DNA of 39,614 bases from an uncultured Erysipelotrichaceae bacterium (GTDB lineage: Bacteria; Bacillota_I; Bacilli_A; Erysipelotrichales; Erysipelotrichaceae), in NCBI GenBank assembly GCA_902766435.1, contig CACXDM010000162.1:1-39614 (forward strand), in the 5' to 3' direction. Position 1 is the first letter of the stretch; each line of letters opens with the position of its first letter. Made by a program: the position numbers and the translations under genes. Below, piece after piece: positions 1-39,614 of this stretch. The notes beneath the pieces were generated by a model. The model saw only the letters and a program-made list of their open reading frames with translations, was not told where the DNA came from and searched no databases.

Positions 1-33
1 GATGCCGCAAGAGAAGGCGGACTGAAGTTCTGA
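1..33 (+). CDS. rplR: 50S ribosomal protein L18, C-terminal end only
   Basis: The first ten codons of the window read DAAREGGLKF and then stop at TGA. This matches the conserved C-terminus of ribosomal protein L18, and the position directly before rpsE is where rplR sits in the spc operon. Only the tail is visible, so nothing can be said about the rest of the protein. An SD (ggaaagg) for rpsE follows within 20 bases, consistent with one transcript. Confidence 0.85.
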   Translation, partial: DAAREGGLKF

Positions 34-53
34 GGAAAGGAGAGTAATACATA

Positions 54-572
54 ATGGCAAATGAACGCAGACCTTTCAGAAGGCGTGGACCTAAAGAGTT
101 CGAAGATGTAGTAGTCTCCATCAACCGTGTCAGCAAAACCGTCAAAGGTGGACGCAGAATGCGTTTCGCAGCACTTGTTGTTGTAGGCGATAAAAAAGGA
201 AGAGTCGGATTCGGCATGGGTAAGGCAGCAGAAGTTCCTGATGCAATCAAGAAGGCAACAGAAGCAGCTACCAAGTCCGTATTCAGAGTAAATCTTGTTG
301 AGGATAACAGAACGGTTCCTCATGCAGCAGTAGGCGTACACGGCGCAAGCCAGGTATTCCTCGCACCCGCTGCTCCCGGTACGGGAGTCATCGCCGGTGG
401 TGCTGTCCGTTCCATCCTTGAGCTTGCCGGCGTCAGTGATGTCCTTTCCAAGGTCATCGGAAGCCGTACACCGGTAAACGTTGTATATGCAACACTGGAC
501 GCGCTGAAGAGCATGCGTACAGTTGAGGAAGTTGCGAAGATCCGCGAAAAGAAAGTCGCTGAAATTCGATAA
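54..572 (+). CDS. rpsE: 30S ribosomal protein S5
   Basis: S5 is a small-subunit protein at the mRNA entry side and takes part in decoding accuracy. The 172-residue product has the family layout: a basic N-terminus, the double-stranded-RNA-binding-like domain (roughly residues 17-80, with [17 protein letters not shown]), and the C-terminal alpha/beta domain with the glycine-rich stretch [19 protein letters not shown]. Length is normal for Bacillota. The ATG follows an aaaggaga SD. The next gene is rplO after only 12 bases; rpmD (L30), which normally lies between rpsE and rplO, is absent. Confidence 0.97.
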
Positions 573-584
573 GGAGGAACTCTG

Positions 585-1025
585 ATGAAACTGAATGAAA
601 TGAAGGCAGCAGACGGCGCGCGTTTCACATCCAAGAGAATCGGAAGAGGACAGGGATCAGGAAACGGCAAGACAGCCGGCAAGGGCCAGAAGGGTCAGAA
701 CTCCAGAAGCGGCGGAGGCGTCGCAATCGGTTTTGAAGGCGGACAGACACCGTTCTTCAAGAGAATGCCGAAGAGAGGATTTACGAATTTCACTCGTAAG
801 GAATATGCAATTGTAAATGTTGAAGATCTGAACAGATTCGAAGACGGTGCTACAGTTGACTTTACTGCTCTGAAGGCAGCCGGTCTGGTTAAGAAAGAAC
901 TCGATGGCCTGAAAGTCCTGGGCGGTGGAAAGCTTGAGAAGAATCTTACTGTTAAAGCTGATAAGTTCTCCAAGAGCGCGCAGAAGGCTATTGAAGAAGC
1001 AGGCGGAAAAGCAGAGGTAATCTGA
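585..1025 (+). CDS. rplO: 50S ribosomal protein L15
   Basis: L15 is a late-assembling large-subunit protein that binds 23S rRNA. The product has 146 residues with the typical glycine/lysine-rich extended N-terminal arm ([17 protein letters not shown], about residues 21-37), followed by [18 protein letters not shown] and a globular C-terminal domain ([15 protein letters not shown]). A strong aaggagg SD lies between the rpsE stop and the ATG. It is followed two bases later by secY, so translational coupling is likely. Confidence 0.97.
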
Positions 1026-1027
1026 CC

Positions 1028-2311
1028 ATGATGCAGACGTTCGCCAGCATGTTCAAGAATAAGGAGATCCGCAATAAGATCCTCTTCACTCTGGCAATGC
1101 TGTTGATCTATCGCATCGGTTCAGCAATTCCGGTTCCGGGTGTAGACGCTTCTGCACTCGCAGCACAGATCGCCGACAACTCCCTGCTCAGCATGATGAA
1201 CCTGCTGGGCGGCGGAGCTCTGGAAAGATTATCTGTATTTGCGATGGGTGTTTCCCCGTATATTACCGCCAGCATTATCATCCAGCTGTTAAGTATGGAT
1301 GTCATACCTGCTCTGACCGAGTATACAAAATCCGGTCAGACAGGTAGAATGAAGATAGAAAAGATCACCCGTTATCTCGGTGTCGTTCTTGCGTTTGTAC
1401 AGGCATATTCGCTTGTATACTCGTTTGACAGACAGTATCAGATTCTGGAAAACAATTCGGTTTCCGGTTATTTGTTCACTGCAACCGTCATGACAGCAGG
1501 TACGATGTTCCTGATCTGGATCGGTGATAAGATCTCTGTCAGGGGTATCGGCAACGGTCTTTCCATTATTATCTTCGCAGGTATTGTATCGAATATGCCC
1601 GCATCCTTCGTTCAGGTCTATACGATCCTGACAGGCGGCGCATCGCAGGGTGAAGTATTCAACGGCGTACTGCTGTTTGTACTCTACTGTCTGCTCTATC
1701 TGGCCGTGATCATCTTCGTAATCATTATGGAGACGGCAGTCAGAAAGATTCCGATCCAGTACACGAACAGTTCAGGTATCCGCGGCGGCAGCGATATCAC
1801 ATATCTCCCGTTCAAGATCAACAGTGCATCGGTAATTCCGGTTATCTTCGCACAGTCAATCATGACGGCGCCGCAGATTATTATCAGTTTCTTCAATACG
1901 GATCTGTATAATAAACTGAACAGTTTCCTTTCACTGAACAAGCCGCTCGGACTTGCAATCTATGCATGTCTGACAGTTCTGTTCACATTCTTCTATACCG
2001 ATCTGCAGGTGGATCCTGATCAGGTTGCCGAAAACCTCGGTAAATCCGGAGCGTATATTCCGGGTATCCGTCCGGGTTCGGAAACAAGAAGGTACCTGCA
2101 TAAGGTAATCAACCGTATCACAGTTCTCGGAGCAGCTGCGCTGACAATTATTGCGGTCATCCCGTATCTGCTTCCAATGTTCACCAGTCTGCCGACATCT
2201 ACCGCGATCGGAGGTACCGGTATCATCATCGTAGTCGGTGTTGCGATGGAAACATTCAACCAGCTGAAAGGTCAGCTGACGCAGAAGCAGTATCATGGTT
2301 TCTTAGGATAA
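1028..2311 (+). CDS. secY: Protein translocase subunit SecY
   Basis: SecY forms the channel of the SecYEG translocon in the cytoplasmic membrane. The 427-residue product has about ten hydrophobic segments, the plug region near AIPVPGVDASAL, the family signature IRGIGNGLSIIIFAG (about residues 173-187), and the large cytoplasmic loop with YTNSSGIRGG...YLPFKIN. Two ATG codons are adjacent at 1028 and 1031, so either methionine could be the start. It lies in the conserved position between rplO and adk, with a two-base gap to rplO. Confidence 0.97.
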   Translation: MMQTFASMFKNKEIRNKILFTLAMLLIYRIGSAIPVPGVDASALAAQIADNSLLSMMNLLGGGALERLSVFAMGVSPYITASIIIQLLSMDVIPALTEYTKSGQTGRMKIEKITRYLGVVLAFVQAYSLVYSFDRQYQILENNSVSGYLFTATVMTAGTMFLIWIGDKISVRGIGNGLSIIIFAGIVSNMPASFVQVYTILTGGASQGEVFNGVLLFVLYCLLYLAVIIFVIIMETAVRKIPIQYTNSSGIRGGSDITYLPFKINSASVIPVIFAQSIMTAPQIIISFFNTDLYNKLNSFLSLNKPLGLAIYACLTVLFTFFYTDLQVDPDQVAENLGKSGAYIPGIRPGSETRRYLHKVINRITVLGAAALTIIAVIPYLLPMFTSLPTSTAIGGTGIIIVVGVAMETFNQLKGQLTQKQYHGFLG

Positions 2312-2335
2312 TCGAAACCGAGAAAGGAAAGGATA

Positions 2336-2986
2336 ATGAATATTCTGATCATGGGTCCGGCAGGAGCAGGAAAGGGCACAATGTCCGATCTGATCCTCAA
2401 GGAATACGACATCCCGCATATTTCCACGGGTGACATGCTCCGTGAAAATGTGAGGAACAACACAGAGCTTGGCATAGAGGCAAAGTCCTATATGGAGGCC
2501 GGGAAATTGGTACCGGATGATGTCATCAATGCCATGGTTGAGAAGAGACTTCAGGAGCCTGACTGCCAGAAAGGCTACCTGCTGGACGGATTCCCCCGTA
2601 CACTGGTACAGGCAGAGGCATTCTCTGAAATCGCTGACAAGATCGGCAAACCGGTCGAGTCTGTTATCGCACTTGAAGTAGATTTTGAGATTCTGAAAGA
2701 ACGCATTACGGGAAGACGTATCTGCCCGAAGTGCGGCGCCATCTATCATATTAAGAACCATCCCAGCAAGGTCGAAGGCATCTGTGATGACTGCGGCGCT
2801 GAGCTCACACAGAGAAAGGACGATACAGTCGAACAGCTGACAGTCCGTATGGAAGAATATGATAAGAGCACAAAGCCGGTAATTGATTTCTATGAAGGAA
2901 AGGGTGTTGTCACTCATATCAATGCGGCTCAGAAACCGGATGTTGTATTTGGTGAAATTAAAGAGGCTTTAGGAAAAATTGCTTAA
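2336..2986 (+). CDS. adk: Adenylate kinase, zinc-binding lid type
   Basis: Cytosolic enzyme interconverting ATP + AMP and two ADP. The 216-residue product has the P-loop GPAGAGKGT at residues 7-15, the AMP-binding STGDMLR motif at about 30-36, LLDGFPRT at about 82-89, and a long-form lid carrying four cysteines (C130, C133, C150, C153; CPKCG and CDDCG), the usual structural zinc site of Gram-positive enzymes. The ATG follows an agaaaggaaagg SD. In most Bacillota map lies next in this operon; here infA follows directly after a GC-rich hairpin. Confidence 0.97.
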   Translation: MNILIMGPAGAGKGTMSDLILKEYDIPHISTGDMLRENVRNNTELGIEAKSYMEAGKLVPDDVINAMVEKRLQEPDCQKGYLLDGFPRTLVQAEAFSEIADKIGKPVESVIALEVDFEILKERITGRRICPKCGAIYHIKNHPSKVEGICDDCGAELTQRKDDTVEQLTVRMEEYDKSTKPVIDFYEGKGVVTHINAAQKPDVVFGEIKEALGKIA

Positions 2987-2998
2987 GCTGAAATCTTT

Positions 2999-3038
2999 GG
3001 CCGGGAAGGGAGAATCATCCCCCTTCCCCGGTCTTATT
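2999..3038 (+). terminator. GC-rich hairpin between adk and infA
   Basis: A strong near-perfect stem (ggccgggaaggg against cccttccccggtc, one bulged C) begins 13 bases after the adk stop. It is followed by tcttatt, a poor U-tract. It could be a leaky terminator separating the adk end of the operon from infA, or a processing or stabilising hairpin. Its position replaces the map gene usually found here. Confidence 0.5.
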
Positions 3039-3055
3039 GAAGAAAGAGAGAGTTA

Positions 3056-3274
3056 ATGAGTAAACAGGATGTCATTGAAATTGATGGTATCGTAGAGGAA
3101 ACACTTCCTAATGCCAATTTCAAGGTGAAACTTCAGAATGGTCATGAGATCCGAGCCCACGTTGCTGGTAAAATCCGTATGAATTACATTCGCATTTTAC
3201 CGGGAGATCGGGTCACAGTTGAAATTTCGCCTTATGATTTAACACGTGGGCGTATAACCTACAGACACAAATAA
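3056..3274 (+). CDS. infA: Translation initiation factor IF-1
   Basis: IF-1 binds the A site of the 30S subunit during initiation. The 72-residue product is full length for the family and shows the S1-like OB fold: [17 protein letters not shown], the [17 protein letters not shown] motif and the terminal GRITYRHK. The ATG at 3056 is preceded only by a purine-rich run (agaaagagagag), a weaker SD than its neighbours have. rpmJ follows after 18 bases. Confidence 0.97.
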
Positions 3275-3292
3275 GTCGAGGAGGCAAATGAA

Positions 3293-3406
3293 ATGAAAGT
3301 TAGACCGTCAGTAAAACCAATTTGTGATAAGTGCAGAGTGATCAAGCGCAGAGGCGTTGTCATGGTAATCTGCTCAAACCCGAAGCATAAGCAGAGACAG
3401 GGTTAA
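3293..3406 (+). CDS. rpmJ: 50S ribosomal protein L36
   Basis: L36 is the smallest ribosomal protein and folds around one zinc ion. The 37-residue reading frame starts MKVRPSVKP and keeps the zinc ligands C11, C14, C27 and H32 ([15 protein letters not shown]), so it is the C+ zinc-binding form. The correct start is the second ATG of a close pair: the ATG at 3288 gives only Met-Lys-stop. The SD gaggagg precedes it. The position between infA and rpsM is canonical. Confidence 0.96.
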
Positions 3407-3425
3407 TCAGGAGGAATAAGAAAAT

Positions 3426-3791
3426 ATGGCTCGTATTGCTGGTGTAGATATTCCGCGTAATAAGTGCGTAGGCGTATCTCTTACATATATTTACGGTATC
3501 GGCCCGACAACAGCGAAAAAGATTCTCGCAGCTTGCGGCATCGATGAAACCATCCGTGTCAAAGATCTGACAGACGCTCAGGAAACTGCAATCCGTCAGC
3601 AGGTCGACTCGATCAAGACAGAGGGTGACCTCCGTCGTGAAAGAGCTCTTGATATCAAGAGACTGATGGAAATCGGAAGCTATCGCGGACTTCGTCACAG
3701 AAGAAGCCTGCCGGTACACGGTCAGCGTACACGTACAAACGCACGCACGAGAAAAGGTCCGCGTCGTACAGTCGCGAACAAGAAGAAGTAA
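3426..3791 (+). CDS. rpsM: 30S ribosomal protein S13
   Basis: S13 lies in the 30S head and contacts the P-site tRNA and the intersubunit bridges. The 121-residue product begins [13 protein letters not shown], has the helix-turn-helix-like [12 protein letters not shown] segment and ends in the basic tail with [16 protein letters not shown] and [13 protein letters not shown]. The SD aggagg precedes the ATG and rpsK follows after 13 bases. Confidence 0.97.
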
Positions 3792-3804
3792 TTAGGAGGA
3801 CGAT

Positions 3805-4209
3805 ATGGCAGCTAATAAACAGAAGAGAGGTACTGCGGTTCGTAAGAAGAAAGTCCGCAGAAATGTCGCCAAAGGCGTTGCACATATTCATTCAACATTT
3901 AACAACACGATCGTCACAGTCAGTGATGAAGCAGGAAACGTTATTTCCTGGAGTTCTGCAGGAGCACTCGGTTACAGAGGTTCCCGTAAGTCCACTCCGT
4001 ATGTTGCACAGCTCTGTGCTGAAGCAGCAGCGAAATCCGCTGTACAGCAGGGTATGAAGAGTGTTGAAGTTAATGTTAAGGGTCCGGGTGCCGGCCGTGA
4101 AGCAGCTGTTCGTGCACTGCAGACAGCAGGTCTTGAGATCACAGTCATTAACGATGTTACACCGATCCCTCACAACGGATGCCGTCCGCCGAAGAGACCG
4201 CGTGGTTAA
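3805..4209 (+). CDS. rpsK: 30S ribosomal protein S11
   Basis: S11 is part of the 30S platform near the mRNA exit. The 134-residue product shows [16 protein letters not shown], the [14 protein letters not shown]-like segment (here [14 protein letters not shown]) and the conserved end [15 protein letters not shown]. The ATG follows an aggagg SD. It is preceded by rpsM and followed by rpoA, the standard alpha-operon order; rpsD is not between them, as in many Bacillota. Confidence 0.97.
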
Positions 4210-4233
4210 TTGAGAGAACAGGAGGATTGTTGC

Positions 4234-5193
4234 ATGCAGAAATTTGAACGCGCCGATTTTGAAGTACAGGAATACGTAGAGTCTGAAAATTACGGTAAGT
4301 TTGTTCTTTCTCCGCTGGAGAGAGGTTTTGGTACAACGATCGGGAATGCGCTCCGCAGAGTCCTGCTTTCCTCCCTGCCGGGAGCAGCGGTATTCTCCAT
4401 CAAGGTTGACGGAGTTTACCACGAGTTCACATCGATCCCGGGTGTTAGAGAAGATGTCACTATGATCATCCTTCAGCTGAAGAAGCTGATCATGAAGATT
4501 GAGGATGATGAAATCTATAATCTGCAGATCTCTGCAAAGGGACCCTGCACCGTGACTGCCGGTGATATTATCTGTCCGGCACAGGTAGAGATCCTGAACA
4601 AAGATCTTGAGATTGCGCATCTTGAACAGGGTGTCAGCCTCGAAATGGAACTCAAGGCTAAGAACGGACGCGGATACGTCAGTTCCGATGACAACAAGCG
4701 CGAAAATCAGAACAGTTCACAGGGTATCGGAACGGTTTACACTGATTCGATCTATACACCGATTGAAAAGATATCCTACAATGTTGAACCCGCCCGTGTT
4801 GGACAGGATGTTAAGTATGACAGCTTGGAAATGGAGATTTGGACAGACGGTTCGATCACTCCGCAGAAAGCACTGGCAATGGCAGCTAAGATCCTGATTG
4901 ATCATCTGGATATCATCTCCGGTATCAACGAAGATGTTCTGAATATGGACGATGTCATTAAGGAAGGTACAACAGAGCAGCCGAACAAGGGACAGCAGAT
5001 GATGATCGAAGATCTTGATCTGTCCGTACGTTCCTATAACTGCCTGAAGCGTGCCGGCATTCAGACTGTCGAAGAATTGACACAGAAGACCGAGGATGAA
5101 ATGATGAGAGTCCGTAACCTCGGTAAGAAATCTCTCAAAGAGGTAAAGGACAAGCTCATCGAACTCGGACTTGGATTTAAGTCCTTTGATTAA
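4234..5193 (+). CDS. rpoA: DNA-directed RNA polymerase alpha subunit
   Basis: The alpha subunit dimerises to nucleate RNA polymerase assembly and its C-terminal domain contacts UP elements and activators. The 319-residue product has the N-terminal assembly domain (YGKFVLSPLERGFGTTIGNALRRVLLSSLPG) and, after a linker near residue 235, the C-terminal domain with SVRSYNCLKRAGIQTVEEL and MRVRNLGKKSLKEV. I chose ATG 4234 because it has an aggagg SD nine bases upstream and gives the family N-terminus MQKFERADF. The reading frame remains open to a TTG at 4210, but that start has no SD. Confidence 0.97.
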   Translation: MQKFERADFEVQEYVESENYGKFVLSPLERGFGTTIGNALRRVLLSSLPGAAVFSIKVDGVYHEFTSIPGVREDVTMIILQLKKLIMKIEDDEIYNLQISAKGPCTVTAGDIICPAQVEILNKDLEIAHLEQGVSLEMELKAKNGRGYVSSDDNKRENQNSSQGIGTVYTDSIYTPIEKISYNVEPARVGQDVKYDSLEMEIWTDGSITPQKALAMAAKILIDHLDIISGINEDVLNMDDVIKEGTTEQPNKGQQMMIEDLDLSVRSYNCLKRAGIQTVEELTQKTEDEMMRVRNLGKKSLKEVKDKLIELGLGFKSFD

Positions 5194-5209
5194 TTGGAGG
5201 AAATGAAAT

Positions 5210-5572
5210 ATGTGGAATCGTAGATTTGGAAGAACAGCCGACCATCGTAAGGCTATGCTTAGAAACCTCGCTACATCTGTTATTCTTTACGGTAAGGTAG
5301 AGACAACAGAGGCGAAGGCAAAAGATTTGCGTTCTGTTGTAGATGAACTGATCACACTCGGTAAGAAGGGTGATCTCGCTTCCCGCCGCAGAGCTGCGGC
5401 ATATATCCGCAACGTAGTAGCGGATGAAGCAACACAGCAGACTGTACTGCAGAAGCTGTTTGATGAGGTTGCTCCAAAGTATAAGGACCGCACCGGCGGC
5501 TACACACGTGTTGTCAAGACAGGACAGCGCCGTGGTGATGCTGCACCGATGGCATTCATCGAACTGGTTTAA
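5210..5572 (+). CDS. rplQ: 50S ribosomal protein L17
   Basis: L17 is a large-subunit protein near the exit tunnel. The 120-residue product begins [21 protein letters not shown] and ends [20 protein letters not shown], both hallmarks of the bacterial family. A strong ggagg SD precedes the ATG. It is the last gene of the ribosomal cluster and is followed eleven bases later by a rho-independent terminator. Confidence 0.97.
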
Positions 5573-5582
5573 TCACTTACGC

Positions 5583-5619
5583 AAGACCTGTATGCATATG
5601 GTACAGGTCTTCTTTTTTT
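5583..5619 (+). terminator. Rho-independent terminator after rplQ
   Basis: A perfect 10-bp stem (aagacctgta with tacaggtctt) and nine-base loop are followed by ctttttttg. It ends the alpha operon. The SD of the next gene starts at once after the T-run, leaving no space for a separate promoter. Confidence 0.9.
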
Positions 5620-5630
5620 GGAGGCAGGCA

Positions 5631-6719
5631 ATGAAATACGGCGAAACAGTTGAAGTCAGCAGAGCAGTAAGAAATCACTTCGGGCTTACTGCAAAAGGCA
5701 GGGAAGATCCTGTTGTCAGGAAATGGCTCAGAGATACGGACCCCAGGTGTCTGATTGTTCTTCTGATTGACGCAATGGGAACGAGTATTCTGGAAAAGCA
5801 TCTGGACAAGGATGATTTTTTCCGCAGGAATACCGTCAAAAGCATAGCGGCAGTATTTCCGCCTACCACGACTGCTTCCGTAACTTCGATCGTGACTGGG
5901 AAGTATCCTTGTGAAACAGCCTGGATGGGATGGAATCAGTATTTCCCGGAAATAGATGACAATGTCATTATGTTTCTCGGAAAGAGCATGTACGGATATA
6001 AAGAATACGGATCCTATCCGGAAGAGATGTTTCCGGCTGAATATCAGTTTGAAACAATGCGGAAAATGGGGATAAAAGCCGATTCTGTCTGGCCGCGCTG
6101 GGGAGAAGCACATCCGTCGGAGACGATTGAGGAAATGGCGGAGAATATCCTGAAGCTGGCAGATGATCCGGATATGGAATATATCTATGCCTATTGGGAT
6201 GAATTTGATTCACTGCTCCACCGGACCGGTCCTTCAGCTGCTGAAGCGGGAAGCGAACTGCGGCATATCCAGAGTGTGATTGAACATATGACTGAACGGC
6301 TGCCGGAAGACTGCGCGCTGATGGTCATTGCCGATCACAGCCAGATTGACATTACGACACGGCGTCTTGACGAGGATTCGGAAATCTGTGAGATGCTCGA
6401 ACATGATCCCGCGCTTGAACCGAGAACGATTGCCTTTTATGTCAGACCTGAATACAGAGAAAGGTTTCCGGAAGTATTCACGGAACGCTATGGCGATATA
6501 TACCGTCTGTATTCAAAGGAAGAAGTGCTTAAGAAGCATCTTTTCGGTGAAGGACCTGAGAACCCGGGATACGCGCAGTTTATCGGAGATTTTCTGGCGG
6601 TTGCCTATACGCCGGTTACTCTTTGCTGGAAACGCCCGGGTGGGAAAGGCGATCACGCGGGAGGAATGGAAGAAGAGGCATATGTTCCTCTGATTTTGAT
6701 TCCTTATGTTGAATCATGA
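5631..6719 (+). CDS. Alkaline-phosphatase-superfamily phosphodiesterase/nucleotide pyrophosphatase
   Basis: A predicted two-metal phosphohydrolase of the type I phosphodiesterase/nucleotide pyrophosphatase branch; substrate unknown. The 362-residue product has the superfamily metal and nucleophile pattern: LIDAMG (D47), the nucleophile-threonine region PPTTTAS (T79-T81), DEFDSLLH (D193, H197), IADHSQ (D235, H236) and GDHAGG (H342). No signal peptide is visible, so it is probably cytoplasmic. The ATG at 5631 has a ggaggcagg SD; the frame extends upstream into rplQ without any SD. The gene begins just after the rplQ terminator, so it may depend on read-through or on a promoter inside rplQ. The next gene may overlap it by four bases. 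Confidence 0.82.
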   Translation: MKYGETVEVSRAVRNHFGLTAKGREDPVVRKWLRDTDPRCLIVLLIDAMGTSILEKHLDKDDFFRRNTVKSIAAVFPPTTTASVTSIVTGKYPCETAWMGWNQYFPEIDDNVIMFLGKSMYGYKEYGSYPEEMFPAEYQFETMRKMGIKADSVWPRWGEAHPSETIEEMAENILKLADDPDMEYIYAYWDEFDSLLHRTGPSAAEAGSELRHIQSVIEHMTERLPEDCALMVIADHSQIDITTRRLDEDSEICEMLEHDPALEPRTIAFYVRPEYRERFPEVFTERYGDIYRLYSKEEVLKKHLFGEGPENPGYAQFIGDFLAVAYTPVTLCWKRPGGKGDHAGGMEEEAYVPLILIPYVES

Positions 6720-6735
6720 GAAAGACTGATATAAT
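6709..6735 (+). promoter_or_regulatory. Putative sigma-A promoter placed for a leaderless lipoprotein mRNA
   Basis: TTGAAT (6709-6714) and a perfect TATAAT (6730-6735) are separated by 15 bases, overlapping the end of the phosphodiesterase gene. The ATG at 6743 lies seven bases after the -10 box, where transcription would start, and no SD precedes it. The short spacer lowers confidence. Confidence 0.4.
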
Positions 6736-6742
6736 AGTAGCC

Positions 6743-7948
6743 ATGGTTAAGAAAAGATGGATTGCTGTCTTATGTCTGATGCTGGCAGGATGTGCCGGTA
6801 CGGCGCCTTCCGGTTCCGTGACTGCCGCCTCTGCTTCCGCATCCGAAACGGCAGCTGAAGATACATATGACGCTTATCTGAAAGCGAATCAGAACCGGGT
6901 GTCCGCGGATTCATACACGGCTTCCGTCAGGAGTTCGTACCGGATGAAGTTCAGTGATGAAACATATGATGTCTATGGTATGGACGGCGTACTGGAGATC
7001 ATGAATCTCTCAGCAGATCCGACTGCCCATATTGAGCAGCATTTTGACTCAAACGGCATGGCTTCATCCATAGACGGTTACTATTACGGCGGCAGGCTTT
7101 ACAACACATACAACGGTGTGAAATACTATGAGGACCTTTCGCTTCAGGATCTGAAGGGATTGATGCTGGTGCCGATGGATCCGGCAGTCATGATGCAGGA
7201 TGAACTGAATTCGGTTACCGTGAATACGGATGAGCAGGGGAACACTTCCTATGTGCTTGTTCCGAAAGATCCGGCTTCACTGTTTTCCGGAAGATATGAC
7301 TTCCATGATCTGGGCGGATATGATGATTTTGAAGTGAAAAGCGCCGCGGTCACGGACACATTTGATCAGGCAGGTCACTTCATTTCGGAAAAGGCGGAGT
7401 TTCTGGTCAGTTTCTCCTATCAGGGTGAAGTGATTGAAACGGAATACACGGGTATCATCGAGTATATTCTGCCGGACGAAACAGTGGTTGCAATCAGCGA
7501 TGAGCAGAAAGCTGAACATGCCGAATATGTCAGTGTTCCGGAAATTGATACTGAGGCAATCGAAACAATGACGGTTGATGATGACAGTCCGGAAGCGACG
7601 GTTGCGGATACATTCCGCAAAAGACTTGTCTCACGTCTGAATTATACAGAGACATCCGACGGAATTTACCGGGTGGAATTCAACGGCACCGAGGCATATG
7701 TCATTAATTTCAACAACTCAACATTTGAGTATTCCAATTATTCAATTGTCTATTCATACAGCTGGAAAGGCGATGTTGGCAGTATGGGAGGCTGTACCTA
7801 TCAGTTTGCCGCAGATACGTCATCCAGCGGATGCGAAGACACTACCGTGGAGACAATCCGGAATGTAAAGAAATTCTTACAGATGGAGTTGTATTACTGC
7901 GGACTGTCACTGAACGATTTACAGAACGAAACAAATCAGGAGGGTTGA
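6743..7948 (+). CDS. Predicted lipoprotein of unknown function
   Basis: I do not recognise a family. From ATG 6743 the product has 401 residues: a lysine/arginine-rich n-region (VKKRW), a hydrophobic core and the lipobox LAGC, so it should be exported and lipid-anchored. A serine/alanine-rich linker follows, then a large acidic domain rich in Tyr, Asp and Thr without obvious repeats; one Cys pair (GGCTY and SGCED) near the C-terminus could form a disulfide. An alternative ATG at 6716 overlaps the previous stop but adds nine residues ahead of the signal peptide, and neither start has an SD. The downstream ACT gene begins two bases after this stop, so the two are probably co-transcribed. Confidence 0.75.
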   Translation: MVKKRWIAVLCLMLAGCAGTAPSGSVTAASASASETAAEDTYDAYLKANQNRVSADSYTASVRSSYRMKFSDETYDVYGMDGVLEIMNLSADPTAHIEQHFDSNGMASSIDGYYYGGRLYNTYNGVKYYEDLSLQDLKGLMLVPMDPAVMMQDELNSVTVNTDEQGNTSYVLVPKDPASLFSGRYDFHDLGGYDDFEVKSAAVTDTFDQAGHFISEKAEFLVSFSYQGEVIETEYTGIIEYILPDETVVAISDEQKAEHAEYVSVPEIDTEAIETMTVDDDSPEATVADTFRKRLVSRLNYTETSDGIYRVEFNGTEAYVINFNNSTFEYSNYSIVYSYSWKGDVGSMGGCTYQFAADTSSSGCEDTTVETIRNVKKFLQMELYYCGLSLNDLQNETNQEG

Positions 7949-7949
7949 G

Positions 7950-8219
7950 ATGAGAGCAGTCATTTCCGTAGTAGGCAAAGACAGACCCGGCATACTTGCG
8001 TTTGTCGCGAACAATTGTGCCGTCAGAAATATCAATATCGTTGATGTAACACAGAAGGTTCTGCAGGATCTGTTTACCATGATCATGATCGTTGATATTC
8101 CCGAAGATCTGGATAACTTTCATAAAGTGGCGGATGAGATGGAACATGAGGGCGATGCAGAAGGCCTGAAGATCCATGTCATGCACGAAGATATTTTCAA
8201 TGCGATGCATACAATCTAG
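7950..8219 (+). CDS. ACT domain protein, UPF0237 family
   Basis: A stand-alone ACT domain of 89 residues. ACT domains usually bind amino acids or other small ligands. The N-terminus [20 protein letters not shown] carries the DRPGI-type turn, followed by the second strand and helix ([11 protein letters not shown]) typical of UPF0237. It has an aggaggg SD inside the end of the lipoprotein gene and is followed eight bases later by a UPF0210 gene. The UPF0237-UPF0210 pairing recurs in many bacteria and suggests that the ACT protein senses a ligand for its neighbour; the ligand is unknown. Confidence 0.9.
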
Positions 8220-8227
8220 GGGCGGCT

Positions 8228-9592
8228 ATGAGAACAAAACGCAGAGATAATATTCTTGAGACGATCCGGATGATCGATGAGGAATGTCTGGATATCCGTA
8301 CGGTAACGATGGGCATCTCACTGCTTGACTGTGCCGATACGGATATTGACCGTTCCTGTGAAAAGATCTATAAGAAGCTGACGGAGAAAGCAAAGGATCT
8401 GGTCAGCACAGCGAGGGATATCTCCCGTGAGTACGGTATCCCCATTATCAACAAGAGAATATCGGTTACCCCGGTTTCACTTCTGGCAAGTGTCAGCGGC
8501 GGTGACTGTGTCAAATATGCAAAGACACTGGACAAAGCTGGAAAGGACCTTGGCGTTGACTTTATCGGCGGTTTTTCCGCTCTTGTGCAGAAGGGAATGA
8601 CGGAAGGGGACAGACTTCTGATTGAAGCGATTCCGCAGGCTCTGGCTGAGACGGATCTGGTATGTTCCAGCGTCAATATCGGTTCCACCAAAGCCGGCAT
8701 CAATATGGATGCGGTCAAGCTGATGGGTGAGACTGTACGCAGAGCGGCGGAACTGACGAAGGACAACTGCTGCTTCGGCGCCGCAAAGCTTGTCGTATTC
8801 TGTAATTCCGTTGAGGATAATCCGTTTATGGCAGGCGCGTACCATGGCATTACCGAACCCGATTGTGTAATCAATGTCGGCGTTTCGGGGCCGGGCGTTG
8901 TACGGAATGCGGTCAAGGAAGCCGGACCTGAGGCTTCAATGAATGAAATTGCCGAGATTATCAAGAAGACAGCGTTCAAGATTACAAGAATGGGTCAGCT
9001 TGTCGGTATGGAGGCCAGCAGGAGACTGAATGTACCGTTCGGTATCGTGGATCTTTCACTTGCGCCTACACCGGCAGTCGGTGACTCCGTTGCGAAAATC
9101 CTGGAGGAGATCGGTCTTGAGGAATGCGGCGGACCGGGTACTACTGCATGTCTGGCAATGCTGAATGACGCGGTGAAAAAGGGCGGAGTTATGGCTTCAA
9201 GCAATGTCGGCGGACTCTCCGGCGCGTTTATTCCCGTTTCGGAAGATGCGGGTATGATTGCGGCTGCGGAGTCGGGAACACTGACAATCGAGAAGCTTGA
9301 GGCAATGACGGCAGTATGTTCCGTCGGACTGGATATGATTATCGTCCCCGGCGATACAAGCGCGGAAACACTCTCTGCCATTATTGCGGATGAAGCAGCG
9401 ATCGGTATGATCAACAACAAGACGACTGCCTGCAGGCTGATTCCGGCAATCGGTATGGATGCCGGTGATCATCTTGTCTTCGGCGGTCTTCTCGGAGAAG
9501 GACCGGTTATGCCTGTCCGCAGAACGGATGCATCTGTAATGATTAACCGGGGAGGAAGAATTCCTTCGCCGATACACAGTCTGAAGAATTAA
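8228..9592 (+). CDS. UPF0210 (DUF711, PFL-like) family protein
   Basis: The 454-residue product matches UPF0210/DUF711, a family with a pyruvate-formate-lyase-like fold but no settled biochemical role. Recognisable stretches are the N-terminal [59 protein letters not shown] and the C-terminal GEGPVMPV. Length is normal for the family. The start is preceded by a short gGGGCG SD-like run. No glycyl-radical motif is evident, so PFL-type catalysis should not be assumed. It follows the ACT gene directly and the two are probably one functional unit. Confidence 0.9.
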
Positions 9593-9612
9593 GGATTACG
9601 GGAGAAAGCGAT

Positions 9613-10854
9613 ATGAAAACAGAGACAGAAATCAAGGAGCTGCTGAGCAGGGCGCTGACAAATGACCGCCAGGCACTGGCAGAGATTCTGAATGAATATG
9701 GTCCGAAGATGTTTTATGAAACCAGACTGTTCTTTTATGACCGCAAGGCAGCGAAGGAAGTGGAACAGAATGCTCTGCGCGCAGCGTTTTCAAAGCTGAG
9801 AGAGGCTGCGGATGCAGACAACGTCGATGAATGGTTCTCGGACTTTGTGGAAAAGGAAGCCCTGAAGAACATTCTTCCGGTTGATGATCCGGGGGAACAG
9901 TATGATGACTATACGGAAACAGATGAACTGGTAACTGCATATTCTGATGTACCTGAGGGAAGAGAAGAATGCATGGCAGAGATTCTCAAGGTGCTGGATG
10001 CCCTTCCTGCTGATGAGCGGACGGCTGCTGTACTTCATTTCTATAAGCATCTTTCCGTTTATGAAACGGCTGCCAAGATGGGAATCTCAGCAGGAGGTGT
10101 CAGAACACTGCTGACATCCGCAAAGGCAAGAATCCATCAGTCAGGGGAAGATCTCGGCACATTCATCAGCGCCATTGATGAAATCCATCCGGACTCGACA
10201 CCGCCTTCCGAATCCACACTGAAGATTGAATCATTTGTTCAGAATCCGGAAGAAGCGCAGCCGACAATCATGGTTTCGGGACTGCAGGAAGTGGCGGAAG
10301 CAGGACAGACAAAGCCCTTTGCCGAAAAAGAGGAAGAAAAGGAAAAGCCAGTCTTCAAGGAGCCTGAGCCGGCAGACGTATACGATGATTATGATGAAGA
10401 TGATGACGAGGATGACATCAACAAGCTTGGTGTATTCTTAAAGATTTTCTTTACCGTATTGATTCTCGGCGCTCTTGCGTGCGGCGCGTACTACTGGTTC
10501 TATATCCGTACCGGAACAGAGGATGTCGGAACCATGCCCGTTGTTACGGAAACGGAAACACCTGAGGCTACTCCGGAAGTGACAGAGACACCTGAACCCA
10601 CTCCGACACCGACACCGGAAGTGACGGAAGAGCCGGATGACGGTACAATCGGTACATTGACCGTAATTGTTAATCAGCTGAATGTCAGAAGCGGTCCGGG
10701 CACAAATTACCGTATTGTAAAGACAGCTTCATCCGGAGAAGAATATGATGTATATGATGTTTCCGAAGACGGAACATATACCTGGTATCAGATCGATGAA
10801 GACCAGTGGGTCGCTGACGCAAACGGCGGTATGGTCACCTACGTTGAAAAATAA
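9613..10854 (+). CDS. ECF-sigma-like protein fused to a membrane segment and an SH3b domain
   Basis: A 413-residue fusion. Residues 1-90 resemble sigma region 2 (ALAEILNEYGPKMFYETRLFF, then AAKEVEQNALRAAFSKL). Residues 122-176 are a clear sigma region 4 helix-turn-helix (LDALPADERTAAVLHFY, LSVYETAAKMGISAGGVRTLL). A Pro/Glu-rich acidic linker ends in DDYDEDDDEDD; residues 273-297 form one transmembrane helix; a Thr/Pro/Glu-rich stalk (301-342) leads to a bacterial SH3 domain (346-413, LNVRSGPGTNYRIV). The predicted topology is sigma part inside, SH3b outside. The SH3b domain suggests cell-wall sensing; whether the sigma part still drives transcription is unknown. A ggagaaagcg SD precedes the ATG. 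Confidence 0.85.
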   Translation: MKTETEIKELLSRALTNDRQALAEILNEYGPKMFYETRLFFYDRKAAKEVEQNALRAAFSKLREAADADNVDEWFSDFVEKEALKNILPVDDPGEQYDDYTETDELVTAYSDVPEGREECMAEILKVLDALPADERTAAVLHFYKHLSVYETAAKMGISAGGVRTLLTSAKARIHQSGEDLGTFISAIDEIHPDSTPPSESTLKIESFVQNPEEAQPTIMVSGLQEVAEAGQTKPFAEKEEEKEKPVFKEPEPADVYDDYDEDDDEDDINKLGVFLKIFFTVLILGALACGAYYWFYIRTGTEDVGTMPVVTETETPEATPEVTETPEPTPTPTPEVTEEPDDGTIGTLTVIVNQLNVRSGPGTNYRIVKTASSGEEYDVYDVSEDGTYTWYQIDEDQWVADANGGMVTYVEK

Positions 10855-10867
10855 AACTGAAACGGAA

Positions 10868-10895
10868 GCAGTGCCTGTGTAAGGTGCTGCTTTTT
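10868..10895 (+). terminator. Rho-independent terminator after the sigma-SH3b gene
   Basis: The stem gcagtgcc/ggtgctgc (two G-T pairs) with a seven-base loop is followed by ttttt. It closes the plus-strand group and faces the opposing terminator at 10900. Confidence 0.8.
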
Positions 10896-10899
10896 CCGA

Positions 10900-10925
10900 T
10901 AAAAAAAGAGAACGTTCAGTTCTCT
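10900..10925 (-). terminator. Rho-independent terminator of the DUF3320-type gene
   Basis: Read on the minus strand, agagaac/gttctct with a five-base loop is followed by seven T. It abuts the stop codon of the DUF3320-type gene. Confidence 0.85.
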
Positions 10926-11494
10926 CATGATGTATATTTTGTGCCTCTGCGGCGGAATTTACGGATAGCGGTACCGTACTCGGCAGCCTGACGCATTGCC
11001 TCTTTGACATTGGATCCCATACGGGAATATCCGAGAAGCTCTGCTGTCGCACGGGACAGTTCTTCGTATTCCATACTGCCGTTCTTTTTCAGGACAGCGG
11101 CCATTGCATTTGTGATCTCAGGTACAGGTACGTTTGTGACATCTCTGCAGGAAAGGTCATCCTTTCCGAACAGACGGTACTCGTTATACGTTTTCGGATC
11201 CTGAGTTCTCCGCCAGAATACAACCGTATCGTTTTCGATTGTTGTCCGCAGACCCATATCGCTCAGAATACTGATCATCAGTGTGCGGACATTACTGCCT
11301 GCTTTCCAGATATCAAAACTGTTGATGACTCGTTTGATCAGAAGCCATTCCGTGATCGGGGCTTCTTTTTTAATGACACTGCGGATTCTGTGCCGGATTT
11401 CGTCATCCATGGAGCCTTCAAGAAATGTCTGAAGACCGCATGAAGTGAAAGGGAGATCCGTAACAGTATAAATACTTTCTTTTACGGCTGCCAT
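10925..11494 (-). CDS. Stand-alone DUF3320-type protein with two winged-helix-like repeats
   Basis: DUF3320 domains normally occur at the C-terminus of very large superfamily I helicase-like proteins. Here the 189-residue product consists almost wholly of such sequence. Two halves look related: EAPITEWLLIKRVINSFDIWK then AGSNVRTLMISILSDMG (about residues 44-100), and GSMEYEELSRATAELLGYSR then MGSNVKEAMRQAAEYG (about 137-178). Each half carries GSNV[RK] after a helix, suggesting an internal duplication of a winged-helix fold. No helicase or nuclease motif is present. The start has an aggaagga SD on the minus strand and a TATACT -10-like box further up. Function is unknown; nucleic-acid or protein binding is plausible. 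Confidence 0.7.
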   Translation of the reverse strand: MAAVKESIYTVTDLPFTSCGLQTFLEGSMDDEIRHRIRSVIKKEAPITEWLLIKRVINSFDIWKAGSNVRTLMISILSDMGLRTTIENDTVVFWRRTQDPKTYNEYRLFGKDDLSCRDVTNVPVPEITNAMAAVLKKNGSMEYEELSRATAELLGYSRMGSNVKEAMRQAAEYGTAIRKFRRRGTKYTS

Positions 11495-11551
11495 ATTTCT
11501 TTCCTTCCTGTTTTGAGTATAACACGGCTAACCTGATGTTTGACACTTTTG

Positions 11552-12259
11552 TCAGGATATTTCCCGTCTTACCATCTGATATCCGATACCGATATGTGTC
11601 CGGATCAGGTCTTCTGTCTCCGTGTCTGTTTTCAGCTTCTTTCTGAGTGCGGTCATATATACCCGCAGGGAAATAATGTCGGAATCCATCCGGCTTCCCC
11701 ATATATGATCAATAATATATGAATGTGTAAGTACCTTTCCTACATTGCGGGCAAGCAGTGTAAGAAGTTTATATTCAATTGATGTCAGATGTATTTCCTG
11801 GTCGTTGATGCGTACGATATTCGCCGCGTAATCAATTGAGAGTTCACCGTTGATGAATACGGCATTTTCCTCTTTTCTGCTGGAAATATACTGCATTCTT
11901 CTGCCGGCTGCCCGGATCCTTGCCAGAAGTTCGTCAATCGAAAACGGTTTTGTCAGATAATCATCTGCGCCGCTGTCGAGAGCAGTAATCTTGTCGGAAT
12001 CCTCTCCTCTGGCACTGATGATGATAATGACGGCGGATGACCAGGCACGTATTGTCCTGATGACTTCAATTCCGTCAATATCGGGAAGACCGAGGTCAAG
12101 CAGGATGAGATCCGGCTTCCTGGAAGCGCAGAGTGAAATGGCTTCACTTCCGGTTGAAGCAGTGATATATGCGTAGTTGTTTATTTTCAGTGTGGTTGTA
12201 ATCAGGCTGGAAACAGATCTGTCATCTTCCACAACCAGTATCATCATTTCATTCGTCAT
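11552..12259 (-). CDS. KdpE-like OmpR-family response regulator
   Basis: A 235-residue two-component regulator. The receiver domain (1-120) has the acidic pocket VVEDD, the phosphoacceptor D55 (LILLDLGLPD) and the conserved K104 (LTKPF). The C-terminal winged helix (135-232) contains LTSIEYKLLTLLARNVGKVLTH and ends THIGIGYQMV, which resembles KdpE's LGVGYR region. The gene overlaps the end of the upstream kinase gene by 11 bases, so the pair is co-translated. The first ATG is used here; Met5/Met6 are alternatives. The target is probably the ktr operon because no kdpFABC is in the window and TTTAA-type direct repeats precede ktrB. Confidence 0.92.
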   Translation of the reverse strand: MTNEMMILVVEDDRSVSSLITTTLKINNYAYITASTGSEAISLCASRKPDLILLDLGLPDIDGIEVIRTIRAWSSAVIIIISARGEDSDKITALDSGADDYLTKPFSIDELLARIRAAGRRMQYISSRKEENAVFINGELSIDYAANIVRINDQEIHLTSIEYKLLTLLARNVGKVLTHSYIIDHIWGSRMDSDIISLRVYMTALRKKLKTDTETEDLIRTHIGIGYQMVRREIS

Positions 12260-14219
12260 TTTGTTCTGCCTCCTCCGCTTTCAGGGAAATACGGAATACC
12301 GTGCCGTTTGGAATATTATCGAATACTTCGATTGTACCATCATGGGCTTTCATGATCATCTCACAGAGATTCAGACCGATTCCCATGCTGCGGTAGCTGT
12401 CGGACAGTGTTTTATTGCCGCTGTAGAACAGCTCGAAGATGTGCGGTTTGTCTTCGTCGGATATACCGGGTCCGTTATCGGCGACACTCACATAGATTCT
12501 GCCGTCTTTTAATGTATCGCTGACAACGATCTCCGATCCGGCCGGGGTATATTTTACTGCGTTGTTCAGAAGGTTGACCAGAACCTGAACAATGAGCTTT
12601 GCGTCAATATCGGCGTAATATGCTTCAGAGTCAAATACGGTTCTGACCGTATGATCCGGATGGGAGTTCATATGCCGGATACTGTCTTCTATCACGTCTT
12701 CAATGTTCTCCACCGATTTATTCAGATAGTGCTGATTCTCAAGCTTTGTCATGGAAAGAATGTTTTCCATCTGTGATACGAGCCATTGTGAATTATCCAT
12801 AATATCTTCACAGATGGCTTTCTTGTCTTCTTCACTCAGGGCCTTTTCATTCAGTACCAATTGATTTGCGTTGCCGTAGATTGCCGTGAGAGGGGTTCTC
12901 AGATCGTGGGAGATTGAACGGAGAAGACCGGCTCTGAGTCTTTCATTTTCAGCTGCTACGGCAGCGTTTTTATGCTCAGTCGCGAATCTTTCCGTATCCA
13001 GCGCCATCGTGAATTCGTGGATGATCGAAAGCAGGATCGTATGTTCAAAGTCAGTAAACGGTTTTCCGTTCATGTCTATGGCGAGAATACCGTACTGCCA
13101 TTCCCCGGAATAGATACTGAAATACCGGCATTTGTAAGAGGAAAAGTGGGAAGTGAACGCGCCGGAATGATGGTTGTTTTCCATCGTCCAGAGAACAGCG
13201 TCCTTTTCATCAGGATAGGTTTCCGGTGTTTCGGCTGTTTCCGGAACAGCGTATATATCCGGATCTGCTTCAGGGGATGACGCATGATAGAAATATACGG
13301 TTCTGTTCAGAAGACTCACCAGCTGCCGGCAGGTTATACGGATAATCTCTGTTCTGTCCTCAGCCTGTTCCAGGTGATTCGATGTATCCAAGAGCACTTT
13401 GGCCTGATAGGCGTTTTCGGCGGATATTCTGGCAATGGACTTCAGTCTTGCGGCAAGTGATCCGGTAATCAATGCGGCAATAATGGTGACAAAATAGGTG
13501 ACCAGATATGCCGGATCATAGACGAACAGGGAAAACCGCGGATCAATGAACAGATAGTTGAACAGCAGAATATACAGAACAGCTGAAAGCAGACCGTAAA
13601 TCCTTCTTGATGTCAGCACCGAGGCAATCAGGACCGCAAGAAGATAGACGGTAATGATATTCGCGTTGCTGTATCTGGAATGATAGAACCAGAAAGAAAT
13701 CAGAGTGGCTGCCGCCATGACGGCAAGTACGGTCAGAAGATCACGCAGATTCCAGAAAACGGATGATTCCTGCTTCTGCATCTGCGGGAAGGAAGACGCA
13801 ATGGCCGCGGGAATGACATGGATATCGACATCCGGCAGAGACTGCATCAGCTGCTCGGGGATTGATTTCCGTGTCTGCAGTATATGTGACGGCGCGCTGT
13901 AACCGAGAAACAGATCGGTAATACCGACCCGTTTGGCATATTCGGAGATTGTCAGTGAAATATCATTGCTTTCCAGCGTATGTATTTCGAATCCGAGTTC
14001 TCTGGCCAGTGCGATATTATCCAGAAGCTGGGCATCCCCGGAAATATCATAACCGGGCGCTCCGACATACAGGGCAATCGGCGTGCGGGATGAGGCTTCT
14101 TTCAGTTTGGCAGCTGCCCTGATCACTCTGGGGTTGCTTGGTGAAGAGGACAGACATGCCAGTATGACAGGCCGGTAGTTCACGGAAACAGCTGCGGTTT
14201 CTTTGTTCATTCTGATCAT
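12249..14219 (-). CDS. KdpD-like sensor histidine kinase lacking the N-terminal KdpD domain
   Basis: The 656-residue product keeps most of the KdpD layout: a universal-stress-protein-like domain (about 17-140, ending SIPEQLMQSLPDVDIHVI), four membrane helices of the DUF4118 type (155-258), a GAF-like region, then HisKA with H438 (SISHDLRTPL) and a HATPase domain with NLLNNAVKYTP, DNGPGIS and GIGLNLC. Classical KdpD is about 900 residues and begins with a domain carrying a Walker-type motif; that part is missing here, so the protein is naturally shorter. It follows a small membrane-protein gene in the ktr operon and should report potassium or turgor status. SD agaagg precedes the start; Met4 is an alternative. 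Confidence 0.9.
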   Translation of the reverse strand: MIRMNKETAAVSVNYRPVILACLSSSPSNPRVIRAAAKLKEASSRTPIALYVGAPGYDISGDAQLLDNIALARELGFEIHTLESNDISLTISEYAKRVGITDLFLGYSAPSHILQTRKSIPEQLMQSLPDVDIHVIPAAIASSFPQMQKQESSVFWNLRDLLTVLAVMAAATLISFWFYHSRYSNANIITVYLLAVLIASVLTSRRIYGLLSAVLYILLFNYLFIDPRFSLFVYDPAYLVTYFVTIIAALITGSLAARLKSIARISAENAYQAKVLLDTSNHLEQAEDRTEIIRITCRQLVSLLNRTVYFYHASSPEADPDIYAVPETAETPETYPDEKDAVLWTMENNHHSGAFTSHFSSYKCRYFSIYSGEWQYGILAIDMNGKPFTDFEHTILLSIIHEFTMALDTERFATEHKNAAVAAENERLRAGLLRSISHDLRTPLTAIYGNANQLVLNEKALSEEDKKAICEDIMDNSQWLVSQMENILSMTKLENQHYLNKSVENIEDVIEDSIRHMNSHPDHTVRTVFDSEAYYADIDAKLIVQVLVNLLNNAVKYTPAGSEIVVSDTLKDGRIYVSVADNGPGISDEDKPHIFELFYSGNKTLSDSYRSMGIGLNLCEMIMKAHDGTIEVFDNIPNGTVFRISLKAEEAEQNDE

Positions 14220-14246
14220 ACCTTCTATTTTATTAGCTATCAGTAA

Positions 14247-14525
14247 TCATGAAAGATTAATCTGATGGGAATTCCGTGTGATTTTATCCTCATTTTTTCC
14301 GGCGTCTGAAGTATCCTCTGCGGTCAGATACGGCAGTACATTGTTTTCTCTGACCCGGAATCCGCAGCGGCGGAGAAAGGAGCGGATGGCTGAAGTGATT
14401 TTGCTTTTCCTGCTTGTCTGCAGCACTTCACGGTAAGGAGTAAACTCCTTCATCAGGAAGTACAGTACGACACGCAGAAGAATGACGGAGAATGCAAATC
14501 CGGCAAAAATGATAAAGGCTACCAT
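14247..14525 (-). CDS. Small single-pass membrane protein in the ktr operon
   Basis: Unrecognised family. I chose the ATG at 14525 because an aggagcg SD lies five bases upstream, giving 92 residues; a longer frame would run into ktrA. Residues 2-23 are hydrophobic (VAFIIFAGFAFSVILLRVVLY), and a basic cytoplasmic-type stretch follows (SRKSKITSAIRSFLRRCGFRVR) with an acidic tail. It starts 10 bases after the ktrA stop and ends 27 bases before the kinase start, so it is expressed with the potassium transporter and its regulators. A role as an accessory transporter or kinase subunit is possible but unsupported by homology. Confidence 0.65.
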   Translation of the reverse strand: MVAFIIFAGFAFSVILLRVVLYFLMKEFTPYREVLQTSRKSKITSAIRSFLRRCGFRVRENNVLPYLTAEDTSDAGKNEDKITRNSHQINLS

Positions 14526-14535
14526 AATGACGCTC

Positions 14536-15183
14536 CTAAAGATCAAATGTCTTCTGTATGTTTTCCAGTTTTCCGAGTACAAGCATGTTCTGGCCCTGAC
14601 GCAGAACGGTATTGTTTGTGATATTCATATTCATTTTTCCGTCTTTGACGGCGAGGATATTCAGGTTATAGCGGTTCCGTACACCGAGATCACCGATCTT
14701 CTTTCCGTCCCAGCGGGAAGGCACGGCAACCTCAAATATGGAATAACCGTCCATCAGTTCGATGTAGTTTGAGATATTGTCGGAACTGTAGCGGATTGCC
14801 GTCCAGCTGCCGAGTTCACGTTCCGGGAATACAACCGCAGAAGCACCATTGCGAAGCAGGAACTTCTCCTGTGAACCGGTAGTGGCACGCGAGATGATCT
14901 TCTGTGCGCCGAGTTCATCAAGAAGGAATGTGGTTTCCAGAGAACTCAGAAAGTCATCGCCGATCGCCACAATGCAGAGATCATAGTCTCTTACACCGAT
15001 TGTTTCCATGAATTTACGGTCGGTGCTGTCACCGATCTGGGCGTTTGCGGTGTAGGGGAGAATTCTGTCGATTCTCTCTTCATTCTTATCCACTGCCAGT
15101 ACCTGGTGTCCCAGATCATGGAGTTTCACTGCGGTATACAGGCCGAATCTTCCGGCGCCGATAATCAATACGTTTTTTCTCAT
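14536..15183 (-). CDS. ktrA: KtrA-type potassium uptake regulatory subunit (RCK protein)
   Basis: KtrA forms a cytoplasmic octameric ring that gates the KtrB channel on ATP/ADP or NAD(H) binding, and often on cyclic di-AMP. The 215-residue product has a Rossmann RCK_N domain with GAGRFG (9-14) and the acidic D33 at the end of the second strand, then an RCK_C domain (about 135-215) ending VLRQGQNMLVLGKLENIQK. The length matches KtrA and not the double-length TrkA. An aggag SD sits before the start, nine bases after the ktrB stop. Confidence 0.93.
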   Translation of the reverse strand: MRKNVLIIGAGRFGLYTAVKLHDLGHQVLAVDKNEERIDRILPYTANAQIGDSTDRKFMETIGVRDYDLCIVAIGDDFLSSLETTFLLDELGAQKIISRATTGSQEKFLLRNGASAVVFPERELGSWTAIRYSSDNISNYIELMDGYSIFEVAVPSRWDGKKIGDLGVRNRYNLNILAVKDGKMNMNITNNTVLRQGQNMLVLGKLENIQKTFDL

Positions 15184-15192
15184 TTTGTTCTC

Positions 15193-16533
15193 CTATCCTA
15201 CGGTAACCTTCTCGACCGGCAGTCTGGCAGCAGCTTTTCTGCGCGGACTCAGCAGGGCATATGCCAGTGTGGTTCCGCCGACTCTGCCGAAAAACATGAA
15301 GAAGATCAGTATATATTTCGAAACGGGTGACAGATACGGGGTGATGCCGGCGGTAAGACCGACTGTTCCAAGAGCGGAAGCGCATTCGAACATTGCGGTA
15401 AGAACCGGTATATTCTCGACTCCCGAAATGATTACGGTACCGAGAAGCAACATCAGAATATAAACAGTCATCAGTGTCAGGGCATTGTGAATGACATCTA
15501 TATCAATTCTCCGGTTAAAGCAGTTTACGTTTTCCCGTTTGTGAAGGTATGAATTGGCTGTCAGCATCATGACTGCGATTGTTGTTACCTTCATTCCGCC
15601 GGCAGTGGAACCCGGAGCTCCGCCGATGATCATCAGGAAGATTGTGATCAACATGCCGTTTTCCGACATCTGTCCGTAATCATATGTATTGAATCCGGCT
15701 GTACGCGGTGTGACAGACTGGAACATCGAATACAGGATCCTTTCCTTCATCGGATAAGCGCTGAATTCAATAAGGAAGAAATACAGAAACGGCAGAATCA
15801 GCAGAATGCTTGTGACAGTCAGGATGATTTTTGTCTGAAGCCGGAGCTTTCTGAACCGGAATCTGTTCTTCAGAAGATCATCCCAGGTGAGAAAACCGAT
15901 ACCGCCGGTAATAATCAGAGTCATGATTACAACATTTACCCATGCATTGGATGCATAGGATGTTAAGGAAGAAAACGGACCATGCATACCCATCAGATCA
16001 AATCCGGCATTGCAGAAAGCGGAAACCGAATGGAAGAGGGAATAACCCAGCGCCGGGAAGAACGCGTACTCCTGCAGGAATACGGGAAGCAGGCAGAGTG
16101 TTCCGATACCTTCCATGATGATGGTGCCGAACACAAAGAACTTCGTAAACCGTATGATTCCGCCGATCTGATGGGCGGAGATCGCATCCTGCATCGTAAC
16201 CCGCTGAAGGATACCGATCTTTCTGTTTGTCAGTGTCATTGCGGCAACTGCCACGGTAATCACGCCAAGACCGCCGATCTGAATCAGAATCAGGATGACT
16301 GTCCGTCCGAATACAGTCCACTGTATGGCTGTATCGTAAGCAATCAGACCTGTAACACATGCGGCGGAAGCGGATGTAAAGAGAGCGTTGATAAAAGGAA
16401 CACTCTGTCCGTCGGCTGAAGCTGCCGGAAGTGTCAGCAGTACAGCGCCGATATATATAAGGAATATAAAACCGAGCAGGATCGCTCTGAATGAAGTCAG
16501 ATTATCCTGTATCAATACCCGGAACTTCAGCAT
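15193..16533 (-). CDS. ktrB: KtrB-type potassium channel subunit
   Basis: The membrane subunit of a Ktr/Trk potassium uptake system. The 446-residue product has the four membrane-pore-membrane repeats, and the four pore loops with their filter glycines can be seen: ASAACVTGL, SVSAFCNAGFDL, SVTPRTAGFN and SALGTVGLTAG. Size fits KtrB. The start has an aaggag SD. It is the first gene of a minus-strand operon with ktrA, a small membrane protein, a KdpD-like kinase and a KdpE-like regulator, an arrangement suggesting autoregulated potassium homeostasis. Five TTTAA-type repeats occupy its promoter. Confidence 0.94.
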   Translation of the reverse strand: MLKFRVLIQDNLTSFRAILLGFIFLIYIGAVLLTLPAASADGQSVPFINALFTSASAACVTGLIAYDTAIQWTVFGRTVILILIQIGGLGVITVAVAAMTLTNRKIGILQRVTMQDAISAHQIGGIIRFTKFFVFGTIIMEGIGTLCLLPVFLQEYAFFPALGYSLFHSVSAFCNAGFDLMGMHGPFSSLTSYASNAWVNVVIMTLIITGGIGFLTWDDLLKNRFRFRKLRLQTKIILTVTSILLILPFLYFFLIEFSAYPMKERILYSMFQSVTPRTAGFNTYDYGQMSENGMLITIFLMIIGGAPGSTAGGMKVTTIAVMMLTANSYLHKRENVNCFNRRIDIDVIHNALTLMTVYILMLLLGTVIISGVENIPVLTAMFECASALGTVGLTAGITPYLSPVSKYILIFFMFFGRVGGTTLAYALLSPRRKAAARLPVEKVTVG

Positions 16534-16551
16534 ATTGTCTCCTTCTTTGAT

Positions 16552-16569
16552 ACATATATTCTGATGAAA
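16552..16569 (-). promoter_or_regulatory. Probable -10 region of the ktr operon
   Basis: On the minus strand, AT-rich sequence (gaatatatgtatc) lies about 16 bases downstream of the last TTTAAC repeat, which can act as a degenerate -35. TATATG or TATGTA would be the -10. The repeat overlapping the -35 fits activation by a response regulator. Confidence 0.4.
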
Positions 16570-16575
16570 GCTGTG

Positions 16576-16622
16576 TTAAATCGGGATTAAAGATCTTAAC
16601 GCGGTATTAAAATCAGGTTAAA
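16576..16622 (-). promoter_or_regulatory. Five TTTAA-type direct repeats, candidate response-regulator binding sites
   Basis: On the minus strand TTTAA or GTTAA occurs five times in one orientation. The plus-strand TTAAA/TTAAC units begin at 16576, 16587, 16596, 16607 and 16618, so the spacings are 11, 9, 11 and 11. OmpR-family regulators bind direct repeats with about one helical turn of spacing, which fits the KdpE-like protein encoded in the same operon. Confidence 0.55.
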
Positions 16623-16642
16623 AAAAGAACCTCACGGTTCTT
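16619..16642 (-). terminator. Rho-independent terminator of the lysR gene
   Basis: On the minus strand the stem aagaacc/ggttctt with a four-base loop is followed by a T-run. It lies just beyond the LysR stop codon and directly adjoins the TTTAA repeats of the ktr promoter, insulating the two units. Confidence 0.85.
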
Positions 16643-16660
16643 CTGCACAGTGTGACAGTT

Positions 16661-17545
16661 TCAGCCGAACACCCGGTTTCTGTATACTTCACGCGCTGTT
16701 TCGATGTATCTGCGGACAACGGGAGGACAGTCAGGCATACTGATCAGTCCGTATTCTCTGGTCCATTCCGTGCGCAGAGGTATTTTCATCAGGTCACTGA
16801 CGGAGTAGATAAACGGATTGGCGGTAATCATGATCTGATCGGAATGACTGCATTCAAAGGCTGCGCCAACCTGATTATCCACATCATCACGCATAATCAG
16901 ATGATCCGGATGATCCTGAAATACCGACTGTAATTCATGTAAGTATTCCTCCGGCAGCATCAGCGGGAACACAAGCACCGGATAGTTTTTCAGATCTGAC
17001 AGAGAAAGACTGTCTGAAAAGGAAAGGGGATGTCCGTTTCGCATGGCCGCGAGATAATGCATTTTCAAAAGAGGAGTGAATTCAAATACATCCCGGAAAA
17101 CATCCGTATCATTGCGGAATGTCTCACCGACATCCATGATGCCGTGCGCCACCCGGTATTCACCGCTGTGATTGGGATGAACGATACGTCGGATTTCCAC
17201 TTCAGGATATTTTTTGGCAAATGCTTCATTGACAGGATTCAGCAGTACCTGATGTTCCACGGAACCGATCCTGATGAATTCGGTCGCAGATGTTCTGCGG
17301 CATTCGGTAACCAGTTCGTCCCAGTCACGCAGTATATTTTTGGCACCATGGAAGAATATTTCACCTGCTTCCGTCAGACGGGTTCCGGTACGTGAGCGAT
17401 CCAAAAGACGGCATCCGACTTCCTCTTCCAGTGAATTGATCTGTTTCAGCATGGACTGCTTTGTGATATATGACTGATCCGCTGCTTTTGAAAAACTCTG
17501 TGTCTTCACAACGGTGATAAATGTCTTTAACTGTTCATTGTTCAT
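16661..17545 (-). CDS. LysR-family transcriptional regulator
   Basis: A 294-residue LysR-type regulator. The N-terminal winged helix-turn-helix (1-60) has LKTFITVVKTQSFSKAADQ and the matching SLEEEVGCRLLDRSRTGTRLTEAGE; the rest is a periplasmic-binding-protein-like ligand domain (about 92-290). It is divergent from the flavin reductase gene with about 90 bases between starts, the standard layout for a LysR regulator acting on its neighbour. A palindrome of GGTAA/TTACC half-sites is in the intergenic space. The inducer is unknown; it may be the reductase's substrate. The ATG has an aaggaaaag SD. Confidence 0.92.
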   Translation of the reverse strand: MNNEQLKTFITVVKTQSFSKAADQSYITKQSMLKQINSLEEEVGCRLLDRSRTGTRLTEAGEIFFHGAKNILRDWDELVTECRRTSATEFIRIGSVEHQVLLNPVNEAFAKKYPEVEIRRIVHPNHSGEYRVAHGIMDVGETFRNDTDVFRDVFEFTPLLKMHYLAAMRNGHPLSFSDSLSLSDLKNYPVLVFPLMLPEEYLHELQSVFQDHPDHLIMRDDVDNQVGAAFECSHSDQIMITANPFIYSVSDLMKIPLRTEWTREYGLISMPDCPPVVRRYIETAREVYRNRVFG

Positions 17546-17572
17546 GGTAACTTTTCCTTACCGTAACGGTAA
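17546..17572. promoter_or_regulatory. Candidate LysR operator between lysR and the reductase gene
   Basis: TTACCGT-A-ACGGTAA (17558-17572) is a perfect dyad. A further GGTAA half-site (17546-17550) forms a second, overlapping dyad with the same TTACC. Three spaced half-sites immediately upstream of lysR fit the recognition and activation sites of LysR regulators. Confidence 0.5.
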
Positions 17573-17634
17573 CATTCTTCTCATTCTCTGTCCAATCATT
17601 CCTCTGTAAGATGAAATTGGAATCGGAGGAGAAA

Positions 17635-19401
17635 ATGAAAAGATTATTTGCGGCTGTTCTTACAGCATGTTTACTGGCTGGCTGCTCATCGTCAGCCGGC
17701 ACTTCCGCTTCGTCTTCTCAGACAGCAGGCGAAGTGAAGTTTGCGAATCCCGGTACGTATTCGGCAACAGCTGCCGGCAGAAACGGGGAGATTAAAGTAA
17801 CTGCAGAATTCAGTGAGAATGAAATTCTCAGCATCGAGACAGAATCACAGGAAACAGAAAATATCGGCGTAAAGGCTATGAACGAACTGAAGGAGGAAAT
17901 CCTTTCCTCCCAGGCCGTTGACGTTGACGCAAAGACTTCCGCCACAATCAGCTCGGAAGCGTTCCTGACAGCACTGAAGGACTGTATCGTTCAGGCAGGC
18001 GGAGATCCTGAAAAACTTACAGGTGCCGCATCTGCTTCAGCCGGAACAGAGATCCGTACTGAAGCGGATGTGATTGTTGTCGGCGGCGGAGCTGCAGGCA
18101 TGACGGCGGCGATTACGGCAAAGGAAGACGGTGCCGATGTCATTCTGATTGAAAAGTCAGGTGTTCTCGGAGGCAACACAGTCTGTGCTGCCAACGGCAT
18201 CAATGCGGCAGATTCCAAGGTACAGCTGAACAATGATACATATAAGGAAAAGGGCGGCTCGGTTGAAGGACTGGAAAAGCTGCAGATGAATAATGATGAC
18301 GCAAAGGAAAACCTGGTCAATGCATTTGCGGAAAACAGCGGAGAAGTCATTGACTGGCTGAGCGGCATTGGAGCTTCGTTTGAAGTGGATATTCAGGAAG
18401 ATGAGAGAAATCCCGAACAGAATTACTATATGCTGAAGGATATGACAGACGGAACGACAGCAGTCAGTCTGATCAACCGTGTTTCCGCCGAACTGGAAAA
18501 ACAAGGCATTACCGTATATTACAATATGGATGCGTATGAACTTATGACAGATGAAACAGGAACTGTTACAGGTGTGAAGGCAAAAGACGCAGACGGAAAT
18601 GATGTCGTATTCAGTGCGAAGGCAGTACTTCTGGCTACAGGGGGATTCGGACAGAACAGCGAACTGGTCGGAAAGGTGAATCCGGCTCTGGCAAATGCCG
18701 TTACGGATGAGATCGCGCCTACAACAGGTGAAGGACTTCTGATGGCACAGGCAGTCGGTGCGGATGCGGTGAATCTTGACAGCATTCAGACATTCCCGGC
18801 TGTTATCCCCGGTTACGGAATGATTCTTCCGTTTAATCTTCCCGGTGGTTTTGTTCCGGATGCGCTGTATGTGAACAATCAGGCACAGCGGTTCACGGCA
18901 GAGGGATTTGAAATTCCCGATGCGATTCTGGCACAGGATAAGGGTGAGGTATTCTGCATCTTTGATGACAGCGGAATGAATGACGGAATGAAGACACTGC
19001 TGAATAACGGAATTGTTGTTTCCGGTGAGAATGCGTCTGAACTGGCTGAAAAGCTCGGTCTTGACGGAGCTGCGCTGCAGGCATCAATCGATGCGTTCAA
19101 TGAGGATATCGCAGACGGAACAGATGATGCGTTCGGCAGAGCGGAAAACCTGAATCCGATTGAAGGAACACTGTACGGCTACCGTTTCGGGGTTGGTGCG
19201 CATTACTTCATGGGCGGTCTGCTGATTGACGAAAAGACGCACGTACTCAATACGGAAGGCAAACCGATCAGCGGTCTCTATGCGGCAGGTGAGGTTACGG
19301 GCGGCTTCCACGGAACCTTCAGAGTGGACGGATCCGGTCTCGGAGATTCCTTCACATTCGGAAGAATTGCCGGTCATACCCTGGCAGAAGAAACCAAATA
19401 A
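17635..19401 (+). CDS. Lipid-anchored FMN/FAD reductase, flavocytochrome c/fumarate reductase family
   Basis: Predicted extracytoplasmic anaerobic reductase of 588 residues. The signal peptide ends in the lipobox LLAGC (C17). An FMN-binding domain (about 33-120) carries the flavinylation motif D98-AKTSA-T104, where ApbE would attach FMN to the Thr. A FAD-binding reductase domain follows with VVGGGAAGM (about 148-156), ATGGFG, HYFMGG (H523) and GEVTGGFHGTFR (R563). The dicarboxylate-binding arginines normal in fumarate reductases are not evident between residues 398 and 435, so the substrate may not be fumarate. ATG 17635 has a ggagga SD; an upstream ATG at 17611 lacks one. Haem-binding motifs are absent, so electrons probably come through other flavinylated proteins. 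Confidence 0.88.
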   Translation: MKRLFAAVLTACLLAGCSSSAGTSASSSQTAGEVKFANPGTYSATAAGRNGEIKVTAEFSENEILSIETESQETENIGVKAMNELKEEILSSQAVDVDAKTSATISSEAFLTALKDCIVQAGGDPEKLTGAASASAGTEIRTEADVIVVGGGAAGMTAAITAKEDGADVILIEKSGVLGGNTVCAANGINAADSKVQLNNDTYKEKGGSVEGLEKLQMNNDDAKENLVNAFAENSGEVIDWLSGIGASFEVDIQEDERNPEQNYYMLKDMTDGTTAVSLINRVSAELEKQGITVYYNMDAYELMTDETGTVTGVKAKDADGNDVVFSAKAVLLATGGFGQNSELVGKVNPALANAVTDEIAPTTGEGLLMAQAVGADAVNLDSIQTFPAVIPGYGMILPFNLPGGFVPDALYVNNQAQRFTAEGFEIPDAILAQDKGEVFCIFDDSGMNDGMKTLLNNGIVVSGENASELAEKLGLDGAALQASIDAFNEDIADGTDDAFGRAENLNPIEGTLYGYRFGVGAHYFMGGLLIDEKTHVLNTEGKPISGLYAAGEVTGGFHGTFRVDGSGLGDSFTFGRIAGHTLAEETK

Positions 19402-19407
19402 AAGGCG

Positions 19408-19430
19408 AAAGCAGGGAAACCCTGCTTTTA
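19408..19430 (+). terminator. Rho-independent terminator after the reductase gene
   Basis: A perfect 9-bp stem (aaagcaggg/ccctgcttt) with an aaa loop starts six bases after the stop, with a short T-rich tail. Confidence 0.85.
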
Positions 19431-19529
19431 CTTTGGCAGGCTTTAATTTTGTCTGCTAATTCAAAAAGCCATAAAATTCAACATATTTCGTTATTCTTTG
19501 CGAAATGACTGAAAATAGTTTAAAAAGTT

Positions 19530-19556
19530 TTAGCACTCAAGTATTGACAGTGCTAA
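19530..19556. promoter_or_regulatory. CIRCE element (HrcA operator)
   Basis: TTAGCACTC, nine bases, then CAGTGCTAA. This is the CIRCE inverted repeat with one deviation from consensus (C for G in the first base of the right arm). It overlaps the -35 box of the following promoter, the normal position for HrcA repression. Confidence 0.93.
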
Positions 19557-19571
19557 AACAATGACTATACT
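19544..19571 (+). promoter_or_regulatory. Sigma-A promoter of the small heat shock operon
   Basis: A perfect TTGACA (19544-19549), a 16-base spacer and TATACT (19566-19571). The -35 box lies inside the CIRCE element, so HrcA binding would block polymerase. Confidence 0.85.
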
Positions 19572-19614
19572 AATAGATGTAAGGTGAAAGACCTGAAGAA
19601 AAGAGGTACTTAAG

Positions 19615-20034
19615 ATGAGGTATTTGGCAAACAGAAACAACGATTTATTTGATGATATTTTCGACAGTATGTTCAGAGCTCCGGTTTATGGCGGAGAATC
19701 ACTGATGAAGACTGATGTCCATGAGAAAGACGGAAAGTATCTTCTGGATGTTGAAATTCCGGGATATAAAAAGGAAGACGTAAAGATCAGTCTTTACAAC
19801 GGTACACTGACAATCAGTGCCGAACATAACGAGACAAATGAGGAAAAGGACGCGAAGGGAAGAATCCTGCGTCAGGAAAGATATTCCGGCAACTGCTCAA
19901 GAAGCTTCTATGTCGGCGACGCAGTCAAGGATTCCGATGTTCATGCTTCGTTCAATAACGGTGTTCTGAGAATTGAAATTCCGACAGCACAGAGAAAAGA
20001 ACAGGAAGAGAAAAAGTTTATCGATATTCTCTGA
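19615..20034 (+). CDS. Hsp20/alpha-crystallin small heat shock protein, copy 1
   Basis: An ATP-independent holdase chaperone. The 139-residue product has a short N-terminal arm (NDLFDDIFDSMF), the alpha-crystallin domain from about residue 26 (MKTDVHEKDGKYLLDVEIPGYKKEDVKISL) to FNNGVLRIEIP, and a charged tail ending KKFIDIL, whose I-x-I/L-type end can contact neighbouring subunits. The start has an agaggtact SD. Control by CIRCE/HrcA is clear from the promoter. A second, diverged Hsp20 gene follows 40 bases on. Confidence 0.94.
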   Translation: MRYLANRNNDLFDDIFDSMFRAPVYGGESLMKTDVHEKDGKYLLDVEIPGYKKEDVKISLYNGTLTISAEHNETNEEKDAKGRILRQERYSGNCSRSFYVGDAVKDSDVHASFNNGVLRIEIPTAQRKEQEEKKFIDIL

Positions 20035-20074
20035 TGAATAAACAGCAGACGTTATCGGAAAAGGAGGAAATGTT

Positions 20075-20488
20075 ATGAGATTCATGCCAATGATGAAGAG
20101 AGATTTTGACTTATTCGAAGACGTATTCAATGTTCCGGTATTCCGGAATGAAACGCTGATGAAAACAGACGTCTATGAAAAAGACGGAAATTATGTAATG
20201 AAGATGGACCTCCCGGGCTACCGGAAGGAAGATATTCAGATCTCACTGGATAACGGGAATCTGAGCGTATCTGCCAACCGGAGCAACAGTACTGATGAGA
20301 AGGATGACCAGGGCAATATCATCAGACAGGAGCGTTTCACCGGAACAGCTTCGAGAACATTCTATGTCGGCAAGCAGATTACCGATCAGGATGTAAAGGC
20401 ATCCTTTGAAGACGGTATTCTGACACTGACTGTTCCTTCGCAGAAAAAGAAGGAAATCGAAGAAAAGAAGTATATCGAAATTCTCTGA
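20075..20488 (+). CDS. Hsp20/alpha-crystallin small heat shock protein, copy 2
   Basis: A paralogue of the preceding gene, 137 residues, with the same architecture: N-terminal arm DLFEDVFNVPVF, alpha-crystallin domain with LMKTDVYEKDGNYVMKMDLPG, ISLDNGNLSVSANR and FEDGILTLTVP, and tail KKYIEIL. The two differ throughout but keep MKTDV.EKDG and the terminal I-[DE]-I-L. An aaggagg SD precedes the ATG and no promoter or terminator is visible in the 40-base gap, so the pair is one CIRCE-controlled operon. Tandem copies may form mixed oligomers. Confidence 0.94.
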   Translation: MRFMPMMKRDFDLFEDVFNVPVFRNETLMKTDVYEKDGNYVMKMDLPGYRKEDIQISLDNGNLSVSANRSNSTDEKDDQGNIIRQERFTGTASRTFYVGKQITDQDVKASFEDGILTLTVPSQKKKEIEEKKYIEIL

Positions 20489-20516
20489 CCCTGTGAAAAT
20501 AGAATCAGAATTCTAT

Positions 20517-20545
20517 GCCGGCTGACAAATGTCTGCCGGTTTTTT
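20517..20545 (+). terminator. Rho-independent terminator after the hsp20 pair
   Basis: The stem ccggc/gccgg, extended inside by further pairs (gaca/tgtc), is followed by six T. Confidence 0.8.
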
Positions 20546-20642
20546 AATTCCCTTCTTTCGGAATAAACAGAACAATCCGGCTTCAAAGATGTGTCAATCT
20601 GCGAAAAATGCCTTATTCATGCGGTTTTTGAAGGATAACCGC

Positions 20643-20671
20643 TTGCAATTGAAGGAATACAAATATAAAAT
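20643..20671 (+). promoter_or_regulatory. Putative promoter of the HU gene with an upstream dyad
   Basis: TTGCAA (20643-20648) and TAAAAT (20666-20671) are 17 bases apart. A GCGGTT/AACCGC dyad (20621-20642) adjoins the -35 box upstream and could be an operator or a hairpin. Confidence 0.5.
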
Positions 20672-20698
20672 GAACAAGTTCGTTAGGAGGAAATCAAA

Positions 20699-20992
20699 AT
20701 GACTAAGACTATTTTAGTTAAGACAAAGAAAGATATCGCAGACAGAATCGCCAATGAAATGGGCCTGTCCAAGAAGGCTGCTGCTGAAGCTGTTACTCTC
20801 GTATTCGAAGAGATTGCAGACACACTGAAGGACGGCGGAGAAATCTCCATCAACGGTTTCGGTAAATTTGAGATTTCCGAAAGACCTGCACGTCAGGGCA
20901 TCAACCCCGCAACAGGCGAAAAGATCGAAATCGCTGCTTCCAAGTCTCCGAAGTTCAAGGCTTCCAAGACACTCAAGGACAGTGTTAAGTAA
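20699..20992 (+). CDS. hup: HU family nucleoid DNA-binding protein
   Basis: HU bends and compacts DNA as a dimer. The 97-residue product has the family N-terminus TKKDIADRIANEMGLSKKAAAEAV, the GEISINGFGKFEI strand, and the DNA-binding arm with RPARQGINPATGEKI, which contains the conserved RxxRxGxNPxTGE signature. A strong aggagg SD precedes the ATG. It is a single-gene unit bounded by terminators on both sides. The short insertion at the N-terminus (TKTILVKT) is slightly longer than usual. Confidence 0.96.
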   Translation: MTKTILVKTKKDIADRIANEMGLSKKAAAEAVTLVFEEIADTLKDGGEISINGFGKFEISERPARQGINPATGEKIEIAASKSPKFKASKTLKDSVK

Positions 20993-21023
20993 TCGATTTT
21001 GTCAGAAAAATATAAATGATCGG

Positions 21024-21049
21024 AAAACAGCCGGAAACGGTTGTTTTTT
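21024..21049 (+). terminator. Rho-independent terminator after the HU gene
   Basis: The stem aaaacagccg/cggttgtttt with a gaaa tetraloop (one G-T pair) is followed by a T-run. Confidence 0.88.
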
Positions 21050-21112
21050 GTTGTGCCCCTTGTAATCGTGTTTTGAGTCTGAGAAAATATGTTTACCAAA
21101 GGACAGATTTCC

Positions 21113-21847
21113 ATGACAGAAGTTTTTAGTTATCTTCACGGGTTTAATTTTATTTCCGTATTCTTCCGCCTTGTTCTGGCGACGCTTTCAGCCGGTTTCA
21201 TCGGCTACGGCAGAACAAAAAGACAGAAGACAGCCGGGTTCAGGACATTTATGCTTACCGGACTGGGGGCGTGTCTTTCTGTTTTGATTGCAATGTATCA
21301 GTATGAAATGATGAACGGCGCATGGGCACCGGTTGTTGCCGAGGTTGGCATGAAGTTTGATGCCAGCAGATATGCGGCAGCAGTAATCGGCGGCATCGGT
21401 TTTCTCGCCTCCGGTTCGATTATCGGCGCCTCACATCAGCAGGTTTCCGGTCTGACAACTGCGACCGGACTCTTTGCGTCGGTATGTATGGGAATTGCGG
21501 CAGGTGTCGGATTCTATGAAGTCGTCATCCTGGCAATGATTCTGATCTTTATCGCATTGAATCTTATGCAGCCGCTGGAAGGAAGATACAAGCGCCTGGC
21601 AAGAAATATGACTGTTTATGCGGAATTTGAATCCATGGATGACGTTGATGATATTACCTCTGTAATAAAGGCGAAAAACGCGAACATCTATGAAATTGAT
21701 TTCGAGAGGACGGTCCGTACAGATGATCAATACCCTTCGGCGATCTTTTCGATCAAGCTCAGCCGCGAGAATACATCCCATTCGGATATGTTGTCGTCCA
21801 TTGCGGAGCTTCCGTTTGTGATCTCGATTGAGGAACTGATTTCGTAG
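21113..21847 (+). CDS. MgtC/SapB family membrane protein, copy 1
   Basis: A predicted MgtC-like integral membrane protein, 244 residues from ATG 21113, which has an aaagga SD nine bases upstream; ATG 21089 would add eight residues. It has about four to five N-terminal helices with KTAGFRTFMLTGLGACLSVL and VIGGIGFLASGSII, and a soluble ACT-like C-terminal domain from about residue 168. The usual acidic residue of the family motif (GLER-type) is replaced here: GFIGYGRTKRQK. It lies 10 bases upstream of a second MgtC-like gene. MgtC relatives are linked to magnesium limitation and membrane energetics; the role here is unproven. Confidence 0.88.
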   Translation: MTEVFSYLHGFNFISVFFRLVLATLSAGFIGYGRTKRQKTAGFRTFMLTGLGACLSVLIAMYQYEMMNGAWAPVVAEVGMKFDASRYAAAVIGGIGFLASGSIIGASHQQVSGLTTATGLFASVCMGIAAGVGFYEVVILAMILIFIALNLMQPLEGRYKRLARNMTVYAEFESMDDVDDITSVIKAKNANIYEIDFERTVRTDDQYPSAIFSIKLSRENTSHSDMLSSIAELPFVISIEELIS

Positions 21848-21857
21848 GAGGGTATTT

Positions 21858-22547
21858 ATGTTGTCAATATTTGATGGAATCAGAGGATTGGATTTCCTCT
21901 CAGTAACAATCAGGCTGCTGACGGCATTTGCCTGCGGCGCTGTCATCGGTCTGGAACGGTCATATAAAAACAAACCGGCGGGTTTCCGTACGCATATTCT
22001 TGTCTGTCTCGGTGCCGCAATTGCCGCGATGACCGGAATGTATATCTATCTTTATGATCAGCTTCCTGCGGATATGTCAAGAATCGCAGCAGGTGTAGTC
22101 ACCGGACTGGGATTCATCGGTGCCGGAACGATTATTGTCACAAAGAAAAACAAGGTTAAGGGTCTTACGACAGCTGCCGGTCTTTGGACAACCGGACTGG
22201 TCGGACTTGCCATCGGCACAGGTTTCTACGAAGGCGGTCTTCTTGGGACATTCCTGATCATTCTGATTGAAACATACTTCAACAATATCCGTGAAAAGAT
22301 TATCTACGCGCCGGAATTCCGGATCGCTCTGAGCTATTATCACAGAACGGATCTGGATAAGGTTCTCCGTTATTGTAAAGATTCCGGTTTATCCATTTCC
22401 AATCTGCAGATTACCGGAAATACCGAATCAGGATCGGCAATCTACTCTGCTCTGATCAGTCTCAAGGCTGTCGGGAAGATCGAACCGGAGGAGATCGCGT
22501 CAGCTGTACGGAATATCAGCGGAATCATCAGCGCTGAGGTTATATGA
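21858..22547 (+). CDS. MgtC/SapB family membrane protein, copy 2
   Basis: The 229-residue product keeps the canonical family motif VIGLERSYKNKPAGFRTH followed by ILVCLGAAIAAMTGMY and VTGLGFIGAGTIIV, then a cytoplasmic ACT-like domain from about residue 152. It starts after an aggaggg SD ten bases past the first copy. The two are diverged paralogues (copy 1 lacks the acidic residue of the motif), suggesting a heteromeric complex or a division of roles. A strong terminator follows. Confidence 0.92.
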   Translation: MLSIFDGIRGLDFLSVTIRLLTAFACGAVIGLERSYKNKPAGFRTHILVCLGAAIAAMTGMYIYLYDQLPADMSRIAAGVVTGLGFIGAGTIIVTKKNKVKGLTTAAGLWTTGLVGLAIGTGFYEGGLLGTFLIILIETYFNNIREKIIYAPEFRIALSYYHRTDLDKVLRYCKDSGLSISNLQITGNTESGSAIYSALISLKAVGKIEPEEIASAVRNISGIISAEVI

Positions 22548-22551
22548 AATG

Positions 22552-22585
22552 AAGCCATGTGCACCGGCACATGGCTTTGTCTTTT
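22552..22585 (+). terminator. Rho-independent terminator after the mgtC pair
   Basis: A perfect 11-bp stem (aagccatgtgc/gcacatggctt) with a four-base loop precedes tgtctttt. It reaches the stop codon of the opposing DUF4139 gene. Confidence 0.85.
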
Positions 22586-24104
22586 AATATGCGGTTTCTC
22601 TTATGTTTTTGTCTTTCGGCCAGGTGATCTTGTAAGCATACCTGATGACTTCCGTCTGTTTCGGCTTCAGCTCACAGTCCCACTTCAGTTCTCCGGTTGT
22701 CTCATTGAGCACTGCTTTGGCAAGATCGGAATGTTCAATGGTGATTGATTTGTCACGGGATATGGGAAGCTGGTCGAGAATCCGGATATTTACCGTCTCA
22801 TCCTTTAAGGAAGTAACGGTGATCTCGTATTCATGATCGCGGATCTGCTGTGTTTTCAGCATGTTCAGCGATTTTTTCCGTTTCAGTTCCTTTCTCATTA
22901 CACTGACTTTTTCGTCTTTGCCGAAGGAGATCAGGAAGGTATCTTCCGACATGTCGGGATCGATTGTGATATTGCCCGCGAACATTCCCTTCATGTATAC
23001 CGAAGCAGTACCGCCGACCGTGACCGGAAGATCCGCTGTTTTCACTTCAGCAGTCAGGTATGCGTTATTACTGAGCTTCGGAACGGCTGTCAGCCGGTAT
23101 TCGGCCTTGAGCGTGAACTGATTGAGATCCGCAGTTGTGCCTTCTGTTCCTTTAATGATTGTCCGTTCCTTATTTAATGCATACTCTGTCATTGTTTCGG
23201 AAGAGCTGACTTCTGCCTCATTTGTCGCAAGAATATCCAGCGCAGCTGTTTCTTCACTGTCTTCATACATCGGGGACATTGTTTTGGACATGCTTCCTGC
23301 GAAGCCTCCCACAGCCGCGTCTGCCATCAACGGCGCAGAAGCTCTCGCTCCGATATATTCCGGACGGAAGCTGACGTAAATCGGTTCCAGACGGGGGAGC
23401 CAGGAAGTGACGGAAGGGTTGCCGGTAAATAAAGTGACTTTGACATTCTCCCAGTCTTCCTGCGTGTTTTCCACGATCTTCGCTCTGACTCTGATCTCTA
23501 TGTCGGAACCTGCTCCTTCGGTATGAATCTCATAGACGGGACGCCAGAACGCGTCTTTCTCAAAGTACTGAATTCTGAACGGGAAGCTTCCTTCCTTTTC
23601 GGAAACCAGATCCAGAGAGATATACGGTCTGTTTTCTTCTTCCATCTGGTCGGAGAGCGTTTTTTCCAGCTCCTTCTTTTCCTTTTCCTGTTCCCGGATG
23701 CGGCTGCGGATTGTCCGGAGTCTTTCCGGCAGACGGTCAATGTAGTTTTCCATATCCGTGATATTGACGGCAGTGGCTTTGGCGAAATGTCCGTTTTCCT
23801 TCCAGAGTGTAATCTGTTCCTTCAGGGTATCGATTTCCTGCTGCAGAGACGTGATCCGCTCAGCTGTTTTGGCGGAAGGTCTGTCATCACGGTCTTTCTC
23901 AGAAGACGGATCAACAGTTCTGATGTTGTTTCCGACAACGCCTTCCGGGAAGAAGAAACGTATTGTGTCGGGATCAGTACCGTTGGTAATGCCGTGAATC
24001 TGTACGGTGTTTGTGCCGGGCTTCAGATCAACCGTACCTGTACGCTGAACAATGGCGCCTTTTCGGTAAATCTGTACTTCCTTTACTGTTGTATTTATGC
24101 TCAT
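22584..24104 (-). CDS. DUF4140/DUF4139 protein (MuiA-like)
   Basis: The 506-residue product has an N-terminal DUF4140 domain (residues 1-100, beginning TTVKEVQIYRKGAIVQRTG), a coiled-coil (about 72-165, rich in Glu, Lys and Arg) and a C-terminal DUF4139 domain (about 175-500; PVYEIHTEG, QEDWENVKVTLFTGNP, ending GELKWDCELKPKQTEVI). Proteins with this layout are annotated as mucoidy inhibitor MuiA, but the biochemical role is unsettled. No signal peptide or membrane segment is visible. An agaggt SD and a TATAAT -10 box (24126-24131, minus strand) precede the start. Confidence 0.85.
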   Translation of the reverse strand: MSINTTVKEVQIYRKGAIVQRTGTVDLKPGTNTVQIHGITNGTDPDTIRFFFPEGVVGNNIRTVDPSSEKDRDDRPSAKTAERITSLQQEIDTLKEQITLWKENGHFAKATAVNITDMENYIDRLPERLRTIRSRIREQEKEKKELEKTLSDQMEEENRPYISLDLVSEKEGSFPFRIQYFEKDAFWRPVYEIHTEGAGSDIEIRVRAKIVENTQEDWENVKVTLFTGNPSVTSWLPRLEPIYVSFRPEYIGARASAPLMADAAVGGFAGSMSKTMSPMYEDSEETAALDILATNEAEVSSSETMTEYALNKERTIIKGTEGTTADLNQFTLKAEYRLTAVPKLSNNAYLTAEVKTADLPVTVGGTASVYMKGMFAGNITIDPDMSEDTFLISFGKDEKVSVMRKELKRKKSLNMLKTQQIRDHEYEITVTSLKDETVNIRILDQLPISRDKSITIEHSDLAKAVLNETTGELKWDCELKPKQTEVIRYAYKITWPKDKNIRETAY

Positions 24105-24142
24105 ATGGTAACCTCTGTTAAGCTGATTATACTATGGAATAA

Positions 24143-24164
24143 GGAAAAAGGGACTTTCGTCTCC
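24143..24164 (-). terminator. Probable terminator of the merR gene
   Basis: On the minus strand ggagac-gaaa-gtccc forms a short stem with one bulge and a GNRA loop, followed by tttttcc. It lies eight bases past the MerR stop. Confidence 0.6.
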
Positions 24165-24171
24165 GTGGCAA

Positions 24172-24501
24172 TTATCCGAAATGATCTGACAGCAGTTTTT
24201 CGGCGCAGCTGATCTGCTGTTCCACCGCTGTCTTTTCCTGTGTCAGACGGCTGATCGCATCACTGACTACATCCGGCAGACTGCCGGGATCGTTCAGAAC
24301 TGTTTTGATTTCCGCGATTTTCAGTCCTGCCCGTCTCATTTCCCTGATCCGCTTCAGTTTGTCCACCGCATCGTCATCATACAGCTTATAGTTCTGACCG
24401 CCGGAGCGCTCTGTCGGTTTGAGAAGACCGATCCGGTCGTAGTAGTATAACGTTTTTCGGGTGACATTCGCAGCTTGGCAGACTTCACCGACTGTTTTCA
24501 T
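24172..24501 (-). CDS. MerR-family transcriptional regulator
   Basis: A 109-residue MerR regulator. The N-terminal winged helix has MKTVGEVCQAANVTRKTLYYYDRIGLLKPTE, then YKLYDDDAVDKLKRIREMRRAGLKIAEIKTVL, and a C-terminal dimerisation coil from about residue 75. The effector region is very short and the CueR/ZntR-type metal loop is missing; two cysteines (C8 and one near the C-terminus) are far apart. I start it at 24501, where an agaggt SD precedes the Met; the upstream frame adds about 50 residues without homology. A dyad between widely spaced promoter boxes directly upstream shows likely autoregulation. Confidence 0.9.
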   Translation of the reverse strand: MKTVGEVCQAANVTRKTLYYYDRIGLLKPTERSGGQNYKLYDDDAVDKLKRIREMRRAGLKIAEIKTVLNDPGSLPDVVSDAISRLTQEKTAVEQQISCAEKLLSDHFG

Positions 24502-24523
24502 GGCTGTACCTCTTACGGGATTC

Positions 24524-24554
24524 ATCGTAAAACCGTTCCCTGAGGAACGGTCAA
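24524..24554 (-). promoter_or_regulatory. MerR-type promoter with 19-bp spacer and operator dyad
   Basis: On the minus strand TTGACC (24549-24554) and TACGAT (24524-24529) are 19 bases apart. A perfect 8-bp dyad, ACCGTTCC-ctga-GGAACGGT (24532-24551), fills the spacer. Overlong spacers bearing a dyad are the signature of promoters twisted open by MerR proteins. Confidence 0.75.
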
Positions 24555-24613
24555 TGCTGTATTTTGCGCGATATTCCCAAGGCCGGAATGACCGTGGAGA
24601 CGCCGGATTTCCA

Positions 24614-24643
24614 TTGTATGAGGATACGTTTGTGAAGTAGAAT
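24614..24643 (+). promoter_or_regulatory. Putative promoter of the zinc-ribbon gene
   Basis: TTGTAT (24614-24619), an 18-base spacer and TAGAAT (24638-24643), followed by a leader of about 28 bases with an aggagg SD. Confidence 0.5.
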
Positions 24644-24671
24644 ATTGTCATATCTTTCAGGAGGAAACACG

Positions 24672-25625
24672 ATGAAATGTCCTGTCTGCGGTAAAGAAAT
24701 TAAAGATACGGAAACGGTATGCCCTGAATGCGGCGCAAGGCTGACGGAAACGGCAGAAACCACGGAAAATACAGAAGAAACAAATACGGAACAGATCTCT
24801 GAAACAGAGGAAATCCCTGCTGAAGAAACGGAACAGCCGGCAGCGCAAGAGGAAACACCTGATCAGGAACAGGAAAGTTCTGCTGTGCCTGATGAGCAGG
24901 TTCAGCCGGAAGAGGAAGTAAAGCAGGAAACAGAAGAAATAACAGAAACTGTTTCTGATGAAGAGAAGTCTTCTGAAGAAGAGGCGACTCAGCCGGAAGA
25001 GGAGACTGCGGCAGATACGGCAGCTGAAGCAGAAGAGAGCACTCAGGAAACTGCCGCCAAAGAGAAAAAGCCGCGCGGTAAGAAGCTTGGCTGGATCATT
25101 ATTCTGGCAGCTTTGTTTATCGGAATTACATTCGGGCTGTTCGTTATGACGAAACGGGGCAGCGGAGCGGAAAAGACACTGAATGAGTACTATCAGACAC
25201 TGAATCAGATGTATGATGTGGAAACGGTGGAAGATCTGACGTCTGTTTACCGTAAGATCTATACACTGACAATTCCAAACGAGGAATATTATGAGTCGCT
25301 GAAGGAATGGTACGGAGTTTCATCAAAGGATGAGCTGTTCAGTGAGATGGCGGAAATGAATTTCTCGTCACTCCGTGATCTGGATGAAGAACTGAGAAAC
25401 AGATCGAAGTTTACATGGGTGATTAACGGAACGGAAGTTCTTGAACCCGCACAGGCAAAGGATTTACTGAATGCTTCGGCGGAAGTATACGGACTGGATA
25501 AACAGGCAGTCAGTGAAGTTGACCGGTTTGATGTGGCGCTGACTGACATGGATGCCGAACCGTTCACAACGGAACAGTCGGTCTATGTTTATCAGTACAA
25601 CGGCAGATGGTATGTGATGCAGTAA
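24672..25625 (+). CDS. Zinc-ribbon membrane protein with acidic linker
   Basis: The 317-residue product begins with a zinc ribbon (residues 3-21: CPVCG...CPECG), followed by a roughly 110-residue low-complexity stretch of Glu, Thr, Gln and Ala, one transmembrane helix (139-160, LGWIIILAALFIGITFGLF) after basic residues, and an extracytoplasmic domain of about 155 residues (YYQTLNQMYDVETVEDLTSVY onwards) that I do not recognise. Predicted topology is N-terminus inside. ATG 24672 has an aggagg SD. Zinc-ribbon plus one-helix proteins are common in Gram-positives, sometimes with cell-envelope roles, but the function here is unknown. Confidence 0.8.
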   Translation: MKCPVCGKEIKDTETVCPECGARLTETAETTENTEETNTEQISETEEIPAEETEQPAAQEETPDQEQESSAVPDEQVQPEEEVKQETEEITETVSDEEKSSEEEATQPEEETAADTAAEAEESTQETAAKEKKPRGKKLGWIIILAALFIGITFGLFVMTKRGSGAEKTLNEYYQTLNQMYDVETVEDLTSVYRKIYTLTIPNEEYYESLKEWYGVSSKDELFSEMAEMNFSSLRDLDEELRNRSKFTWVINGTEVLEPAQAKDLLNASAEVYGLDKQAVSEVDRFDVALTDMDAEPFTTEQSVYVYQYNGRWYVMQ

Positions 25626-25648
25626 AGGGGTGGGAAACCATCCTTTTT
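25626..25648 (+). terminator. Rho-independent terminator after the zinc-ribbon gene
   Basis: The stem aggggtgg/ccatcctt (two G-T pairs) with a gaaa loop runs into tttttct, directly after the stop codon. Confidence 0.75.
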
Positions 25649-25667
25649 CTTTCGGCGCTCATGTATA

Positions 25668-26537
25668 ATGAATCCGATGACACGAAATCAGAAAACAGAC
25701 CGGACAGTCCGGCGAAGAAACAGACAATCTTTCCCCATACTGCCTCTGATCGGTGTTCTTGTGCTTGCGGTGATCTGCTGCGCGGTTATCCTGAAGAAGT
25801 CACGTCCCAAATGGGAACTGACGGTAAACGAGACATCCGACGCAAAAGGAAGAACATACCATTCTTATGACTGGCGTAATCTTAAACGTGACGGGGACAG
25901 ACTGACATATGAAGATGAACATTATACTTCCGCCCAGGGAATAGATGTCTCTTCCCATCAGGATGAGATTGACTGGCAGGCGGTCAGTGAAGACGGCATT
26001 GAATTTGTTTTTCTGCGTGTCGGCTACCGGGGATATACCGAGGGAGGTCTCTTTGAGGACCAATACTTCAGAACCAATCTGATCGGCGCCCGTCAGGCCG
26101 GACTGAAAATCGGGGTGTATTTCTTCTCACAGGCAGTCTCTGCGGAAGAAGCCGTGGAAGAGGCAGAGTTCATGCTGGAGATTCTCGGTGACTCAAGACT
26201 CGATCTGCCGGTGGTGTTTGATATGGAGGAACCGGAGAACGGCGATACCGGACGTACGGAAATTCTCTCCCGTGAAGAACAGACTGCTTCCGCTCTGGCG
26301 TTTATGGAGCGTACGGCTGAGGCAGGATATTCCGTAATGATCTATGACAGCTCGGCGCGCTATGAGGACGATTATGATCTGACTGCTCTGCAGGGAATTA
26401 AAAAATGGACAGCCCGGTATGGTGATACACCTGACTTTCCATATGCGTTTGAAATATGGCAGTATACCGACAATGGATCGGTGGAGGGCATTGAGGGCGG
26501 TACGGATATGAATATCATGTTTCTGCCGAAGGACTAA
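25668..26537 (+). CDS. Membrane-anchored GH25 lysozyme
   Basis: A predicted N-acetylmuramidase cutting peptidoglycan glycan strands outside the membrane. The 289-residue product has a basic N-terminus (TVRRRNRQ), a signal anchor (about 23-43), and a glycoside hydrolase 25 domain (90-287) with GIDVSSHQ (D93), the catalytic DxE pair in VVFDMEEP (D185, E187) and WQYTDNG near the end. A linker of about 45 residues separates anchor and domain. Start choice is uncertain: ATG 25668 and 25677 both lack an SD, and a TATAAT (25664-25669) lies seven bases before the second. The stop codon overlaps that of yigZ on the other strand. Confidence 0.9.
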   Translation: MNPMTRNQKTDRTVRRRNRQSFPILPLIGVLVLAVICCAVILKKSRPKWELTVNETSDAKGRTYHSYDWRNLKRDGDRLTYEDEHYTSAQGIDVSSHQDEIDWQAVSEDGIEFVFLRVGYRGYTEGGLFEDQYFRTNLIGARQAGLKIGVYFFSQAVSAEEAVEEAEFMLEILGDSRLDLPVVFDMEEPENGDTGRTEILSREEQTASALAFMERTAEAGYSVMIYDSSARYEDDYDLTALQGIKKWTARYGDTPDFPYAFEIWQYTDNGSVEGIEGGTDMNIMFLPKD

Positions 26538-26552
26538 ATGTCCTTTTCTTTT
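26529..26552 (+). terminator. Possible terminator over the GH25 stop codon
   Basis: The stem aaggac/gtcctt with loop taaat contains the GH25 stop codon and precedes a broken T-run (ttcttttg). The same bases contain the end of the opposing yigZ gene. Confidence 0.45.
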
Positions 26553-27139
26553 GTGACAGTGCTGATATACTCCGCTTCAACAGTGCCGCGGGAAAGATTC
26601 CTTACGGCGTCCTCCGTATCTTCACGGTCGGAAAGAATCCAGGCAGTTACTGCTTCATCGTACTGAAGATCAATGATTTCGGTGTTTCTTCTCAGCCAGC
26701 CTTCAAGTGTTCCGGAAAGATCATACGGATAGCGTACGCGGTACTTTTTGACGGTAATCTCTTCTGTTTTGGCGGCGTTCGCAGCAGCCTGGGATACTGC
26801 TCCGGAATAGGCCCGGATCAGACCTCCGGCACCGAGTTTGACCCCTCCGAAATAACGGACAACGCAGGCGGCCGCATCACTGAGGCCGCTTTTTAAAAGA
26901 CTTTCAAGCATCGGGACTCCGGCAGTTCCGGCCGGTTCATGGTCATCCGACGAACGGCGGATACTGTTGTTTTCACCGACGACAAAAGCCGTGCAGACAT
27001 GTGTCGCATCAGGAAATTCTTTTCTGATCTTTTCGATATATGCACGTGCCTGTTCTTCTGTTTCCGTACGCATCAGGCAGGCGATGAAACGTGATTTATT
27101 GATTACCGTTTCTTCCCGGTATTCTTCTTTCAGCCGCAT
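26534..27139 (-). CDS. YigZ/IMPACT family protein
   Basis: The 201-residue product belongs to the YigZ/YvyE (IMPACT) family, whose eukaryotic member modulates translation control; the bacterial role is not settled. Recognisable parts: KSRFIACLMRTETEEQARAYI near the N-terminus, the conserved SSDDHEPAGTAGVPML and YFGGVKLGAGGLIRAYSGAV, and a C-terminal DUF1949-type domain from about residue 133 (YPYDLSGTLEGWLR). I start it at ATG 27139 behind a ggaagag SD; an upstream frame continues into the mutL promoter region and mutL itself without support. It is divergent from mutL with 52 bases between starts. Confidence 0.92.
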   Translation of the reverse strand: MRLKEEYREETVINKSRFIACLMRTETEEQARAYIEKIRKEFPDATHVCTAFVVGENNSIRRSSDDHEPAGTAGVPMLESLLKSGLSDAAACVVRYFGGVKLGAGGLIRAYSGAVSQAAANAAKTEEITVKKYRVRYPYDLSGTLEGWLRRNTEIIDLQYDEAVTAWILSDREDTEDAVRNLSRGTVEAEYISTVTKEKDI

Positions 27140-27166
27140 TTTCAACTCTTCCTCTTTTTTCCATTG

Positions 27167-27172
27167 TATAAT
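27167..27172 (+). promoter_or_regulatory. Putative -10 box of the mutL-miaA operon
   Basis: A perfect TATAAT lies 20 bases before the mutL ATG. No clear -35 is visible at the right distance. The same AT-rich bases (attgtataataat) are nearly symmetrical and may supply the -10 for yigZ on the other strand. Confidence 0.45.
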
Positions 27173-27191
27173 AATCCGAAAGGATTGGACT

Positions 27192-28946
27192 ATGGGAAGA
27201 ATTAAACAGCTTGATTCACTGACAACGAATATGATTGCGGCCGGTGAAGTCGTGGAAAGACCGATGGGTGTTGTAAAGGAACTGGTGGAGAATTCCATCG
27301 ATGCCGAAAGCACCAGAATCGATATTCTGATTGAAGAAGGCGGCATGAAGAAACTGACGGTCACCGACAACGGCACCGGTATGGACAGCGCGGATGCCGA
27401 GATGTCTTTTCAGCGTCATGCGACCTCCAAAATCCGTTCGCAGAATGATCTCTGGACCATTCATACACTCGGTTTCAGAGGTGAAGCTCTGCCTTCGATT
27501 GCCTCGGTTGCCAAAGTGACGATGACGACTTCCGACGGAAATGATTCTTCCCGCATCATTATTGAATACGGCAAAAAGATCTCTGCTTCTCCTTATCCGT
27601 GTGATCAGGGGACGGAGATTACCGTGGAAGGACTGTTTTACCGCACCCCGGCAAGACTGAAACATATGCGCAGCGCAGCGTATGAGTCTTCTCTGATTCA
27701 GGATGTTGTCCTGAAGTTTGCCTTGTCCCATCCCGAGATCTCCTTCCATTTATATAATGAGGGAAGGGAAACGTTCTCAACAAGCGGACAGGGTGATCTG
27801 CTTGAAGTGATCTTTCAGGCGTACGGCAGAAACGCGGCGGAAAATGCAGTTGAGGTTTCTTTCCGGGATTTTGACTATGAAGTGGAAGGGTATCTTCTGA
27901 AGCCGTCTGTCAGCCGTGCTTCGCGGAATGCGATGCATCTGTTTCTCAACGGCAGAATGGTGCGGACATATAAGCTGTACCAGGCTGTCAGAGAGGGGTA
28001 TGATCAGCTGATCCCGGCCGGAAGATTTCCCGTCTGTGTTCTGAATATTACAATGGATCCGCATCTTCTGGATGTAAACGTTCATCCTTCTAAATGGGAG
28101 GTCCGTCTTTCAAAGGAACTGCAGCTTGAAACACTGCTGAGAACGGAAGTAAGAAATGCCATGATGGCTTCGATGCCTGCTCCGGCTGCTTCCCTCAGTG
28201 AGGCAAGAACCTATTATTATGAGCCGCTTTCATTTGATACGGACGCGCTCGTTCCCGAAACCACAAAAAAGGAAGAACCGGTTAAAGAACCGGAAGAAGT
28301 AAAACAGCCCGTTATTGAAAAGAAACCTGTAAAGGAACCCGTACAGGAAACTCCCGCAGCAGAGGAGGAAGAGGAAAAACCTGATTTTCCTGCCATGGAG
28401 GTGATCGGGCAGTTCCGGGGGAAATATATTATATGCAGTACGGCATCCGGTCTTGTTCTGATCAGACAGAATGCCGCAGACAGAAGAATCCGTTATGAAG
28501 AGATTCTTTCCGCCATGAAGAACAGCAGACTGACAGAAGATCTTCTTCTGCCTGTTACAGTTCATGTGACGGATGCGCTGGCCGCAAGATGTGATGAGCT
28601 GAATGAAGCTGTCAGTGAAACAGGGATTTCTTTTGAGGTGTTCGGTCATGATACACTGGCAGTCCGCAGTCTTCCCTCATGGGCGAAGGGATTGTCCGGT
28701 GAGGCATTCCTTAAAGGTCTTGCGGAACTGTTTGAAAGTGATGAACTGCGGGCCGGTCAGGTTCAAAGCAATACAGCACTTGCGGCGGTAAGACATCTGC
28801 CGGGACTGAAAAACCTGACAATGGAAGACATGAAGGAACTTGTCCGGAAACTGTCTCTGTGTGAGAATCCGTTCCGTGATCTGAGCGGAAGGCCGGTCTT
28901 TATCGTACTGGATGAAAAAGAACTGGAAAAGGAGTTCCGCCGATGA
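27192..28946 (+). CDS. mutL: DNA mismatch repair protein MutL with degenerate endonuclease motifs
   Basis: The 584-residue product has the GHKL ATPase domain (1-330) with all motifs intact: LVENSIDAEST, DNGTGMD, RHATSKI and GFRGEALPSIASVA. A Pro/Glu/Lys-rich linker (about 365-395) leads to the C-terminal dimerisation domain. In that domain the endonuclease motif DQHAxxExxxxE reads RQNAADRRIRYE (residues 425-436), the usual Cys-containing ACKxAxR motif reads TALAAVR (528-534), and CPHGRP reads DLSGRP (563-568), so the metal ligands appear lost. ATG 27192 has an aaagga SD and matches the family N-terminus; the open frame upstream is spurious. miaA starts inside its stop codon (ATGA). Confidence 0.95.
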   Translation: MGRIKQLDSLTTNMIAAGEVVERPMGVVKELVENSIDAESTRIDILIEEGGMKKLTVTDNGTGMDSADAEMSFQRHATSKIRSQNDLWTIHTLGFRGEALPSIASVAKVTMTTSDGNDSSRIIIEYGKKISASPYPCDQGTEITVEGLFYRTPARLKHMRSAAYESSLIQDVVLKFALSHPEISFHLYNEGRETFSTSGQGDLLEVIFQAYGRNAAENAVEVSFRDFDYEVEGYLLKPSVSRASRNAMHLFLNGRMVRTYKLYQAVREGYDQLIPAGRFPVCVLNITMDPHLLDVNVHPSKWEVRLSKELQLETLLRTEVRNAMMASMPAPAASLSEARTYYYEPLSFDTDALVPETTKKEEPVKEPEEVKQPVIEKKPVKEPVQETPAAEEEEEKPDFPAMEVIGQFRGKYIICSTASGLVLIRQNAADRRIRYEEILSAMKNSRLTEDLLLPVTVHVTDALAARCDELNEAVSETGISFEVFGHDTLAVRSLPSWAKGLSGEAFLKGLAELFESDELRAGQVQSNTALAAVRHLPGLKNLTMEDMKELVRKLSLCENPFRDLSGRPVFIVLDEKELEKEFRR

Positions 28947-29848
28947 AGAAGGTCATTGTCATTGCCGGTCCGACCGCTTCGGGGAAAAGCGATTTTGCGG
29001 TGGAGCTGGCACAGAGGCTGAACGGCGAAGTGATCAGCGGCGATTCCATTCAGGTATACCGCGGTCTGGATATCGGTTCAGGCAAGATCACGGAAGAAGA
29101 AAAGAAAGGTGTAAGACATTATCTGATCGATACACTGTCTCCCTTTGAACAATACAGCGCTGCCGATTTCCAGAAGAATGCAAGACAGATCATCGACAGC
29201 AGTGAAAAACAGATGATTATCTGCGGCGGAACCGGTCTGTATCTGAAGGCCTGCCTGTATGACTATGCGTTTCAGGAAGAAGAGGAAGATACGGAAAGTG
29301 CGGAATTTGAAGAGATGGATAATGATTCCCTTTACGCGCTTCTGCTGAAGACGGATCCTCTGCAGGCGGAAAAGATACATCCCAACAACCGGCAGAGAAT
29401 CATCCGGAGTCTGACCATTGCAAGACGCACCGGCAGACCGCAGAGTGAGATTGTGGCAGAGCAGAAACATGAAATGATCTATGACGCGTTTATCGCCGGC
29501 TGTACGATGCCCCGTAATGAACTGTATGAGAGGATCAATCTCCGTGTGGGACAGATGTTTGAAGCGGGACTGCAGCGGGAAGTGGAAGGACTTCTTTCTT
29601 CCGGTGTTACATTCGATCATCCCTGCATGAAGGGAATCGGCTACCGGGAGTGGCGCGGTTACTTTAACGGAGATCTTTCGGCAGAGGAAGTGAAAGAGGA
29701 AATCCGGAAACATTCAAGGCAGTTTGCCAAAAGGCAGTACACATGGCTGAATCATCAGATGCCGGTGAAATGGTTTGATCCGCGTGTTGACAGTGAAAGA
29801 AAAGCCATGCTGGAAGAAATAGAAGATTGGAGCAGACAGAATGCGTGA
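28943..29848 (+). CDS. miaA: tRNA dimethylallyltransferase MiaA
   Basis: MiaA transfers a dimethylallyl group to N6 of A37 in tRNAs reading codons that begin with U. The 301-residue product has the P-loop GPTASGKS (9-16), GDSIQVYRGLDIGSGKIT, GGTGLYLKACLYD and NRQRIIRSLTIARRTGRP, with the later KGIGYREWRGYFNGD and FAKRQYTWL segments of the family. Length is normal. Its start overlaps the mutL stop by four bases and its end overlaps the next gene by eight, so three genes form a tight operon. mutL-miaA adjacency is widespread. Confidence 0.96.
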   Translation: MKKVIVIAGPTASGKSDFAVELAQRLNGEVISGDSIQVYRGLDIGSGKITEEEKKGVRHYLIDTLSPFEQYSAADFQKNARQIIDSSEKQMIICGGTGLYLKACLYDYAFQEEEEDTESAEFEEMDNDSLYALLLKTDPLQAEKIHPNNRQRIIRSLTIARRTGRPQSEIVAEQKHEMIYDAFIAGCTMPRNELYERINLRVGQMFEAGLQREVEGLLSSGVTFDHPCMKGIGYREWRGYFNGDLSAEEVKEEIRKHSRQFAKRQYTWLNHQMPVKWFDPRVDSERKAMLEEIEDWSRQNA

Positions 29849-30383
29849 AAAGAAAATCAGAAAAGATATTATCTCCGTATACTTACTGAAGGGTATCCTG
29901 ACGGCGTGTCTGCCGTGTCTGTATATTATTGTTGAACCGGCTCTGATACTCCACAAGCCGGAAGAGACCGGCGGGGCGATTCTGATTGCGGCAGCGGTAA
30001 TGGGAATATTTGCTATTGCGGCTTTGATCGCGGGGATGCGTCATGCCGGTAAGATATCGAAAGAGATCCGTGCGCTGGAACAGAACGGACATCTGCTTGA
30101 TGATGAAGATCTGGTCAGTCTGACAGATGAGTTCTCCTATGGTGATCACTGGCTGATCTATATGGATGATACCGACTGCCGTTTCTGGCTGAGAGATCAG
30201 ATCCGTTATATTCAGGCTGAGAAAAGTGATCAGCCTGATGCGGTAAAAGGCATCCTCCGGATCATTACGGACAGGAAGGAAGATGTCATGGTCTATACGA
30301 AGCAGGATGATGTTCCGGCTGTGCTGAAAAAGTGGATTTGGACCGACGGTCAGTCGGAGGATTCACGGGAATTGACAATCTGA
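29841..30383 (+). CDS. Two-helix membrane protein of unknown function
   Basis: I do not recognise this 180-residue protein. After a short basic N-terminus (REKKIRKD) come two hydrophobic segments (about 13-34 and 45-66), then a cytoplasmic-type domain of about 110 residues with EIRALEQNGHLLDDEDLVSL, DHWLIYMDDTDCRFWLRDQI and a terminal KKWIWTDGQ. The topology suggests both ends in the cytoplasm. It overlaps miaA by eight bases, so it is translated from the mutL-miaA message. The promoter of the next gene lies within its last codons. Confidence 0.7.
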   Translation: MREKKIRKDIISVYLLKGILTACLPCLYIIVEPALILHKPEETGGAILIAAAVMGIFAIAALIAGMRHAGKISKEIRALEQNGHLLDDEDLVSLTDEFSYGDHWLIYMDDTDCRFWLRDQIRYIQAEKSDQPDAVKGILRIITDRKEDVMVYTKQDDVPAVLKKWIWTDGQSEDSRELTI

Positions 30384-30402
30384 AACAACGGATTAATATA
30401 AT
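30372..30402 (+). promoter_or_regulatory. Promoter of the Bax-inhibitor-1 family gene
   Basis: A perfect TTGACA (30372-30377) is followed by TAATAT after 16 bases (30394-30399) or TATAAT after 19 (30397-30402). It overlaps the last codons of the upstream gene. Confidence 0.6.
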
Positions 30403-30429
30403 ATTTGTCACGAAAGGAAGGTGATATAT

Positions 30430-31152
30430 ATGAGTGAATACAACAGCCAGAGTCAGGTTTACTATGAGTCAGGTGAATCTTTAAGAACATATATTACAAA
30501 AGTATTTACAACAATGACGATCGGACTTCTGATCACAACATTAGTCGCATTTGACGGATATCTCTCTCTGATGCGGGGCGGTATCTTCCTGCAGGTGCTC
30601 TCAAGCGCACCCTGGATCGTCTATGTCCTTCTGTTTGCGGAACTCGGTGTGGCAATTGCGATGAGTATGGGAATCACGAAGTTCTCACCGATGACATGCC
30701 GGATTCTGTTCTTCGTCTATTCCGCGCTGACAGGTCTTACATTCAGCACACTGCCTCTTGCATATGGTGTGACAACTGTGTTTACGGCATTCCTGTTTGC
30801 GGCTGTACTGTTCGCATGCTGTGCAGTTATCGGCCATACGACAAATGTTGATCTGACACAGTTCAGAGGACTTCTCATGGGCGCTCTTCTGGCGCTTGTG
30901 CTTGTTTCCGTTATTTCACTGTTTGTGCCTGTGCTGCGGGAATCGATGTGGATCGGTTATCTGGGTCTTGCGGTATTCCTCGGTCTTACGGCATTCGATA
31001 TGCAGAAGATCAAGCAGTTCTATTACGGAACAGGTGAGGGAACGATCAGAGAAAGCCTGGCAGTCTATGCCGCTTTCCAGCTGTATCTTGATTTTATCAA
31101 TATGTTCCTGTATATCCTGAGGATTCTCGGAAGCAGAAGTTCCAGAAAGTAA
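30430..31152 (+). CDS. Bax inhibitor-1 (YccA/TMBIM) family membrane protein
   Basis: The 240-residue product has a short polar N-terminus (SEYNSQSQVYYESGES), then about seven hydrophobic helices, with LTGLTFSTLP, and ends in the family-typical AFDMQKIKQFYYGTGE and AAFQLYLDFINMFLYILRILG. BI-1 relatives in bacteria are pH-sensitive calcium-leak channels or membrane-quality-control partners of FtsH; the role here is inferred from family only. ATG 30430 has an aaggaagg SD; a GTG at 30421 is in frame but lies within the SD. A hairpin with a T-rich tail follows. Confidence 0.93.
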   Translation: MSEYNSQSQVYYESGESLRTYITKVFTTMTIGLLITTLVAFDGYLSLMRGGIFLQVLSSAPWIVYVLLFAELGVAIAMSMGITKFSPMTCRILFFVYSALTGLTFSTLPLAYGVTTVFTAFLFAAVLFACCAVIGHTTNVDLTQFRGLLMGALLALVLVSVISLFVPVLRESMWIGYLGLAVFLGLTAFDMQKIKQFYYGTGEGTIRESLAVYAAFQLYLDFINMFLYILRILGSRSSRK

Positions 31153-31161
31153 GTTTCAAAG

Positions 31162-31187
31162 AGACAGGTGAAAGACCTGTCTTTCTT
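31162..31187 (+). terminator. Terminator after the BI-1 family gene
   Basis: The stem agacaggt/acctgtct with loop gaaag is followed by ttctt. The SD of the CpXC gene starts three bases later, so this could be a leaky terminator allowing read-through. Confidence 0.6.
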
Positions 31188-31200
31188 ATCGGAGGATAAT

Positions 31201-31851
31201 ATGAGTACTTCATCGGAAATTAAATATATCTGTCCTTACTGCGGCAGAGAGATGACAATCACCATTTATCAGACGGTTAATGCCGATACGGATCCCGATC
31301 TCAGGGAAGCATGCATGAGCGGTGATATCTTCCGTCATTCCTGTCCGCACTGCCATACCGATTTCATGGTGCAGAATCCCCTTGTCTATTCGGATCCTTC
31401 CCATAAATTCGTGCTGTATGTTTCGGAAAACCCCGTCAGCGGGATCGCTGATTTTGCCGGACCTCTTGTCAGAAGCGGCTATCGCCTGAGAAGGTGTGAA
31501 AGCGTCCGGGCGTTTACGGAAAAAATACAGATCTTTGAGGACGGAATGGATGATGTGGCGGTGGAGCTTGCCAAGTATGACAGCTTCATTGAGTTCATCG
31601 ACAACCGCAAAGGCCGGCCGGAGGATGTAACTTCCGTTGAATATCAGAGGGTGTTTGACGGTGTGATGAAGATCAATATCCGCACCGATGACAAGGGACT
31701 GACATTCCATATTCCGGTGGGTATGCTGGAAGAGGAGATCGAAGAAGACAAAGAACGCTATGAAGTCAATGACGAAGACTTCCCGTGTGTAAACAGTGAC
31801 TGGATCATTTCCCTGTTTACCGAACCGGCCGGAAACGGCGTGCAGAACTGA
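31201..31851 (+). CDS. CpXC domain protein
   Basis: The 216-residue product starts with a CpXC domain, a small zinc-binding fold of unknown function: CPYCG (C11, C14) and SCPHCHTDF (C48, C51) bracket a roughly 33-residue insert, with a further cysteine at about 38. The following segment (QNPLVYSDPSHKFVLYV) is also typical. The remainder (about 80-216) has no recognisable motif and is acidic. The ATG at 31201 has a ggagg SD; the open frame upstream passes through the hairpin and lacks an SD. A strong terminator follows. Confidence 0.85.
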   Translation: MSTSSEIKYICPYCGREMTITIYQTVNADTDPDLREACMSGDIFRHSCPHCHTDFMVQNPLVYSDPSHKFVLYVSENPVSGIADFAGPLVRSGYRLRRCESVRAFTEKIQIFEDGMDDVAVELAKYDSFIEFIDNRKGRPEDVTSVEYQRVFDGVMKINIRTDDKGLTFHIPVGMLEEEIEEDKERYEVNDEDFPCVNSDWIISLFTEPAGNGVQN

Positions 31852-31861
31852 TCGGACATAA

Positions 31862-31890
31862 CCCGGAGATACTGTTCTCCGGGCTGTTTT
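31862..31890 (+). terminator. Rho-independent terminator after the CpXC gene
   Basis: A perfect 8-bp stem (cccggaga/tctccggg) with a six-base loop is followed by ctgtttta. Confidence 0.85.
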
Positions 31891-32004
31891 ATTCCATGAT
31901 TTAATATCATGCTTCGGCTTTACTTTTCGCGTCTTTTCCTCTACCATAATAAAGTCTTCGGACCATGTTGAAAATCGTTCGGAAGGACGGAAAGGAATGC
32001 AGCT

Positions 32005-32109
32005 ATGAAACAAGGCGTAGTGACTCTTCGTACAAACGATTTCGGATTCCGTGTCTGCGGTATCTGCCGGGCTGTTTTTTTCAACATGGAAAGAGATTCT
32101 TTAATATGA
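32005..32109 (+). CDS. Possible 34-codon leader ORF upstream of purE
   Basis: An ATG with an aaagga SD eight bases upstream opens a 34-residue frame (MKQGVVTLRTNDF...CGICRAVFF) that ends seven bases before the attenuator stem. It resembles no family I know, though it has a CxxC pair. It lies within the proposed aptamer helix, so it may be a coincidence of the RNA structure or a real leader peptide. Confidence 0.25.
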   Translation: MKQGVVTLRTNDFGFRVCGICRAVFFNMERDSLI

Positions 32110-32115
32110 AATGAT

Positions 32116-32143
32116 GCCTGTGGAGTATTCCATGGGCTTTTTT
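32116..32143 (+). terminator. Attenuator-type terminator in the pur leader
   Basis: The stem gcctgtgga/tccatgggc (two G-T pairs) with loop gtat is followed by six T. It lies five bases before the purE SD and must be bypassed to express the operon, unless transcription starts after it. Confidence 0.8.
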
Positions 32144-32160
32144 GACGGAAGGAGAAGCAG

Positions 32161-32661
32161 ATGAAAAAAGCAGCGATCATTATGGGCAGTGACAGTGATC
32201 TCAAGGTCATGTCTGCTGCGGCAGGTGTTCTGGAAGATTACGGAATACCGTATGAAGTACACATTTACTCAGCGCACCGCACACCAGAGGAAACAGCAGC
32301 CTTTGCGGCAGCCGCAAAAGACAACGGATTCGGTGTAATTATTGCCGGAGCGGGAATGTCGGCAGCGCTTGCGGGTGTTCTGGCAGCGCATACCGTACTG
32401 CCGGTAATCGGCGTACCGCTGAAGTCTTCGGTGTTTGACGGAATGGACGCACTCCTTTCGACAGTCATGATGCCGCCCGGAATTCCGGTGGCTTCAGTTG
32501 CGGTCAACGGAGCGAAGAACGCGGCGCATCTCGCAGCCCAGATTCTTGCGGTGGGGGATGAAGCGCTGGCAGAGAAGATTGCCTCCGTGAAGAAGGCGCA
32601 GAAGGAAGCGGTTCTGCAGAAGGACGCATCCGTAATGGAAAAAATGAAGGAATACAGATGA
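32161..32661 (+). CDS. purE: N5-carboxyaminoimidazole ribonucleotide mutase
   Basis: PurE converts N5-CAIR to CAIR in IMP synthesis. The 166-residue product has the class I features MGSDSDLKVM (about 8-17), YEVHIYSAHRTPEE, IIAGAGMSAALAGVLA and the PVIGVPLKSS loop followed by GMDALLSTVMMPPGIPVASVAV. No purK is in the window, although class I enzymes usually depend on it, so purK would have to lie elsewhere. The ATG follows a ggaaggag SD just after the leader terminator. purM follows in the same operon. Confidence 0.96.
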   Translation: MKKAAIIMGSDSDLKVMSAAAGVLEDYGIPYEVHIYSAHRTPEETAAFAAAAKDNGFGVIIAGAGMSAALAGVLAAHTVLPVIGVPLKSSVFDGMDALLSTVMMPPGIPVASVAVNGAKNAAHLAAQILAVGDEALAEKIASVKKAQKEAVLQKDASVMEKMKEYR

Positions 32662-32675
32662 CGGAGAGTGACGCA

Positions 32676-33719
32676 ATGGGAAAAAGCTACAGTGAGAGTT
32701 ACAAGGCAGCAGGCGTTGATGTCGTGGCCGGATATCAGTCGGTTGATCTGATGAAGGAACATGTCGCGCGTACGCACGTACCGGGTGTGATGGATACAAT
32801 CGGCGGCTTCGGCGGACTGTTCGCGCCGGATATGACGGGAATGGAAAAACCTGTCTTCGTTTCGGGTACGGACGGTGTCGGAACCAAGATCAAACTGGCG
32901 TTTATGCTGAATAAACATGACACAGTGGGAATTGACTGTGTGGCCATGTGTGTGAATGATGTCATCTGTGCCGGCGCAAAGCCGCTGTTCTTCCTGGATT
33001 ATATTGCCTGCGGGAAGAACTATCCGGAGAAGATTGCGGAGATTGTCAGCGGTGTGGCGGAAGGCTGTGTTCAGGCTGGCTGCGCCCTGATCGGCGGTGA
33101 GACAGCGGAACATCCGGGTCTGATGCCCGAGGATGAATATGACCTGGCAGGATTTACCGTCGGAATCGTTGATGAAAAGAAGATTCTGGACAAGGAGAAT
33201 GTGAAGGAAGGGGATGTCATTATCGGTCTGGCGTCTTCCGGCGTACATTCCAACGGCTTCTCTCTTGTCAGAAAGATATTCGATATTGAGATGAGCGATG
33301 AGATCAGCCGCTATTCCGAAGAGCTCGGCAGACCGCTCGGTGAAGTTCTTCTGACACCGACGAAGATCTATGTCAAGCCTGTTCTGAAGCTTCTTGAGGA
33401 AGTGAATGTTCATTCCATCGCCCATATCACGGGCGGCGGTTTCCATGAGAACCTGCCCCGGGCATACGGAAAGAACCTGAACGCGAGAATCAGAAAAGGA
33501 AGCTGGGAAGTACTGCCTGTCTTCCGGCTGATTCAGGAAAAGGGACAGATTCCGGAACATGACATGTTCAATACCTTCAATATGGGTATCGGCATGGTTG
33601 TGATCGTCAGTCCTGAGGATCAGGAAAAGGCATTGGCGTCACTTCGTTCTTCCGGTGTTGAGGCATCGGTGATCGGTGTGATGGAAGCGGGCGATCATTC
33701 GGTTGTATTCGAGGGTTAG
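32676..33719 (+). CDS. purM: Phosphoribosylformylglycinamidine cyclo-ligase
   Basis: PurM (AIR synthetase) closes the imidazole ring of AIR with ATP. From ATG 32676 the product has 347 residues, the normal length, and begins MGKSYSESYKAAGVD like family members; a ggagag SD lies seven bases upstream. ATG 32658 overlaps the purE stop but adds six residues without an SD. Motifs: SGTDGVGTKIKLAF, CVNDVICAGAKPLFFLDY, ALIGGETAEHPG, GLASSGVHSNGFSLVR and HITGGGFHENLPR. purN starts three bases after the stop. Confidence 0.97.
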   Translation: MGKSYSESYKAAGVDVVAGYQSVDLMKEHVARTHVPGVMDTIGGFGGLFAPDMTGMEKPVFVSGTDGVGTKIKLAFMLNKHDTVGIDCVAMCVNDVICAGAKPLFFLDYIACGKNYPEKIAEIVSGVAEGCVQAGCALIGGETAEHPGLMPEDEYDLAGFTVGIVDEKKILDKENVKEGDVIIGLASSGVHSNGFSLVRKIFDIEMSDEISRYSEELGRPLGEVLLTPTKIYVKPVLKLLEEVNVHSIAHITGGGFHENLPRAYGKNLNARIRKGSWEVLPVFRLIQEKGQIPEHDMFNTFNMGIGMVVIVSPEDQEKALASLRSSGVEASVIGVMEAGDHSVVFEG

Positions 33720-33722
33720 CAT

Positions 33723-34331
33723 ATGGTGAATATTGCTGTACTTGTTTCGGGCGGCGGAACAAATCTTCAGGCACTGATCGATGCTGAACAGGCAGGAAAG
33801 ATTCCCCACGGAAAGATTACGCTTGTTCTTGCGTCCAATCCGAAGGCATACGCGCTGGAAAGAGCGGCGAAAGCCGGGATTCCGACTGCTGTGGTCAGCC
33901 GGAAAGTATATCCTGATCAGGATGCGTATGATCAGGCAATCGTGAATGAACTGAAGAAAAATGATACAGATCTGGTGATCCTGGCCGGTTTCCTGAGTAT
34001 TCTCGGAAGCACGGTGATCCGGGCTTATCCCGACAGGATCATCAACATCCATCCTTCTTTGATTCCTTCCTTCTGCGGCAAGGGATTCTATGGCCTGAAG
34101 GTCCATGAAGCCGCATTGGAGAAGGGCGTTAAGGTTACCGGAGCCACGGTGCATCTGGTCAATGAGATTCCGGACGGCGGAAAGATTCTGCTGCAGAAAG
34201 CAGTGGAAATCGAAGACGGTGATACGCCGGAAGTTCTGCAGAGAAGGGTAATGGAACAGGCAGAATGGATACTGCTGCCGAAGGCGGCGGAGATGATGGC
34301 TGAAAAGATCAGCGCTGAGGAGGAAAAATGA
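33723..34331 (+). CDS. purN: Phosphoribosylglycinamide formyltransferase (GART)
   Basis: PurN transfers the formyl group of 10-formyl-THF to GAR. The 202-residue product has the substrate-phosphate loop VSGGGTNLQALID, the catalytic Asn/His region INIHPSLIPSF (N and H in NIHPS), and VTGATVHLVNEIPDGGKILLQ, where the Asp is the third catalytic residue. The type is folate-dependent and not the formate-dependent PurT. Its stop overlaps the next start by four bases (ATGA). Confidence 0.96.
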   Translation: MVNIAVLVSGGGTNLQALIDAEQAGKIPHGKITLVLASNPKAYALERAAKAGIPTAVVSRKVYPDQDAYDQAIVNELKKNDTDLVILAGFLSILGSTVIRAYPDRIINIHPSLIPSFCGKGFYGLKVHEAALEKGVKVTGATVHLVNEIPDGGKILLQKAVEIEDGDTPEVLQRRVMEQAEWILLPKAAEMMAEKISAEEEK

Positions 34332-35044
34332 AAGCAGTAAACGTATTTGACTATCTGAAGGAAAATGAATATCCGGGCAGAGGCATCGTGATCGGAAAGA
34401 CACCCTGCGGAAAGAAGATCCGGATCGGCTACTTCATCATGGGAAGAAGTGAGAACAGCAGAAACCGCATCTTTACCGAGGAAGGAAAGGGCATCCGCAC
34501 AGAGGCATTCGATCCTTCAAAGATGGTTGATCCTTCGCTGATCATTTATTCTCCCGTACGTGTATATGAAGATACGACAATCGTCACCAACGGTGATCAG
34601 ACGGACACCGTTTATGATTACCTGGCGGAGGGAAAGTCATTCGAAGATGCTCTCCGGACGAGAACATTCGAACCGGATGCGCCGAACTATACGCCGAGAA
34701 TCTCCGCTGTTGTCAAGGGCGCAGGCTATTCAATGTCGATTCTCAAGAGTGCTGATGGTGATCCCGCTTCGGCATACAGACAGTTCTTTGACTATGCGGA
34801 TGAGCTGCCGGGATTTGGTCATGTGATTCATACATACCGGGAAAACGGAAATCCGATTCCTTCGTTTGAAGGAGAACCCGTTCTCTTTGAAATGGTTAAG
34901 GAACCCTTCGACGCATTCAGTGATCATCTCTGGGAAGCGCTGAATGAAGACAACAAAGTATCCCTGTTTACCAGATCCATCAATATTGAAACAGGTGAAA
35001 CTGAGACAAGAATCTATAACAAGAATGTGAAGGAGGCTGAATAA
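34328..35044 (+). CDS. PurO-type IMP cyclohydrolase
   Basis: A predicted IMP cyclohydrolase of the family first known from archaeal PurO, performing the last ring closure (FAICAR to IMP). The 238-residue product starts KAVNVFDYLKENEYPGRGIVIG, then GYFIMGRSENSRNRIF and VYDYLAEGKSFEDAL, features of the IMP_cyclohyd-like family. In most bacteria this step is done by the N-terminal domain of bifunctional PurH; that domain is missing here, and the transformylase is the next gene, which strongly supports the assignment. The gene overlaps purN by four bases and the next gene by one (TAATG). Confidence 0.85.
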   Translation: MKAVNVFDYLKENEYPGRGIVIGKTPCGKKIRIGYFIMGRSENSRNRIFTEEGKGIRTEAFDPSKMVDPSLIIYSPVRVYEDTTIVTNGDQTDTVYDYLAEGKSFEDALRTRTFEPDAPNYTPRISAVVKGAGYSMSILKSADGDPASAYRQFFDYADELPGFGHVIHTYRENGNPIPSFEGEPVLFEMVKEPFDAFSDHLWEALNEDNKVSLFTRSINIETGETETRIYNKNVKEAE

Positions 35045-36216
35045 TGAAGGAACTCGAACTGAAATACGGATGTAATCCGAACCAGAAACCGTCAAGAATT
35101 TTCATGGAAGAGGGCGAACTGCCGATCAAGGTGCTGAACGGAAAGCCCGGTTATATCAACTTCATGGATGCATTCAACAGCTGGCAGCTTGTCAAGGAAC
35201 TCAAGGAAGCCACGGGTCTTCCCTCTGCCGCAAGCTTCAAGCATGTCAGTCCGGCGGGTGCTGCTGTCGGTCAGCCTCTGTCTGATGTTGAAAGACAGAT
35301 CTATTTTACGGGGGATATGGAACTCTCTCCCATTGCCAGTGCGTATGCCAGAGCAAGAGGCGCTGACAGAATGAGCTCCTATGGCGACTGGGCTGCGCTT
35401 TCCGATATCTGTGACAAGTCCTGCGCGCTGCTTCTCAAGCCGGAAGTATCCGACGGTGTCATTGCGCCGGGTTATACCGATGAGGCGCTTGCGATTCTGA
35501 AAGCGAAGAAAAAGGGCAACTACAACGTCATTCAGATTGATCCTGATTACGTACCGAATCCGGTTGAAAGAAAACAGGTATTCGGCATCACATTCGAACA
35601 GGGAAGAAATGAAATCAAGATTGATGATTCTCTTCTGACAAATATCGTTACCGAGTCCAAGGATCTGCCGGAACAGGCAAAGATCGATCTGAAGATTGCC
35701 CTGATCACACTGAAGTATACGCAGTCCAATTCCGTTGCCTATGCCAAGAACGGCCAGGCGATCGGTGTCGGCGCCGGACAGCAGTCCAGAGTACACTGCA
35801 CGCGTCTTGCCGGAAGTAAGGCAGACAACTGGTGGCTCCGTCAGAATCCGAAGGTTCTGAACCTGCCGTTCAGAAAAGACATCCGCCGTCCCGACAGAGA
35901 CAATACAATCGATGTATATATCTCGGATGATTATGATGATGTCCTCAGAGACGGTACCTGGGAGCTGTTCTTCACGGAAAAGCCGGAAGTCTTCACAAAA
36001 GAGGAGAAGAAGGAATGGATCGCGAAGAATACAGGTGTAGCGCTCGGCTCTGATGCATTCTTCCCGTTCGGTGACAATATCGAACGCGCCCACAAGAGCG
36101 GTGTATGCTATATCGCTCAGCCGGGCGGTTCCGTCAGAGATGACAATGTCATTGAAACCTGCAATAAGTACGGCATTACAATGGTCTGCAACGGCGTCAG
36201 ACTGTTCCATCACTGA
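35044..36216 (+). CDS. purH: AICAR transformylase, stand-alone form of the PurH C-terminal domain
   Basis: This 390-residue enzyme converts AICAR to FAICAR using 10-formyl-THF. It corresponds only to the AICAR transformylase part of PurH: LELKYGCNPNQKPSRIF at the start, the catalytic Lys-His in ASFKHVSPAGAAVG, LKYTQSNSVAYAKNGQAIGVGAGQQSRVHC, and DAFFPFGDNIERA near the end. The methylglyoxal-synthase-like cyclohydrolase domain of normal PurH is absent. It starts on the last base of the previous gene's stop, so the two halves of the pathway step are co-translated. Confidence 0.93.
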   Translation: MKELELKYGCNPNQKPSRIFMEEGELPIKVLNGKPGYINFMDAFNSWQLVKELKEATGLPSAASFKHVSPAGAAVGQPLSDVERQIYFTGDMELSPIASAYARARGADRMSSYGDWAALSDICDKSCALLLKPEVSDGVIAPGYTDEALAILKAKKKGNYNVIQIDPDYVPNPVERKQVFGITFEQGRNEIKIDDSLLTNIVTESKDLPEQAKIDLKIALITLKYTQSNSVAYAKNGQAIGVGAGQQSRVHCTRLAGSKADNWWLRQNPKVLNLPFRKDIRRPDRDNTIDVYISDDYDDVLRDGTWELFFTEKPEVFTKEEKKEWIAKNTGVALGSDAFFPFGDNIERAHKSGVCYIAQPGGSVRDDNVIETCNKYGITMVCNGVRLFHH

Positions 36217-36231
36217 TAACGGAGGTGAACG

Positions 36232-37509
36232 ATGAAGGTTCTGGTCATCGGTTCGGGCGGCCGTGAACATGCGGTCATCCGGAAACTGAAAGAAAATAAG
36301 GCAATTGACAAGATTATCTGCGCGCCGGGCAACGGCGGTATTTCGGCTGATGCGGAATGCCGGAATGTCAAGGCGACGGATCTTGAAGGAATGCTGGAAC
36401 TGGCATTGAAGGAAAAGGTGGATTTCTGTGTAGTTACACCGGATGATCCCCTGGCAATGGGAATGACGGATCTTCTCGAAGAAAACGGTATTCCCTGCTT
36501 CGGTCCCGTAAAGAAAGCGGCTGTTATCGAAGCTTCAAAAGCTTTTTCCAAGGAACTGATGAAGAAATACAATATTCCGACTGCTGCCTATGAGATCTTT
36601 GATGATCCGCAGAAAGCATTGGCATATATTGAAGAAAAGAATTCCTATCCGGCAGTCATCAAGGCGGACGGTCTGGCGCTTGGCAAAGGCGTTCTGATTG
36701 CGGAAGACCATGAAGCTGCCGTAAAGGCAGTCAGGGAACTGATGGTTGACAAGGCATTCGGGGCATCCGGAAACAAGGTTGTCATCGAGGAATTCATGAC
36801 GGGACCGGAAGTATCGGTTCTTGCCTTTACCGACGGGAATGTCATTTACCCGATGATTTCCTCCATGGATCACAAGCGGGCAAATGATAATGATGAAGGT
36901 CTGAACACCGGCGGCATGGGAACGATTGCACCTTCTCCTTTCTATACAAAGGAGACTGCGGAGATCTGTATGAAGACGATCTTCGTGCCGACAATGGAAG
37001 CCATGAACAAGGAAGGAAGAACCTTCCGCGGCTGTCTGTATTTCGGTCTGATGCTTACACCGGACGGACCTAAGGTTGTTGAATACAACTGCCGTTTCGG
37101 TGATCCTGAAACACAGGTTGTTCTGCCTCTTCTGAAGACAGACCTCTTTGATATCATGCGCGCTGTTCATGACGGAAAGCTTGCGGATATTGATATCGAA
37201 TGGTCGGATCTGTCGGCTGCGTGTGTCATTGAGGCCAGCGGCGGATATCCGGAAAGCTATCAGAAGGGTTATGAGATTTACGGCCTGGATGAAAACGGAC
37301 AGAAGGACGGTGTCATTGTCTATCATGCCGGAACGAAGAAGGAAAACGGAAAGTACTATACAAACGGCGGAAGAGTGCTCGGAATCACCGCTCTTGGTGA
37401 AACACTGGGAGAAGCGCTTGACCGTTCGTACGCTGCGGTAAAGGAGATCGGTTTCGAGAACATGCATTACCGCACGGATATCGGTAGAAAGCTGAGGGAG
37501 ATCAAATGA
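36232..37509 (+). CDS. purD: Phosphoribosylamine-glycine ligase
   Basis: PurD (GAR synthetase) joins glycine to phosphoribosylamine with ATP. The 425-residue product is an ATP-grasp enzyme: N-terminal VLVIGSGGREHAV, CAPGNGGI, AVIKADGLALGKGV (ATP-binding), VIEEFMTGPEVS, TGGMGTIAPSPFY and LYFGLMLTPDGPKVVEYNCRFGDPETQ (metal-binding Glu/Asn). Size is normal. A ggaggtg SD precedes the ATG. Its stop overlaps the purL start by four bases. Confidence 0.97.
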   Translation: MKVLVIGSGGREHAVIRKLKENKAIDKIICAPGNGGISADAECRNVKATDLEGMLELALKEKVDFCVVTPDDPLAMGMTDLLEENGIPCFGPVKKAAVIEASKAFSKELMKKYNIPTAAYEIFDDPQKALAYIEEKNSYPAVIKADGLALGKGVLIAEDHEAAVKAVRELMVDKAFGASGNKVVIEEFMTGPEVSVLAFTDGNVIYPMISSMDHKRANDNDEGLNTGGMGTIAPSPFYTKETAEICMKTIFVPTMEAMNKEGRTFRGCLYFGLMLTPDGPKVVEYNCRFGDPETQVVLPLLKTDLFDIMRAVHDGKLADIDIEWSDLSAACVIEASGGYPESYQKGYEIYGLDENGQKDGVIVYHAGTKKENGKYYTNGGRVLGITALGETLGEALDRSYAAVKEIGFENMHYRTDIGRKLREIK

Positions 37510-39614
37510 CGGTATACCGCTGTTTTGTGGAAAAGAAGACGGCATATGCAGTTGAGGCAAACGGCGTGCTGAATGACATGAAGGTTGTGCTCAGGAATGA
37601 CCATGTTAAATCTGTGCGTATTCTGAACCGGTATGACCTTGAGAATATTTCGCAGGAGGATTACCTGAACGCAAGATATACAATTCTCTCTGAACCGCAG
37701 GTTGATGATCTGTATGAAGAGACAGCACCTGCGCCGGCTGAGAATGAATGGGTTCTTGCGGTGGAGTACCTTCCGGGACAGTTCGATCAGAGAGCTGATT
37801 CCTGCGCCCAGTGTATTCAGCTTGCGGCAATGCACGAAAGACCGGAAGTACGCAGTGCGCGGGTCTATTACATCAGCGGTGAGCTGACGGATGATGACAA
37901 GCGTAAGATCAGGGAAGCCCTGATTAACCCGGTCGAGGCAAGGGAAGCAGCTCTGGCAAAACCGGAGACGATTTTCCAGAAGTATCCCAAGCCTGATCTG
38001 CCCGAAGTACTTGACGGATTTACCGCAATGGATGAAGGACAGAGAAAAGAACTGCATGACAATCTCGGACTGGCGATGGATCTGGCGGATCTTGCCTTCC
38101 TGCAGGGTTATTTCCGTGACACGGAAAAAAGAGATCCGACAATTACCGAAGTCAGAGTGATTGATACATACTGGTCTGATCACTGCCGTCATACGACATT
38201 CAATACGATTCTGGAAAACATCGAAATCGAACCGGAGTATATCCGGGAAACATATGAGAATTATCTTGAGCTGCGTAAGAAGGTCTATGCCGGAAAGAAG
38301 GAAAAGCCTGTTTCTCTCTGGGATCTTGCGACGATCGGCGCAAAGGCGCTGAAGATGAGCGGGAAACTGAAGGATATGGATGAATCCGAAGAGATTAACG
38401 CATGTTCGGTAAAGATTACGGTTGACGTGGATGGCGAGGATCAGGACTGGCTTCTGATGTTCAAGAATGAAACACATAACCATCCTACCGAGATTGAACC
38501 GTTCGGCGGCGCCGCTACGTGTCTTGGCGGAGCGATCAGAGATCCCCTGTCAGGCAGAAGCTATGTCTATCAGGCAATGAGAATCACCGGTGCGGCTGAT
38601 CCTCTTACACCGGTGGAAGATACGATGAAGGGCAAACTGCCTCAGCGTAAGATTGTTACAACGGCAGCTGCAGGATACAGTTCCTACGGAAATCAGATCG
38701 GTCTTGCGACCGGTCTTGTCCATGAACTCTATCATCCCGGTTATGTCGCAAAGCGTATGGAAGTCGGCGCTGTTCTCGGCGCTGCTCCGGCGGAAAATGT
38801 AGTCAGGGAAAGACCGAAGCCGGGTGACGTTGTCATTCTGCTCGGCGGCAGAACGGGACGTGACGGATGCGGCGGCGCAACGGGTTCATCCAAATCCCAT
38901 ACTGTTGAGTCACTGGAGACATGCGGAGCGGAAGTACAGAAAGGAAACGCGCCGGAAGAAAGAAAGCTGCAGAGGCTGTTCCGCAATCCGGAAGCTTCCC
39001 GTCTGATCAAGCGCTGCAATGACTTCGGAGCAGGCGGTGTATCCGTTGCGATCGGTGAACTGGCAGACGGACTTCATATCAATCTGAGCCTTGTGCCGAA
39101 GAAGTATGAAGGTCTCGACGGAACAGAACTGGCAATCTCCGAATCACAGGAAAGAATGGCGGTTGTGACAGCGAAGGAAGACGCTGAACATTTCATGCGT
39201 CTTGCGGACAGTGAGAACCTTGAATCGACAATCGTAGCGGAAGTGACGGAGGAAGCCCGTCTTGTCATGGAACTTGACGGTCATAAGATTGTGGATATTT
39301 CCCGTGCCTTCCTTGATACAAACGGCGCTGAACGCTATGCGGACGCAAAGATTGCGGCACCGGCGGAAGAAACATGCACTGATGAGCGTTCCTTTAAGGA
39401 AAAGATGGAAGCACTCGTATCCGATCTGAATGTCTGTTCCCAGAAGGGTCTTTCCGAAAGGTTTGACTCCACGATCGGCGCCAATACGGTACTGATGCCC
39501 TTTGGCGGAAAGACACAGCTGACACCCGAACAGGCGATGGTATGCCTGCTTCCGGTACTGAACGGAAATACGAAGACTTGTTCTGTCATGGGATGGGGTT
39601 TTGATCCGTATGTA
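37506..39614 (+). CDS. purL: Phosphoribosylformylglycinamidine synthase, large single-chain form (partial)
   Basis: FGAM synthase converts FGAR to FGAM with glutamine and ATP. The frame opens at ATG 37506 inside the purD stop (ATGA) and runs 703 codons to the window end without a stop. It has an N-terminal PurS-like region (residues 1-150), a linker, the signature TYWSDHCRHTTF (from residue 221), FKNETHNHPTEIEPFGGAATCLGG (from about 319) and a synthetase core with LLGGRTGRDGCGGATGSSKSH. An N-terminal PurS-like part and this spacing show the long type (about 1,200-1,300 residues) with a C-terminal glutaminase expected beyond the window, so separate purS and purQ are not required. Confidence 0.95.
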   Translation, partial: MTVYRCFVEKKTAYAVEANGVLNDMKVVLRNDHVKSVRILNRYDLENISQEDYLNARYTILSEPQVDDLYEETAPAPAENEWVLAVEYLPGQFDQRADSCAQCIQLAAMHERPEVRSARVYYISGELTDDDKRKIREALINPVEAREAALAKPETIFQKYPKPDLPEVLDGFTAMDEGQRKELHDNLGLAMDLADLAFLQGYFRDTEKRDPTITEVRVIDTYWSDHCRHTTFNTILENIEIEPEYIRETYENYLELRKKVYAGKKEKPVSLWDLATIGAKALKMSGKLKDMDESEEINACSVKITVDVDGEDQDWLLMFKNETHNHPTEIEPFGGAATCLGGAIRDPLSGRSYVYQAMRITGAADPLTPVEDTMKGKLPQRKIVTTAAAGYSSYGNQIGLATGLVHELYHPGYVAKRMEVGAVLGAAPAENVVRERPKPGDVVILLGGRTGRDGCGGATGSSKSHTVESLETCGAEVQKGNAPEERKLQRLFRNPEASRLIKRCNDFGAGGVSVAIGELADGLHINLSLVPKKYEGLDGTELAISESQERMAVVTAKEDAEHFMRLADSENLESTIVAEVTEEARLVMELDGHKIVDISRAFLDTNGAERYADAKIAAPAEETCTDERSFKEKMEALVSDLNVCSQKGLSERFDSTIGANTVLMPFGGKTQLTPEQAMVCLLPVLNGNTKTCSVMGWGFDPYV

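Follow-up and report, generated by a model that had tools for sequence, protein, structure and literature searches.

The leader of purE is probably a translation-gated transcription attenuator that controls the purine operon in Erysipelotrichaceae. In the window, by which we mean the whole stretch of DNA analyzed (39,614 nucleotides from an uncultured Erysipelotrichaceae bacterium), a short open reading frame (ORF) with its own Shine-Dalgarno (SD) sequence ends just ahead of an intrinsic terminator, and purE follows directly. This ORF is very likely translated, and we favor the view that its translation controls the terminator, by what would be ribosome masking in this organism.

All features of the leader lie on the forward strand. 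A putative promoter combines a TTTACT box (31919-31924) with CATAAT (31945-31950), and transcription probably starts at ~31957. The spacing of 20 nt between the boxes is long, and a sigma-70 scan did not call them; CTTTACTTT and CATAAT/TAATAT boxes are found again at the promoter place in many related leaders. Because the upstream gene stops at 31851 and is followed by a terminator of its own (31862-31883), we treat the leader as a separate transcription unit. The SD of the leader ORF, GGAAAGGA (31989-31996), is followed 8 nt downstream by an ATG, and GAAAGGA or GGAAGGA occupies the same place in most related leaders. The ORF itself (32005-32109, 34 codons, MKQGVVTLRTNDFGFRVCGICRAVFFNMERDSLI) ends in TGA, and its peptide has no Pfam match. 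Six nucleotides beyond the stop lies the terminator (32116-32143), composed of GCCTGTGGAGTATTCCATGGGC and TTTTTT, with a stem of nine pairs at 32116-32137 (-12.6 kcal/mol). The SD of purE, AAGGAG, is at 32149-32154, and purE (32161-32661; Pfam AIRC, E = 1.2e-58) is the first gene of an operon that continues, based on Pfam matches, with purM, purN, IMP cyclohydrolase, AICAR transformylase, purD and purL. Separate genes encode the AICAR transformylase and the IMP cyclohydrolase (34328-36216); the cyclohydrolase is of the PF07826 type and adjoins the PurH-like transformylase, whose Pfam match starts from profile position 76. No B. subtilis-type PurR was found above the cut-off in 70 genomes of the genus, so control at the RNA level would not duplicate PurR control.

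A DNA search with the leader (BLAST) in 60 relatives returned short chance matches only, and leaders were therefore gathered by synteny with purE. This provided 57 leaders from the genus itself (70 genomes) and 20 from further genera in the order, and a scan of public genomes added 67 usable purE loci, nearly all from other Firmicutes. Those relatives that bear a name are Erysipelotrichaceae of the rumen and gut. Phage records gave no match to the leader. An SD-led ORF that stays open up to the terminator occurs in all 44 usable genus leaders of the ORF type, which form 31 sequence clusters, and starts ~125-180 nt upstream of purE. The chance of an open frame, estimated from shuffles, is ~0.29 per cluster, and the product of 1e-18 is optimistic in that some start codons were chosen by eye. 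The automated count is unaffected by this choice: compared with shuffled controls, the detector found the ORF-terminator layout in 29 of the 33 genus leaders with a scored terminator (2.0 expected), in 5 of 7 leaders in other genera (0.1 expected) and in 6 of 22 in other Firmicutes (0.8 expected). The ORFs stop anywhere from 11 nt before the terminator stem to far past it, and several run through or beyond the terminator. In two Oribacterium purE leaders (L079 and L093), a 55-codon ORF, nearly identical in both loci, ends at the terminator, which suggests that the layout is not restricted to Erysipelotrichaceae.

The leader ORF is absent from 13 genus leaders, four of which carry ZTP riboswitches. 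Among close relatives, purE leaders with a ZTP riboswitch (RF01750) and no leader ORF are L147, L148, L149, L155 and L204. Another conserved leader, GTTAGAAT...CGAACAACTGATCGCCG...CACGGTCGG, occupies the last 130 nt before purE in L145, L146, L150, L151, L152 and L154; it has neither an Rfam match nor a leader ORF, and includes some ZTP-like words. In other genera (L205, L213, L216 and L220), a purine riboswitch is followed by a second attenuator of the ORF type before purE, in which a short ORF such as MVL.R.A.. ends at a terminator, an arrangement of tandem control.

The start of the ORF is embedded in RNA structure in many relatives. In 15 of the 70 genus genomes, a three-way-junction RNA surrounds it (alignment A1 and model R1; L101-L107, L109, L111, L113, L115, L116, L118, L128 and L129), with the SD in the junction and the AUG of the ORF inside P3. 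The stems are P1 (GUUUGG/CCRRAC), P2 (ACCC-NGUC-GGGU) and P3 (GGAGC-UAUGGC...GUUAUGA-CUCU). Of the alignment cells, 97.3% pair, and three pairs are changed on both sides. That number of pairs is unexceptional relative to shuffles (63/500), and it is the count of doubly changed cells and the covariation score that are exceptional (0/500). Codons 2-13 of these ORFs are conserved at 0.87, 0.85 and 0.83 at positions 1, 2 and 3, after which conservation drops to ~0.46; equal conservation at the three positions followed by collapse indicates an RNA constraint laid over the start of the ORF. The covariance model R1, built from 13 relatives, matches once per genome, always ahead of purE and never outside the genus, with no match in 78 other sampled genera of the order. 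We consider this RNA a strongly conserved orphan and a candidate new cis-regulatory RNA.

The window matches R1 weakly, at the syntenic place (13.6 bits, E = 0.82, compared with 85-107 bits in relatives). RNAfold of transcript prefixes ending at 32046-32075 predicts an early 5′ fold over the SD of the ORF (31972-32042), in which AAATCGTT (31972-31979) pairs with AACGATTT (32035-32042) as an 8-bp helix, within which the SD region would pair with codons of the ORF near TCTTCGT. This predicted fold may be a looser counterpart of the three-way junction. An alternative to it is a small hairpin just 5′ of the SD (31976-31989, CGTTC-GGAA-GGACG, -5.4 kcal/mol), in the position of the P2 hairpin or the PyrR stem-loop of relatives. 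A structured 5′ domain that could gate the ORF exists in relatives and is weak in the window, so an RNA sensor may form part of the system; whether the 5′ structure gates the ORF is, in our judgment, evenly balanced. We are doubtful of a more specific version, that the three-way junction, in diverged form in the window, belongs to an unnamed RNA sensor class that would bind either a metabolite from the purine pathway or some unknown protein, and would hide the SD of the leader ORF. Under that version, translation of the ORF, rather than an antiterminator helix, would decide termination, and the sensor would be exchangeable, with a PyrR site in its place elsewhere.

Eight genus leaders (L133, L137 and L139-L144) have a PyrR-type stem-loop at the place of the SD, UCCUUUAA...GUCCNGUGAGGC-AGAAAGGA, and its 3′ arm is the SD of the ORF. 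All eight matches fall below the Rfam cut-off for RF00515. A pyrR gene co-occurs with the site in 7 of 8 cases, relative to 7 of 36 (P = 0.0006). Ordinary PyrR sites also occur in genomes of this group, ahead of the genes for uracil permease. The species that carry these stem-loops may regulate their purine genes through PyrR. Extended to the window, these observations speak for an attenuator with a protein as its main input, in which an RNA-binding regulator (PyrR in the sister species, another one here) would sit on the 5′ stem-loop, hide the SD of the ORF and turn the operon off. Such a system would be the translation-gated attenuator proposed above with protein control as the dominant input, and it is unlikely here. 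The window has no PyrR site, and the hairpin reads CGTTCGGAAGGACG where the PyrR attenuator has a UCCNGNGAGG loop. The genome from which the window comes (G000) yielded no genuine PyrR (best E = 3e-5), and at 88% completeness a missing pyrR is not proof of absence. A match to RF00515 elsewhere in that genome (G000:C63, E = 0.35) was judged to be noise, as it is not a pyr locus.

The same leader had been read, from the sequence only, as a riboswitch of no recognized class, and part of that reading stands. The perfect 12-bp helix on which it was built is present, joining CCATGTTGAAAA (31963-31974) to TTTTCAACATGG (32078-32089). All other perfect inverted repeats in the 206-nt stretch are shorter, and a length of 12 is reached in only 1 of 300 dinucleotide shuffles (P ~0.003) and 1 of 192 window tiles. 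Taken as a whole, the leader exceeds its shuffles in stability only slightly (z = -1.49). The terminator with six T before the SD of purE is also where it was placed, and the claim that no known aptamer class, including purine, ZTP and PRPP, is present holds up: Rfam 15 yielded no match that reached its cut-off anywhere in the window, and relaxing the threshold to E = 10 brought up nothing credible in the leader. Weak matches in the window to Acido-Lenti-1, FopS and C0465, far below cut-off, were rejected. If these parts belonged to an undescribed metabolite riboswitch, the 31963-32089 domain would bind a purine metabolite, the long helix would form, the antiterminator would be lost and transcription would stop. 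The beyond-chance helix, the terminator, the purine context, the lack of an Rfam class and the conserved three-way-junction RNA at the 5′ end of relatives speak for this explanation.

We nonetheless regard such a riboswitch as improbable. In the comparison set beforehand as its refutation test, the long helix and the antiterminator pairing were absent from 43 syntenic purE leaders, so the OFF-riboswitch wiring was not borne out. When the 5′ leader was compared with the 3′ portion of the ORF, the longest complement averaged 5.8 nt (5.5 expected); the antiterminator complement averages 4.1 nt (3.8 expected), and no general antiterminator or 5′-3′ helix was found across these leaders. In the window, CATGGAA (32085-32091) is indeed complementary to TTCCATG (32128-32134) in the 3′ arm of the terminator, but the pairing is near chance, with a 7-nt match to the arm in 5.4% of shuffles (P = 0.054). 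The 103-base domain within the helix exists, but the sequence-only reading overlooked that it holds an SD and an ORF. The ORF spans the 3′ strand of the helix, in codons 25-29, and would have to go unread for the helix to form. The window also scores poorly with the RNA model of relatives. The comparative genomes are one per species and include no close strain of the window in which a window-private helix could be tested for covariation. Attenuation of the pur operon by the leader terminator is supported; the specific riboswitch wiring is not.

The frame of the leader ORF is kept, whereas the peptide is not. In close leader pairs, substitutions are equally distributed over codon positions 1, 2 and 3 (45, 51 and 50), with no internal stop, and a test for an excess of synonymous change was not significant (P = 0.19). 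This absence of synonymous excess changed our reading from a functional peptide to functional translation, and from the sequence comparisons it appears that translation, rather than the peptide, matters. What recurs instead is a run of T. Runs of at least five T occur in 24 of the 31 ORF clusters, relative to a mean of 8.7 and a maximum of 15 in dinucleotide shuffles, and lie mostly 14-52 nt before the terminator. The window has seven T at 32075-32081, 34 nt before the terminator stem, a candidate RNA polymerase pause site. A homopolymer run upstream of the terminator and an unconserved peptide are features of pyrBI-type leaders, as is an SD-led ORF that ends at, in or past an intrinsic terminator, and all of these are found here.

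Could the ORF simply be a tiny ordinary gene, encoding a small protein, with the terminator as its normal end and purE fed by constant, unregulated leakage? The spacing is compatible with this, as ordinary genes of the window also end near terminators (10 nt for rplQ, -2 to 12 nt for others). Terminator stems start at most ~12 nt from the stop codons at window gene ends such as 5572, 10854, 19401, 22547, 31152 and 31851. However, there is no detectable purifying selection on the peptide and it belongs to no family, several of the related ORFs pass through the terminator, and in relatives the SD bears PyrR-type or other conserved structures, which makes this explanation very improbable. Least probable of all is an amino-acid or arrest-peptide attenuator, in which the ribosome would stall at particular codons or on a metabolite-sensing nascent peptide: a leader ORF does precede a terminator and Phe near the C-terminus is common, but no regulatory codon runs were found in the leader ORF sequences, the peptides differ between groups with no conserved amino acids at an arrest site, and the Phe codons are a by-product of the T-run, where the conservation lies.

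The adjacency of ORF and terminator is weak evidence on its own, because ordinary genes here show it as well and because Bacillota are classed as runaway-transcription species, with ribosomes trailing the polymerase (PMC13323073, PMC7858274). A short distance from stop codon to terminator has itself been used as a sign of runaway transcription (PMC7858274). In E. coli, the ribosome suppresses almost all activity of a terminator situated a few bp past a stop codon, an effect that depends on coupling (PMC4824070). Given runaway transcription and genes that end at terminators, the leader terminator probably works by default, and read-through would need a delayed polymerase. We assign that role to the T-run, and would place its contribution through pausing as a tentative element of the model.

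Translation-gated attenuation would then operate as follows. Transcription from the leader promoter would yield a short SD-led ORF followed at once by the terminator. A ribosome arriving at the end of the ORF with RNA polymerase only a short way ahead would cover the 5′ arm of the terminator, allowing read-through and expression of the pur genes; if the ORF were not translated in time, the terminator would form and the operon would be off. Initiation would be set by RNA structure over the SD, which is a PyrR site or three-way junction in sister species and a diverged fold in the window. Slowing of the polymerase at the T-run would provide a second input, so that read-through would follow the supply of nucleotides in the manner of E. 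coli pyrBI. When the ORF is not translated, the long helix could contribute by holding the 3′ part of the ORF and leaving the terminator free; this role could keep the earlier OFF logic and move the switch from a ligand to the ribosome. Weighing against the proposal, a pause at a U-run would respond to UTP, an unexpected signal for purine genes, and it is relatives, not the window, that show the PyrR and three-way-junction inputs.

In the pyrBI attenuator of E. coli, a short ORF is accompanied by a U-rich stretch and an overlapping intrinsic terminator (PMC3641672, PMC4824070). The window leader resembles it (pyrL) in the short leader ORF, the U-rich run within it, the terminator at or inside the ORF end and the nucleotide operon downstream. 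The differences are that the window leader serves purine rather than pyrimidine genes, in a Bacillota lineage thought to be uncoupled, and that Erysipelotrichaceae leaders add an RNA fold or a PyrR-type site over the SD of the ORF. The ORF also stops 6 nt before the stem in the window, whereas the pyrBI ORF runs through the terminator stem. In Salmonella mgtM, the ATP-responsive attenuator of mgtCBR, amino acids are likewise unconserved and an A-run is conserved, and a link between NTP level and coupling has been proposed (PMC3641672). The leaders described here share with mgtM the free amino acids and the conserved homopolymer run. However, the run is of T rather than A, the target operon differs and the outcome is reversed, as high ATP favors expression with mgtM.

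The eight sister leaders share with RF00515 a UUUAA...UCCNGNGAGG stem-loop, here before purE, but their sites overlap the SD of the leader ORF and not an antiterminator. Purine and ZTP riboswitches (RF00167, RF01750) occur at the same place before purE: purine aptamers lie upstream of a similar short ORF in other Erysipelotrichaceae genera, and ZTP aptamers are found in some members of the genus. Unlike these, the window has neither aptamer, and its gate appears to be translation of the ORF. Judged by its sequence features, the layout is a putative member of translation-coupled attenuation that is new in its target, lineage and input parts. Among the open-licence texts searched, we found no report of a translation-coupled leader ORF for purine genes, nor of the Erysipelotrichaceae family of leaders.

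Leader ORFs that couple translation to termination in nucleotide operons are already known from enterobacteria. In Erysipelotrichaceae, one operon swaps its sensors (ZTP riboswitch, purine riboswitch, PyrR site or orphan RNA) while mostly keeping the ORF-terminator output, and PyrR is suggested to act on purine genes in some species. A conserved system with such a layout, in a phylum in which polymerases are thought to outrun ribosomes, would allow the place and timing of coupling there to be tested directly.
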